NCBI GenBank assembly: GCA_945906725.1 | Contig: CAMDRI010000016.1 | Coordinates: 1-51,086, forward strand | Length of the DNA: 51,086 nt | Direction: 5' to 3' | Source: Candidatus Kuenenia stuttgartensis | GTDB taxonomy: Bacteria; Planctomycetota; Planctomycetia; Planctomycetales; Planctomycetaceae | Part shown: in pieces, positions 1 through 51,086 of the stretch | Numbering within the stretch: position 1 is the first letter of the stretch | Layout: every line of letters begins with the position of its first letter | The notes under the pieces: generated by a model | Database searches by the model: none | What the model was told of the DNA's origin: nothing | Seen by the model: the letters and a program-made list of their open reading frames with translations, nothing else | Program-made: the position numbers and the translations under genes

Positions 1-150
1 TTCTGCGCCCATTGCGGTCAGTCCCAACGCTTCGTCGAGTTCGCGGTAGGCCAGCAGTCCGGCGTCGGTCGTGATCTGACTACCCAAGAACTTCAGCTTC
101 AAGCGTCTGTCAAAACCGACCCGCAAATCCTCGTTTTTCGCGTCACCCAT
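1..150 (-). CDS. IS1380-family transposase, N-terminal 50 residues, runs off the window
   Basis: The minus strand from ATG at 150 reads 50 codons without a stop to the window edge. It starts [19 protein letters not shown] and continues with a segment containing [18 protein letters not shown]. This matches the conserved N-terminus of IS1380-type DDE transposases (the '[14 protein letters not shown]' block). Only the N-terminus is visible, so integrity cannot be judged. The outer end of the element should lie between about 151 and 240, but no inverted repeat could be fixed because the other end is outside the window. The element appears to be inserted next to or into an IS3-type relic. Confidence 0.7.
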
Positions 151-239
151 TGGGTTCCCCTGTCACCTTGACACATCTTGGCAGCAAACCCCTGTTTTTC
201 AGGTGTGTGGCGCAAATCGCATGCCGAGGCGAGGGAAGT

Positions 240-467
240 CATCTGGGAAATGCGGGATTGATGATCGTCTTCGGTCATTTCGAGTTCGGTCTTCATAGTC
301 GTAGTCTGCCGCGGCGGTTCGGCGCGGCTCGTGCTTTGACGGATCTGGGCACGTCGAAGGATTGTGCGGCAGCGTGTGCTTGCGTATTGGCCGCCGCGGT
401 CGGTGCGATGGATCAATTCCTTGTCGGGTTGACGTTCACGGATGAAACATGTCTCACCACAAATCAA
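240..467 (-). pseudogene. IS3-family transposase relic (DDE catalytic region)
   Basis: A minus-strand frame contains RERQPDKELIHRTDRGGQYA, followed by IRQSTSR and TELEMTEDD. It matches the catalytic core of IS3-type transposases (LIHHTDRGGQYAS ... MRQSMSR ... TELEMTE). The segment that should read 'GDCYDNAFMESFFGT' is scrambled, so the Glu of the DDE triad is lost, and neither the N-terminal half nor the C-terminus is present. It is a decayed fragment squeezed between the IS1380 end and the recombinase relic. Confidence 0.65.
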
Positions 468-489
468 GGCGATGGTTCAGTTATAACGA

Positions 490-1146
490 CTGACAGATCT
501 ACGGCCCGGCGAAGTTACCGTCATGCGACCGTTTGACATCGACTGTTCCGACGAGGTCTGGGTGTACCGGCCGATCGGGGATAAGACCACGCACCTCGAC
601 GTCCGAAAGGAGGTCCCTCTCAGCCCCAAGTCGCAGGAGCTTCTACGCCCGTTTCTGACCCGCGCACCGGACGCCTTCTTGTTCTCGCCGCGCGAGGCCG
701 AGGACTGGCGCAACAAGCAGCGAACTGTTCGTCGCGACCCGAAATGGAAGACCAAGATCTTTCCGTGTGAGTTGCTTGCCCGCGAGTGCCGCCGACAAAA
801 AGCCAAAACGCGGGTTTCCAAGCGACCGAAACGGGACCGGTATGACGCACCCGCTTATCGGCGGGCGATCGATTACGCTATCGCCAAAGTCAAACGAGTT
901 GGTGTCACGATCCCACACTGGCACCCGCATCAACTCCGGCACACGCGAGCCACCGAGGTCCATCGCCGTTATGATGTTGAAGCCGCCGAGGTCGTGCTGT
1001 GCTATACTCGGGCCGACGTGACCGAGATTCATACCGAAAGGAATTTCGGTCTATCGGCGAAGATCGCGAAGGAGATGGGGTGGTGCCTGGCGTTATGGTT
1101 GCTGTCGGCGACCGCTGCGAAATCGCAGATGCGTTGCGTGACTTAG
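490..1146 (+). pseudogene. Truncated tyrosine recombinase (phage-type integrase), catalytic domain
   Basis: The frame reads DLRPGEVTVMRPFDID, then WVYRP, HPHQLRHTRATEVHRRYDVE and later TRADVTEIHTERNF. These are the Arg I region, the HxLRH box and the segment where the final H/Y of a tyrosine recombinase normally lies. An in-frame TAA at 484-486 precedes LRPGEV, so the N-terminal SAM-like domain is gone. The nucleophile region reads IHTERN where intact relatives have a Tyr (such as VYAERD), so the catalytic Tyr appears replaced. After KIAKEMG at about 1078 the sequence switches to unrelated DNA and the frame closes at 1146. It is inactive by inspection. Confidence 0.65.
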
Positions 1147-1315
1147 CGACGGCGACTTCTTCGGCGAGATCGAACTGTTCAAAAATGTGGCCCGCACTGC
1201 GACGATCAAGACGACAGTTCTGCTCTCGCTGTCGCGCTCGGCTTTTTTGCAAACACTTGCCGATAGCCCGGCGTTGCGTGAAGAACTCGACCGAGTGATG
1301 ACGCAACGCAACTGA
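1085..1315 (+). pseudogene. Remnant of a cyclic-nucleotide-binding (CNB/Crp-type) domain protein, C-terminal part
   Basis: From 1142 one frame reads LSDGDFFGEIELFKNVARTA, continues to LLSLSRSAFLQTLADSPALR and ends at TGA 1313-1315. This is the phosphate-binding cassette and following helices of a CNB domain; GDFFGEIELF...ARTAT corresponds to the family's GE(I/L)ALF...RTAT signature. The preceding strand (MVAVGDRCEIADALRDL) is in another frame, so a frameshift lies near 1141. No start codon or N-terminal half exists; the 5' side abuts the recombinase relic. It ends about 70 bases before the cyclase start. I infer it was the 3' end of a gene in the same cyclic-nucleotide cassette. Confidence 0.6.
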
Positions 1316-1385
1316 ACTGCAGGAATCTTGGGAAACCCTTGCACCTTGTCGCCAACAACCTGATCGATTGACTGGAATATGTTTT

Positions 1386-3299
1386 ATGGCTGAATCGCAA
1401 CGAGGTGTCGTAGAGTTAATTGTCAACGGTCCGGACGGACAAGAACTTCGACAGCAATTGGTTGAAGGACAGACTCTGCGATTGGGACGTGCGCCGGCCA
1501 AAGGATTGGCAATCACCTGGGATCGGACGATCTCTCGCGAGCACGCCGACCTGTGCTGGCGGCACGGCAAGTTGTCGGTCGCCTGTCTAGCCACCGCATC
1601 GAACGCAATCAATCTGGACGGGAAGATGCTGCGTGATGTCGTCGTGGGCGACGCGGAGACCTTTGAGATTGGGCAAACCAGTTTCTTTGTTTCCGTAACA
1701 AACCTTCCGTCCGAGGCGAACACCGGAACGCTCCAGCTCGAGCCAGCCGTTTCATTGCCGGCACCAACGGCAGAAGAAGAACCCAAGCAGGAATTTGAAA
1801 CCCACGACACCACTGACGAGGTCGAAGAGCACTCGTACCAAGCCAGCGAACTCAAGAATGTGGCGTTCGGCGATACCGAGCGGCAAATGGAAGTGCTCTC
1901 AATGCTTCCGGAAATGATCTCGGAAGCACAGACCGATGTGGACTTGGCGCTGCTGCTGTGCCGCATGCTGCTGGACGCGATCCCCCCGGCAGTCGCAGTG
2001 GCGGTCACGATGTTCGATGAATCCGACGTTCACGAAATGCAGCGTCTAAACGATCCGAATGCGGCCATACCGAAGCCGAAGATGATGCGTGTGCAGACAC
2101 GAGATGATTTTGAGGGCCGCTTCATGCCCAGCCGCAAGCTGCTTCGCAAGGCGTTGCGGCAAGGTGAAAGCATGATGCACATTGTCGGCGAAATGGAGAG
2201 CGGTGGTGCTCAGTTCACCATGGCAAGTTCTCTGGGATGGGCGTTCTGCGCACCGATCACAGCGGCGTCTTGCTTGGGATGGTGTTTGTATGTTTCGGGA
2301 GAAGGGGGACGCGATGGGAATAACTTTGTCGCCGAAGATGACCTGAAGGGCGACCTCCGATTTACGCAACTCGTCGCGCAGTTGATCGGCTCCATTCGCA
2401 CGGTGCGGACGCTGCAAGAGCACACCACACAGTTGTCGGCGTTCTTTTCGCCGAAAGTCATCGCCAACCTCACGAAGAAAGGTGGAGCCGGCGACATCCT
2501 GGTCCCCTCGCGACGTGACATCACGGTGCTGTTCTGCGATGTGCGTGGATTCTCTCGCAAGTCGGAACAACTTCAGGACAAGTTGGAAGAACTTCTCGAC
2601 TGCGTCAAAGCCGCGCTGTCCGCGATGACCGGTGGCATCTTGGCGTTCGACGGATCAATCGCCGACTTTCAAGGAGATGCTGCGCTCGGCTTTTGGGGTT
2701 GGCCAACTCCACTACCTGATGGTCCGATTTCCGCATGCCGTGCGGCGCTGGCGATCATGCAAGTTTTCAAATTGCCGTTGGAGGAGCAGGGCTTGCTCGA
2801 AGGATTCTCGTGTGGCGTTGGGATTGCTCACGGCCAAGCCATTGCCGGACAGATCGGCACATCGCAGCAAGCCAAAATCGGAGTCTTCGGCCCGGTCGTG
2901 AACCAAGGCTCGCGCATCGAGGGAATGACTCGGATGTTCGACGTGGGCGTTTGCATTGATGAAACGACCGCGAACTTTGTCCGCCGCCTGATGCCACCCG
3001 AGGAGGGCCGCGTCCGCCGCTTGGCTCGCGTGAGGCCCAAGGGAATGGATACGGCTATCGAAATCAGCGAATTGTTGCCTCCCGAAAGCGAATGCCCGCA
3101 ACTCACGGCGGCAATCGTGTCCGCCCACGAACTGGCCGTCGAGCATGTCATCGCTGGTCGGTGGGCCAATGCCATCGAGATTCTCCGACCGCGGGCCGAA
3201 TCGGATACTCCCGCAAAAGTCTTGCTTAAACACATGGCCGAGTTCGACAACCAGCCACCGGCCGATTGGGATGGAGCATTTCGGCTGACCAGCAAATGA
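1386..3299 (+). CDS. FHA-GAF-class III adenylate/guanylate cyclase
   Basis: Predicted to make cAMP or cGMP. An FHA domain occupies about residues 8-100 (LRLGRAPAKGLAITWDRTIS, then SREHADL), the phosphothreonine-binding fold. A GAF-like region lies at about 155-330. A class III cyclase domain follows at about 380-550: VLFCDVRGFS carries the first metal-binding Asp, FQGDAALGFWG the second, and VVNQGSRIEGMTR the transition-state Asn and Arg. The residues that choose ATP or GTP are not obvious, so the substrate is open. Start: TTG at 1368 is in frame, but ATG at 1386 (MAESQRG) is preferred. FHA-cyclases are typically controlled by Ser/Thr phosphorylation, and planctomycetes have many such kinases (one lies at 50432). 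A CNB-domain relic lies upstream and a phosphodiesterase relic downstream, so this gene is the survivor of a cyclic-nucleotide cassette. Confidence 0.85.
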   Translation: MAESQRGVVELIVNGPDGQELRQQLVEGQTLRLGRAPAKGLAITWDRTISREHADLCWRHGKLSVACLATASNAINLDGKMLRDVVVGDAETFEIGQTSFFVSVTNLPSEANTGTLQLEPAVSLPAPTAEEEPKQEFETHDTTDEVEEHSYQASELKNVAFGDTERQMEVLSMLPEMISEAQTDVDLALLLCRMLLDAIPPAVAVAVTMFDESDVHEMQRLNDPNAAIPKPKMMRVQTRDDFEGRFMPSRKLLRKALRQGESMMHIVGEMESGGAQFTMASSLGWAFCAPITAASCLGWCLYVSGEGGRDGNNFVAEDDLKGDLRFTQLVAQLIGSIRTVRTLQEHTTQLSAFFSPKVIANLTKKGGAGDILVPSRRDITVLFCDVRGFSRKSEQLQDKLEELLDCVKAALSAMTGGILAFDGSIADFQGDAALGFWGWPTPLPDGPISACRAALAIMQVFKLPLEEQGLLEGFSCGVGIAHGQAIAGQIGTSQQAKIGVFGPVVNQGSRIEGMTRMFDVGVCIDETTANFVRRLMPPEEGRVRRLARVRPKGMDTAIEISELLPPESECPQLTAAIVSAHELAVEHVIAGRWANAIEILRPRAESDTPAKVLLKHMAEFDNQPPADWDGAFRLTSK

Positions 3300-3336
3300 G
3301 ATCCCGACGGAAATCTAGCTCCCGGAATCAAACATC

Positions 3337-3861
3337 ATGCGTATCGGCTTGCTGGCCTCCATCACCGGGCCAACACCGACCTATCAATTCGCGATGTCTT
3401 ACCTGATCAACGATTGCGTGGCGATTGACGTCGGTGCGATCGGCTTTGCAACCCTCTCCGTACAGCGAGCCATCCTGCATGTGTTCCTGTCGCATGTGCA
3501 TTTGGAGCACATTGTCTCACTGCCCATCTTCTTGGACAACGTTTACGAACCAGGTCCTGAAGCCGTCTCTCTGTACGCCTGGCAACTAACATGAGAGGCT
3601 CTGCAACAGCGTGCCATTCCCCACCTCAAGGCCATCTTTCTGGAGTCGAGTTTTCCAAGTTCATTACAATGGCTCACCGACAAGACTAATCATCTCACAA
3701 GCACAACCTTCGCAGCCGAAGTGGCGAAGTCTGGACTCCGTGTCCCGTTTTACGCGATACACATCAAACCGGATTTTCAGGAAATCATCTTTGGCGAATT
3801 GCAGCGCCACGGACTCGACAATCTGCACATTCTTGAACCCGATCGGGACTACGAGTTCTAG
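3337..3861 (+). pseudogene. Metallo-beta-lactamase-fold cyclic nucleotide phosphodiesterase, internally deleted
   Basis: The first 85 codons (3337-3591) read MRIGLLASITG, then FAMSYLINDCVAIDVGAIGF and HVFLSHVHLEHIVSLPIFLD. This is the N-terminus of the class II-type MBL-fold cAMP phosphodiesterases; the family motif is THxHxDH, here SHVHLEH with the Asp changed to Glu. TGA at 3592-3594 closes the frame. The same frame then resumes with LKAIFLESSFP, FYAIHIKPDFQEI and a C-terminal [10 protein letters not shown] up to TAG 3859-3861, which is the family's C-terminus. Roughly 80-100 residues of the middle, with the remaining metal ligands, are absent. The likely history is an in-frame deletion plus a stop. 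It starts 37 bases after the cyclase, which suggests an original two-gene operon for making and breaking a cyclic nucleotide. Confidence 0.65.
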
Positions 3862-5342
3862 GGCAACTGCGTGCTGCCCATCAAGAATAGGTCGCACTCG
3901 CGAGCGCATTCGCGGCCTTCGTTGATGGCCCAGACGATCAGGCTTTGGCCGCGGCGGCAGTCGCCGGACGCGAACACGCCAGGGATGCTGGTGGCGTACT
4001 TGCCGTAGCCTGCTTTGAAGTTCGATCGCGGGTCCAACTCGATGCCGAGCTGATCGGCCATCAACTTCTCCGGGCCGAGGAACCCCAAAGCGAGGAACAC
4101 GAGATCGCATTCCAATTCGACTTCAGTACCTTCGACACGGCTGAACGGCGCGCCCCCCTTCACCGCCTTCGACCAATCGACTTTGACTGCCGTCAGCGAT
4201 TTGAGACTTCCGTTCGCGTCGCCGTTGAACCGCACCGTGTCGATCGAAAACGTGCGCGGGTCGGCCCCGAATTTCGCAGCGGCCTCGGCGTGTCCGTAAT
4301 CGATACGGAAAATGCGAGGCCATTGCGGCCACGGATTATTTACGGCTCGTTCGTCCGGAGGCTGCGGGACGATCTCGAAATTCAGCAGGCTGGAACAACC
4401 TTGCCGCATCGACGTGCCGAGACAGTCGTTGCCCGTGTCACCGCCGCCGATCACGATGACTTTCTTCCCCTCGGCATTCAGAAACTTGCCGTCGCGGAGG
4501 TCCGAGTCCAGCAGACTCTTCGTGTTGCCGTGCAGAAACTCCATCGCGAAATGCACCCCCTTGAGGTCTCGGCCTGGGATTGGCAAGTCGCGCGGCTTGG
4601 TCGCTCCGGTCGCCAGTACGATGGCGTCGTTCTCTTCGCGGAGATGCACGGCGTCGATGTCCTTGCCGACTTCGCAGCTCGTCACGAACTTCACACCCTC
4701 ATCAGCCATCAGGTTGACGCGCCGCTGCACGACCCACTTTTCGAGCTTCATGTTCGGGATGCCGTACATCAGCAGCCCGCCGATCCTGTCGGCTCGTTCG
4801 TAGACCGTGACCGTATGCCCGGCTCGATTGAGCTGCTGCGCCGACGCCAATCCTGCTGGCCCCGATCCAATGACCGCGACTCTCTTGCCTGTGCGCTGCG
4901 TCGGGATTTGCGGCTTCACCCAGCCTTCATCAAAACCTTTGTCGATGATCGCGCACTCGATGTTCTTGATCGTCACCGCCGGCGACGTGATGCCGAGCAC
5001 GCACGAACCTTCACACGGAGCGGGACAGACTCGACCGGTGAATTCCGGAAAGTTGTTCGTCTTGTGCAGCCGATCGAGAGCCTCGCGCCAGTGACCGCGA
5101 AAGATCAAATCGTTCCATTCCGGAATCAGATTGTTGACTGGACACCCCGACGCCATGTTGCCAATCAAGCCGCCCGTGTGGCAGAACGGCACGCCGCAAT
5201 CCATGCAGCGAGCACCCTGCTTGCGCAGGTCTTCCTCGAGCATGTGGTGATGAAACTCACGCCAATCCAAAATCCGCAACGCCGGATCCCGATCCGTCGG
5301 CAACTGCCGTTCGAACTCCATGAAGCCTGTCGGCTTACCCAT
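3858..5342 (-). CDS. gltD: Glutamate synthase (NADPH) small subunit
   Basis: The beta subunit takes electrons from NADPH and passes them through FAD and [4Fe-4S] clusters to the large subunit. Visible landmarks in order: N-terminal Cys-rich domain with [21 protein letters not shown] and [12 protein letters not shown]-binding [13 protein letters not shown] at about 160; NADPH-binding GGGDTGNDC at about 300; C-terminal [14 protein letters not shown]. The length of 494 aa is normal. I chose ATG 5342 (MGKPTGF), the usual family start; a GTG three codons upstream (5351) is possible. It lies 93 bases downstream of gltB with a hairpin between. The last 4 bases overlap, tail to tail, with the phosphodiesterase relic. 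Confidence 0.95.
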
Positions 5343-5399
5343 CGCACTCACTCACTTTCTGTCGTTCTTCGCGGTCTTCGCTGAATGCTCAAAATGGAA

Positions 5400-5421
5400 G
5401 GCGACGTAGGGTCACGTCGCC
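5400..5421. repeat. Hairpin between gltB and gltD
   Basis: A perfect 8-bp inverted repeat GGCGACGT...ACGTCGCC with a 6-base loop lies in the gltB-gltD gap. No strong T-run follows on the minus strand, so it looks more like an intercistronic stabilising or processing hairpin than a terminator. Any effect on the gltB:gltD ratio is inference. Confidence 0.5.
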
Positions 5422-5435
5422 GAAGATTTCTGTGA

Positions 5436-8400
5436 CTAGATTTGCCCCGCTGCAGTCACCACGACCTTGCCGGTTTTGGCCGGGCCTTCCTTCGCCATCT
5501 CTGCCAACGCCCGCTTGTAGTCCACCGGCATCACCTTGTGGAAATGCGTCAGCTCGGTGGACCAATTGGCGAGGATACGCTTCGCGACGCTGCTACCGGT
5601 GTAGTTCGCGTGGTTCGAGATCAGCCTCTTGAGGTCGGAGATGTCGGTCTCGGCTTCGAGCTTTTCGAGTTCGACCATTTCGGGATTGCAGTTGGCTTTG
5701 AACTCGGCGTGCGGGTCGTAGACGTAGGCGATGCCGCCGCTCATGCCGGCGGCGAAATTGCGACCCGTGGGGCCGAGCACCACGGCTCGGCCGCCGGTCA
5801 TGTATTCCAGGCCGTGGTCGCCGCAGCCTTCGACGACTGCCTCGGCTCCGCTGTTGCGGACGCAGAATCGCTCGGCAGCGACCCCGCAGAAATACGCTTC
5901 GCCGGCAATCGCTCCGTACAACGCCACGTTGCCGATAATGATGTTCTTGTCGCTCTCGAACGTTGCGGCCTTCGGCGGATAGATGATGACTCGGCCGCCG
6001 CTCAGCCCCTTACCGACGTAGTCGTTCGCGTCGCCGTCGAGTTCCAGCGTCACGCCATGCACGGCCCAAGCTCCGAAGCTCTGGCCGGCGTGGCCGGTGA
6101 ACTTCAGGTGAATCGTGTCGTCCGGTAGACCTTTCTCCTTCCAGCGTTTACTGACTTCGTGAGACAGCGTTGTGCCGGTCGCTCGATCGGTGTTCACGAT
6201 GCGAAACTCCTTCCGCAGTTTCGTGCCGTTATCGATCGCCTCGCGGCAGGCCGGGATCAGTGTCGTCTGGTCGAGCGTGTATTCCAGACCGTGCTTCTGG
6301 CCGATCGAGCAATAGGTGCTGACGTCGGGTCGCGGCTTGGCGGCGGGCGTGAGGATCGGCGTGAGGTCGATGCCCTTCGCTTTCCAGTGCAGGATCGCTT
6401 CGTCGGTTTCGAGCAGATCGACTCGACCGACTAGTTCGTTGATCGTGCGAATGCCGAGCGCGGCCATAATCTCGCGGCATTCTTCGGCGACCATGAAGAA
6501 GTAATTGATGACGTGCTCTGGCTGTCCGTTGAACTTCTCGCGGAGCTTCGGGTCTTGCGTCGCGATGCCAACTGGGCAAGTGTTGAGGTGACACTTCCGC
6601 ATCATGATACAGCCGAGCACGATCAACGGTGCGGTCGCGAAGCCGAACTCTTCGGCTCCCAACATGCAGGCGATCGCGATGTCGCGGCCAGTCTTCAACT
6701 GGCCGTCGGTCTGCAAGCGGACGCGGCTGCGGAGGTCGTTCATCACCAGCGTCTGGTGAGTCTCCGCGATGCCGAGTTCCCACGGCAGTCCGGCACTCTT
6801 GATGGACGTCAGCGGACTCGCGCCGGTTCCTCCTTCGGTCCCGGCGATCGTGATGTTGTCGGCGTGACCTTTCGCAACTCCGGCCGCGATTGTGCCGACG
6901 CCAACTTCGCTGACCAATTTCACGCTCACACGAGCCGATGGGTTTGCGTTCTTCAAATCGAAAATGAGTTGAGCGAGATCCTCGATCGAATAGATGTCGT
7001 GATGCGGCGGCGGGCTGATGAGTCCGACACCCGGCGTGCTGTGCCGAGTCGCCGCGATGATCTTGTCGACCTTGTGGCCGGGGAGTTCGCCTCCCTCGCC
7101 GGGCTTGGCCCCTTGAGCGATCTTGATCTGCAACTCGTCGGCGTTCGTCAGATACCAACTCGACACGCCGAACCGGCCGCTCGCGACTTGCTTGATCGCC
7201 GAGCGTTTCGAATCGCCGTTCGGTTCCGGCTGGAAGCGTTTGTAGTCCTCGCCTCCCTCGCCGGTGTTGCTCTTGCCGCCGATGCGGTTCATCGCAACCG
7301 CCAGAGATTCGTGAGCATCCGCCGAGATCGACCCGTAACTCATCGCGCCGGTGCAGAAGCGTTTCACGAGTTCAGCCGCCGGTTCGACCTGATCCAACGG
7401 AATCGCCGCAATGCCGGTCTTGATTTTCAGCAGGCCGCGCAGGAAGCAGCCTTTGTGGGTCTCCAAATTGACGATGTCGGCGAACCGCTTGTACGACAGT
7501 TTGTCCCCCGATCGAGCGGCGTTCTGAATCTCGGCGATCGTGAACGGATTCCAGGCGTGCTTCTCGCCGGTCTTCCGCCAGTGGAACTCACCGGGGTTCG
7601 GCAGCACCGGCAACGCTTGCGAGTCGCGCGGCGGATAACCGATCTCGTGCCGCTGCATCGCTTCCTTGCCGAGCACCTCGAAGTCGACCCCCTTGATCCG
7701 ACTGGACGTCCCCGCGAAGCAATAATCGACGACGCTCTCGTTCAGGCCGAGTGCCTCGAAAATCTGAGCACCCTTGTACGACTGCAAAGTCGAGATGCCC
7801 ATCTTGCCCATGACCTTGAGCATCCCCTTCTCGACCGCTTTGCGATACGCGGCGACGATTTTCTCGTCGGTCCACTTGTCTTCGATCGTGCCGTCCTCGC
7901 GGCTCTGACGAATCGCCTCGAACGCGAGATACGGATTGATCGCGTCCGCTCCGTAGCCGGCCAACAGACAGTGATGATGGACTTCACGAGCTTCGCCGGT
8001 CTCGACCACGATGCCGATGCGCGTTCGCAATTCGTTTCGCACGAGATGTTGATGCACCGCTCCTATCGCCAGCAGCGCACTGACCGGCACGCGATCCGGC
8101 CCAGTGCTGCGATCCGACAACACGATCAAGCTGAATCCGCTGTTGATCGCCTGCGTCGCTTCCTGGCAGATCCGTTCGAGGCACCAGCGCAATCCAGGAT
8201 CCCCCTGCGATCGCGGAAAAGTGATGTCGATCGTCTTCGTTTTCCAATTGCGATAGTTGAGGTGCCGGATCGCCGCCAACTCTTCGTTCGTCAGGATCGG
8301 ATTCGGCACGACGAGCCGGTGACATTGCCGCTCGGTCGTGTCGAGCAGGTTCCCTTCCGGCCCGATGAAGCACCCCAGCGACATGATGACCTCTTCGCGG

Positions 8401-10031
8401 ATCGAGTCGAGCGGCGGATTCGTCACCTGCGCGAAGAGCTGTTTGAAGTAGTCGTAAATCAACCGCGGCTGATCGCTGAGGCACGCCAGTGCCGCGTCGT
8501 TCCCCATCGAACCGAGCGGATCTTTTTTCGTCTCGATCATCGGGATGAGCATAAATTGCAGCGTCTCGGTCGTGTAACCGAACGCCTGCATTTGTTTGAG
8601 CAACGTCCCCTCGTCGTAGCGCGGCGGAATGTCCGCCTTCGGCAATTCTGAGAGGCGAATGCGCTGCCCCGACAGCCAATCGGAATACGGCCGCTTTGAC
8701 GCGACCGACATCTTGAGTTCTTCATCCGGGATTAACCGGCCTTGCTCGAAGTCCACGAGGAACATCTTGCCGGGCTGCAACCGCCCCTTCACGGCGATGT
8801 TCTCCGGAGGAATGTCGAGCACTCCGACCTCGGAGGCCATCACAACCTTGTGGTCCTTCGTGACGTAGTAGCGGCTCGGCCGCAGCCCGTTGCGGTCCAG
8901 CACCGCTCCGATGTAGTGCCCGTCGGTGAACGAGATCGACGCCGGCCCATCCCACGGTTCCTGCAACGCCGAGAAGTATTCGTAGAACGCCCGCTTCTCT
9001 TCCGCCATCGCATGATGATTCTGCCACGCCTCGGGGATCATCATCATCACCGCTTCGGGCAGCGACCGCCCGGCGTGATACAGCAACTCCAGCGAGTTGT
9101 CGAAGTTGCCTGAGTCGGAACAGTGCGCCTCGCAAATCGGAAACAGCTTTTGCAGATCGCCATCGAACAGCTCCGACTGCATGACTCCTTGCCGGGCATT
9201 CATCCAGTTGACGTTGCCGCGCAGCGTGTTGATCTCGCCGTTGTGAGCCATGAAGCGGCATGGCTGAGCGCGATCCCAACTCGGAAACGTGTTGGTCGAG
9301 AACCGCGAGTGAATCATCGCCAGATGACTCTTGTAGTCCGGGTCGCGCAGGTCCGCGAAGTACGGCATAACCTGCGACGGCATCAGCATCCCTTTGTAGA
9401 TGATGATCCGCGTCGACAACGAGCAGATGTAAAACAGCAACGCCTGTGACAGCTTCGATTCATCCCGCAGTTGATGGCTGGCCACCTTGCGAATGACGAA
9501 GAGTTGCCGATCAAACGCCGTTTGATCGAGACCCACTTTCGCGCCGATGACGACCATTTCCATCGCCGGTTCACAGGCGCGAGCTGCTGGGCCGATGTTC
9601 GCCGCATCCGCGTTGGTCGGCACCGCTCGCCAACCGATCAGCGTCTGGCCCTGCTCGGCGATGATCTGGTTGACGACCTGCTTGCAGGTCTCGCGGTCCT
9701 TCGGATCGCTCGGCAGAAAGACGATGCCCGCGCCGTATCGCCCGCGCGGCGGAAGCGTCGCTTTGAGTTCCGTCTTCGCAACCTTTTCCAAGAGCTCGTA
9801 GGGCAGCGCCGTGAGAATGCCGGCCCCGTCGCCGGTGTTTTCTTCGCAGCCACAAGCCCCCCGGTGAGTCATGCGTTTGAGCATCTCGTCCGCGTCATTC
9901 ACGATCTGCCGAGACCGCTCCCCTTTGATGTGTGCCACGAAGCCGACGCCGCAGGCATCATGCTCGTAAGCCGGGTCATACAGACCTTGCTTCTTCGGCC
10001 AACCGTTGCTGTGAAGTTGTAGTTGAGACAT
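5436..10031 (-). CDS. gltB: Glutamate synthase large subunit
   Basis: The alpha subunit hydrolyses glutamine and channels ammonia to 2-oxoglutarate, giving glutamate. From ATG 10031 the protein is 1531 aa. A short propeptide precedes Cys27 in HDACGVGF, the class II glutaminase nucleophile exposed by cleavage. Glutaminase domain about 27-430, central domain about 470-770, FMN-binding synthase domain about 830-1200 with the 3Fe-4S Cys cluster CHLNTCPVGIATQDP, and a C-terminal GXGXG beta-helix (LSGGRVIIYPP, MSGGIAYVYDP). The start is set by AGAAGG 8 bases upstream of ATG 10031. An upstream in-frame extension to 10094 has no support. Transcribed ahead of gltD, with a LysR-type gene immediately upstream on the same strand. 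Confidence 0.96.
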   Translation of the reverse strand: MSQLQLHSNGWPKKQGLYDPAYEHDACGVGFVAHIKGERSRQIVNDADEMLKRMTHRGACGCEENTGDGAGILTALPYELLEKVAKTELKATLPPRGRYGAGIVFLPSDPKDRETCKQVVNQIIAEQGQTLIGWRAVPTNADAANIGPAARACEPAMEMVVIGAKVGLDQTAFDRQLFVIRKVASHQLRDESKLSQALLFYICSLSTRIIIYKGMLMPSQVMPYFADLRDPDYKSHLAMIHSRFSTNTFPSWDRAQPCRFMAHNGEINTLRGNVNWMNARQGVMQSELFDGDLQKLFPICEAHCSDSGNFDNSLELLYHAGRSLPEAVMMMIPEAWQNHHAMAEEKRAFYEYFSALQEPWDGPASISFTDGHYIGAVLDRNGLRPSRYYVTKDHKVVMASEVGVLDIPPENIAVKGRLQPGKMFLVDFEQGRLIPDEELKMSVASKRPYSDWLSGQRIRLSELPKADIPPRYDEGTLLKQMQAFGYTTETLQFMLIPMIETKKDPLGSMGNDAALACLSDQPRLIYDYFKQLFAQVTNPPLDSIREEVIMSLGCFIGPEGNLLDTTERQCHRLVVPNPILTNEELAAIRHLNYRNWKTKTIDITFPRSQGDPGLRWCLERICQEATQAINSGFSLIVLSDRSTGPDRVPVSALLAIGAVHQHLVRNELRTRIGIVVETGEAREVHHHCLLAGYGADAINPYLAFEAIRQSREDGTIEDKWTDEKIVAAYRKAVEKGMLKVMGKMGISTLQSYKGAQIFEALGLNESVVDYCFAGTSSRIKGVDFEVLGKEAMQRHEIGYPPRDSQALPVLPNPGEFHWRKTGEKHAWNPFTIAEIQNAARSGDKLSYKRFADIVNLETHKGCFLRGLLKIKTGIAAIPLDQVEPAAELVKRFCTGAMSYGSISADAHESLAVAMNRIGGKSNTGEGGEDYKRFQPEPNGDSKRSAIKQVASGRFGVSSWYLTNADELQIKIAQGAKPGEGGELPGHKVDKIIAATRHSTPGVGLISPPPHHDIYSIEDLAQLIFDLKNANPSARVSVKLVSEVGVGTIAAGVAKGHADNITIAGTEGGTGASPLTSIKSAGLPWELGIAETHQTLVMNDLRSRVRLQTDGQLKTGRDIAIACMLGAEEFGFATAPLIVLGCIMMRKCHLNTCPVGIATQDPKLREKFNGQPEHVINYFFMVAEECREIMAALGIRTINELVGRVDLLETDEAILHWKAKGIDLTPILTPAAKPRPDVSTYCSIGQKHGLEYTLDQTTLIPACREAIDNGTKLRKEFRIVNTDRATGTTLSHEVSKRWKEKGLPDDTIHLKFTGHAGQSFGAWAVHGVTLELDGDANDYVGKGLSGGRVIIYPPKAATFESDKNIIIGNVALYGAIAGEAYFCGVAAERFCVRNSGAEAVVEGCGDHGLEYMTGGRAVVLGPTGRNFAAGMSGGIAYVYDPHAEFKANCNPEMVELEKLEAETDISDLKRLISNHANYTGSSVAKRILANWSTELTHFHKVMPVDYKRALAEMAKEGPAKTGKVVVTAAGQI

Positions 10032-10070
10032 CGCATTACCTTCTGACAGACACTCAAACTTTGGGGTGCA

Positions 10071-10153
10071 GTGACCGGAGTCACCGCTTTTCAAAATGGC
10101 CTGATTTTTCTGAATTCAATGGTTCGCATTCCAACTGAGCGTTTTGAAAAGCG
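10071..10153. promoter_or_regulatory. Inverted repeats in the gltB upstream region
   Basis: Two symmetric features sit 40-122 bases upstream of the gltB start. One is a short hairpin GTGAC-CGGA-GTCAC at 10071-10084. The other is a perfect 12-bp inverted repeat, CGCTTTTCAAAA at 10085-10096 and TTTTGAAAAGCG at 10142-10153, separated by 45 bases. The placement suits a 5' leader or operator for gltB, possibly for the adjacent LysR protein. It could equally be debris of a palindromic repeat. No convincing -35/-10 pair was identified. Confidence 0.35.
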
Positions 10154-10170
10154 ACGACTCCTGTCGTCGC
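10147..10170 (-). terminator. Rho-independent-type terminator after the LysR gene
   Basis: On the minus strand the stem GCGACGAC-AGGA-GTCGTCGC (8 bp, 4-base loop) is followed directly by TTTTC. It lies 26 bases past the LysR stop and about 120 bases before gltB, so it would separate the two transcripts. The T-run is short. Confidence 0.5.
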
Positions 10171-10213
10171 AGTCCAAAGGACTGACGTTCGGTCGCTAGC
10201 CCGCGGGACTAGC
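10151..10213. repeat. Palindrome-rich repeat at the 3' end of the LysR gene
   Basis: Three consecutive small palindromes: GCGACGAC/GTCGTCGC, AGTCC-AAA-GGACT, and CTAG-CCCGCGGGA-CTAG. The last overlaps the LysR stop codon, so the final residues ASPAG and the TAG itself are read from the repeat. This resembles the other repeat-supplied stop codons in this window. Only one copy is present here, so mobility is inference. Confidence 0.45.
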
Positions 10214-11194
10214 ACTGGCCACCTTCGAGCTTTTCGCCAACCGCTCCGCTCGCAGACGGCCTTTGAAGTGGCTGTTGGCTCGATCGACCGGCGGCAGCGA
10301 TTCGACCGGTGCCTTGAGCAACTCTTTGAATTTGCTCGCCGCCGTGGACAGTGTCTTGTGGCGGCGGTGGATCATTCCGATGGAGCGATGCCACGCGACA
10401 TCTTTGAGGTGCAGCGCGACGAGCGTTCCGGCATCGATTTCGCGTTGCACAGTCGGCTCCGGCAGGATCGAAACACCAGAGCCGATCTCGACCGCGCGTT
10501 TGATGTTCTCGATGTTGTCGAACGAGTGGACGGCGTTGACCGCAACCTTCTCCCCCTTGAGCCAGCGATCGATCTGGCGGCGAATTCTCAACTCCTCCGT
10601 GAAGCACACAAAGTCCTCGCCTGCGAGCGATTGAACCGAGATGCCGGATTGTTTGCGGCCCTCATCGACCAATTTGTGATCGGGCGGCACGACCAGCACC
10701 ATTGGCTGCTGCTGCCATTCCTGAGCCGTGAAGTCGCCACCTTCTTTCGGAAACGAGACCAATCCCAAGTCCGCTTCGTCGGTCGAGACTCGACGGTACA
10801 CCTCGTCGGGGTGCAAGTAGTCGATCCGCAATTCCACGTCGGGAAACTCTTCGCGGAACCGAGCGACGTACCGATCCATCTCCGATAAACCGACCGAGTA
10901 AATCGCCGCGATGCGAACCCGGCCGACGACCTTGTCCACCATCTTGCGAACTCGGTCTTCGAGCTTGCGGTATTCGTCGAGCAGTGTCCGACAACCCTCG
11001 TGGTACACAACGCCAGCCGGAGTCAGCTCAAACGGCCTTTTGCCGCGGTCGATCAGTTGCACGGACAACCGTTTTTCCAGCGCCGCGATCGACTGACTCA
11101 CCGAGGACTGTGTGACATTCCGTTCAGAAGCGGCCTTCGAGAAACTGCGCAGTGCGACCACATCGCAAAACAGCTCAACCGTACGCAGGGGCAT
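10196..11194 (-). CDS. LysR-family transcriptional regulator
   Basis: A 332-aa protein with an N-terminal winged helix-turn-helix (about residues 1-60; ELFCDVVALRSFSKAASERN, then TQSSVSQSIAALEKRL) and a type 2 periplasmic-binding-like effector domain (about 90-295; LSEMDRYVARFREEFPDVEL, EADLGLVSFP, SGVSILPEPTV). The Lys/Arg-rich C-terminus beyond about 300 is a non-conserved tail whose last residues come from a palindromic repeat. SD-like AGGTTG lies upstream of ATG 11194. It sits directly upstream of gltBD on the same strand. In Bacillus subtilis the LysR protein GltC activates gltAB, so control of gltBD is a reasonable inference, but the effector is unknown. Confidence 0.88.
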   Translation of the reverse strand: MPLRTVELFCDVVALRSFSKAASERNVTQSSVSQSIAALEKRLSVQLIDRGKRPFELTPAGVVYHEGCRTLLDEYRKLEDRVRKMVDKVVGRVRIAAIYSVGLSEMDRYVARFREEFPDVELRIDYLHPDEVYRRVSTDEADLGLVSFPKEGGDFTAQEWQQQPMVLVVPPDHKLVDEGRKQSGISVQSLAGEDFVCFTEELRIRRQIDRWLKGEKVAVNAVHSFDNIENIKRAVEIGSGVSILPEPTVQREIDAGTLVALHLKDVAWHRSIGMIHRRHKTLSTAASKFKELLKAPVESLPPVDRANSHFKGRLRAERLAKSSKVASASPAG

Positions 11195-11381
11195 GACAAC
11201 TCAACCTGCTCGCGGGCGCGAGACAAAATTAGATTCACTAATACAGCGTCCTGCCGCCCATAATTCCAAGCCGGCAAATTACCCCACATTTTCGGGATCG
11301 TCAAGAAACTGGCTGCAATCCGGATCACAGATCGCAAACCAAAACTTGCTGCGAACGTCACAAGCGACACACCAACCTCAC

Positions 11382-11696
11382 TTATGAGTTTGGAGATCGC
11401 CAGACGGTCATCACGAATGCAGGAGCATCCGCGTTCTTCAGCGGAAAGGAACCAACTCGGCGGCAGTGCATGATGTCGCCAAGTACATCGCCCGCGATCA
11501 GTGTCAAAACTTCGGGAGTCATTCGCGCATCGGGGTATCGCACGCGAATCGATTCCATCCATGCGGCCATCTCAACTCGGAGCGGATCAGGCTTCGGCGG
11601 ATCGGTCGGAGATTTCGGTTCTCCGGCCAGGGCGACCGGCAGACCAACGGCTGCGGCGGCAACGGAACTTGCAAATCGTCGACGAGAAATTGACAT
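11382..11696 (-). CDS. Small Tat-exported hypothetical protein
   Basis: 104 aa beginning MSISRRRFASSVAAAAVGLP, a twin-arginine signal with a hydrophobic stretch and an Ala-Leu-Ala-Gly cleavage region. The mature part is about 75 aa (PLRVEMAAWMESIRVRYPDA, MTPEVLTLIAGDV) with no motif I recognise. It may be an accessory subunit or a small periplasmic protein. The neighbours do not suggest a partner: LysR on one side and a palindromic repeat on the other. The clean signal peptide and stable frame argue that it is real. Confidence 0.55.
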   Translation of the reverse strand: MSISRRRFASSVAAAAVGLPVALAGEPKSPTDPPKPDPLRVEMAAWMESIRVRYPDARMTPEVLTLIAGDVLGDIMHCRRVGSFPLKNADAPAFVMTVWRSPNS

Positions 11697-11837
11697 GCAA
11701 CCGGCTCACAACTTTGAGACCAATTCACTGACGGCCACAGGCTATTTCATCAGCTGCGACCGCACAACTGGCCGTCAAGAGCACGTCGGAGTGTCACTGG
11801 AATTCCCGCAGATCGAGCATTAGGCTCCCAGCCGTTC

Positions 11838-11918
11838 GTAGGTCAGCCTTTCCGGGCTGACGCGATCAAGAGTTGACGTGATTTGCCATTTCGGGTCAGG
11901 CTGGAAAGTCTGACCTAC
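11838..11918 (-). repeat. Palindromic element family A, copy 1 (inverted orientation)
   Basis: An 81-bp element bounded by GTAGGTCAG and CTGACCTAC, each end forming its own hairpin. Reverse-complemented, its asymmetric core (CCCGAAATGGCAAATCACGT) matches that of copy 2 at 21705, so this copy lies in the opposite orientation. It lies between a minus-strand and a plus-strand gene, where promoters would be expected. Confidence 0.8.
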
Positions 11919-11944
11919 GTTGAATTCTCCGAAAGCATGACGAA

Positions 11945-12445
11945 ATGTCGAACTTGAAGTCGCAAGCGATTGCCGGTGTGGCTGCCGGTTCCGAGACGCA
12001 ATTGATGACCAAGTGGCCCTCGATCGCCGCGCTGGGAATGGGTCGATTCCTCGGCCAGATGATGGCCAGCGTTCCCGTCCGATTCCTGCTGGCATTGCCG
12101 GTCGGTGCGCCGGTTGGAGTGCTGCTGTACTTCGTTCAGAAAGTGACCGGCGAGCGATTCACGATCACGAATAAGTCGGTGCAGCGTTGGACGGGCTTGG
12201 GCGGTCGCATGATTCAGCGGATCGAACTGAACGACATCGCCAACATCGAAGTCCGCCAACAATCCGGGCAAGAGTTCTTCCACGCATCAGACTTGCTGCT
12301 GCTCAACGCCAAAGGTGACGTGGTGATGCGGCTAGATGGTCTGCCGCACGCCGAGATCTTCCGCGAAAACATCACCAAGGCTCGCGAGGCTGGCGGTCGC
12401 ACGCAGGATTCGCTCAACACGATCGAGGCTCGGCACACGGCGTAG
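11945..12445 (+). CDS. PH-like (bacterial pleckstrin-homology/DUF304-type) membrane protein
   Basis: 166 aa. A hydrophobic segment at about residues 40-66 (VPVRFLLALPVGAPVGVLLY) is followed by a beta-rich domain (ERFTITNKSVQRWTGLGGRM, then IELNDIANIEVRQQ) that reads like the bacterial PH-2/DUF304 fold found in small inner-membrane proteins of unknown role. It ends at TAG 12443-12445, and that TAG is the first part of palindromic element B1, so the natural C-terminus may have been longer. It converges on the rhomboid gene. Confidence 0.55.
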   Translation: MSNLKSQAIAGVAAGSETQLMTKWPSIAALGMGRFLGQMMASVPVRFLLALPVGAPVGVLLYFVQKVTGERFTITNKSVQRWTGLGGRMIQRIELNDIANIEVRQQSGQEFFHASDLLLLNAKGDVVMRLDGLPHAEIFRENITKAREAGGRTQDSLNTIEARHTA

Positions 12446-12515
12446 CCCGACCCCTTGTGGGTCGGTCGTCCGCGGTTGTTTAGAGAATCATTCAGGCCAC
12501 AAGGGCCTGGGCTAC
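12442..12515. repeat. Palindromic element family B, copy 1
   Basis: A 74-bp element starting GTAGCCCGACC and ending GGGCCTGGGCTAC. The left hairpin pairs CCGACCC with GGGTCGG, the right pairs CAGGCC with GGCCTG. The copy at 31536 shares most of its bases. Both convergent flanking genes stop on the TAG of its ends (12443-12445 on plus, 12514-12512 on minus). It may also act as a shared bidirectional terminator. Confidence 0.8.
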
Positions 12516-13744
12516 AACGTGCGACCTTCCGCCGCGCTGTCGATTTTTTCGGGATCAATCGGCTTTACTGACCGTTTGCGGCCACGCCGTCCTTCAGGCT
12601 TGGTTGCGTCTTCTTGGAGTGGAACCAGCCCGGCATCAACTGGCTCGCCCAACAGCCAGCCGTTGAACACCGGAACTGGCGCATCAGCCAATCGCAGCCG
12701 TTCCGACCACTCCGCAGTCTCGCCCGCGAACGCAGTTTGCAACACTTCGCGAGCATCCTCCCGCTCGTCGGCTGGCAGCATCGTCCAAAATCGGCGAGCC
12801 GCGTCCGTCAACACGCTGCTGGACCGGTTGTGGCGCAAGCCGTCAATGACAAGCCGCCAAGCCACCAAGAATTCCCCGCTCCGCGCACGTTCTTCGGCGA
12901 GACTCAACCAAACATGCGGCAGTGCCGGATCGCGGCGCACGGCCTCGCGAAAGTGCGGCACACCTTCGGACAAATCCTCCGCGCGACGACCCAGTAAGGC
13001 GTGATAGTTCGCGTTCCAGAAGGGATGCAACAAGAGGTAAATCGCGGCCGGCAGCAACGCATGCGCGGCGATCCAAGCTCGCCGACCGGTGCGATGATGT
13101 GCCGCTCGCGCATTCAACCAGCCGTAGGCGACGCCCGTGAAGTGCGCCACGTTGGCAATGTGCAACACCTTAAACGCGGTCAGAATCAACATCGCGAAAA
13201 GAAAAATCCAAAAGCTGCGAATCGCTTGCTCTGGCAAACGTAGAGCGATCGCCGCATCAAACTGACGTTCGATCAAACACCAGCCGAACATCGCGCAGGC
13301 GACTCCCGACAGTCCCAGCGGCGTCGTGCCGAGAAAATACTCCGGCAAGAACGGCACGAGGGACGCGAAGAACCAGAACCCCAAATACGCTGCTCGCCGC
13401 ATGCGTCGTTCGAGCAGCGGCCCCAGAAACCACAGCGTGCTGACATTGCAGAATAAGTGCAGCAAGTTGGCGTGATGAAACGCGCTGGCCGGAATACGTA
13501 GCCAGCGCCACCACGGCCCATCCCACAAAGCGAACGGCCCCGAGACATCTTCGTCCCCTCCAAAATGCAGCATCACCACCATGCCAAGGACATGACTGAC
13601 CCCTTTCGGGTCATAATGGGCACTATTCTTGTCGTCGACGCTCGGACGGGCCAATTCGACGGCGATGAACAACGCGACCGATGCCGCCAGCAGACTGAAA
13701 GTCACGGGAGCGAATCGAAAATCACGGCGCAGCGCGGCAAACAT
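12512..13744 (-). CDS. Rhomboid-family intramembrane serine protease with C-terminal helical extension
   Basis: A 410-aa membrane protease. The rhomboid core spans about residues 15-225 with several hydrophobic helices. HHANLLHLFCNVSTLWFLGP is the conserved TM2 HxxxN-type region, GLSGVACAMFG carries the catalytic Ser (GxSG), and NVAHFTGVAYGW carries the catalytic His. Residues about 245-370 form a soluble helical region with TPR-like spacing (GVPHFREAVRRDPALPHVWL), and the tail is Lys/Arg rich. SD AGAAGGG lies upstream of ATG 13744. The TAG stop is supplied by element B1. The substrate is unknown. Confidence 0.82.
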   Translation of the reverse strand: MFAALRRDFRFAPVTFSLLAASVALFIAVELARPSVDDKNSAHYDPKGVSHVLGMVVMLHFGGDEDVSGPFALWDGPWWRWLRIPASAFHHANLLHLFCNVSTLWFLGPLLERRMRRAAYLGFWFFASLVPFLPEYFLGTTPLGLSGVACAMFGWCLIERQFDAAIALRLPEQAIRSFWIFLFAMLILTAFKVLHIANVAHFTGVAYGWLNARAAHHRTGRRAWIAAHALLPAAIYLLLHPFWNANYHALLGRRAEDLSEGVPHFREAVRRDPALPHVWLSLAEERARSGEFLVAWRLVIDGLRHNRSSSVLTDAARRFWTMLPADEREDAREVLQTAFAGETAEWSERLRLADAPVPVFNGWLLGEPVDAGLVPLQEDATKPEGRRGRKRSVKPIDPEKIDSAAEGRTL

Positions 13745-13835
13745 GCGGAATCCCTTCTCCCAGAAAAAGCGTCGCGAGTTGTAGCTGCAATTGCCTCGCT
13801 GCGTGTAGGCCGATGTTTTGGTCTCGATGCCTGCG

Positions 13836-14933
13836 TCATTTCGCGGACGACTTTTGCTCGCGGAGGATCGTCAGATCGACCGCTTGGCCGGAATCGAGCA
13901 CGACCTTAGCCGCGACCTTCCGCAAAACCTCTTCCATCGTGTCAAGGTATTTACGTCGCATCGCGAGCTGCCGTGCTTCGGTATACGACCGGCGGCCGGA
14001 TTGCTCCTCAGATCGCAACTGTGCGATGAGTTTCGCAAAACTCTCTGCCTCGGCCTTCGCAGTTTCGACCGATTGCCGACGGAAGACTTCAGCCGAGTCC
14101 GTCGTGCGCCGGGCCACTCCGCGAGCTTCTGCCACGCGTTGTTCGGAGTACGCTCGCGCTTGATTGATCGCCGTTTCCTTGTCGGCACGAGCGTTCATGA
14201 CATCAATGAATTCCGCCTTCACCCTCAGCGGCGGCGAGACGTTCACAATCGTGACGTCATCGACCGTCAGTCCCAACCGCTGCTCGCGAGCCAGCCGTTG
14301 CAGATCCGCCGTCATTCGCTCGCGAAGTTCATTTCGGCCCAACGTGTGAGCAAAGTCGACGCCACTAAGCAGCATCGCATCCGCCAGAACCGATTCGGCA
14401 AGCGTTTGCAATCTTCGCTCCGGCGAAACCGCCGAGAACAAAAACTCGCCGACTGCCGACTCCGACACGCGGTAGCTCACGCTGATCTGCACGTTGAGGA
14501 TGTTCTTGTCGCCGCTCAAAAATTGAGCCTGTCGCGCTGGATCAACGTTGCGCAGAAAGCTGTTTGTGGCCGGAGCATCTTGTTCCAAGTCGCCGATCTT
14601 CAGCGTACGGATCTCATTCAGATTTATCCGATCGACGACCGCAAATGGCCACGGACAATCGTAATGCCAGCCGCTCGGCCATAACCACACCTCACCGTTC
14701 GCGTTCTTCACGGTGGCACCGAACCGCCGCACGATGGCAGCTTCGTTGCCACGAACCACAAAGAAACCGGTCAGAAGATAGAAACCAAGAATCAGTGCGG
14801 TGTGCAGCGTGCAAAGTGCAAAGTGAAAATTGAGGCGACCAGCGCGACGGCGTTGGACTACCGCTCGCTGCCCTCTGTTTGCACTTTGCACTTTGCACTC
14901 TGCACTCTGCACGCGGCACTCTCCTTCGCTCAC
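13836..14933 (-). CDS. SPFH/Band 7 (HflK-like) membrane protein, third gene of the ATPase-SPFH operon
   Basis: 365 aa. One membrane anchor (LILGFYLLTGFFVVRGNEAA, about residues 46-65), then an SPFH domain (about 55-250; NVQISVSYRVSE, GLTVDDVTIVNVSPP) and a charged coiled-coil tail (NARADKETAINQARAYSEQR onward). SPFH proteins of this kind form oligomeric rings and, as HflK/HflC, modulate the FtsH protease; no ftsH is visible nearby. The start is GTG 14933, overlapping the TGA of the upstream gene (GTGA), so the two are translationally coupled. Residues about 5-45 are encoded by an inverted repeat and are probably not functional sequence, so a later start would leave the anchor intact. Confidence 0.78.
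   Translation of the reverse strand: MSEGECRVQSAECKVQSANRGQRAVVQRRRAGRLNFHFALCTLHTALILGFYLLTGFFVVRGNEAAIVRRFGATVKNANGEVWLWPSGWHYDCPWPFAVVDRINLNEIRTLKIGDLEQDAPATNSFLRNVDPARQAQFLSGDKNILNVQISVSYRVSESAVGEFLFSAVSPERRLQTLAESVLADAMLLSGVDFAHTLGRNELRERMTADLQRLAREQRLGLTVDDVTIVNVSPPLRVKAEFIDVMNARADKETAINQARAYSEQRVAEARGVARRTTDSAEVFRRQSVETAKAEAESFAKLIAQLRSEEQSGRRSYTEARQLAMRRKYLDTMEEVLRKVAAKVVLDSGQAVDLTILREQKSSAK
14802..14913. repeat. Inverted repeat with tandem GCAAAGT units inside an SPFH gene
   Basis: The left arm (GTGCAGCGTGCAAAGTGCAA, continuing to 14830) and right arm (TTTGCACTTTGCACTTTGCA, 14877-14913) are complementary and each contains short tandem units. In the encoded protein they give ECRVQSAECKVQSA on one arm and FALCTLHTAL on the other. 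It lies wholly in the N-terminal coding region upstream of the membrane anchor. Confidence 0.65.
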
Positions 14934-15994
14934 GGAGCCTTCGTCGGATTCGCCAGTGGCTTCGCGTCACCCGGCTTCACGTCGCCTGGCACCCCCTCCG
15001 AAAGCATCTTCAACAAACTCGACGAGGCCGACAGTACTAAAGTCGTCTTGTCGTTCAGGATCGTGCGGTACGCATCGAGCGTTCGCATCGTGCGATAGAA
15101 CTCCGGATCGGCGGCATGAGATTGATTGAGAATCGAAGTTGCTTCGGCTTCGGCCTCGCCACGAATACGTTCCGCATCGCCGTCCGCCTTCGCGAGCAAC
15201 TCCGCGTGTTGCCGGTCGGCATGACTGCGGATGACGGTGCTTGCGGCGAGTCCCGCGCTGCGGTAGCGGTCAGCGATCTTTTGGCGTTCACTTTTCATTC
15301 GTTCGAAGACCGCTTGCTGATTGCCGAGCGGAAAATTGATCCGCTTAATTCTCGCATCGACGATTTCGATTCCCAGTTCATTGAGCAGCGATTCACCGTC
15401 GGCGCGGCCTTGCTGCAGTTGCGTTCGAATCTCTCGCGAGAGGACTTCCAGCACTCCGGCTTGATTGTCTGCCGGCCCGGCCTCGGAATCACCGACTCGC
15501 AGCAGGCTGCTGAGTTCAAGCTGTCCCACTCGCGTGGCCACGATCGAACGTAGCTTGTTGGCGAGCCGGTCGGCCGCAACGTCGTGGCTTCCCAGCGCCT
15601 TGAAGAACGTGACGACCGAGTGCTTCTTATCGGCCTGCCCGATCCGCCAGCAGACGAACGTCTCGACCGTGATATTCTTCTTGTCGCGAGTGAAGATCTC
15701 GCGGCCCGGTGGATCCAATAATTGCACGCGCGCGTCAAATCGCCGCGCCGTTCCAATCGGCCACGGCCATTTGAAGTGCAGCCCGCGATCCTGAGGCCGG
15801 TCGTAAACCGCCGCGGTGTTGCCTAACCAATGGACGATGACAAGTTCAGTCTCGTCAACCAGCACGACGGAACTGACTGCGGCGGAAACGAACACGACAA
15901 ACAGCACAATCACGGCGATGTTGCGTCGCCAGTGCGTTGACTGCGATTGGTCATTGATTATTGGTCGTTGGTCATTTGTCATTGCTTGATTCAC
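14930..15994 (-). CDS. SPFH/Band 7 (HflC-like) membrane protein
   Basis: 354 aa. A single anchor at about residues 25-50 (IAVIVLFVVFVSAAVSSVVL) leads into an SPFH domain (ELVIVHWLGNTAAVYDRP, HFKWPWPIGTARRFDARVQL, NITVETFVCWRIGQ) and a long C-terminal coiled-coil (ADRYRSAGLAAS, HAELLAKADGDAERIRGEAE, AEATSIL), the usual HflC layout. The start is GTG 15994 or ATG 15982. The first residues (MTNDQRPIINDQ) come from a low-complexity repeat, so the functional protein begins near STHWRRN. It begins 4 bases after the stop of the ATPase-HflK gene and overlaps the next SPFH gene by 4 bases: one operon. Confidence 0.82.
   Translation of the reverse strand: MNQAMTNDQRPIINDQSQSTHWRRNIAVIVLFVVFVSAAVSSVVLVDETELVIVHWLGNTAAVYDRPQDRGLHFKWPWPIGTARRFDARVQLLDPPGREIFTRDKKNITVETFVCWRIGQADKKHSVVTFFKALGSHDVAADRLANKLRSIVATRVGQLELSSLLRVGDSEAGPADNQAGVLEVLSREIRTQLQQGRADGESLLNELGIEIVDARIKRINFPLGNQQAVFERMKSERQKIADRYRSAGLAASTVIRSHADRQHAELLAKADGDAERIRGEAEAEATSILNQSHAADPEFYRTMRTLDAYRTILNDKTTLVLSASSSLLKMLSEGVPGDVKPGDAKPLANPTKAP
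15949..15984. repeat. Short low-complexity repeat at the start of the HflC-like gene
   Basis: Repeats of an ATTGGTCGT/TTGGTCATT unit, encoding NDQRPIINDQ, occupy the first codons of the gene and are followed directly by the real N-terminus before the membrane anchor. It resembles the other repeat-derived N-termini in this operon. Confidence 0.4.
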
Positions 15995-15998
15995 CTTG

Positions 15999-18900
15999 TC
16001 ACTTCTCCGTTTCCGGTATCTCTAACCGCTGCAACGGCGTGTCGGTTGATGGGAGCCGAATCGGCGTTTGCCCTGGTTCGGTCAGCCACAGATGCGATTT
16101 TCCGCGCAGAGCTGGGTCCAAAATCAGCAGCGGCCGAGCGGCCAAAACGCGCTCCATCGTCGTCCAGTACAAATGCAGTCCCGTCAGCGTCGGCTGTTCG
16201 GCAAAGACTTTCACGACGCTGTTGAACCGCGCGGCCGAACCGGCAGCCGCTTCGACTTTGCGAGTCTTCTCGCTGCGAGCCTTCAGCAACTTCGCCGCCG
16301 CTTCGCCGGAGAGGACTCGCTCGTCGGAGTCGAAATTCGCGGTCAGCTTTTGCCACAGCGCGTCGTCCAACTTCCAGCCGGTGACGCCGCCGGTGGTCGA
16401 GGCGTCGGGCAATCGCTTCGTGGCATCGACGCTGTCGGTCAGCACGCGGATCGCCTGCTCGCCGGCAGCGCTCAGCACCTTGCGGGCATAGTAGCCTTCA
16501 GCCTCGTTGATGAATTGCTCGCGCTGTTCCAGCGAGTCGGCCACCTGCCGATACGCCGGCACAACCTGCTGAGGCGGATGAATGTCGAGCAGGCTGAGAT
16601 CGAGCACTTCGACCCCGATGTCGTAGGACGTCATCAGCTCGCGAATGCGGACCAGACACCGGGCCTCGATCTCGCGTCGCCGGTTGGTCAGCAGCGCATC
16701 GAGTGACTCCGTCGCTGCAACTTCGCGAAGCACGCTTTCGGTGACGGCTCGCAACGTGTCGTCCGGTCGTGAGGCCGCGAACGCGAACCGCCGCAGATCA
16801 CCGATGCGAAATTGAACTTCGCCCGTCACCTCGATCGGCACTTCTTCGCCGGTCAGTGTGAACGATTCGGGGGCGACCGGTTCGTAGTCGGTGTCGGCAT
16901 GCTCGCTCATCCATTCGACCGGAGCGCGGAACAGCCCATCGCTCTTGAGCGGCGTCGGAGCGGATCGGAATCCGATTTGAACCGCGCGGACTTCGGCCAC
17001 TCGCTCGCGGCGGAGGCGTTCCAAGCCGCTCGGCCAACGCCAGTGCCAACCGGCCGAGAGAGTCGTCTCATAGCGGCCGAGTCGCGTAACCACGGCTTGC
17101 TCGTCTTCATTCAACAAAAGAATTCCCGAACAGCACCACCACACACCGAACACTGCGCCCGCCGTGCGCACGAGAGTCGGCCAGTGATCGAGAAACCCGA
17201 ATACGAGCTTCGTCGGCGACAGTTTTTCGACGACCCACTCGGCGACTCTGGCAGCGCCATTCGACAGCCGACCGAGACGTGTCTCGTGCCAGCGTTCAAA
17301 CCATAGCAACCGCATCGCGTTCAACATCACAGCCAGCGACGAGATTTCGTGAAACACCGCTGCGACCGCCGGATTGATCCAGCCCAGACTGCCGAGCACC
17401 ATCCCCACCGCGTTCATGCCGAACGCAAACACGAAGATGCTCTGCCGAATGACGATGACCAATTGACGAGACAACCGCAGCAACCCCGGCAGCGGCCGCA
17501 GCGGATCACCCATCAAAACCAGATCACCCGCCTCAGCCGCAAGGTCACTGCCGACACCGCCGAGCGCAAGTCCGACCGTCGCCGTTGCCAGCGCGGGAGC
17601 GTCGTTCACACCGTCGCCGACCATCGCTACTCGATGTCCGGCGGCAATCAACTCTTCGATGCGTTTCGCTTTGTCCGCCGGCAGCAACTCCGCCTGGACG
17701 TTGTTGATCCCGAGTTGCTCGGCGATGCGAACCGCGGTTTCGCGCCGGTCGCCTGTGAGCATCACAAACTGACTGATGCCAGCAGCTCGTAATTCGCGCA
17801 GGACAGCTTCCGTTTCCGATCGGACGACGTCGCGCAATCCGATTGCACCGAGCAGCGTTTGTTCAAGTGCGACCAGCAACACCGATTGGCCTTGTTGCTC
17901 CAACTCGACGACTCGCTGTTCGAGTTCAGGAGGAATGTTGATGCCTTGATTAGCCATCAGACGTCGATTGCCGACCGTGATCTGAGATTTGAAATTTGAG
18001 ATTTCAGATCTCATATTCGACCAAGTCCCAAGTTGCTCACCCCGCACAGTCGCGACAACACCCGCTCCGGGATGAGCCGTCAATTCGTCGGCCCCGGTGA
18101 ATACGCATTGCCTCGCCTCGGCTTCTCGGACGAGCACGCGAGCAATCGGATGCTCGCTGCGCTTCTCGGCAATCGCCGCGAGACGTAGCAGGTCGGTTTC
18201 GTCAACGTAGCCCTCTCGCTCTGCGAGAGGATTTTCCGATCGCGCGGTTGGCGTCGTTTGAGATTTGGAGTTTGTTCGTGCGCTCGGCATTTCCTCTCGT
18301 GGAACGAGAGGACTACTTTGAACGGCCGATGCTAACAGCACCTCCCCGACCACCAACTCGCCGCGAGTCAGTGTGCCGGTCTTGTCGAAGACAATCGTGT
18401 CGATCGACGCCAGGCGTTCGAGCGCGACCGAGCCTTTAACGACAACACCCGCTCGCGCGAGCCACGCCATCGCGGCCATCACTGCGCTTGGAGTCGCTAG
18501 AATCAACGGGCACGGGCAAGCGACGACCAACACGCTCAATGCTGGAAGAAAGCACTCTTTCGACCATGCTCCAAGAGCAATTCGCCAACCAATCAATGTC
18601 AAGAAAGCGACCGCCAACACCACCGGCAAAAACCAGCGAGCCAGCCGATCCGCAGTCCGTTCGAGTGACGCCTTTCGTAGCGTCGCTTGGCCGACCAACT
18701 CAACGATTTGTGCGAGAGTGGTTTGCTCACCGACTTGAGTCGCCGTGATCTGCAACGCTCCAAATTGATTCAGCGTCCCGGCGAAAACGTTGTCGCCGAT
18801 CGCTTTGTCCGCCGGCACGCTTTCGCCCGTCAGAGCACTTTGATCAACCGCCGATTGCCCGGCCGCAACGACGCCGTCCACCGGAATCCGTTCGCCGGGC

Positions 18901-19475
18901 CGAACGATGACCGTGTCGCCGACGATCACTTGTTCGAGCGGCACTTCCTGTTCGTCATCCCCAACGAGGACTCGCGCCGTGCGCGGACACAACTGGAAGA
19001 TGCGTCGGATCGCTCGCTGAGCACGATCGACGGTGTAACCTTCGATGCTCTCACCGCACACCGCGATGAACACGACCAGCGCGGCGGTCGTGTGTTCGCC
19101 AAGCACAATCGCCGCCAGGCAGGCGATCGTCAGCGCGAGGTCCGCGCCGACTCGGCCCGACAACAAACCGTCGAGCGTTTGGTATAGAATTCTTGCGCCA
19201 CCGAGCACCGCCGCCAGCAACGCCAATCGAAAGCCGAAGAGCGTTTGTGTCGCAAGCAGCTTCGACCACCAGTCGGCATTTGACGCGATGGTCGGCGAAG
19301 ATCCGGGCATGCCCCAGACGATCCCCAACGCGACATCCACCACCAGCAAGATTCCAACCACGGCCGTCAGCAAGTAAATCGGAGCCGAGCGATAATGAAA
19401 ACTCTCCTCGCGGCCGGCGCAGTTGGCACCGGCTTCGGGCAGGAATTCTCGCGGCGATTCAGGCGCGTAGTGCAT
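15999..19475 (-). CDS. P1B-type heavy-metal ATPase fused to an HflK-like SPFH domain
   Basis: One 1158-aa frame holds two proteins. Residues 1-735 are a P1B ATPase: hydrophobic helices at about 32-52, 78-98 and 112-140, TGES at 216-219, the metal-site CPCP at 320-323, DKTGT with the phosphorylated Asp364, SEHP at 440-443, GDGVND at 620-625, and last helices at 675-725. No N-terminal CxxC metal-binding domain is present. The last helix has HEISSLAVMLNA, which does not settle Cu versus Zn/Co specificity. Residues about 770-1158 are HflK-like: anchor AVFGVWWCCSGILLL, then DEQAVVTRLGRYETTLSAGW and the SPFH core to about 985 (VEVLDLSLLDIHPPQQVVPA), then a helical tail. Repeat-derived inserts interrupt the ATPase at about 387-423 and 488-499. 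Two SPFH genes follow within 4 bases. An ATPase physically tied to a membrane scaffold is inferred. Confidence 0.85.
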   Translation of the reverse strand: MHYAPESPREFLPEAGANCAGREESFHYRSAPIYLLTAVVGILLVVDVALGIVWGMPGSSPTIASNADWWSKLLATQTLFGFRLALLAAVLGGARILYQTLDGLLSGRVGADLALTIACLAAIVLGEHTTAALVVFIAVCGESIEGYTVDRAQRAIRRIFQLCPRTARVLVGDDEQEVPLEQVIVGDTVIVRPGERIPVDGVVAAGQSAVDQSALTGESVPADKAIGDNVFAGTLNQFGALQITATQVGEQTTLAQIVELVGQATLRKASLERTADRLARWFLPVVLAVAFLTLIGWRIALGAWSKECFLPALSVLVVACPCPLILATPSAVMAAMAWLARAGVVVKGSVALERLASIDTIVFDKTGTLTRGELVVGEVLLASAVQSSPLVPREEMPSARTNSKSQTTPTARSENPLAEREGYVDETDLLRLAAIAEKRSEHPIARVLVREAEARQCVFTGADELTAHPGAGVVATVRGEQLGTWSNMRSEISNFKSQITVGNRRLMANQGINIPPELEQRVVELEQQGQSVLLVALEQTLLGAIGLRDVVRSETEAVLRELRAAGISQFVMLTGDRRETAVRIAEQLGINNVQAELLPADKAKRIEELIAAGHRVAMVGDGVNDAPALATATVGLALGGVGSDLAAEAGDLVLMGDPLRPLPGLLRLSRQLVIVIRQSIFVFAFGMNAVGMVLGSLGWINPAVAAVFHEISSLAVMLNAMRLLWFERWHETRLGRLSNGAARVAEWVVEKLSPTKLVFGFLDHWPTLVRTAGAVFGVWWCCSGILLLNEDEQAVVTRLGRYETTLSAGWHWRWPSGLERLRRERVAEVRAVQIGFRSAPTPLKSDGLFRAPVEWMSEHADTDYEPVAPESFTLTGEEVPIEVTGEVQFRIGDLRRFAFAASRPDDTLRAVTESVLREVAATESLDALLTNRRREIEARCLVRIRELMTSYDIGVEVLDLSLLDIHPPQQVVPAYRQVADSLEQREQFINEAEGYYARKVLSAAGEQAIRVLTDSVDATKRLPDASTTGGVTGWKLDDALWQKLTANFDSDERVLSGEAAAKLLKARSEKTRKVEAAAGSAARFNSVVKVFAEQPTLTGLHLYWTTMERVLAARPLLILDPALRGKSHLWLTEPGQTPIRLPSTDTPLQRLEIPETEK
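17981..18014. repeat. AT-rich palindrome inside the ATPase-HflK gene
   Basis: A 34-bp stretch starting TCTGAGATTTGAAATTTGAG and ending with its near complement. It encodes MRSEISNFKSQI, placed directly before the conserved nucleotide-binding-domain segment VGNRRLM, where P1B ATPases have no such insert. A related AT-rich motif occurs at 27874-27900 inside the AtuA-family gene (EIANCKFEN). Confidence 0.55.
18207..18316. repeat. GTAG-bounded double-hairpin element in frame inside the ATPase
   Basis: A 110-bp element starting GTAGCCCTCTCGCTCTGCGA and ending CGAGAGGACTAC. The left hairpin pairs CCTCTCG with CGAGAGG (loop CTCTG or similar), the right pairs TCCTCTCGT with ACGAGAGGA. It encodes about 37 residues (from SSPLVPREEM to PLAEREGY) between LLASAVQ and VDETDLLRLAA in the ATPase nucleotide-binding domain. 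The frame stays open through it. Confidence 0.75.
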
Positions 19476-19620
19476 CGCGGACGACTAGCTCAAACGTTTG
19501 GGATCGCCACCGTGCGGGAAGTTCCAGAGCGGGATCGTACCGGTCGCGTTGAGCGCTTCACAGTTCCGACTCGGCATTGGCGGTCGTCGTCGCCAAGCAC
19601 AACCCGCGCGATCCGCACAA

Positions 19621-20118
19621 TCAGTTCGGCCAGCGCCCGGGAGCGGCGACTCGGTCGTCGCTGTCGAGGAACGCTTGCAGCATGATTTGAGCGGCGACCT
19701 TGTCGAGCCGCTGCTTTTGTTTCTTGGGGCTGACCTCGGCTTGTTGCAGATACAGCTCGGCCATCGCGGACGAATAGCGCTCGTCCCAAAAGGCAACCGG
19801 CAACCCGCAGGCGTTTCCGGACCACGCGCCGAAGGCCCGTGCCTCGCGAGCTTTTGTTCCTTCGTCGCCGCTCATGTGAACCGGCAGGCCGACGACCAAG
19901 CCGACCGCTTGATACTCGGAGGTGATCTTCTTCACGAACGCGGCGTCATCCGTCGGATTGCGTCGCGTGTAGTTTTCCAGAGGACTGGCAATCGTCTGAT
20001 CGGGAGTCGAAACCGCGACGCCGATCCGCTTCGTGCCGTAATCCAAGCCAAGCAGCGTGCCGCGAGTCGGGACAGAGGCATTGTCAGTCACAAGAAGGCT
20101 CACGCTGCTGTGGCACAC
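19621..20118 (-). CDS. ruvX: Putative Holliday junction resolvase RuvX (YqgF family)
   Basis: An RNase H-fold nuclease-like protein implicated in pre-16S rRNA processing and recombination. [14 protein letters not shown] carries the first acidic residue, [12 protein letters not shown] the central motif, DERYSS the Glu and [13 protein letters not shown] the final Asp. Start is uncertain: GTG 20118 gives 165 aa but its first codons lie in palindromic element F. GTG at 20103 or 20091 would give a protein closer to the family's usual 135-160 aa. Between its stop and the ATPase start (19476-19620) I see nothing recognisable. Confidence 0.85.
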
Positions 20119-20193
20119 GCGGCTCGCGTGCGACGCGGTTCTATTGAGCGTTTGGCTTCGACCATCCGTCGCACGCGAGCCGCGTGCGCCACA
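20109..20193. repeat. Inverted repeat between ruvX and sthA
   Basis: An 85-bp element with arms TGTGGCACACGCGGCTCGCG and CGCGAGCCGCGTGCGCCACA, imperfectly complementary over about 27 bases; each arm also holds an internal CACGCG/CGCGTG palindrome. It lies between divergent genes and includes the furthest-upstream possible ruvX start codon. Confidence 0.7.
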
Positions 20194-20284
20194 ATCAAGC
20201 CTTGCTCAATTCGCAAAAGTGGCGAGACTGCGACGGCCGAAAGTCAATCTTTCTAACAGTTGTCCGTTGAATTGGCGAATCTGC

Positions 20285-21703
20285 ATGCCCGAACTTGCGA
20301 GCGAATATGATGTCGTCGTCATTGGCACCGGTCCAGGTGGCGAGGGAGCCGCCATGCAGGCGGTCAAAAATGGCCGCTCGGTCGCCATCATCGAACGCGA
20401 GTTGGCGGTCGGCGGCAACTGCACGCATCGCGGTACGATCCCCAGCAAGACGCTTCGCTACGCCATCTTTCAGATGTCCCAGGTCAACAATAACGTCCTA
20501 TTCCGCGAGCACGGCATCACCGCTAACTTTCTGCTTCCGGAGCTGCGCCGTCGATCCAAATCGGTGATCGATCAGCAGGTCAAAATGCGGACGACTTTCT
20601 ACGACCGCAACGACATTCCGATCGTGCGCGGTCAGGCGAAGTTTCTCGATCCGCACACGATCGAAGCGGTCGAAGCGGATGGTTCGCGCAGCGTCGTCCA
20701 CGGCAAGTCGTTCGTGATCGCGACGGGAGCGCGGCCGTATCACCCGCCGGAACTCGATTTCAATCACCACCGCATCTTCGACAGCGACACGATTCTTAAC
20801 GTCGATTTCCATGTAAAGTCGATCACGATCTACGGAGCGGGCATCATCGGCTGCGAGTACGCGTCGATGTTCCGCAACCTGGAAATCAAAGTGAACCTTG
20901 TCAACACACGCGACCGGCTGCTCGACTTTCTGGACGAAGAAATCGTCGATGCTCTGAGTTATCACCTGCGCGAACGAGGCGTCATCATCCGCCACCGCGA
21001 AGAGTACGACCGCGTCGAGCCGTGCGACGATGGTGCCGTCCTGCACCTCAAGTCGGGCAAGCAACTGAAGACGGATATCCTGCTGTGGGCGGCCGGACGT
21101 ACGGGCAACTCCGACGGCCTGGGCTTGGAAGCGATTGGCGTTTTGCCCGATGCGCGCGGCAACATCCCGGTCAACGAGCACATGCAAACTGCTGTGCCAC
21201 ACATCTACGCTGTGGGTGACGTCATCGGTCCGCCGGCTCTCGCCAGCGCGGCGTACAACCAAGGCCGGTATGCCTCGACGCACATCCTCGCCGGTCAATA
21301 TCGCGGAGCGGAATCTTGTCCGGTCCCGTCACTCGATATCCCCGCCGGCATCTATACCAGCCCGGAGATCAGCTCGCTCGGCAAGACCGAACGCGAGCTG
21401 ACCGAGTCCAAAGTCCCGTACGAAGTCGGCCACGCGCACTTCAAGAGCATCGCCCGCGCACAGATCACCGGCCAGACCGTCGGGATGCTGAAGATTCTCT
21501 TCCACCGTGAGACGCTCGAAGTACTCGGCATTCACTGCTTCGGGGCCAACGCCAGCGAGATCATTCACATCGGCCAAGCGATCATGGCTCAGCCGAGGCC
21601 GCACAACTCGCTGATGTATTTCATCAACACGACGTTTAATTATCCGACAATGGCCGAGGCGTACCGCGTCGCGGCGCTGAATGGCTACAACCGACTGTTC
21701 TAA
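20285..21703 (+). CDS. sthA: Si-specific (soluble) NAD(P)+ transhydrogenase
   Basis: A 472-aa flavoprotein that exchanges reducing equivalents between NADPH and NAD+. FAD-binding [13 protein letters not shown] is at about 14-26; [16 protein letters not shown] replaces the CxxxxC redox disulfide of dihydrolipoamide dehydrogenase, which separates SthA from Lpd; the NAD(P) site [13 protein letters not shown] is at about 183; [15 protein letters not shown] is the second FAD contact; the dimerisation domain ends in [23 protein letters not shown] 20285 fits the family N-terminus. Family A element copy 2 follows one base after the TAA. Confidence 0.92.
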
Positions 21704-21704
21704 A

Positions 21705-21785
21705 GTAGGTCAGGCTTTCAAGCCTGACCCGAATTGGCAAATCACGTCGATCGTTCATTGGGTCAGCCTGAAAAGGCTGACCTAC
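21705..21785 (+). repeat. Palindromic element family A, copy 2
   Basis: 81 bp from GTAGGTCAGGCTTTC to GGCTGACCTAC. The left hairpin is GTCAGGCT-TTCA-AGCCTGAC, the right GTCAGCCT-GAAA-AGGCTGAC; the core is CCCGAATTGGCAAATCACGT. It fills the gap between the sthA stop and the SD of the next gene. Confidence 0.85.
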
Positions 21786-21798
21786 GTTTGAGGTTCTG

Positions 21799-23145
21799 AT
21801 GCAACGGATTCTGAGCATCTCTGGCTTGCGAGGCGTCATCGGTGACGGACTCGACCCACAGTTCTTGGTCGAGTTCGCGATGGCGCTCGGCACGCTGGCC
21901 GATGGCGGCACGGTTGTCCTCTCACGCGACGGCCGCTCGACCGGAGAGATGGTGCGGCACGCGGTCGTCGCTGGATTGCTCGCGACAGGCTGCACGGTGC
22001 TCGATGCCGGCATCGCCACGACGCCGACCTGCGGAGTGCTCGTGCGGCATCACAACGCGGCCGGCGGTTTGCAGATTACCGCCAGCCACAATCCGATTCA
22101 GTGGAACGGACTGAAACCGTTTTCGCATGCGGGTGCCGTGTTGAACGCGGTTCAAGGCGTAGAATTGCTCCGCATCCTCAACGGCCAGTCGTTCAAATTG
22201 GTAAGTTGGGAGAAGCTCGGTTCGGTCGAAGTGCTCGACAACGCGGCTGCTCCTCACATCGAACGTGTGCTCTCGCTGGTCGATGTCGCGGCGATTCGGA
22301 GGCGGCGGTTCAAAGTCGTGCTCGACTGCAATCACGGTTCCGGTGGAGTCGCGACGCCGCAGTTGTTGGACGCACTCGGTTGCGAGGTGACGGTACTCGG
22401 CGGCACGCCCGACGGATGCTTCGAGCATGTACCGGAACCGATCGAGGAGAATCTTACTGGGCTGTGTGCCGCGGTGAAACAATTCGGAGCCGATGTCGGT
22501 TTCGCGCAAGATCCGGACGCCGACCGCCTGGCGATTGTCGATGAAACCGGCCGATACATTGGCGAGGAACTGACGCTCGCGCTGTGTGCCGATTTCGTGC
22601 TGGAGACTCGCAAAGGCCCGTTCGTCGTTAACGACTCGACCAGCCGAGTCACCGCCGACATCGCCGCCAAGCACGGCTGCCCGTTCTTCCGCTCGCACGT
22701 CGGCGAGGCGAACGTCGTCACCAAGATGAACGAAATCGGAGCGGTCTTCGGCGGCGAGGGCAACGGCGGAGTCATCGACCCGCAAGTCGGCTTCGTCCGC
22801 GACAGCTTCGCGTCGATGGCTTATGTCTTGAATGGACTCGCTCGTGAAACTCGCACGCTTTCGGCGTGGGCGGACTCGCTGCCGCAGTACACGATTGTCA
22901 AAGACAAGATCGAATGTCCGCGGGAACGTGTCGGCGCAGCGTGTGCCGCGTTGCGATCCGAGTTCAGCGACGCGACTGCTCAAGAGGGTGACGGCCTGCG
23001 GCTTGACTGGTCCAACCGTTGGGTGCAAGTCCGAGCGAGCAACACCGAACCGATTATCCGCGTCATCGCCGAAGCTCCCACGAGCGAAACGGCGCGTGCG
23101 TTGTGTTCGCGAGCGGTCGAAATCGTCAAACAAGCGGTGAGGTAA
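21799..23145 (+). CDS. Alpha-D-phosphohexomutase (phosphoglucosamine mutase-like)
   Basis: 448 aa. The active-site phosphoserine loop [11 protein letters not shown] is centred on Ser96; the Mg2+ loop is [11 protein letters not shown] (about residue 239); the sugar-binding loop is [11 protein letters not shown]; the C-terminal phosphate loop is [14 protein letters not shown]. The layout and length suit the GlmM / phosphoglucomutase-phosphomannomutase superfamily, with GlmM-like loops. The exact sugar cannot be fixed from motifs alone. SD GAGGTTCTG precedes ATG 21799. The SDR gene begins 4 bases after its stop, so the two are co-transcribed. Confidence 0.87.
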
Positions 23146-23149
23146 CAGC

Positions 23150-23914
23150 ATGGACGTCAATGGCCGCACGATTCTGATTTCTGGAGGCAGTTCCGGATTG
23201 GGAGCCGCGTGCGCGCGGCGGTTGGTAGGCCACTGTGCGAATGTCGTCATCGCGGACCTCTCTGACGCGGGAAAGTCCCTGGCGGAATCGCTCGGATCAC
23301 AAGCGGCATTCGTTCCGACCGATGTCACGTCCGAAGCCGATGTGCGACGAGCGGTCGCACTCGCGGAGCAGCAGTTCGGCGGACTACACGGGGCCATCAC
23401 ATGTGCCGGAATTCTTCAGGCCGAACGAGTCTTGGGCCGCGACGGAGCCGCGTCCCTCGAAGCGTTTCAGCGAGTCATCAACGTCAACTTGGTCGGCACT
23501 TTCAACGTTGTTCGACTGGCGGTGGAAGCGATCGCGAAACAACCGCCCGGCCTCGACGGCGAGCGCGGCGTGATCGTCATGACCTCGTCCGTCGCGGCGG
23601 AGGAAGGGCAGATCGGCCAAGCAGCCTACTCGGCATCAAAGGGTGGCGTCGCCGCGATGACGTTGCCGTTGGCTCGCGACTTGGCCCGCTCCGGCATTCG
23701 CATCGTCAGTATCGCGCCCGGCGTGTTCGAGACACCGATGGTGCAAGCCGCTCCCGAAGCCGTTCGCAAATCGCTGGCTGAGCAGATTCCGTTTCCGGCA
23801 CGTCTCGGACAGCCCGATGAATTCGCTGCGCTGGTCGAGCATGTCTTCGAGAATCGCATGCTCAACGGCAACGTCATTCGAATCGACGGAGCGATGCGCA
23901 TGGGGCCGCGATGA
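23150..23914 (+). CDS. Short-chain dehydrogenase, HSD10-like 3-hydroxyacyl-CoA dehydrogenase
   Basis: 254 aa of the classical SDR type. NAD-binding [14 protein letters not shown] at about 12; [12 protein letters not shown]; catalytic Ser in [18 protein letters not shown] and the YSASK Tyr-Lys pair; PGVFETPMV after the active site. The region around [20 protein letters not shown] resembles the HSD17B10/type 2 3-hydroxyacyl-CoA dehydrogenases of isoleucine and branched-chain fatty acid breakdown, which suits the neighbouring acyl-CoA genes. SD GAGGTAACAGC overlaps the end of the previous gene. It converges on the acyl-CoA dehydrogenase gene with 28 bases between. Confidence 0.83.
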
Positions 23915-23942
23915 TGGGACGTTGCGGCAGAACGATTGGAAC

Positions 23943-25718
23943 TTAGAGATCGGTTCCAGCGGCTCGCAACTGTGCGTCGTCGTTGCTCTTCAGGGCCTTC
24001 AATTCGTCATCCACTCGCCGGGCCGACATTGACAAGAAATATGTGGCCGTTTTCACGCAGCGATCCAGCTCGTCACGACGCAATCGGGATTCGGTCAGTT
24101 CGTAGTCAATCCGGCTGAGGACGCAGGCGGTTGCGAACAACTCCATCGCCGTCCAGGCCAGACGCTCTTGATCGAGTTGTCGCTCTAACACCTCTTCGCG
24201 ATGTCGAAACAACGTCCGCTGTGCCGCGAGTCCGAGATGATGAACTCTTCGGCCGAATTCATCCGCCGCTGGCCGCAGCAACGGCGAGCGAACCGAAACC
24301 GGAGGTGTTTGCAGGCGGAACGCAACTTGATCCGAGACGAAACGACCGATGATTCCCAAGCCGCTCCACGGGCGCTTCGCAGCGTCGGCCACGCTCTTCA
24401 ATCGTAGGCCCGGTCCTCGCAGTCCGGTCAGTGCGATGAATGACGTCAGCACTTCGTTCGCTCCCTCGCCGATCTGGTTGATGCGGGCGTCGCGCAGCAT
24501 GCGTTCGAGCGGTCGGTCGGTGAAGTACGCGGCTCCGCCGTGAATTTGGAAGGCGTCGTTGACTATCGTCCACAGGATTTCGGTGCTGTAGACCTTCAGC
24601 ATCGCGGTCTCCAGCATGTAATCCTCAAGGCCACGGTCGATCAGGCTGGCGGTGACCGTCGTCATCGCTTCCATGGCGTACGTCCACGCGGCCATCCGAG
24701 CGAGTTTTTTCTGCACAAGTTCAAACTCGCCGAGCGTGCGGCCGAATTGACGCCGCGTGCGCGCGTGCTCGGTCGCCAGCCGCAGGCACGTCTTGGCCGT
24801 GCCGGTGCAGCAGGCTCCGAAAGTCGTGCGGCCGAAGTCGAGCACCGTCAGCGCGACCTTCAGTCCTTTGCCCAGCGGGCCGAGGATGTTGGCGGCCGGA
24901 ACGCGCATGTTCTCGAATGCCAGCCGTGCAGTCGCTGTGCCGCGAATGCCGACCTTCGGCATGCGGGCTTCGACAACTCGAAAGCCCGGCATGTCGGGAG
25001 TGACGAGAAACGCCGTGACAGCCGTGTCGCTGCGCCCCGCGACCGGCGTGCGAGCCATCACAGTCAGAACATCGGCGATCGCGCCGTTGGTGATGTATCG
25101 CTTCTCGCCATTGAGCACGAAGTCTCCGTCACTGGTCGGCATCGCGGAAGTCTGTACGTTGGAAGCATCCGACCCGGCCTCCGGTTCCGTCAGCGCGAAC
25201 GCTGCGAGCTTCTGAGCGCTGACGAGTTCGGGCAGCCAACGCCGTTTCTGCTCGTCGGTGCCGAACAGCAGCAGCGCGCGGATGCCGATCGAATGATGCG
25301 CGTTGACGAAAATCGATGTCGCGCTGCACCGACCGCCGATCTCTTCCAGGACTCGGCAATACGCCATCTGCGAGAAGCCGCGACCACCGACTTCGGTCGG
25401 TGCCGTCATCCCCAAAACTCCGAGCCGCGCAAGGCCGTCGATCACCTCGCGCGGAATATCCGCCTCGCGGTCGATTCGTTCGGGATCGAGGTGCTGGTCG
25501 CAGAATTGCTTCAACTCCGACAACGACTGATCGACCCGCGACTGTTCGTCGTCGGCGAGTCGCGGGTACGGAAAAATCCAATCAGCGACGAACTTGCCCC
25601 AGAACAATCCCTTGCCGATACCAAGCCGCTCCGGCACCGAAGCGAGCAGTTCCTCGGCTTGTTTCATTTGCTGTTCTCGCTGTTGGCGAAAATCGGTCTG
25701 TGGACGAGTCGTGCTCAT
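23943..25718 (-). CDS. Acyl-CoA dehydrogenase, very-long-chain/ACAD9-like, with C-terminal extension
   Basis: 591 aa from ATG 25718. FAD-dependent alpha,beta-oxidation of an acyl-CoA. The N-terminal helical domain is followed by FALTEPEAGSDASNVQT and GEKRYITNGAIADVL (FAD and substrate contacts), RTRRQFGRTLGEFELVQKK, and INQIGEGANEVL, where the catalytic Glu of this subfamily lies. A further 150-residue helical C-terminus, as in VLCAD/ACAD9, makes it longer than the typical 380 aa. ATG 25718 overlaps the TGA of the enoyl-CoA hydratase gene (ATGA). It is the last gene of a four-gene operon with a carboxylase, an AtuA-family protein and the hydratase. Confidence 0.9.
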   Translation of the reverse strand: MSTTRPQTDFRQQREQQMKQAEELLASVPERLGIGKGLFWGKFVADWIFPYPRLADDEQSRVDQSLSELKQFCDQHLDPERIDREADIPREVIDGLARLGVLGMTAPTEVGGRGFSQMAYCRVLEEIGGRCSATSIFVNAHHSIGIRALLLFGTDEQKRRWLPELVSAQKLAAFALTEPEAGSDASNVQTSAMPTSDGDFVLNGEKRYITNGAIADVLTVMARTPVAGRSDTAVTAFLVTPDMPGFRVVEARMPKVGIRGTATARLAFENMRVPAANILGPLGKGLKVALTVLDFGRTTFGACCTGTAKTCLRLATEHARTRRQFGRTLGEFELVQKKLARMAAWTYAMEAMTTVTASLIDRGLEDYMLETAMLKVYSTEILWTIVNDAFQIHGGAAYFTDRPLERMLRDARINQIGEGANEVLTSFIALTGLRGPGLRLKSVADAAKRPWSGLGIIGRFVSDQVAFRLQTPPVSVRSPLLRPAADEFGRRVHHLGLAAQRTLFRHREEVLERQLDQERLAWTAMELFATACVLSRIDYELTESRLRRDELDRCVKTATYFLSMSARRVDDELKALKSNDDAQLRAAGTDL

Positions 25719-26503
25719 GGTGTCTTCCCTATTAACGGTGCCCAACTCGGCAATCGCTTTTCCAGAAAGGCGGCTGCTCCTTCGCGAGCCTCTTCACTGC
25801 GGCGAGCCTGCAAGTGTGACGCAATAAAGTCCTCGACGCGCTCGTCCGCTTCGAAGTTCGCGTGCAGATTCAGTAGTCGTTTCGTTTGCCGCACCGATTC
25901 CGGTCCTCCCCAGAGAATCGTCTGCGCGAGTCGCAGTGCCTCATTCAGTACTTGCTTGGCCGGCACCACGCGCTGCACGAGTCCCATCTCCTGCGCCCGT
26001 TCTGCGGAGATGAGTTCGCCGAGCAAAAACAGTTCGCGCACGTCGCTGTCGCGCAGCTTGCCGCAGAGAACGGTTGAGACCAGCGCCGGCACCAATCCGC
26101 GTTGCACTTCCGGAAAGCCGAGCTTGATATCCTTGGCTGCCACCGCCAGATCGCACGCTGCCATCACCCCCGCTCCGCCGGCGACTGCACCGCCATGCGC
26201 TGCGGCAATTGTGATCAACGAAGTCTCGCGAATCGTACTCAGCGTTCGCTTTACCCAATCGGCGGACGAGTCGATCAACTGCGGGTCCGCCGCCTCCTGC
26301 AAATCGAGCCCCGCACAGAAGGCCGGCCCGGCACCGCGCAGGATCACCACACGCTCGCGCGGATCGGCGGCCAAACTTTGAATGGCCTCACACAACTCGC
26401 GCATCAGAGCGATGCTCAGCGCATTCCGCCGCTCCGGCCGATTCAAGGTGACGATCGAAACGCCCGGCTCCAGCGGTTCAACAAGAACGAGCGGCGCGGT
26501 CAT
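25715..26503 (-). CDS. Enoyl-CoA hydratase/isomerase family protein
   Basis: 262 aa of the crotonase fold. FCAGLDLQEAADP and HGGAVAGGAGVMAACD form the oxyanion hole; GFPEVQRGLVPALVS holds the one likely catalytic Glu. The first Glu of classical hydratases (GGGLELA) is replaced by GAGVMA, so the reaction could be hydration of a branched enoyl-CoA such as methylglutaconyl-CoA or a related step. ATG 26503 overlaps the TGA of the AtuA gene (ATGA), and its own TGA overlaps the next ATG: tightly coupled in both directions. Confidence 0.87.
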   Translation of the reverse strand: MTAPLVLVEPLEPGVSIVTLNRPERRNALSIALMRELCEAIQSLAADPRERVVILRGAGPAFCAGLDLQEAADPQLIDSSADWVKRTLSTIRETSLITIAAAHGGAVAGGAGVMAACDLAVAAKDIKLGFPEVQRGLVPALVSTVLCGKLRDSDVRELFLLGELISAERAQEMGLVQRVVPAKQVLNEALRLAQTILWGGPESVRQTKRLLNLHANFEADERVEDFIASHLQARRSEEAREGAAAFLEKRLPSWAPLIGKTP

Positions 26504-28290
26504 GGTTGATCTCCTGGCCAAGGCATCTCCAACAGCGCTTGGCCGAGCGCCTTGCCTTGAGCATCGACTCGCAGCGGCCGTGACAGAATGCCCTTCACGA
26601 TAAAGTTGAGTGCGTGCAGATTCGGCAATTCGTAGCGGGTGACTTCGCTGGCTCCCATCGACGCGAAGAATTCACCGACACGCTCGGCAGTCAGTTGAGC
26701 GAGCAGCAGGTCGTAGTTCTCCAGCGTACGAGCCACGACACCGATGTTAGCCCCTGTTCCCTTGTCGCCGCTGCGAGCGTACGCGAGATCGCCGAGCCGC
26801 TGTGGTCGCTCCGAAGTAGGACGGGCACTCTTGTCCGTCGTTTCGACGTTACCACACGACCGTTCGGTGACGGGCAGAAATGCCCGTCCTACGGCGGGAC
26901 ACGGGACTGTTCTCTCCGAAACTAACTCGATATGCGGGTGGACGAGGTCGCGATCGATCAAACAGGGCCAATACCGAAACACCGGTTTCGGATGCGGCCG
27001 GCCTTCGGCGTAGCCGGTCGTCCCTTGCGGGCCGGCTGTGACCAGCGGCATCAGCTCGTGAGCGAAACGTTCGACAGCCTCTCGATCATCGGCTTCGACC
27101 GCGATTCGCAGGACGGTTTCGAGGAACTGCGATTCGTCGATGCGGCTCGGCACAGCGGGCACACTCGCGCCGGTGCCCAGGCATTCGATGAACGAATCTC
27201 GCAACTCGAATCCGGCGTTGCGAACGCGTTGCAGCACAATCTCGCCAGCGCGGCGAGCTTTTGTCACCGCGTTTCGCCCAAAGATCGTCAATGTGCCAGC
27301 CGCGCGGAAGCCGTCTCGGTAAGTCGCACTGACTTTCAAAGTTTGCGGAGCCGATTGCCCGCGAGCGCCGCTGACTCGCACACGGTCGTTCCTCAGGTCT
27401 TCCACCGTCAGCGACTGAAACGAGACGGTGACATCCGGGCTGAGGTACTCGTCCGGGTTGCCGATCTCGTAAACGAGCTGCTCCTTCACAGTCCGCTCAT
27501 CAACGCAGCCGCCGGTATCCTCCGGTTTGGTGACGATGCACGAGCCATCGTCCGCCACTTCGACGATCGGGAAACTGAGTTCCGCCGTGTCCGGCATCTC
27601 CAGCCAATCGGTCGAGATGCCACCCGTGACTTGCACGCCGCATTCGATCAAGTGCCCAGCGACGGTCGCTCCCGCCAGCCGATCCCAATCTGTCAGCGAC
27701 CAGCCGAAGTGATGCATGCACGGAGCGACCGTCAGTGACGGATCGGCGATGCGGCCGGTGATGACGATGTCCGCTCCAAGCCGCAACGCCTCAACGATCG
27801 GAGCCGCTCCGACGTAGGCATTCGCCGTGACCAACCGATCGCACACGGCCGACAACGGCTGACCCGAATCAAGATTCTCAAATTTGCAATTTGCAATCTC
27901 TTGCACTCTCGTCGCGCGCAACACCTCAAGCACGTCGTCACCGTTCACGACAGCGATGGTCAGCGGAGGACATCCTGCCTGAGCAAGTGCCGCAACACAC
28001 GCCGCCGCGCAGCCCTGCGGATTTAGTCCGCCCGCGTTCGTCACGATTCGGCATCGACCACCGCTCCTAAAATAATCCGCCAGCGACCGCACGACCTCGA
28101 CGAAGTCCCGCGCGAAGCCTGCATTCGGATCGCGATCTCGCTGCACGGCCATGATCGACAGCGACACTTCCGCCAGATAATCGAGCGTCAGGTAGTCCAA
28201 GTCCGGCTCGCGAGCCAACAACTCTGCCGCCGCGCTGCCGCGATCACCCCAGAAGCCTTGAGCGTTGCCGATGCGAACGACGGACGACAT
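26500..28290 (-). CDS. AtuA-family (DUF1446) acyl-CoA catabolism protein
   Basis: 596 aa. The N-terminus SVVRIGNAQGFWGDRGSAAA and blocks such as LTLDYLAEVSLSIMAVQR, VTNAGGLNPQGCAAACVAAL and DIVITGRIADPSLTVAP are typical of DUF1446/AtuA. This family is named from acyclic terpene utilisation in Pseudomonas; its exact reaction is not established. C-terminal AYARSGDKGTGANIGVVAR corresponds to the small AtuA-like domain, here joined in one chain. A palindromic element encodes residues about 467-492, exactly between the two domains. A second short AT-rich insert lies near residues 130-138 (EIANCKFEN). It is flanked 12 bases upstream by the carboxylase gene and overlaps the hydratase gene downstream. 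Confidence 0.83.
   Translation of the reverse strand: MSSVVRIGNAQGFWGDRGSAAAELLAREPDLDYLTLDYLAEVSLSIMAVQRDRDPNAGFARDFVEVVRSLADYFRSGGRCRIVTNAGGLNPQGCAAACVAALAQAGCPPLTIAVVNGDDVLEVLRATRVQEIANCKFENLDSGQPLSAVCDRLVTANAYVGAAPIVEALRLGADIVITGRIADPSLTVAPCMHHFGWSLTDWDRLAGATVAGHLIECGVQVTGGISTDWLEMPDTAELSFPIVEVADDGSCIVTKPEDTGGCVDERTVKEQLVYEIGNPDEYLSPDVTVSFQSLTVEDLRNDRVRVSGARGQSAPQTLKVSATYRDGFRAAGTLTIFGRNAVTKARRAGEIVLQRVRNAGFELRDSFIECLGTGASVPAVPSRIDESQFLETVLRIAVEADDREAVERFAHELMPLVTAGPQGTTGYAEGRPHPKPVFRYWPCLIDRDLVHPHIELVSERTVPCPAVGRAFLPVTERSCGNVETTDKSARPTSERPQRLGDLAYARSGDKGTGANIGVVARTLENYDLLLAQLTAERVGEFFASMGASEVTRYELPNLHALNFIVKGILSRPLRVDAQGKALGQALLEMPWPGDQP
26816..26892. repeat. GTAG-bounded double-hairpin element in frame inside the AtuA-family gene
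   Basis: 77 bp from GTAGGACGGGCACTC to GCCCGTCCTAC. One hairpin is perfect (GACGGGCA-GAAA-TGCCCGTC), the other imperfect (GACGG...CCGTC). On the coding strand it encodes VGRAFLPVTE to KSARPTS, a linker-like peptide between the two domains of the protein, with no frameshift or stop. Confidence 0.8.
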
Positions 28291-28302
28291 TTTCAGACTC
28301 CT

Positions 28303-29898
28303 TCACACCTGCCACACACCGGTTCGAAACGGTGGCTTTTCGCGCTGGCTCGGTAACACATCCAGCGCCAATTTCAGCCACGCGCGGGTTTCGACGGGCG
28401 ATACGATTGCATCCACCCAGCCGCGAGCGGCTCCGTAACGGATGTCGGTTTGTTGCTCGTAGCTCTGGCGGATTGAGTTTCGCAATTCGGCAACTTCGGA
28501 TTCCGCGAGTTTCTTTCCGCTACGTTCGGCGTCGCGCAATCGCAGTGTCAGCAACGTCTCGGCTGCTTGAGCAGCTCCCATCACCGCGTAGCGAGCACTC
28601 GGCCAGGCGAGGATTAGCCACGGATCGTAGGCTTTGCCGCACAGCGCGTAGTTGCCGGCTCCGAACGAGCCGCCGACGATGACGGTCAGTTTTGGGACGA
28701 CCGAGTTGCTGACGACGTTCACCAGCTTGGCACCGGCGCGGATGATGCCGGATTGCTCGGCCTGTTTGCCGACCATGAAGCCTTGCACGTCTTGCAGGAA
28801 GATCAGCGGCAGGCCGGATTGATTGCAGTCCATCACGAAGCGCGCGGCCTTCTCGGCGCTGTCGGGATACAGCACGCCGCCGTATTCGAGTTCGCCGCGG
28901 CGCGATTTGCTGCGCGTCCGCTGATTGGCCACGATCCCGACCGAATGCCCGCCGATCTTCGCGAATGCCGCGACGATGGTCTGGCCATACTCCGGCTTGA
29001 ACTCTTGCAGCGAGTCCCGATCAACGAGGCATTCCAGCACATGCCGTATGTCGTACTCCGAACGACCATCGCTCGGCACGAGATCGAGAAGTTCGCTCGG
29101 ATCGCGAGCGGGAGACGTGTCAGTGTCGGCAACTTTCACACGCTCGTCGGCAAGCAGATCGAGCAACCGTCGCAGGCGAATGAGTGCGGCGTGATCGTCC
29201 GGTTCGCGGAAGTCGATCGTGCCGCTGATGGCCGCATGCATCTCCGCACCGCCGAGTTCTTCGGGATCGGCCTCTTGCCCGATCGCCGCTTTCACCAGCG
29301 CGGGGCCAGCCAGAAAGAGTTGACTCCCCTCGGTCATCACGACGGTATCGCACAGCACAGGCAAGTACGCTCCACCCGCGACGCAGTTGCCCATCACCGC
29401 CGCGTACTGCGGGATGCCCTCGGCCGAGAGCACGGCGTTGTTGCGAAAGATGCGACCGAAGTCGTCTTCGTCCGGGAAGATTTCGTCTTGTAGCGGCAGG
29501 AACACGCCCGACGAATCAACGAGGTAGACGATTGGCAATCGGAAACGAGCGGCAATCCGTTGTGCTCGCAGGAATTTCTTGACCGACTGCGGAAACATCG
29601 CTCCCGCTTTGACCGTCGCATCGTTCGCAATCACGACGCACGGCCGACCACTGATGCGTCCGAGTCCGACGACGACTCCGGCTGCCGGCACGTCGCCCCA
29701 TTCCCGGTACATGCCCCAAGCGGCCCACAGGCCGAGTTCACGGAACGGCGTGCCGGGATCGAGCAACTCCGCGATCCGCTCGCGAGCCGTCAGCCGACCG
29801 AGTTTCCGCTGCCGAGCAACACCCGCCTCGCGGCCTCCCTCGCGAAGTTGCTGCTCTTGCTGTTCCAGATCGCGAATCAGGTCACCCTGCGTGGACAC
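28303..29898 (-). CDS. Acyl-CoA carboxylase beta (carboxyltransferase) subunit
   Basis: 531 aa. Carboxyltransferase that moves CO2 from biotin to an acyl-CoA. N-terminal half: ARQRKLGRLTARERIAELLD, VDSSGVFLPLQDEIFPDED, NCVAGGAYLPVLCD. C-terminal half: GFMVGKQAEQSGIIRAGAKL, IVGGSFGAGNYALCGKAYDP. These segments resemble methylcrotonyl-CoA and geranyl-CoA carboxylase beta subunits more than propionyl-CoA ones. It heads the operon with the AtuA-family protein, hydratase and dehydrogenase. No biotin carboxylase/biotin carrier (alpha) subunit is present in the window, so the partner must be encoded elsewhere. Confidence 0.88.
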   Translation of the reverse strand: MSTQGDLIRDLEQQEQQLREGGREAGVARQRKLGRLTARERIAELLDPGTPFRELGLWAAWGMYREWGDVPAAGVVVGLGRISGRPCVVIANDATVKAGAMFPQSVKKFLRAQRIAARFRLPIVYLVDSSGVFLPLQDEIFPDEDDFGRIFRNNAVLSAEGIPQYAAVMGNCVAGGAYLPVLCDTVVMTEGSQLFLAGPALVKAAIGQEADPEELGGAEMHAAISGTIDFREPDDHAALIRLRRLLDLLADERVKVADTDTSPARDPSELLDLVPSDGRSEYDIRHVLECLVDRDSLQEFKPEYGQTIVAAFAKIGGHSVGIVANQRTRSKSRRGELEYGGVLYPDSAEKAARFVMDCNQSGLPLIFLQDVQGFMVGKQAEQSGIIRAGAKLVNVVSNSVVPKLTVIVGGSFGAGNYALCGKAYDPWLILAWPSARYAVMGAAQAAETLLTLRLRDAERSGKKLAESEVAELRNSIRQSYEQQTDIRYGAARGWVDAIVSPVETRAWLKLALDVLPSQREKPPFRTGVWQV

Positions 29899-29941
29899 GT
29901 TGCTGGCCCTCCTTCTCGATGAGTGTAGCTACCACCCAACG

Positions 29942-30082
29942 AACCCGAAGCGCCAGCCAGCAGCCTGTTGAGCATCCCCGTAGGGTGGTACAAGCTCGCT
30001 TCGAGCGCCGGCCCACTGACTTCATTTCCGAGTTGCGTGGTGGGCTACCGGGAGCACCCGCCCTCGCTGGCGCTTCGGATTA
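29942..30082. repeat. Family C inverted repeat, copy 2, interrupted by another element
   Basis: The outer arms AACCCGAAGCGCCAGC (29942-) and CCCTCGCTGGCGCTTCGGAT (to 30080) are complementary and match the arms of copy 1 at 38828. Between them lies a GTAG-bounded element (29980-30048) and a short AGCAGCCTGTTGAGC stretch like the IS end at 34169. The right arm ends in TTA, which is the TAA stop codon of prpD on the minus strand. Confidence 0.7.
29980..30048. repeat. GTAG...CTAC element nested within a family C repeat
   Basis: 69 bp from GTAGGGTGGTACAAGC to GTGGTGGGCTAC, with CCGGCCCAC and GTGGTGGGC as pairing arms. It occupies the gap between prpD and the carboxylase operon and lies inside the family C repeat, suggesting sequential insertion. 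Confidence 0.6.
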
Positions 30083-31522
30083 TTTTCCCGACCCTGCGAA
30101 CAAATTGACAAACTCGTGAACCGGCAAAGCATCAAGCCGGCTCCCATCGGCGAATAGTTCGAGCAGTCTCTGGACTCGCTCCGGCGAGAAGCGAGTCCCG
30201 GCGTTGTGTTGAAATTTGTCGCGCAACAGCGGCACGGCGTCTGAGCGGCGGCGGCGATGGCCGATTGGGTACTCGACTTCGACACGTTTGGTCGTCGAAC
30301 CGTCGGCGAACTCGATCTGAATCGCATTCGCGATCGAGCGCTTGTCTGGGTCGAGGTACTCGCGCGAATAACGCGGCTCCTCGACGACTTCCATTTGGTC
30401 GCGCAGTTGGTCGATGAGCGGATCGGCGGCGGCTGAGTCTTCGTAGTCCTCGGCGGTCAGTGTGCCGTTCTTCAGCGCGACGGCGATCATGTACTGCAAG
30501 CAGTGATCGCGATCGGCCGGGTTTCGCAGTGGGCCAGTCTTGCTGATGATCCGCAACGCTGACTCGTGCGACTCGATGCGAATGCTTGTGATGTCCTGCC
30601 AGCGATCGCGGACCTGAGGATGCAACGTCACGGCCGCTTCGACCGCTGTCTGAGCGTGAAACTCGGCCGGGTACGAAACTTTGAAGAGAATGTTTTCCAT
30701 GACGTAATCGCCCAGCGGACGACCGAGCACCAGCGGCTTGCCACGCATGGCGACATCCTGAAAGCCCCACTGCTTCGCCGAGAGCGCCGTTGAGTAGCCC
30801 AACTCCCCGGCCATCGTCCACAGCGCGAGTTGCACGCCGCGCCGCGTCGCATCTCCCGCCGCCCAACTTTTGCGCGAGCCGGTGTTCGGCCAATGCCGAT
30901 ACGTTCGCAACGCTCCACCATCCAGCCACGCATTGCTGACTGCGTCGAGCACTTGTTGCCGCGAACCTCCGAGCATTCGCGTGACCACGGCCGTCGTCGC
31001 GATCCGCACCAGGATCACATGATCGAGACCGACGCGGTTGAAGGCATTCTCCAGCGCGAGCACTCCCTGAATTTCATACGCCTGAATCGCAGCGGTCAGA
31101 ACATCATGCACGGACAGCGGCGGCTTGCCACCGGCGGCTCGCTGCCGGCTGAGATAGTCGGCCGTCGCCAAGATGCCGCCGAAGTTGTCGGACGGATGTC
31201 CCCACTCGGCCGCCAGCCAGGTGTCGTTGTAATCCAGCCAGCGGATCATCGTGCCGAGATTGAACGCCGCCTGCATGGGGTCCAGCTTCCAATCCGTGCC
31301 GATTACGCGAGACCCGCTGAGCAACACCGCGTTCGGCACAACCGGTCCCAGCAGCTTCGTACATTCGGGAAAGTTCAGAGCCAGCAGCGCGCAGCCCAGG
31401 CTGTCCATGAGACACAGCCGAGCGGTTGCTTGGACTTCGTCGCTCCGCATCGAATCGGTCGTCACGAAGTCGGCAATCTCAGCCAGCAGGGCATCCGGGG
31501 GGAAAGATGAACTCAGGGGCAT
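30080..31522 (-). CDS. prpD: 2-Methylcitrate dehydratase (MmgE/PrpD family)
   Basis: 480 aa from ATG 31522 (MPLSSSFPPDALLAEIADFV). Converts 2-methylcitrate to 2-methylaconitate in the methylcitrate cycle. Conserved blocks: CLMDSLGCALLAL, IRWLDYNDTWLAAEWGHPSD, GGSRQQVLDAVSNAWLDG, NTGSRKSWAAGDATRRGVQL and KVSYPAEFHAQTAVEAAVTL, as expected for PrpD at its normal length. It is divergent from prpB, with palindromic element B2 in the shared upstream region. Its TAA is supplied by a family C repeat. The in-frame extension to 31597 would translate element B2 and is rejected. Confidence 0.9.
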   Translation of the reverse strand: MPLSSSFPPDALLAEIADFVTTDSMRSDEVQATARLCLMDSLGCALLALNFPECTKLLGPVVPNAVLLSGSRVIGTDWKLDPMQAAFNLGTMIRWLDYNDTWLAAEWGHPSDNFGGILATADYLSRQRAAGGKPPLSVHDVLTAAIQAYEIQGVLALENAFNRVGLDHVILVRIATTAVVTRMLGGSRQQVLDAVSNAWLDGGALRTYRHWPNTGSRKSWAAGDATRRGVQLALWTMAGELGYSTALSAKQWGFQDVAMRGKPLVLGRPLGDYVMENILFKVSYPAEFHAQTAVEAAVTLHPQVRDRWQDITSIRIESHESALRIISKTGPLRNPADRDHCLQYMIAVALKNGTLTAEDYEDSAAADPLIDQLRDQMEVVEEPRYSREYLDPDKRSIANAIQIEFADGSTTKRVEVEYPIGHRRRRSDAVPLLRDKFQHNAGTRFSPERVQRLLELFADGSRLDALPVHEFVNLFAGSGK

Positions 31523-31535
31523 ATTCGGCCTGACT

Positions 31536-31610
31536 GTAGCCCGAGCCTTTGTGGGTCGGTCGATGTCTGTATTTTGGAGAAATCCTCCAGGCCACAAGGG
31601 TCTGGGCTAC
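31536..31610. repeat. Palindromic element family B, copy 2
   Basis: 75 bp from GTAGCCCGAGCCTTTGTGGG to AAGGGTCTGGGCTAC, matching copy 1 at 12442 in both arms and differing mostly in the central 25 bases. It lies between the divergent prpD and prpB start codons, so it must sit among or close to both promoters. Confidence 0.8.
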
Positions 31611-31705
31611 GGGGCTCGTGAAATGCGGTCGCACCAACGCATCCCTGCGGCGTGCGGAATATACTGCTCGCCGATCGTTTTGTCGGTCGCGGTCGCAGGT
31701 GAAAC

Positions 31706-32551
31706 ATGCACGCTTCTGCTTCAACCAATTCTCCCGGCCAACTCTTTCGCGCCGCTGTGGACGCCGAGCGTCCGTTGCAGGTCGTCGGAACAATCAACGC
31801 CTACTGCGCGTTGCTGGCCGAGCAAGCCGGGTTTCGTTCGCTCTATCTTTCCGGAGCCGGCGTCGCAAATGCCTCGTTCGGCGTCCCGGATGTCGGGATC
31901 ACGACGCTCGCCGATGTCGTGGAAGATGCTCGCCGCATCACCAGCGCGACGTCGTTGCCGTTGCTGGTCGATGTCGATACCGGTTTCGGCGACATGGCTC
32001 AGACCGTGCGCGAGATGATCCGCGTTGGCGTCGCCGCCATTCATCTGGAAGACCAAGTCGATCGCAAACGCTGCGGACATCTCCCCGGTAAACAATTGGT
32101 TTCAGCTGGCGAGATGGTTGCCCGCGTGAAATCGGCGGTCGATGCGCGCTCTGATTCCGGCTTCGTCGTGATGGCTCGCACCGACGCGGCATCGGTCGAA
32201 GGGTTGCCCGCTGCGATAGACCGAGTCGGGCAATACGTCGCCGCCGGAGCCGACATGATCTTCGCCGAGGCTCTGACCACGCTGGATGAATACCGCCAGT
32301 TCACGGCTGCTGTTCGCGTGCCCGTGTTGGCGAATCTGACCGAGTTCGGCAAGACACCACTGTTCACGCTCGACGAGTTGCGAGAAGCCGGAGTGCGGCT
32401 GGCACTGTACCCACTGACTGCGTTTCGCGCGATGAGCGCCGCGGCAGTGATGACCTACGACACTCTGCGACAATGCGGCACTCAACGCGACCTGATCCAC
32501 CAGTTGCAATCGCGTGCCGAGCTGTATGACGTCTTGAATTATCACCCGTAG
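31706..32551 (+). CDS. prpB: Methylisocitrate lyase (ICL/PEP mutase family)
   Basis: 281 aa TIM-barrel enzyme that cleaves 2-methylisocitrate into pyruvate and succinate. VGTINAYCALLAEQAGFRSL, LLVDVDTGFGD (Mg2+ ligands Asp89 and Asp91), IHLEDQV, the catalytic loop KRCGH at 121-125, and LANLTEFGKTPLFTLDELRE are all present. KRCGH and the length favour PrpB over isocitrate lyase, which is much longer, and its place between prpD and prpC agrees. SD AGGTGAAAC precedes ATG 31706. The TAG stop is the first TAG of family A element copy 3. Confidence 0.92.
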   Translation: MHASASTNSPGQLFRAAVDAERPLQVVGTINAYCALLAEQAGFRSLYLSGAGVANASFGVPDVGITTLADVVEDARRITSATSLPLLVDVDTGFGDMAQTVREMIRVGVAAIHLEDQVDRKRCGHLPGKQLVSAGEMVARVKSAVDARSDSGFVVMARTDAASVEGLPAAIDRVGQYVAAGADMIFAEALTTLDEYRQFTAAVRVPVLANLTEFGKTPLFTLDELREAGVRLALYPLTAFRAMSAAAVMTYDTLRQCGTQRDLIHQLQSRAELYDVLNYHP

Positions 32552-32629
32552 GTCAGGCTTTCTAGCCTGACCGAAATTGGCAACACGACCTCAACCGACC
32601 ACCTGGTCAGCCTGGAATGGCTGACCTAC
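32548..32629 (+). repeat. Palindromic element family A, copy 3
   Basis: 82 bp from GTAGGTCAGGCTTTCTAGCC to ATGGCTGACCTAC. Left hairpin GTCAGGCT-TTCT-AGCCTGAC, right hairpin GTCAGCC-TGGAAT-GGCTGAC. The first TAG ends prpB. The 3' edge lies 14 bases before the prpC start, leaving only its SD outside the element. Confidence 0.85.
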
Positions 32630-32643
32630 TTCGGAGACCAATC

Positions 32644-33765
32644 ATGAGCGGACCAACCAACACTGCCGGCCTCGCAGGCATCGTCGCCGGCCAGACGGCC
32701 CTGAGCACCGTCGGCAAAGAAGGAGTCGGCCTGACTTATCGCGGGTACTCGATCGAAGACCTCGCCGAGCACGCGATCTTTGAAGAGGTTGCCTGGCTGC
32801 TGCTGTACGGCGAACTGCCCAAGCAATACGAGTTGGACGAGTTCCTGTCCCGTCTGCAATCGCAGCGCTGGTTGCCCGCGCAGTTGAAAGCGGTCCTCGC
32901 ACAACTGCCGGAGTCGGCACACCCGATGGACGTGTTGCGCACGGCTTGCTCGGCTCTCGGCTGTCTGGAACCGGAACAATCCGCTGCTGATCAGTTTCGC
33001 GTCGCCGAGCGATTGCTGGCGATCTTCCCGTCGGCGCTCGCGTACTGGCATCACTTCGCTCGGTCGGGAAACCGCATCGAAACAGAATCGCCGGAGCCGA
33101 CGATGGCCGGTCACTTCCTGCACCTGCTGCACGGGGTTCAGCCCTCGGCCGAGCATCGCCGAGCATTGGATGCGTCGTTCACGCTCTACGCCGAGCACGA
33201 ATTCAACGCCTCGACGTTCGCTGCGCGAGTCACCGCTTCGACGCTTTCGGACATGTACTCAACGATCACATCGGGCATCGGCACGCTCCGCGGCCCGCTG
33301 CACGGCGGAGCCAACGAGCAGGCGATGGAGTTCATCGAACGCTTCACCGATCCCGATCAGGCCGAACAAGGAGTGCTCGCCGCTCTGAACCGCAAAGAGA
33401 AGATTATGGGCTTCGGCCACCGCGTCTATCGGGACCGCGACCCGCGATCTGACGTCATCAAGGAATGGAGCCGACGCTTGTCACAAGCCGCTGGCGACAC
33501 GCAACTGTTCCCTGTCTCGGAACGGATCGAGCAAGTTTTGCGTCGCGAGAAGAAACTGTTTCCGAATCTCGATTTCTACGCGGCATCGGCGTATCGGTTT
33601 CTCGGCATCCCGACTTTGCTGTTCACGCCGCTATTCGTCTTCGCCCGCACAGCCGGATGGGCGGCGCACGTCATCGAACAACGAGCCGACAATCGCCTGA
33701 TCCGCCCGACGGCCGATTACATCGGCCCGACGACTCGACCGTTCCGTCCGATCACCCAGCGCTGA
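32644..33765 (+). CDS. prpC: 2-Methylcitrate synthase / citrate synthase family
   Basis: 373 aa from ATG 32644 (MSGPTNTAGLAGIVAGQTAL) with GGAGA upstream. Condenses propionyl-CoA (or acetyl-CoA) with oxaloacetate. The catalytic triad is visible: His in GPLHGGANEQAM, His in MGFGHRVYRDRDPRSD, and Asp in NLDFYAASAYRFLG. Small-type citrate synthase length. Methylcitrate synthase is preferred because prpB and prpD adjoin, but a second citrate synthase role cannot be excluded. Followed at once by a single REP-like hairpin and a transposase relic. Confidence 0.88.
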   Translation: MSGPTNTAGLAGIVAGQTALSTVGKEGVGLTYRGYSIEDLAEHAIFEEVAWLLLYGELPKQYELDEFLSRLQSQRWLPAQLKAVLAQLPESAHPMDVLRTACSALGCLEPEQSAADQFRVAERLLAIFPSALAYWHHFARSGNRIETESPEPTMAGHFLHLLHGVQPSAEHRRALDASFTLYAEHEFNASTFAARVTASTLSDMYSTITSGIGTLRGPLHGGANEQAMEFIERFTDPDQAEQGVLAALNRKEKIMGFGHRVYRDRDPRSDVIKEWSRRLSQAAGDTQLFPVSERIEQVLRREKKLFPNLDFYAASAYRFLGIPTLLFTPLFVFARTAGWAAHVIEQRADNRLIRPTADYIGPTTRPFRPITQR

Positions 33766-33769
33766 CAAA

Positions 33770-33797
33770 GTAGGGCGGCCTCATGAGGCTGACAGCC
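33770..33797. repeat. Single GTAG-footed hairpin, truncated by a transposase relic
   Basis: GTAGGGCGGCCTCATGAGGC is a GTAG foot followed by a GCCTC-AT-GAGGC palindrome, 4 bases after the prpC stop. There is no inverted partner; the relic begins about where one would be. It looks like half of a REP doublet. Confidence 0.5.
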
Positions 33798-34094
33798 CAG
33801 GAAGCTCTTCAGCGACAAACTGTCAGAACACCGCCAGGCGATCCCGCGTTGTGAGTCGATGTCCTCGAAGTCGCCGACCATCAGCATCCGAAAATATCGC
33901 CCCGGAGCAATCGATCCACGGCCCTTCTGGGAGTAGTGCGGCCGACAGAGTTGCTCCAACCACGCGTCGAACCCGGCCTCTGCCAGCAGTTCATTCACCC
34001 GCTCATAAAACACATGCCGAGGCGTCTGCGACAACTCCTCGGTCGCAATCCAAAACTCTTGCTGCTGCTCCGTCCGCCAATGTCCCATCGCCAT
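33795..34094 (-). pseudogene. Transposase N-terminal fragment (DUF772-type, IS5/IS1182-like)
   Basis: From ATG 34094 the first 100 residues (EFWIATEELSQTPRHVFYER, VNELLAEAGFDAWLEQLC, APGRYFRMLMVGDFEDIDSQ, RGIAWRCSDSLSLKSFLG) are a standard N-terminus of DUF772-containing transposases. After LKSFLG the homology ends abruptly and the DDE domain is missing, so it is a dead fragment. The outer terminus is probably the TTTTTCAACAGGCTGCTAA-type end at 34169-34188. Confidence 0.7.
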
Positions 34095-34168
34095 TCCAAA
34101 CTCCTCCGGCTCGCGAGTCCCTCAATGCCGCAGATCATGGAACCCTGTCACAAACGTCAAGACAACGA

Positions 34169-34188
34169 CAGCTTTTTCAACAGGCTGC
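34169..34188. repeat. Probable terminal inverted repeat of the truncated insertion sequence
   Basis: GCTTTTTCAACAGGCTGCTA lies about 75 bases before the transposase fragment's start codon, a fitting place for an IS end. A related AGCAGCCTGTTGAGC occurs at 29959-29973. The opposite end has been lost. From here to 34326 I see nothing else recognisable. Confidence 0.4.
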
Positions 34189-34326
34189 TAAAGTCGTCCT
34201 GTCTGAGGCTCCTGTTTGAGAGGTGATGATTCGTCACAAAAACACCACTTTCCCGTCAGAGCCTCAGACGATTATCCCCATCTACGATTTGTCGGCATTC
34301 GCGAATGACCGTGCCTTGATAGCGTC

Positions 34327-37300
34327 TCATTTCTTGGAGATCGTCTCATTGAGATTCAGCAGCACGCGAGCGGTCAGCGTCCACGCGGCGGCGTCTTGTG
34401 GAGTCGTGTGGGCCGGCAGTGTGGGAAGCAGGGCCGGATCGCCGGTCGCAATCTCGCGCGGGTTCAGCCAGCCCTCGGCCAGGCGTTGGCGGCGCGACTT
34501 CAACAAGTCCAGAATAGAGTCGCGCTCCTTGACCGTCGGTTGTCGCGAGGTGCATAAAAGGAAGGCGTAGTCGGCGCGGCGCGCATCGTCTTTGCCGCCT
34601 TCACGCAGCACTCGCAACGCAAGGGCGCGGGCGGCTTCCACGAAGATCGGCTCGTTCAAACTCGTCAGTGCCGCGAGCGGAGTGTTGGAGAGCACACGGC
34701 GAGCACAAGCGAAATCACTGTTCGGGGCATCGAAGTTTGACATCACCGGATCGGGCATCGAGCGTTTGCGAAATCCATACAGCGTGCGACGGTATCGTTC
34801 CGGCCCTTCCGCCGGCTTCCAGTAACCGGGGTAGGTGAAGTTGTAGTCCAGCACGTTTTGCGGCACCGGCGGAATGATGCTCGGACCGCCCAGCTTGTGC
34901 GTGATCAGGCCCGACACACTAAGAGCAATGTCTCGCACGACCTCCGCATCGGCTCGAAAGCGAGGGCCGCGCGCTAGCCAGACGTTGCGCGGGTCGCGTT
35001 CCCGCAGCGCTGCGGATGCCTCGGACGACTGTCGATACGTGGCGCTGGTGACGATGGTTCGAATCAAGTGCTTTTGACTCCAGCCGTGCTCCATGAAATC
35101 GACGGCCAGCCAGTCGAGCAGTTCGCGATATTCCGGAACCGGCGCTCGCGTGCCGAAATCTTCGGGAGTCTCGACCAGTCCCGCGCCGAAGAGCGACTGC
35201 CAGATGCGATTCACGGCGACGCGCGCCGTCAGCGGAGACCGGGGATCGGTCAGCCAGCGAGCAAACCCCAGCCGATCGCGCGGCGCATCGTCCGGGAACG
35301 GATGAAACGCGGCCGGAGTGTGCGGCTTCACGACACGCAACGGCTGATCCCAGTTGCCTCGGTCCAACACTTGCGTATTGCGGCGGTGAGTTGGTTCCTG
35401 TTCGGCCATGTGCAGGATCGATGTGGCGGCTTGTGGAAAAGAATTCCAGAGGGATTCGATTTCGTCATTGATCGGCTTCGCTTCGGCGACGCTCGTCCGC
35501 CAGGCAGCGAACAGAACAGTATTTTGTTCGGAGGTCCGCGCTGTGGCCGGAGTTTGCAGCGCCAACATCGCGGCGTGGTTGACTGGCGGTGCCACAGGAG
35601 CGGGTTGCCTTGTGATGCTGAATCGACAACAACCCAGCATGTCAGTCATTCGCCAGGCAATTTTCAGTTCTGTTCCTTCAGGAACATCCAGCGGTTTCTC
35701 AAACTGTAGCACCGCGACGGACGGCTGATTGCGACGGCCGATGCCTCGATCGGCGGTCCAGGTGGTGTCGTCCGTGCCGTCGATCAGATACGCGACGGGG
35801 CCGCTGGCCTTCTTGCCGTCGGCCTGTTTGGTTTCGGGCTGAGAAAAGTCGGCCGTGGCGTTCACGAGTTTCACTTTCTCCCAATCCTTGCTCCCCGGCT
35901 TTCTGGCAAAAGTCTCCATTTCGTTGATAGCCCATGTCCCCAAGCGGTTGCGTCCCGGACCGTTGTGCGGCAGGTCACGATGGTTGAGCGCTTCCAGACG
36001 CAATCCCGTCGCGCCGTTCAGTGCGGGTGCCGAGATCAGGAACACGTCGTTGCTGGTGTGTCCCTTCATCAGCAGCGATTGATCGGCTTCCTGCGTCGGA
36101 TGATTCAGGCCGCTGATGGTCTCCAATACCGTCGCAATCAGCGGTTCCCACGCGATTGGCTGTTTCAACAGCGTTTGCTCCCAAGCCGCGAATTCCTGTT
36201 CCCACTGTGGCCGAGCGGTGCGCAGCCGCCGCTCGGCGTCACGAATCTTTGCGTGAATCTCGACGATCTGTTTTTGCTGCTCCGGCGAATAGACCCACGA
36301 CTGCGCTTCGTACGACGAATTCAGGAACGCGAACATGCCGTAGTATTCGTCGTGCGTCAGCGGATCAAACTTGTGCGTATGGCATTGAGCACATTGCGTC
36401 GTCAGCCCAAGTACCGCTTTGCCGAGGCAGTCCATGCGGTCGAACATTTCCACCATGCGGAACTGCTCGGGGATGATCGCCCCTTCCTCGTTGATCATGC
36501 TGTTGCGCAGGAATCCCGTGGCGATGATCTGCTGCTGAGTCGTCCCCGGCAGCAAGTCCCCCGCCAATTGCTCGATGAGAAACCGATCGTAGGGCAGGTC
36601 GCGATTGAGCGCATCCACCACCCAGTCGCGCCACATCCACTGTTCTCGCGGCAGGTCTTTCTCATATCCGTTGGTGTCGGAATACCGCGCGACGTCGAGC
36701 CAGTGCCGTGCCCACTTTTCTCCAAACCGTTCGCTATTCAGCAGCGTTTCGACCGTGGCCTCAAAGCCGCGTTGCTCGAAAGCTGCCAGTTCGTCGGGTG
36801 CAGGAGGCAAGCCGATCAAATCGAGAGACACGCGACGGCAGAGCGCCGCCGATATTGCAGCCGGCGACAAAGAAAGATTCCGTTCTTTCAATCGAGACAC
36901 GACGAAAGCATCGACAGGATGAGCCACATCCACGTCCGGCAACTTCACCTTGAGCGGCGCGGTGAACGACCAGTGCGATTCGTAGTTGGCACCCTCTTTG
37001 ACCCAGCGTGTCAACACATCGATTTGTTTCGCCGACAGCGGTTTCTTGTGGCGCTGTGGTGGCATCACGACGTCGGCGTCGGTCGAAGTGATGCGACGGA
37101 TCAATTCGCTCTTTTCCGGCTGGCCGGGGACGATCGCCGCCCTCCCCGATTCGCCCCCTTTCAGAGCGCTATCACGCAGATCGAGCCGCAAGCTGCTCTT
37201 GCGCACGGCCGCATCCACGCCGTGACAGAGCGCACAGTGCTCCGCGAGGATCGGTTGGATGTCGCGATTGAACTGCACACGCTCATCGGTTCAGCCGGTC

Positions 37301-37356
37301 GCCCCAGCGAGAAGGCACAACGCGACGGAGAGCAGCTTTTTGCCAATCGAGTTCAT
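34327..37356 (-). CDS. PSD1/planctomycete cytochrome c protein (PSCyt1-DUF1549-DUF1553), stop codon inside signal peptide
   Basis: The best start is ATG 37356: AGGAG lies 8 bases upstream and the next residues ([20 protein letters not shown]) are a signal peptide. However, TGA at 37293-37291 interrupts it in frame just before [19 protein letters not shown]. The open part runs from GTG 37278 (983 aa). It carries a heme-type CALCH at residues 15-19 counted from GTG 37278 (PSCyt1), DUF1549 at about 120-330 with a second motif CAQCH and HKFDPL, a middle linker with a carbohydrate-binding-like stretch, and DUF1553 at about 680-930 ([20 protein letters not shown]). These are exported planctomycete proteins of unproven function. 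It is either a nonsense mutant that cannot be exported, a readthrough case, or a base error. Confidence 0.85.
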
Positions 37357-37410
37357 TCCAGTGCTCCTAGAAGTGGCTCCGGTTCTCGACGATCTGATGA
37401 ACCGGACGGA

Positions 37411-38805
37411 TCACGACAGAATCTGCTTCACGACTTGGCCATGCACGTCGGTGAGTCTGTAGTCGCGGCCACCGTGGCGAAAGGTTAGCCGTTCGTGATC
37501 GAAACCCATCTGATACAGGATCGTGGCATGCAGGTCGTGGACGTGGACCTTGTCTTGCACCGAGTGCCAACCGTATTCGTCGGTCGCTCCGTGCACCATG
37601 CCGCCGCGAATGCCTCCGCCAGCCAGCCACATCGTGAAGCCGAAGGGATGATGTTCGCGTCCGTTGTTTCCTTCGGCCGTCGGGGTGCGACCGAACTCGC
37701 CACCCCACAGCACCAGCGTGTCATCGAGCAGGCCGCGTGATTTCAAATCGGTCAGCAGCGCGGCGATTGGCTGGTCAACCGCTTGGCAGCGTTTGGGAAG
37801 ATTCTCGCGCAGGCCGCCGTGATGATCCCAAGCGTTGTTCTGCGGCGCATCGAAGAGTTGTACGAACCGCACGCCCCGTTCGACCAGTCGCCGAGCGAGC
37901 AAACACTGCTTCCCGAAGAGTTCTGTCGCCGGCTGGTCGGTGCCGTACAGCTTCTGAGTCGCCTCGCTCTCGCGCGAGATGTCGAACGCCTCGGGCGCTT
38001 CGCGCTGCATGCGAAATGCCAGCTCGAACGATGCGATCCGCGCATCGAGTTGGCTGTCGAGGACTCGGTCGCGTTTGTGGAGTTCGTTCAGCCGGGCGAG
38101 CGTGTCGAGTTTCTGCCGCTGACGTTCGGGCGAGCCTGACGGATCGCCGAGGTTCGCGATCGGATTCTTCAGATCGCGGACCAGCGTCCCTTGATAGGCG
38201 CTCGGCAGGAAGCTCGACGCCCAGAGTTGTGCTCCCTGAAAGACCGCTGCCGGACTGACCACGACGAAGCCGGGAAGGTTTTGATTCTCGGTGCCGAGTC
38301 CGTAGGTCAGCCACGATCCAAGACTCGGCCGCGAGAAGGCTTGCTCGCCGGTACACATTTGGAGCGCCGCGCCGGTGTGATTGATGTTGTCGGCCACCAT
38401 CGAGCGAATGACGCACAGTTCGTCGATGTGCATCGCCGTGTGCGGCAACAACTCGCTGACTTCGATGCCTGATTCGCCTTGTTTGGAGAACTTCCAGGGT
38501 GAAGCGAGCAGGTTGCCGGTCTTGGTCCGTTCGAGCTTCGGTTTTTCAAACGGCAGCGGCTGGCCGTTCTCCGCCGCGAGCCGCGGTTTTGGATCGAACA
38601 GGTCAACATGCGAAGGACCACCGGGCATGTAGAGAAAGATGACTCGCTTGGCCTTGGGTGAATGATGCGGCGCGCGGATCCCATAGGGCTGAGCAGCGCG
38701 ATCGGGTTCGCTCGCCGCCAGCATGTCAGCGAGCGCCAGCAGACCGAATCCACAACCAGTGCGAGCCAGCAGATCGCGTCGCGAGAGCGTGGGTTGATGC
38801 GTCAT
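37411..38805 (-). CDS. DUF1501 Tat-exported protein
   Basis: 464 aa from ATG 38805 (MTHQPTLSRRDLLARTGCGF). The twin-arginine signal is clear. The DUF1501 (sulfatase/alkaline phosphatase-like) body includes FLYMPGGPSHVDLFDPKPRL near the N-terminus, RRLVERGVRFVQLFDAP in the middle and WGGEFGRTPTAEGNNGREHH near the end. In planctomycetes DUF1501 genes lie beside PSD1 genes, as here on both sides; the biochemical role is not known. The in-frame upstream extension to 38976 reads through family C repeat copy 1 and is rejected. Confidence 0.88.
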   Translation of the reverse strand: MTHQPTLSRRDLLARTGCGFGLLALADMLAASEPDRAAQPYGIRAPHHSPKAKRVIFLYMPGGPSHVDLFDPKPRLAAENGQPLPFEKPKLERTKTGNLLASPWKFSKQGESGIEVSELLPHTAMHIDELCVIRSMVADNINHTGAALQMCTGEQAFSRPSLGSWLTYGLGTENQNLPGFVVVSPAAVFQGAQLWASSFLPSAYQGTLVRDLKNPIANLGDPSGSPERQRQKLDTLARLNELHKRDRVLDSQLDARIASFELAFRMQREAPEAFDISRESEATQKLYGTDQPATELFGKQCLLARRLVERGVRFVQLFDAPQNNAWDHHGGLRENLPKRCQAVDQPIAALLTDLKSRGLLDDTLVLWGGEFGRTPTAEGNNGREHHPFGFTMWLAGGGIRGGMVHGATDEYGWHSVQDKVHVHDLHATILYQMGFDHERLTFRHGGRDYRLTDVHGQVVKQILS

Positions 38806-38827
38806 GGTCGTGGCCTCGTATGGAATG

Positions 38828-38917
38828 TAACCCGAAGCGTCAGCGAGGGCGAAAGCTCCCTGACGCTCCAAGTTCGTAGTCATGTGAAGCGTTCGCCCTC
38901 GCTGACGCTTCGGGTTA
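38828..38917. repeat. Family C inverted repeat, copy 1
   Basis: 90 bp with arms TAACCCGAAGCGTCAGCGAG and CTCGCTGACGCTTCGGGTTA, perfectly complementary over 20 bases, with a degenerate middle that repeats the CTGACGCT motif. It fills the gap between a PSD1 gene and a DUF1501 gene and abuts the PSD1 stop codon (38921-38919). Confidence 0.85.
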
Positions 38918-38918
38918 G

Positions 38919-41348
38919 TTAGTCGATGTAGATAAACTCGTTGCTGCACAGCAACACATGCGCGAGGTCGGTCCAACCAGCGTCTGCACTGGCCTGTCCC
39001 ACAAGCTGCCGAGCGATACCGATCTCTTCCTCGTTGGGCGAACGGCTGAAGAGCAGGCGGTAGGCGTGTTGAATCCGCAAGGTCTCGACGTTCGGCGCAG
39101 CGTTCGGCACATCACGAATCAGACGCTCCGCCAAGTGCTTGGCCTGGGCGAGCGAGAAAGTGTTGTTGAGCAAGAACAGCGACTGCGGGGCCACCGTGCT
39201 GACATTGCGCTTCTCATCGGACGCATCGGGATTGGCCGCATCGAACAACGTCGCAAAGTTACTACGATCCCAGCGGGCCGTCTGCACGTAGAGCGAACGC
39301 CGCACGATGGAAACATTGTCGCTCGCCGGTCCACCGCTGGCCGGATCGAGCTGGCCGGTGACGGACAGCATCGCATCACGAATCGCTTCGGCCTCCAAGC
39401 GTCGAGCGGCGAATCGTCCCAGCCAACGATTGTCGGGATCGGAAAGGGCTGAGGCTCGAAGGTCGAGGGCTGAGGGTGACGTCGAATTCCCCTCAACCCT
39501 CAACCCGAAATCCTCAACCTTTGAGGCTTGCCGGTACGTCGCGGAAAGCACGATGCGGCGATGCAGCTTCTTCAGCGACCAGCCCTCCTCGACAAATCGA
39601 GTTGCGAGCCAGTCGAGTAGCGCGGGATGCGACGGCGGTTCCGACAGCAAACCAAAATTGTTCGGCGTGTGGACCAGCCCTTCGCCGAAATGCGACTGCC
39701 AGATTCGATTGACGATCACGCGTGCGGTCAGCGGGTTCTCTTTCGACGCAACCCATGCCGCCAGTTCGCGCCGACCGCTCCCGTTCGCGATCGAAGGCTG
39801 CTGGTCGCCAGCGAAGAACGACGGCATCCGGCGCGGCACGACTGATCCCAGACGTGTGTAACTGCCGCGAAGATGAATCGGCACATCTTGGATGGCGGGG
39901 AACAGTCCGCCGGGGACGCCCCCTTCGCTGACCGCCAATGTCATTGGCGGTTCGGGAGGCAGTTCCTTTTGCAGTCGGTCGCGTCGCTCAATCAGCATCA
40001 GCCGAGCGGGATCATCCGGCGGCGGTTTGGGCGACTGCTTGTCCAATTCGGCGAGCTTCGCATTCACTTCCGCGACCTGCTTCACCTGCTGATCCCGCTT
40101 GTCAACGACCTCTTGCGGCACGAGCGGCCGACGTTGCAGCGCGATCTCGCCCCCCTTCGTCCCCAGTTCCTTGAGCATCCGCGTGCTGTAAAAGATGCCG
40201 GCCAGCGCGTAGTAATCCGACTGCGCCAGCGGATCGAATTTGTGGTCGTGGCAGCGCGAGCATCCGAGCGTCAGGCCGAGAAACGCCTTGCCGACGGTGT
40301 CGATTTGATCGTCCACCATGTCGCTGACCATCTTCTCTTTGTCGGCATCGCCGCGATCCCACGCCCCGTTGACGAGGAAGGTCGTCGCGATCAACCCGTC
40401 GGTGTAAGGCTGCTTGCCATCGGGTGCGGGAAGCAGATCGCCGGCAATCTGATGCGTGATGAATTGATCGAAAGGGAGGTCGCGGTTGAGAGCCTCGACC
40501 ACCCAATCGCGATACCGCCACGCTTCGAGCGGTTCGCACACCGGGTTGCGTGCCTTCGGGTCGCCGTCGTGATAATCGGCGTAGCGCACGACATCGAGCC
40601 AGTGCCGAGCCCAGCGCTGACCGTAAGCGGGCGATCCGAGGAGCCGATCGACAACGCGCTCGAACGCTTGATCCGAGTTGTCAGCGACGAACGCTTCGGC
40701 TTCTTCTGGAATCGGCGGAAGCCCCGTCAGATCAAACGTCACCCGTCGCAACCATACGCGCCGATCCGCAGGCTGAGCCGGCGACATCTCGCGAGCATCC
40801 AGTTCCGCCAGAATGAATTGATCGATCTCACCGCGCGGCCACTGGTCGTTTTTCACTGACGGCGGAGTTGTCTGCTTCACCGGCTGAAACGCCCACCAAC
40901 TCCGCTGCTTGGGAGTCGCTTGGAATTCGCTCGGCCCGCCACCGTCGGTGGTTGGACTTGGCGTTGATGACGACGCCGGCCACAGCGCTCCCAGCGCCAC
41001 CCACCGCTTGAGCTTGGCGATGTCCGCGTCGGCCAGCTTCTGCTTCGGCGGCATCTTCAGCTCGTCGAGATATCCCACGGCGCGGATCAAACGGCTCTCC
41101 TCCGGCTTGCCCGGCACGACCACTGGCCCCGTCTCGCCACCCTTGAGAAGCGTGTCTCGCGACGTGAGCCGCAGACCACCTTCCTGCTTCTTGTCGCCAT
41201 GACATCCCCAGCAATGTTCGACCAGCAGCGGGCGAATCTGCTTCTCGAAGAACTCGTTGCCTGCGGTCGTCGAATCGTCCGCGAAAATGCGACCGGAATC
41301 GGCAACAAACAGCAGGCACAGGATGAGCAATTCTGGACGTTTCCACAT
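38919..41348 (-). CDS. PSD1/planctomycete cytochrome c protein (PSCyt1-DUF1549-DUF1553)
   Basis: 809 aa with an N-terminal Sec signal (MWKRPELLILCLLFVADSGR). PSCyt1 has CWGCH at residues 46-50; DUF1549 at about 170-380 includes RHWLDVVRYADYHDGD and CSRCHDHKFDPLAQ; DUF1553 at about 530-790 includes ARVIVNRIWQSHFGEGLVHT. Residues about 608-635 (KVEDFGLRVEGN to DLRASAL) are encoded by an inverted repeat placed in frame after LSATYRQAS. SD AAGGGGAA lies before ATG 41348. Paired with the downstream DUF1501 gene. Confidence 0.9.
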   Translation of the reverse strand: MWKRPELLILCLLFVADSGRIFADDSTTAGNEFFEKQIRPLLVEHCWGCHGDKKQEGGLRLTSRDTLLKGGETGPVVVPGKPEESRLIRAVGYLDELKMPPKQKLADADIAKLKRWVALGALWPASSSTPSPTTDGGGPSEFQATPKQRSWWAFQPVKQTTPPSVKNDQWPRGEIDQFILAELDAREMSPAQPADRRVWLRRVTFDLTGLPPIPEEAEAFVADNSDQAFERVVDRLLGSPAYGQRWARHWLDVVRYADYHDGDPKARNPVCEPLEAWRYRDWVVEALNRDLPFDQFITHQIAGDLLPAPDGKQPYTDGLIATTFLVNGAWDRGDADKEKMVSDMVDDQIDTVGKAFLGLTLGCSRCHDHKFDPLAQSDYYALAGIFYSTRMLKELGTKGGEIALQRRPLVPQEVVDKRDQQVKQVAEVNAKLAELDKQSPKPPPDDPARLMLIERRDRLQKELPPEPPMTLAVSEGGVPGGLFPAIQDVPIHLRGSYTRLGSVVPRRMPSFFAGDQQPSIANGSGRRELAAWVASKENPLTARVIVNRIWQSHFGEGLVHTPNNFGLLSEPPSHPALLDWLATRFVEEGWSLKKLHRRIVLSATYRQASKVEDFGLRVEGNSTSPSALDLRASALSDPDNRWLGRFAARRLEAEAIRDAMLSVTGQLDPASGGPASDNVSIVRRSLYVQTARWDRSNFATLFDAANPDASDEKRNVSTVAPQSLFLLNNTFSLAQAKHLAERLIRDVPNAAPNVETLRIQHAYRLLFSRSPNEEEIGIARQLVGQASADAGWTDLAHVLLCSNEFIYID
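39443..39525. repeat. Imperfect inverted repeat in frame inside a PSD1 gene
   Basis: The left arm (AAAGGGCTGAGGCTCGAAGG onward) and right arm (CCCTCAACCCTCAACCCGAA, CCTCAACCTTTGAG) pair imperfectly, both built of GGGCTGA/GGGTTGA units. It adds about 28 residues to DUF1553 in a place where the sister gene at 34327 has only a short [11 protein letters not shown] segment. Confidence 0.65.
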
Positions 41349-41397
41349 CGTGCGTTCCCCTTCTCAAACTGGCTTGACTGACTTTGTGGTCGCGGTT

Positions 41398-42867
41398 TCA
41401 GGATTCCACCAGCGACAGGACTGGCTGGACTCCAGTAATGTCGGCATCGGTCAGACTTTCGTCGCGTCCCTGATGTGGATGCGTGAGCCGAGTGTGATCC
41501 AATCCAAACTGTCGCAGCAGCGTGGCGTGGAATTCTCCCACGGCGACGGGTTTGTCGACAATCTTGTAGCCAAACTCATCAGTCGTGCCGTGGGTTAGTC
41601 CGGCCTTGAATCCGCCACCGGCGACCAAGGCGGAAAAAGCGTGGCGATTGTGATCGCGTCCATCCTTGCCTTGCGAGACCGGCAAGCGACCAAATTCACC
41701 GACCCACAACACGACGGTATCGTCCAGCAAGCCGGTCCGTTTCAAATCCTGAATCAACGCGGCCGAGGGTTGATCGACGTTCCCCGCCACCAAGCGCGTC
41801 CCCTGGTTGTGGTTGCTGTGAGTATCCCAAGGATCGCCCGAAACCTTCGTGGCATCGTTGAAGAGCGCGACGAAACGCACGCCGCTTTCGAGCAACCGGC
41901 GAGCCATCAGACAGCGTCGGCCGTAGGTGCCCGTGGCCGGATTGTTCATGCCGTAAGCGGCGTGTGTGGCCGCCGTCTCCCGCGCGAGGTCCATCGCGCT
42001 GGTGACTTCGTCGCCGATGTTGCCGGCCAAGGCGTTGTTGGCGATCCGCGCATCGAGTTCCGTCAAGTGCGCGTAGCGCCGCTGATGTTGGCGATTCAAG
42101 CCATCCAGTAGTGCCAATTGATGGCGCTGCATCTCTTCGCTGACTGCCGCGGGGAGCGCCAAATCGAACAAACCGGGACCGTCGCACCGCAGCGGCGTGC
42201 CTTGATAAATGGCCGGGAGAAAACCCGATGACCAGTTGCGAATGCCATCGACTTGGTCGGTGCTCGGACTGCTCAGCACGACATAGGGGGGCAGATTCTG
42301 GTTGGGAGTTCCCAATGCGAAGGAGATCCACGATCCGATTGTTGGTCGTCCCAAGCGCGGCTTGCCCGTTTGGAAATGCCGCAGAGCTCCCTCATGGTCA
42401 TTGACCAGCGTGTGCAGCGAGCGAATCTGACACACGTCGTCGGCACACTGGGCCAGGTGCGGCAACAGCTCGCTGAATTCCATGCCGCAATCGCCGTGCT
42501 TGGCAAACTTGAACGGACTGGGCGTGCAGAGGCTGCTGTCTTGCTTGTCGAAGAAAGCTTCAACGCCGCCGGGCAACGGCTTGCCGGCCTGTTTTTCCAG
42601 GGCGGGCTTGGGATCGAACAGGTCGATTTGGCTAGGACCGCCATGCTGGAACAGCAACACCATCCGTTGGGCGCGAGGCGAGAAGTGCGTCGCTCGGACA
42701 CTCACGTCGCGACCCGGTACTGAGGTGCCGGCCAGCGCGGGTTGATCGCCGCAAATCAAGTTCGCCAGACCCATCCAACCCGCGCCCAGCGCGCCGCGCC
42801 GAAGCAGTTCTCGACGCGACAGCAACGCCGCCTCGCAAGTCGAACGCTGGAGATGATTGTGATTCAT
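41398..42867 (-). CDS. DUF1501 Tat-exported protein
   Basis: 489 aa from ATG 42867 (MNHNHLQRSTCEAALLSRRE), which carries a twin-arginine signal SRRELLRRGALGAGWMGLAN. The DUF1501 body includes VLLFQHGGPSQIDLFDPKPA, MEFSELLPHLAQCADDVCQI and VGEFGRLPVSQGKDGRDHNR. SD GAGGAAG overlaps the stop codon of the upstream gene (gap 10 bases), so the two are co-transcribed. An in-frame extension to 43197 would overlap that gene and is rejected. Confidence 0.88.
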   Translation of the reverse strand: MNHNHLQRSTCEAALLSRRELLRRGALGAGWMGLANLICGDQPALAGTSVPGRDVSVRATHFSPRAQRMVLLFQHGGPSQIDLFDPKPALEKQAGKPLPGGVEAFFDKQDSSLCTPSPFKFAKHGDCGMEFSELLPHLAQCADDVCQIRSLHTLVNDHEGALRHFQTGKPRLGRPTIGSWISFALGTPNQNLPPYVVLSSPSTDQVDGIRNWSSGFLPAIYQGTPLRCDGPGLFDLALPAAVSEEMQRHQLALLDGLNRQHQRRYAHLTELDARIANNALAGNIGDEVTSAMDLARETAATHAAYGMNNPATGTYGRRCLMARRLLESGVRFVALFNDATKVSGDPWDTHSNHNQGTRLVAGNVDQPSAALIQDLKRTGLLDDTVVLWVGEFGRLPVSQGKDGRDHNRHAFSALVAGGGFKAGLTHGTTDEFGYKIVDKPVAVGEFHATLLRQFGLDHTRLTHPHQGRDESLTDADITGVQPVLSLVES

Positions 42868-42877
42868 GGCAGCTTCC

Positions 42878-45766
42878 TCATTGCACTTGGATGAACTCGT
42901 TGGTCGCCAGCAGCATCCGGCAGAAATCGGCCAGTGCCGCCCGATCGGCGTTTTGCGGATCAGCTTGCGCTCGTAGCGCCGATTGCCGCCGCAGGAACTC
43001 GCCGCAACGTTGCAGTTCCGCGGCGTCAGGCTCGCGCGCGAGGGCCACGCGAAACGCTTGTCGGATGCGCGCGTCCGGTTCCGGTCCGGCTTCACGCTCG
43101 ACGCGCGCGGCAAAGTCGCGACCCATCTGCACGGCAAAGTCGCCGTTGAGCATTGCCAGCGATTGTGCCACGACTGTCGCCGTGGACCGCGCGACACAGT
43201 TGGGTTCCGGTGCGGCTTGATCGAACACTTGCAAGAACGCCAGCGGCTGCGAGCGGCGATGTCGAATGTAAATGCTGCGACGATCCACCTCGTGCGGGCC
43301 GTTGCCTATCGGCGCGGGAAGCACGATCTGACGAGTGCCCGGATCGACAGACTCGATGGCCGGCCCACCTGGTTTGAGGTTGATCGTGCCGGCCGCTGCC
43401 AACAGGCAATCGCGGATCAACTCGGCATCCAGACGATGAGCTGGAAATCGACCGTACCACAAATTTTCGGGATCGCGTTCGACCGTCGGTCCCTCGGGGA
43501 CGCTGGTCTGCCGATACGTTTTCGAGAGCACGATTTCCCGATGGATCGGTTTCAATCGCCAGCCGTTATCGACCAACTTGGCCGCCAGCCATTCGAGCAG
43601 TTCCGGATGCGTCGGCCGCACGCCGCTTGCGCCGAAGTTCTCAGGCGTGGGGACCAAGCCCTGGCCGAAGTGACCGCGCCACAGCCGATCGACCTCGACT
43701 CGCGCCAACAGCGCGGCCGCGCGCGAACCGGGGCGAGTCGCCCACCGCGCGAACGCCAATCGACGGCCGGTGGTTTTTGCGCCCGTGAGCGGAGGCTCAA
43801 TCGGCATCGCGTTGTCAGCATCGACCAACACCGAGAGCGGCCCCGGATCAATTGCTGGGCCGTGCTGAAAGTAATCTCCGCGCTTGAGCAACGGGACCAC
43901 GGGCGGTTGATCGGAGAGGTCGGTGGTCCAAGCGATCCGCTCCGGTTCAGCCATGCGCCGTTTCTCGACCGCCGCGATCGCCTCGGTCAATTGCCGTTTT
44001 CGCTCGGCCAGCTTTTCGTTGAACGCCGCTTGAGCAACAGCCGCTTCCTCTGCCACTGGCAGCGAGCTTTCGATGACCACATTGTCGACTACGAAGCTGC
44101 GCGAGCAGCACAGTTCGAACCCGAATCCACCATCCGGCAGTTGCTCGGCTTTGAGATGCTGCGTCGGTTGTTCCGGCTGACCATCAACCAGATGTTCGAG
44201 CAAGAACTGGTCGTCCCCGATGCGAGTGATCCGCACGCCGAAATTGTGTCCGGCCGAGTAGCCGGTCTTGCCGAGAACTCCTGTTCCGCGCTGATCTTTG
44301 CCGGGATAGTCGAGATTGACCGTCGCGCCGCCAGCCGGGTTGCCGTCGAACAGAATGTTGCCTTGGGGAGTCTGACCGGAGGACGCATCGCCGCTGTCAT
44401 CGTAATCGTGCAGTGCGATGTAGTAGCCGACCCGTTCCGCCGGTTTGCCCTCCGGCCCGCGCAGATCGACCAGATCAAAGGTCGCCTGAATCCAATCTCC
44501 GACACGATTCGGGGTCCAATCAAGAGCCTGCTTCGTGACCAACCAAACGGTATCACCCGGTGGGGCGGCCAGGACTGCCAGTCGGCCCTCCTGAATCTGT
44601 GCGGCCGGTCTGTTCTGGCGATCCAATCGGACGGCGGGATTGCCGGCCGGAGTGTCGTCGCCCGGTGCGGTGTCGCTCCATTTCGCGGCGAGCGATGCGC
44701 CAGAGAAATCGTCTCGAAACGCGACTAGCCCCGGCAGACGATGCTTGACCACCCACGCACCGAACTCCGCACGCAGCGCGGTGATGTCGCGATCGATCTG
44801 CTCGTTGCCGGCTCGCCAAGCCGCGACTTCGGTTGGTCCCGCCGCGTGAATCCAGCGGTCTTTCGGTGGAGTCCAGTTCTTGACATTGAAGGCCGGATAA
44901 AAGATGGCCTGCAACGAGTAATAGTCGCGCTGCGGAATCGGATCGAACTTGTGGTTGTGACAACGGGCGCATTCGATCGTCATGCCGAACATGGCCGACA
45001 TCGTGATCTGCAATTGCGATTCGAGCACCGCGTACCGCTCCATGACACGTGTGATCTCGTTCCCTTCCGTGGTATCGGTCCCATCGGGAGCATTGCGCAG
45101 GAAATGCGTGGCGATCAACTTGTCGAGGTCTGCGGTCGAGAGCTGTTGCGTCGCCGGATCGTTGACCAACTCGTCACCGGCTAGTTGCTCCCTCCACCAC
45201 TGATCGTAGGGCTTGTCGTTGTTCAAGCTGTGAATGACATAATCGCGGTAACGCCAGGCGAGCGGCCGCGGCGTGTCGTGCCGGATGTAGCCGTTGCTGT
45301 CGGAATAGCCCACGACGTCGAGCCATTGCCGCCCCCAACGTTCGCCGTAGTGCGACGAGGCCAGCCAGCGATCGACCAGTTTTTCGTAGGCGTCGGGCGC
45401 ACGGTCGGCGATGAATTTTTCGACCTCCGCCGGAGTTGGCGGCAACCCGATCAAGTCGAGTGACAGCCTCCGAATCAACATTCGACGATCGGCCTCCGCA
45501 GCGAACGACAAGCCCCGCGCTTCCAACCGCGCTAGCACGAACCGGTCGATCGGTGAGGTTGTCCGATCAGCGTCCAAGACGGTCGGAGACTCCGGCCGCG
45601 CGAGTCGCTGAAACGACCAGAATGTTCGTTCGGCGTTGGTCGGCCCGTCCTCGAAGAACGGGCCTGCGGTCACAGCGGACTGCCCGATGCAGGCAATGAA
45701 TGCCCAGAACACGGCGATTCGTTTCCGCAGGCTCAGTTGGCTGGCATCGAGACAGGATCGGCTCAT
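42878..45766 (-). CDS. DUF1549-LamG-like-DUF1553 exported protein lacking the N-terminal cytochrome domain
   Basis: 962 aa from ATG 45766 (MSRSCLDASQLSLRKR), with a hydrophobic signal-like segment IAVFWAFIACIGQSAVTAGP. Unlike its two neighbours it has no N-terminal CxxCH (PSCyt1) module and goes straight to DUF1549 (about 70-310, with CARCHNHKFDPIPQ). Residues about 345-570 form a beta-rich, LamG/concanavalin-like insert (FRDDFSGASLAAKWSDTAPG, DWIQATFDLVDLRGPEGK, VGYYIALHDYDDSGD). DUF1553 follows (about 680-940). The insert may bind carbohydrate. Paired with the downstream DUF1501 gene at 41398. Confidence 0.87.
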   Translation of the reverse strand: MSRSCLDASQLSLRKRIAVFWAFIACIGQSAVTAGPFFEDGPTNAERTFWSFQRLARPESPTVLDADRTTSPIDRFVLARLEARGLSFAAEADRRMLIRRLSLDLIGLPPTPAEVEKFIADRAPDAYEKLVDRWLASSHYGERWGRQWLDVVGYSDSNGYIRHDTPRPLAWRYRDYVIHSLNNDKPYDQWWREQLAGDELVNDPATQQLSTADLDKLIATHFLRNAPDGTDTTEGNEITRVMERYAVLESQLQITMSAMFGMTIECARCHNHKFDPIPQRDYYSLQAIFYPAFNVKNWTPPKDRWIHAAGPTEVAAWRAGNEQIDRDITALRAEFGAWVVKHRLPGLVAFRDDFSGASLAAKWSDTAPGDDTPAGNPAVRLDRQNRPAAQIQEGRLAVLAAPPGDTVWLVTKQALDWTPNRVGDWIQATFDLVDLRGPEGKPAERVGYYIALHDYDDSGDASSGQTPQGNILFDGNPAGGATVNLDYPGKDQRGTGVLGKTGYSAGHNFGVRITRIGDDQFLLEHLVDGQPEQPTQHLKAEQLPDGGFGFELCCSRSFVVDNVVIESSLPVAEEAAVAQAAFNEKLAERKRQLTEAIAAVEKRRMAEPERIAWTTDLSDQPPVVPLLKRGDYFQHGPAIDPGPLSVLVDADNAMPIEPPLTGAKTTGRRLAFARWATRPGSRAAALLARVEVDRLWRGHFGQGLVPTPENFGASGVRPTHPELLEWLAAKLVDNGWRLKPIHREIVLSKTYRQTSVPEGPTVERDPENLWYGRFPAHRLDAELIRDCLLAAAGTINLKPGGPAIESVDPGTRQIVLPAPIGNGPHEVDRRSIYIRHRRSQPLAFLQVFDQAAPEPNCVARSTATVVAQSLAMLNGDFAVQMGRDFAARVEREAGPEPDARIRQAFRVALAREPDAAELQRCGEFLRRQSALRAQADPQNADRAALADFCRMLLATNEFIQVQ

Positions 45767-45906
45767 CACTCGTCCCAAAAACTAGAAAGTCTTTTGCGCC
45801 TCCCGTGTACTTTCGGAGTGCAACATCGGGGAGGCAACTCAATTGGCAAAATGCGCTGCGTCCCCGTTCATCACGTTGCGCGCGACGTGATTCGCTGGTT
45901 TGTTCG

Positions 45907-47175
45907 CTAACGCAGCGGGGCAGTCGGATCGGAGTCCAGGTCGGGCTGCGGCGCATGCGGATAATCGACGGGCTCGTAACGGATCGCCAGCTCGGGAGTC
46001 ATCAACTTCTCGTGGCTCTGAAATCGTGACGTGAGCACTCGGTCGAGAATGCCGCTGCTCAGCAGAGTTCGTTCTATGGGATAGCTCGGCCGGCCCGTGT
46101 GGATCATCCGCTCGATCCCTTTCAGCAGATACGCGAAGTGGGGATGGCGGGGCGTCGTTCTCTCTTCGAATCGAGTGGCCACCGGTGTCGGCTCCCCTTT
46201 GAGCGTCAGAGCGGCCGATGTTCCACCGGCAATGCCGGGCAGCATGAAGACGGCTCCGAGCAGGCCATCGAGGTATTGAAATAGATACAAGGCGGACTCC
46301 TTGCTTCCGCGAACTTGATCCGGCTGATTGCAGACCCGCGCGAGCGCGGCGTCGAACGTCTTCTTCGAGATCAGGCCGTCATCCAGAGGCTGCCACATCG
46401 CGTCCCCTTGCAGGCACTGCACCCATTTCACGCCGGTCTCGGCCCCACGCCGCCGTTCGACAAGACACTGGAAGCTGTCCAGCGCGTGGAATCCATAGAT
46501 ATCCGGGTGCCCATAGCCAATGCCGACCGCGGCCTCGATCTCGCAATTTAGAGGCACAGTCAGGTTGGGATCGCGGTAGGTGACCGCCAGTGAGGAACCG
46601 GCCATGAACGGGACTTTCATTTCCTTCGCTCGGTCATACATCCATTTCGCGTCGTCCCATTGAGGCCCCAGGTGTTTGTCGTTGAAGACCGGCACGACAC
46701 GGCCGCACTTTTTGAAGGTGTCGGTGATTGCCTCGAAGAAGCGGCGGCGCGGATACAGGACCTGCCCCTTGTCGTTCGACGGATAGCTGCCGTGCTCGCC
46801 GATGCTGATCACGCCATCGACCGGAATTCGATCGCCACCGACGGTGACGGCTTTCTCAATCGTGTCGAAGAGCGGCACGTCGTACTTCTGCGCCATTGCG
46901 CGGCCAATGTCCGTGGCGCTGACCTGCTCGATGTACAACGACGCGAGTTTCAGAGCCGGCCCGGGGCCGCCATCCTGCTGCCAGCCTTCGAGCACTTTGC
47001 CGATCAGCACATCGGCGTGAGATCCCTTGAAATAAGTCGTCACCACGGCGGCGACCGACTTCGGCATCTTTGGTTGACCAACATCCGCGACCGAGTGCGT
47101 TGCCAGCTCACTCCAAATTGCTGTTGCCGCGGCGCTTGCCAGCCATTCACGGCGATTGAGTCTAGATGGGTCCAT
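45907..47175 (-). CDS. Tat-exported conserved hypothetical protein
   Basis: 422 aa from ATG 47175 (MDPSRLNRREWLASAAATAI), a twin-arginine signal. The mature part (VAAVVTTYFKGSHADVLIGK, VGGDRIPVDGVISIGEHGSY, RVVPVFNDKHLGPQWDDAKW, FMAGSSLAVTYRDP) has recurring features of an alpha/beta enzyme fold, but I do not recognise a named family. It sits between DUF1501 and PSD1 genes and is transcribed with them. From 45767 to 45906 nothing recognisable was seen. Confidence 0.75.
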   Translation of the reverse strand: MDPSRLNRREWLASAAATAIWSELATHSVADVGQPKMPKSVAAVVTTYFKGSHADVLIGKVLEGWQQDGGPGPALKLASLYIEQVSATDIGRAMAQKYDVPLFDTIEKAVTVGGDRIPVDGVISIGEHGSYPSNDKGQVLYPRRRFFEAITDTFKKCGRVVPVFNDKHLGPQWDDAKWMYDRAKEMKVPFMAGSSLAVTYRDPNLTVPLNCEIEAAVGIGYGHPDIYGFHALDSFQCLVERRRGAETGVKWVQCLQGDAMWQPLDDGLISKKTFDAALARVCNQPDQVRGSKESALYLFQYLDGLLGAVFMLPGIAGGTSAALTLKGEPTPVATRFEERTTPRHPHFAYLLKGIERMIHTGRPSYPIERTLLSSGILDRVLTSRFQSHEKLMTPELAIRYEPVDYPHAPQPDLDSDPTAPLR

Positions 47176-47213
47176 TGTGGTTTGATCGCGCCCTTCGAAT
47201 TGGAGATCAGAAG

Positions 47214-48587
47214 TCACGACAGTGGCAGCACTTCGCCGTCGCAGATGGGGAAGGAGCGGTTGAGATTATCGTGGATCTCAGCTCGGGGAGAGATGCCGAG
47301 GGCTTGGAAAATCGTGGCGTGGACGTCGGGAGGAGTGCAGGGCAGTGCTTTTGGAAACGCTCCCTTGCTGTCGGTGCTGCCGTAGACTTGGCCCCCTTGA
47401 ATGCCGCCTCCAGCGAAGGCGATGGAGTAGGCGTCGGGATAATGGTCGCGGCCGGCTCCGCCGTTGATGCGCGGGGTGCGGCCGAAATCGGTCAGCACCA
47501 CGACCAACGTTTCGGCGAGCGTGCCTCGATCGGAAAGATCCTGTAAAAGGGCGGACGTCCCGCGATCGAAGACCGGGAGCAGGCGATTCTTCAGCCGATT
47601 GAAGTTGTCGCCGTGCGTGTCCCACATGTCTCCGGCCGCACCGTTGAGGTCTCCGGCGGCGCAGCAGACTTGGACGATCGGCACGCCGGCTTCGGTCAGG
47701 CGTCTGGCCAACAACAGGCTCTGACCACCGATGTGCTGGCCGTAGGTCTCGCGCACTTTTGGCGATTCTTTCTCCAAATCATACGCGTGCTTCACGGCCG
47801 AGCCGGACAGGATGTCGTTCGCGAGCGTGTGAAAATGTTGGAAGCCATCGTCGCTGCCGGCCGGTCGGTCAAACGGGTGTAGCGCTGCGAGCAATTGCCG
47901 TCGCGAAGTCAGCCTCGGCACATCGACTTCGTTGAGGTTCAAAACCTCCGAACCGAGCGTGCGAGAGACTCCGCCAAACGGCTCGCCGCTGGGAGTCCGC
48001 ATGATGATCGGATCGTATTTGACTCCCAGCCAGCCGCCGTATTCGCCAGCTTGCAGAGTGCCGTTGTCGACCAGCGGATAAGGCAATCGCACAGCGGGCG
48101 GAACACCGGGCGGTGCGGCGCGCAGCTTGGAAATCACCGCTGCGATCGACGGCCAATCGTCGCGCAACGGCGGAATGTTTCCGGCTCGCGGCGGCTTGTG
48201 CCCGGTCAGGTTCCAGTACATGCCGCGACCATGAGCCGCGTCGTCGTGATGAATCGAACGGATGATCGCCAGTTTGTCGGTGTGGCGCGCCAACAGCGGC
48301 ATGTGCTCGCCGATTTGAATGCCCGGCACAACCGTCGAGATCGGCGAGAACTCGCCCCGAACTTCGGCCGGAGCATTCGGCTTTAAATCAAACGATTCGA
48401 GATGACTGATCCCGCCCCAGAGATAAATGATGATGCAAGACTTGGCTTTCACCGGAATCGAATGACTGTCTGCGGTCGCACTTTGCATCTGTAAGAAATT
48501 CGGCAACGACAGCCCGCACATCCCGGCCATCACGCGGCGGCGAGAAAGCGGGATCGCAAACAGCGTTGATCTCGGAAGGTGGTTCAT
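47214..48587 (-). CDS. DUF1501 Tat-exported protein
   Basis: 457 aa from ATG 48587. Twin-arginine signal SRRRVMAGMCGLSLPNFL. The body includes IIIYLWGGISHLESFDLKPN, LLARRLTEAGVPIVQVCCAA and LTDFGRTPRINGGAGRDHYP. It is closer in layout to the next upstream DUF1501 gene (48617) than to the two further downstream, suggesting a local duplication. Neither of this pair has its own adjacent PSD1 gene. Confidence 0.88.
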   Translation of the reverse strand: MNHLPRSTLFAIPLSRRRVMAGMCGLSLPNFLQMQSATADSHSIPVKAKSCIIIYLWGGISHLESFDLKPNAPAEVRGEFSPISTVVPGIQIGEHMPLLARHTDKLAIIRSIHHDDAAHGRGMYWNLTGHKPPRAGNIPPLRDDWPSIAAVISKLRAAPPGVPPAVRLPYPLVDNGTLQAGEYGGWLGVKYDPIIMRTPSGEPFGGVSRTLGSEVLNLNEVDVPRLTSRRQLLAALHPFDRPAGSDDGFQHFHTLANDILSGSAVKHAYDLEKESPKVRETYGQHIGGQSLLLARRLTEAGVPIVQVCCAAGDLNGAAGDMWDTHGDNFNRLKNRLLPVFDRGTSALLQDLSDRGTLAETLVVVLTDFGRTPRINGGAGRDHYPDAYSIAFAGGGIQGGQVYGSTDSKGAFPKALPCTPPDVHATIFQALGISPRAEIHDNLNRSFPICDGEVLPLS

Positions 48588-48616
48588 GCGGAACCTGTTG
48601 ACCTATTCGTGGACGA

Positions 48617-49996
48617 TTAACTGATCCGTCCGGAATAGAGCGGGGCGATCACTTCGCCGTTGAGCAAATGATTCGGCCGTTGCAACGGGTCCATGAGTAC
48701 CGCGTTGTGATCGACTCCGAGGGCGTTGAACAAGGTCGTGCAGACATCGGCCGGCGACCACGGCCGCGACACCGGGTACGCCGCGTTGGCGTCTGACTGC
48801 CCGACGACTTGGCCCCCTCGAACGCCGGCTCCGGCGACGAGTGCCGAGTATACGTGAGCCCAATGGTCGCGACCGGGAATCGTTTGGCCGGGGAGCGTCG
48901 AGATGCGTGGCGTCCGGCCGAACTCCCCCATGACGAGCACCAGCGTTTGGTCCAACAGCCCCGTCGATAACAAGTCGTCGATGAGTGCCGCAAGACCTTG
49001 ATCCAACTGCGGCAGCAGGCGGTTCTTCAGGGCTCCCCAGTTGTCGACATGCGTATCCCACGTTTGCACGATGCCCATCGCCGCTTGCACGATCGGGACT
49101 CCCGCTTGCAGCAATCGTCGCGCGAGCAACAGCGACTGGCCGAATTTGTTCCGGCCATAACGATCGCGAACCGGAGCCTCTTCGCGTTGAATGTCGAACG
49201 CCTGGGCGACTCGATCGGACGTCAGCAGTGAGAACGCCAAGCCTTGCTGTTCGGCGAACGAATTGGCTCGTCCTTCCGCGTCGAGCGACAGCGGGCTGCG
49301 ATTCACCGTCTCCAACAACCCGCGCCGCGCCAGCAGCCGAGGAGAGGTGACTCCCGGTTGCAGGCTCAGTGAATCGATGTGGAATTTGGGATCATTGGGA
49401 TCATGGTTGATCTGCCACGCATCGTGCTTCGGACCGAGGAACCCGGCATGTTGTCCCGGCCAAGTGAGCGGTCCTTCGATGAAGTAATTCGGCAGTGAAA
49501 CGCCGATCGGAACGCCGTCGTTGCGTGGCCGGACGTAGCTGAGCGCCGCCGCGAAGTTCGGGAAGTCGTTGCGCGATTCGACGCGATCCAGATCACTGCC
49601 GCCGCGCGGAATCGGTGTCGGGCGGCCGGTCAGCGCGACGTGCGTCGCCAGCAGATGATTGTGTTCGAGGTGCGCCAACGAACGGAGCACCGACCAGTGT
49701 TTCAGTTGCTGAGCCAGTCGCGGCAGATGCTCGCAAACCTGCACGCCCGGAACTGCGGTTTCGATCGGCGCAAACTCGCCACGGATTTCCACCGGAGCAT
49801 CCGGTTTTGGATCGAGCATATCCAATTGGCTAGGCCCACCGCTGAGATGGACGATCAAAACCGATTTGGCTCGCCCAGTGGACGACGAGGCGGCGGACAC
49901 TGAGTTCCGGATCAACGGCAACGCCGTCCCCAAGACACCCGCCGCGCCGACTCGCAGCCAATCACGTCGCACAATTTGGTCATGCGGAGAAATCAT
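48617..49996 (-). CDS. DUF1501 Tat-exported protein, first gene of the block
   Basis: 459 aa from ATG 49996 (MISPHDQIVRRDWLRVGAAG) with SD GAGGTGACC. Twin-arginine signal VRRDWLRVGAAGVLGTALPL. The body includes LIVHLSGGPSQLDMLDPKPD, LLARRLLQAGVPIVQAAMGI and VMGEFGRTPRISTLPGQTIP. It is the most upstream gene of the minus-strand block, so the block's main promoter should lie in 49997-50431. Confidence 0.88.
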   Translation of the reverse strand: MISPHDQIVRRDWLRVGAAGVLGTALPLIRNSVSAASSSTGRAKSVLIVHLSGGPSQLDMLDPKPDAPVEIRGEFAPIETAVPGVQVCEHLPRLAQQLKHWSVLRSLAHLEHNHLLATHVALTGRPTPIPRGGSDLDRVESRNDFPNFAAALSYVRPRNDGVPIGVSLPNYFIEGPLTWPGQHAGFLGPKHDAWQINHDPNDPKFHIDSLSLQPGVTSPRLLARRGLLETVNRSPLSLDAEGRANSFAEQQGLAFSLLTSDRVAQAFDIQREEAPVRDRYGRNKFGQSLLLARRLLQAGVPIVQAAMGIVQTWDTHVDNWGALKNRLLPQLDQGLAALIDDLLSTGLLDQTLVLVMGEFGRTPRISTLPGQTIPGRDHWAHVYSALVAGAGVRGGQVVGQSDANAAYPVSRPWSPADVCTTLFNALGVDHNAVLMDPLQRPNHLLNGEVIAPLYSGRIS

Positions 49997-50431
49997 CGTT
50001 GGTCACCTCGGGTTCCATCTTCACCGAACGGCTGTCAGCCTTGTCCATTCTTGCAGAAACAATGTGTCTTCGCGATATCGTGCATTACTGCGCCAGACAA
50101 CGCTCGTGGGTTGAAGTGCTCAAAAACCGCTGAACACTTTTCGGATAGACTCCGAGCTATCGACTATTTTTCAGACAAAGCCCATCTCCTTCTTTGCGGT
50201 GGTTTTTTTGCTTGGAATCACTGCGTTTCTCACTCATGCCGCAGAGTTCAAACGGCGTCCTGTTCTCTGAGGGTTGAGCGACCGGAAGTTCTGCAAGTCG
50301 TTTCCCGCACTCAGTTTCTCTTGGTTCAAACGGTTGCTGACGGACGGGTGCGTTCCAATCGCTTTCCCGCTAAAACAACTGTTTATTTCATCGGCCAATT
50401 TCTGCCGCTGTGAGGGTGATCGGCTGTCCGT
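49997..50431. other. 435-base gap between the DUF1501 block and the kinase gene
   Basis: Divergent upstream region for the exported-protein block (minus) and the kinase (plus). It is more AT-rich than the flanking genes, with a GGTTTTTTTGC run near 50203. I could not fix promoter boxes and see no palindromic element, RNA gene or plausible small gene. Confidence 0.5.
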
Positions 50432-50959
50432 ATGAGCGAACCCAACCGCTACGATGTGACTGTTGTCGAACAAGAGAACCCTATCTCGCCGGGTGACGCT
50501 GCGCCCGCTCAACCGCTCAAACAGATTGCTCGCTACCGGATCGAGAAAGTGCTGGGCAAGGGCGGTTTCGGCCTCGTCTATCTGGCCCACGATGAGCAAC
50601 TAGATCGGCTGGTCGCCATCAAGGTTCCGCACGCCAAGCTGATCTCCAACCCCGAGGATGCGGCGGCGTATTTGACCGAGGCACGCACGGTCGCCAATCT
50701 CGATCATCCCGGCATCGTCCCCGTGTATGATGTCGGCAGCACCGAAGACTGTCCCTGCTACGTCGTGTCGAAATACATCGACGGGATCGACCTTTCTGCA
50801 AGGATCAAGGAGAGTCGGCTCAAGTACCGGGAAGATGCCGAACTGGTGGCGACGGTGGCCGCAGCGTTGCACTATGCCCATAAGCAGCGGCTAGTGCATC
50901 GGGACGTGAAGCTGGCAAATATCTTGATCGGCAAAGTCTGCAGGGCGTACGCGCCATAG
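50432..50959 (+). CDS. Serine/threonine protein kinase, truncated in the catalytic loop
   Basis: Planctomycete-type STK N-terminus: G-loop GKGGFG at 42-47, VAIK Lys64, alpha-C Glu83, and catalytic loop HRDVKLANIL at 156-165. After NILIGK (about 50935) the sequence departs from the kinase fold and stops 7 codons later. DFG, the activation segment and the whole C-lobe are missing, so the product cannot be an active kinase. The break coincides with what looks like the left end of an insertion sequence carrying its own start codon at 51047. The intact gene would have been much longer, as such kinases usually carry C-terminal repeats or a membrane anchor. Confidence 0.75.
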   Translation: MSEPNRYDVTVVEQENPISPGDAAPAQPLKQIARYRIEKVLGKGGFGLVYLAHDEQLDRLVAIKVPHAKLISNPEDAAAYLTEARTVANLDHPGIVPVYDVGSTEDCPCYVVSKYIDGIDLSARIKESRLKYREDAELVATVAAALHYAHKQRLVHRDVKLANILIGKVCRAYAP

Positions 50960-51086
50960 ATCGTGACAGCGTAGTGGGTTAGGGTTGCGCGAATGAATTG
51001 AAGTTATCACAACACGTTCTGGATTTCTTTTTTTCCAGGAGGTGTCGTGAAGAAACAAGCGTGGTCTGACGTGGTGTTGGGAGGTT
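50938..51086 (+). mobile_element. Left end of a probable insertion sequence within the kinase gene
   Basis: From about 50938 the kinase sequence is replaced by non-coding DNA (GTGACAGCGTAGTGGGTTAG and onward). An AGGAGG then lies upstream of GTG 51047, opening a frame MKKQAWSDVVLGG that runs off the window. The strong SD and new ORF beginning 100 bases after an abrupt break fit a transposase at the start of an IS. The family and the exact terminal repeat cannot be named. Confidence 0.5.

Follow-up and report, generated by a model that had tools for sequence, protein, structure and literature searches.

Why should a metal pump and an HflK-like scaffold protein be encoded as one polypeptide, and what would the pump gain from it? 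The question arises from a stretch of 51,086 nucleotides of Candidatus Kuenenia stuttgartensis (the window), in which one uninterrupted minus-strand frame, running from 19475 to 15999 with an ATG start (MHYAPES), encodes 1158 aa and contains the ATPase motifs TGES, CPCP, DKTGT, SEHP, and GDGVND. As a preliminary description of this DNA had claimed, the predicted product joins a P1B-type metal ATPase to an HflK-like SPFH domain (SPFH1) in a single polypeptide; the linker between them includes a ninth membrane helix (TM9). Pfam identifies E1-E2_ATPase (184 bits, residues 162–341), Hydrolase (112 bits, 358–632), and Band_7 (77 bits, 789–994). Among NCBIfam models, TIGR01525 scores 568.8 bits against a cut-off of 346, which places the protein among P1B-type (heavy metal) ATPases, and the HflK model TIGR01933 scores 152.1 bits, slightly below its cut-off of 159.4. 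The HMA family, corresponding to the N-terminal CxxC metal-binding domain that had been noted as lacking, has no Pfam match in the protein.

All parts of the gene lie on the minus strand. The ATPase half (residues 1–740; 17256..19475), delimited by Pfam, NCBIfam, and AlphaFold2, has eight membrane helices and no N-terminal HMA domain. It includes the M6 metal motif CPCP (residues 320–323; 18507..18518), of which CPC is invariant in all 22 aligned fused proteins and the fourth residue is P, A, or G, and the phosphorylation motif DKTGT (residues 364–368; 18372..18386), also located in the alignment. An insert at residues 385–424 (18204..18323) carries short dispersed repeats, is modeled with low confidence, and is missing in the nine other fused proteins compared; it is outside the conserved pump. 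The junction, formed by the linker and TM9 (residues 726–784; 17124..17300), was delimited by alignment and AlphaFold2, and is followed by the SPFH (Band 7) domain and helical tail (residues 785–1158 and the stop codon; 15999..17123). In the AlphaFold2 model of the whole protein (pLDDT 74.3, pTM 0.58), the pump helices extend up to residue 725, linker helices occupy 733–763 and TM9 765–782, SPFH strands begin at 785, and the helical tail (969–1112) is broken. Linker and TM9 are present in 10/10 fused proteins compared, with a variable linker sequence.

The fusion is widespread. A search for other genomes with a P1B ATPase followed by Band 7 in one frame finds it in 122 of the 297 genomes of the class Planctomycetia, across five families, and hence far beyond chance; several of these genomes (G012, G472, and G498 among them) are single contigs. 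There are 127 matches in the class, 126 of them listed without an internal stop. Among the matches listed from a plasmid search with the fusion (P0001; at least 5000 records), none covers 80 per cent of it.

Directly behind the fused gene, as the preliminary description stated, lie an HflC-like gene (354 aa, 14930..15994, minus strand; TIGR01932 172.7 bits, above the cut-off of 134.4) and a second HflK-like gene, HflK2 (365 aa, 13836..14933, minus strand; TIGR01933 135.3 bits, below 159.4). The three genes are separated by one 4-bp gap and joined by one 4-bp overlap. Of 31 fusion loci on genome contigs, 23 have HflC- and HflK2-like genes behind the fusion. In six of the remaining eight, the contig ends in the gene or at most 0.1 kb past it, and in the other two neither gene was found within the 4.3 kb (L055) and 3.4 kb (L058) behind the fusion. 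At 20 further fusion loci (in 19 genomes), the pair follows in 13 and precedes in one, and the fusion is alone in six; all six of these genomes have HflK2 elsewhere, with HflC adjoining it in four.

A similar SPFH1-HflC-HflK2 trio, with an unfused SPFH1 and followed by a P1B gene of its own, occurs elsewhere in the Planctomycetota as well as on plasmids of Burkholderia, Rhizobium, and Klebsiella. When two such pumps were used as queries, the P1B gene was directly behind the trio in all nine genomes found (G100 being the source of one query), and it is so too in G039 and G275. Among 20 further P1B genes, 12 lie directly behind the trio and one has the trio on its other side; seven are without a trio in the fetched stretch, two of which (L198 and L208) fall inside the trio-pump clade. 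On plasmids, the pump is directly behind the trio in 6/6 loci fetched, out of 10 records found. The two versions (compared with L152, L201, and L214–L219) have the trio in common, with grouped SPFH1 proteins (support 92 and 89). They differ in that the separate-gene pump is the last gene of the unit and forms its own clade, instead of being fused to SPFH1, and in that the separate SPFH1 has an N-terminal helix module where the fused SPFH1 has the eight-helix pump. These two modules are unrelated: the idea that the helix module is a decayed pump is not supported (hhalign probability 0.6 per cent), and the module has no Pfam match in L152 and L153. Judged from sequence, the fused locus is the fused form of a wider arrangement of SPFH trio and pump.

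The separate order fits, by analogy, the published hmtA locus of Pseudomonas aeruginosa, described as PA2439 (HflK family, first), PA2438 (HflC), PA2437 (HflC family), and PA2435 (HmtA) (PMC4542158, PMC8531726). HmtA is reported to be an importer of Zn and Cu, unlike most P1B pumps. Zinc depletion is described as raising PA2437–PA2439 (HflC/HflK family) and hmtA 5.6–14.4 fold (PMC4542158), and the PA2439 promoter as being bound by Zur with zinc (PMC8531726). No Zur-like box, of the form known in other bacteria, is found near the operon of the window; the single match to a relaxed box in the window is distant and at chance level.

The relations of the SPFH proteins were analyzed in two trees which, like all trees here, were quick ones with SH-aLRT support only, some groups being named after the trees were seen; they omit sequences shorter than 220 aa and loci dropped for balance. 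In the first, the row L180_b_SPFH1 is an HflC mislabeled by a length rule, and in the second, labels follow gene order. SPFH1 and HflK2 are separate from the canonical HflK of planctomycetes (L160–L162) with support 95 and 92; their separation from E. coli HflK is less firm, at 82 and 69. The SPFH1 proteins of the fused and separate-gene versions form one group, in neither tree above 95. The HflC of the fused version joins canonical HflC in one tree (81) and the separate-type HflC in the other (75), and the HflK2 proteins of the two versions come together with low support (38 and 45), so the three proteins may not all share one descent across the two versions.

The pumps were placed in trees omitting sequences shorter than 450 aa. 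In the KdpB-rooted tree, the fused pumps form a distinct clade, apart from the separate trio pumps (forks 91 and 81). With L098, L198, and L208 counted among the separate pumps, holding the two together is not rejected with the KdpB outgroup (AU p 0.24), and they are already together in the unrooted tree, with support 35. Hence, the two versions may have arisen by one pump recruitment or by two. Three AU rejections that would have made them two lineages (p 0.0008, 0.00009, and 0.0002) do not bear on the question and are void: the first placed the trio-linked L098 outside the group, and the other two did so with the trio-less L198 and L208, although both fall within the clade of separate pumps. 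A clade uniting the fused pumps and the CopA group is neither established nor excluded by the AU tests (p 0.52–0.75). P1B pumps are divided into subclasses named, among others, P1B-1 (Cu) and P1B-2 (Zn/Cd). The fusion has neither the M8 signature of E. coli CopA (AMALSS) nor that of ZntA (ADTGA), having FHEISSLAVMLNAMRLL instead, and in the fused pumps generally the M7/M8 residues match neither protein. The best PDB matches of the pump are 7qbz, 3j08, and 7r0g. Because fused and separate trio pumps may not be sisters, the metal and the direction of HmtA are not simply transferable to the fused pump.

Pump and SPFH scaffold probably act together. The explanation that we hold to be moderately probable is a metal pump that forms part of a ring or dome of HflKC type in the inner membrane, an SPFH1-HflC-HflK2 assembly, and that transports an essential metal. 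A standard P1B pump has eight helices and its C-terminus in the cytosol; with TM9 added, the SPFH domain would come to lie in the periplasm, like that of HflK. The fused protein would be a pump bearing, through linker and TM9, the first subunit of the three-protein assembly, which HflC and HflK2 would complete, keeping pumps in fixed places within the inner membrane. The metal would most likely be Zn or Cu, and the assembly may hold, protect, or enclose the pump. Several observations weigh against this explanation. Metal-handling families are lacking among the 25 commonest of the 154 families matched by neighbor frames of the fusion loci (a survey of 93 of the 153 listed frames, from 25 of 28 loci), and the operon has no Zur-like box nearby. 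The M7/M8 residues are unlike those of E. coli CopA and ZntA. Some fusion genes are distant from HflC and HflK2, and L198 and L208 are trio-less yet in the trio-pump clade.

The separation of some fusions from HflC and HflK2 would suit an SPFH half that is a mere flotillin-like anchor, directing the pump into a lipid microdomain or a part of the planctomycete membrane, with neither closed dome nor special chemistry. This is a real but distinctly lesser possibility: SPFH proteins are described as microdomain scaffolds (PMC2636767), but three distinct SPFH paralogs kept in one order, and belonging to the HflK/HflC kind, point to a built complex. Proteins of that kind form mixed periplasmic assemblies.

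Somewhat less probable still is that the trio is the HflKC of these cells, serving FtsH, with the pump half sensing metal status or coupling it to proteolysis at the membrane; FtsH itself is a zinc protease. Of the genome's six FtsH-family matches, none lies on the contig of the window, in agreement with the preliminary description, which found FtsH absent nearby; this says little, because two full-length FtsH genes are found elsewhere (contigs C87 and C137). Their presence speaks for this reading, and the only full-length HflK/C-like genes found in the genome are those of the trio. In addition, outside the trio an HflK above the cut-off occurs in only one of the 12 fusion genomes examined (G041, with a canonical HflK/HflC pair), the fused-version HflC groups with canonical HflC in one of the trees, and in one paper the three P. 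aeruginosa proteins are interpreted as modulators of FtsH (PMC9431628). Against this, SPFH1 and HflK2 lie outside canonical planctomycete HflK and, with less support, outside E. coli HflK, both score below the TIGR01933 cut-off, and similar trios are tied to P1B pumps across phyla. From these sequences, the trio as canonical FtsH modulators is not favored. What stands of the unit first proposed is the association of the pump with SPFH proteins, given the conserved fusion and the like trio beside a separate P1B gene; a role in membrane proteolysis is not supported.

A bolder form of the pump-in-ring explanation seems improbable: the trio dome would be a closed periplasmic metal vestibule altering the capabilities of a P1B pump (for example, by permitting net uptake, which is reported of HmtA), and Planctomycetia would have fused the pump to the first ring subunit, replacing the helix module. 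Slightly more doubtful is cleavage of the polypeptide after synthesis into free pump and free SPFH1, the fusion merely fixing a 1:1 ratio. The variable linker would suit it, as would the rhomboid gene downstream of the operon in the genus of the window, but linker and TM9 are kept in all ten fused proteins compared, and tblastn found no rhomboid gene at the operon outside that genus. Finally, an assembly error, recent stop loss, or pseudogene, which a metagenome-assembled genome of 268 contigs and the frameshifts that break up the ATPase portion in G001 (L046) and L062 might suggest, is ruled out for practical purposes by the 122 genomes of five families, some in single contigs.

The trio with a separate pump is already known, if barely noticed; the pump fused to SPFH1 is new. 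Metal import by HmtA is left without explanation in the passages on it, which do not describe its HflK/HflC-like neighbors as parts of a pump complex. The fusion, together with the similar trios next to unfused pumps in several phyla, offers a direct test of the pump's need for the ring, and raises the question of whether an SPFH ring could set the direction of transport or the choice of metal. A further suggestion is that there are pump partners among the genes annotated as "protease modulator HflK/HflC".

Compared with known systems, the fused pump shares with CopA, ZntA, and the structure 7qbz the motifs TGES, CPx, DKTGT, SEHP, and GDGxND and the eight helices, and differs from them in lacking a metal-binding N-domain, in its M8 motif H[EQ]xxSxxVxxNxxRLL, and in its C-terminal SPFH protein. 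The trio resembles the FtsH-associated HflK/HflC of E. coli in the SPFH domain, the single membrane helix preceding it, and the HflC-like partner, whereas it has three members instead of two, an attached pump, and HflK-like members below the TIGR01933 cut-off. The hmtA locus likewise combines three HflK/HflC-like genes and one for a P1B-type pump, a likeness resting on gene order and annotation, although there the pump is a separate gene.

The P1B-type ATPase and the HflK-like SPFH domain (SPFH1) are encoded in the window by one unbroken frame of 1158 aa (15999–19475, minus strand). Translation and Pfam, which identifies two ATPase domains and Band_7, bear out the preliminary description, where all ATPase motifs (TGES, CPCP, DKTGT, SEHP, and GDGVND) were placed in one frame with SPFH and an N-terminal CxxC metal-binding domain was said to be lacking; indeed, Pfam finds no HMA domain in the 1158 residues. 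The start codon is sound, because the N-terminus, MHYAPES, recurs as MHY.PES in many relatives. Within the pump frame there is a 120-bp insert (18204–18323, residues 385–424), pieces of which (query 18200–18330) match 19 other sites in the same genome; it appears to consist of small dispersed repeats that a loop of the protein tolerates.

The fusion is real and conserved. Among the 11 other genomes of the genus searched, four have a full-length one-piece match, and the piecewise matches of the remaining seven result from the 385–424 insert, contig ends (G009 and G011), or a frameshift near residue 190 in G001, where the pump–SPFH junction is intact. A profile of 22 fusions (E ≤ 1e-250) was searched against genomes drawn from the class Planctomycetia, each at least 90 per cent complete. 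This search, a check proposed at the outset, finds the P1B ATPase followed by Band 7 in one ORF in 122 of 297 genomes, in families f1, f2, f3, f6, and f81, with two copies each in five f2 genomes (G368, G374, G376, G396, and G408). In a phylum-wide draw only 4 of 292 genomes have it, all within the class, and the 31 fusion loci from named genomes all carry planctomycete names.

HflC-like and second HflK-like (HflK2) genes, which complete a trio with SPFH1, lie directly behind the fusion as described, separated by a 4-bp gap and then overlapping by 4 bp. In a first set of 31 loci, both come after the fusion in 23; six of the other eight run out of sequence at or just behind the fusion, and both genes are absent behind L055 (4.3 kb) and L058 (3.4 kb). 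In a second set (20 further loci, 19 genomes), both are behind the fusion in 13, in front in one (G472), and missing from the stretch in six. All six of these genomes have HflK2 elsewhere, with HflC beside it in four. The window's genome has no further full HflK- or HflC-like gene, its fourth Band_7 match being partial. Only three of 28 genomes (G018, G284, and G041) have an above-cut-off HflK outside the trio (canonical planctomycete HflK, L160–L162), so canonical HflKC and the trio are rarely together in this sample. The HflK2-like and HflC-like genes both begin in degenerate short repeats of the TTTGCAC and TTGGTCA types (14802–14933 and 15930–15994), which leaves their true start codons unsure. 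RuvX, rhomboid, and the other neighbors tested accompany the fusion operon only within the genus; the rhomboid-family gene (12512–13744), directly behind the trio, carries a C-terminal extension.

The AlphaFold2 model of the fusion is moderate (pLDDT 74.3, pTM 0.58) and, with the alignment, gives eight pump helices, a linker of ~40 residues, and a ninth helix, TM9, at 765–782. Because the C-terminus of a standard P1B pump is cytosolic, the SPFH domain would be periplasmic once the chain has crossed the membrane through TM9. The linker charges (6 K+R vs 5 D+E) favor neither orientation. The periplasm is also the side reported for HflK/C (PMC2636767). Foldseek ranks P1B pumps first (7r0g), the SPFH half resembles HflK of 7vhp in sequence, and none of the best 60 of 128 PDB matches covers both halves.

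Other planctomycetes have an unfused version. G100 and G039 lack the fusion and have a PF03773-type permease, then the trio, then a separate P1B gene; G275 likewise pairs its trio with an unfused P1B gene. With the G100 and G039 pumps as queries (E ≤ 1e-180), 9 of 392 phylum genomes match, G100 included, and the trio is immediately in front of the pump in all nine. Among 20 further P1B genes picked from the matches in the phylum-wide draw of 292 genomes, mostly chosen for a length of 650–700 aa and some from one genus, 12 are behind a trio, one (L211) has it on the opposite side, and seven have none within the fetched stretch. Six other P1B genes have no SPFH neighbor within stretches of 6 to 16 kb. 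Of 10 loci with the unfused trio, six carry the PF03773 (ArsP_1)-type permease in front of it (for example, L152:3719–5266 and L153:3422–4963), and L175 has two copies. The unfused SPFH1 (L152:5263–7125, L201:3055–5118, and L214:7239–9134) starts with a membrane module of ~300 aa, which has no Pfam match in L152 and L153 and, in 11 proteins, three to six hydrophobic segments ahead of the SPFH anchor, by a threshold that finds too few segments in the pump as well. The fused pump occupies the position of this helix module, which has no similarity to it.

Beyond the phylum, tblastn with SPFH1 against plasmids identifies records of Burkholderia ubonensis and Paraburkholderia sprentiae, annotated in the order HflK, HflC, SPFH, and cation-translocating P-type ATPase. 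Further searches starting from these find 10 records, and the pump is behind the trio in all six examined. In P. sprentiae, genes for a zinc ABC transporter and the copper chaperone PCu(A)C are located a few genes ahead of the unit; no such surroundings are seen at the three other annotated plasmid loci.

In quick trees (SH-aLRT supports), fused and separate SPFH1 group together (92; 89 with plasmid sequences). Canonical planctomycete HflK falls outside the joint group of SPFH1 and HflK2 (95 and 92), as does E. coli HflK with lower support (82 and 69). HflK2 of the two versions groups weakly (38 and 45), and HflC differs by tree, fused grouping with separate in one (75) and with canonical in that including plasmid sequences (81). 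The fused pumps form one clade (100), and the separate trio pumps form another with the plasmid pumps (100), including two trio-less genes. Rooted with KdpB, these clades are apart (forks of 91 and 81); forcing them together is not rejected (AU p 0.24), which allows either single or double recruitment of the pump, nor is forcing the fused pumps with CopA (AU p 0.52). In the fused pump, M6 carries CPC, M7 an N, and M8 H[EQ]xxS, a set that matches neither CopA nor ZntA of E. coli. In the separate trio pumps L152, L153, and L175–L178, M6 has CPGP or CPVG instead of CPC, one Cys being lost, and the same scan finds no S.HP motif in L176–L178.

In one class, SPFH1 of this kind has a P1B pump in its own chain; in others, it shares an operon with a P1B pump gene. 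Being fused in one lineage and gene neighbors in others, the two probably work jointly, for which this arrangement is good evidence. The SPFH assembly may hold the pump, shield it from proteolysis, or enclose its periplasmic mouth. The fusion is functionally suggestive, and no report of it was found among titles and abstract beginnings in a literature search mostly confined to journals outside subscription. It is not categorically new, because its unfused counterpart is already in print; in the portions of those sources available, the SPFH part is mentioned solely through its annotation or as a presumed modulator of FtsH. In Pseudomonas aeruginosa, hmtA (PA2435) and PA2437–PA2439, annotated as HflC/HflK family, are all up in zinc depletion (PMC4542158, Table 2), and the proteins of the locus also increase, not all significantly (PMC11761036). 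HmtA is described as a copper and zinc importer, a claim needing confirmation according to the same review (PMC8456098). The P. aeruginosa locus combines HflC/HflK-family genes with a separate pump gene, whereas the planctomycete fusion has pump and SPFH1 in one chain.
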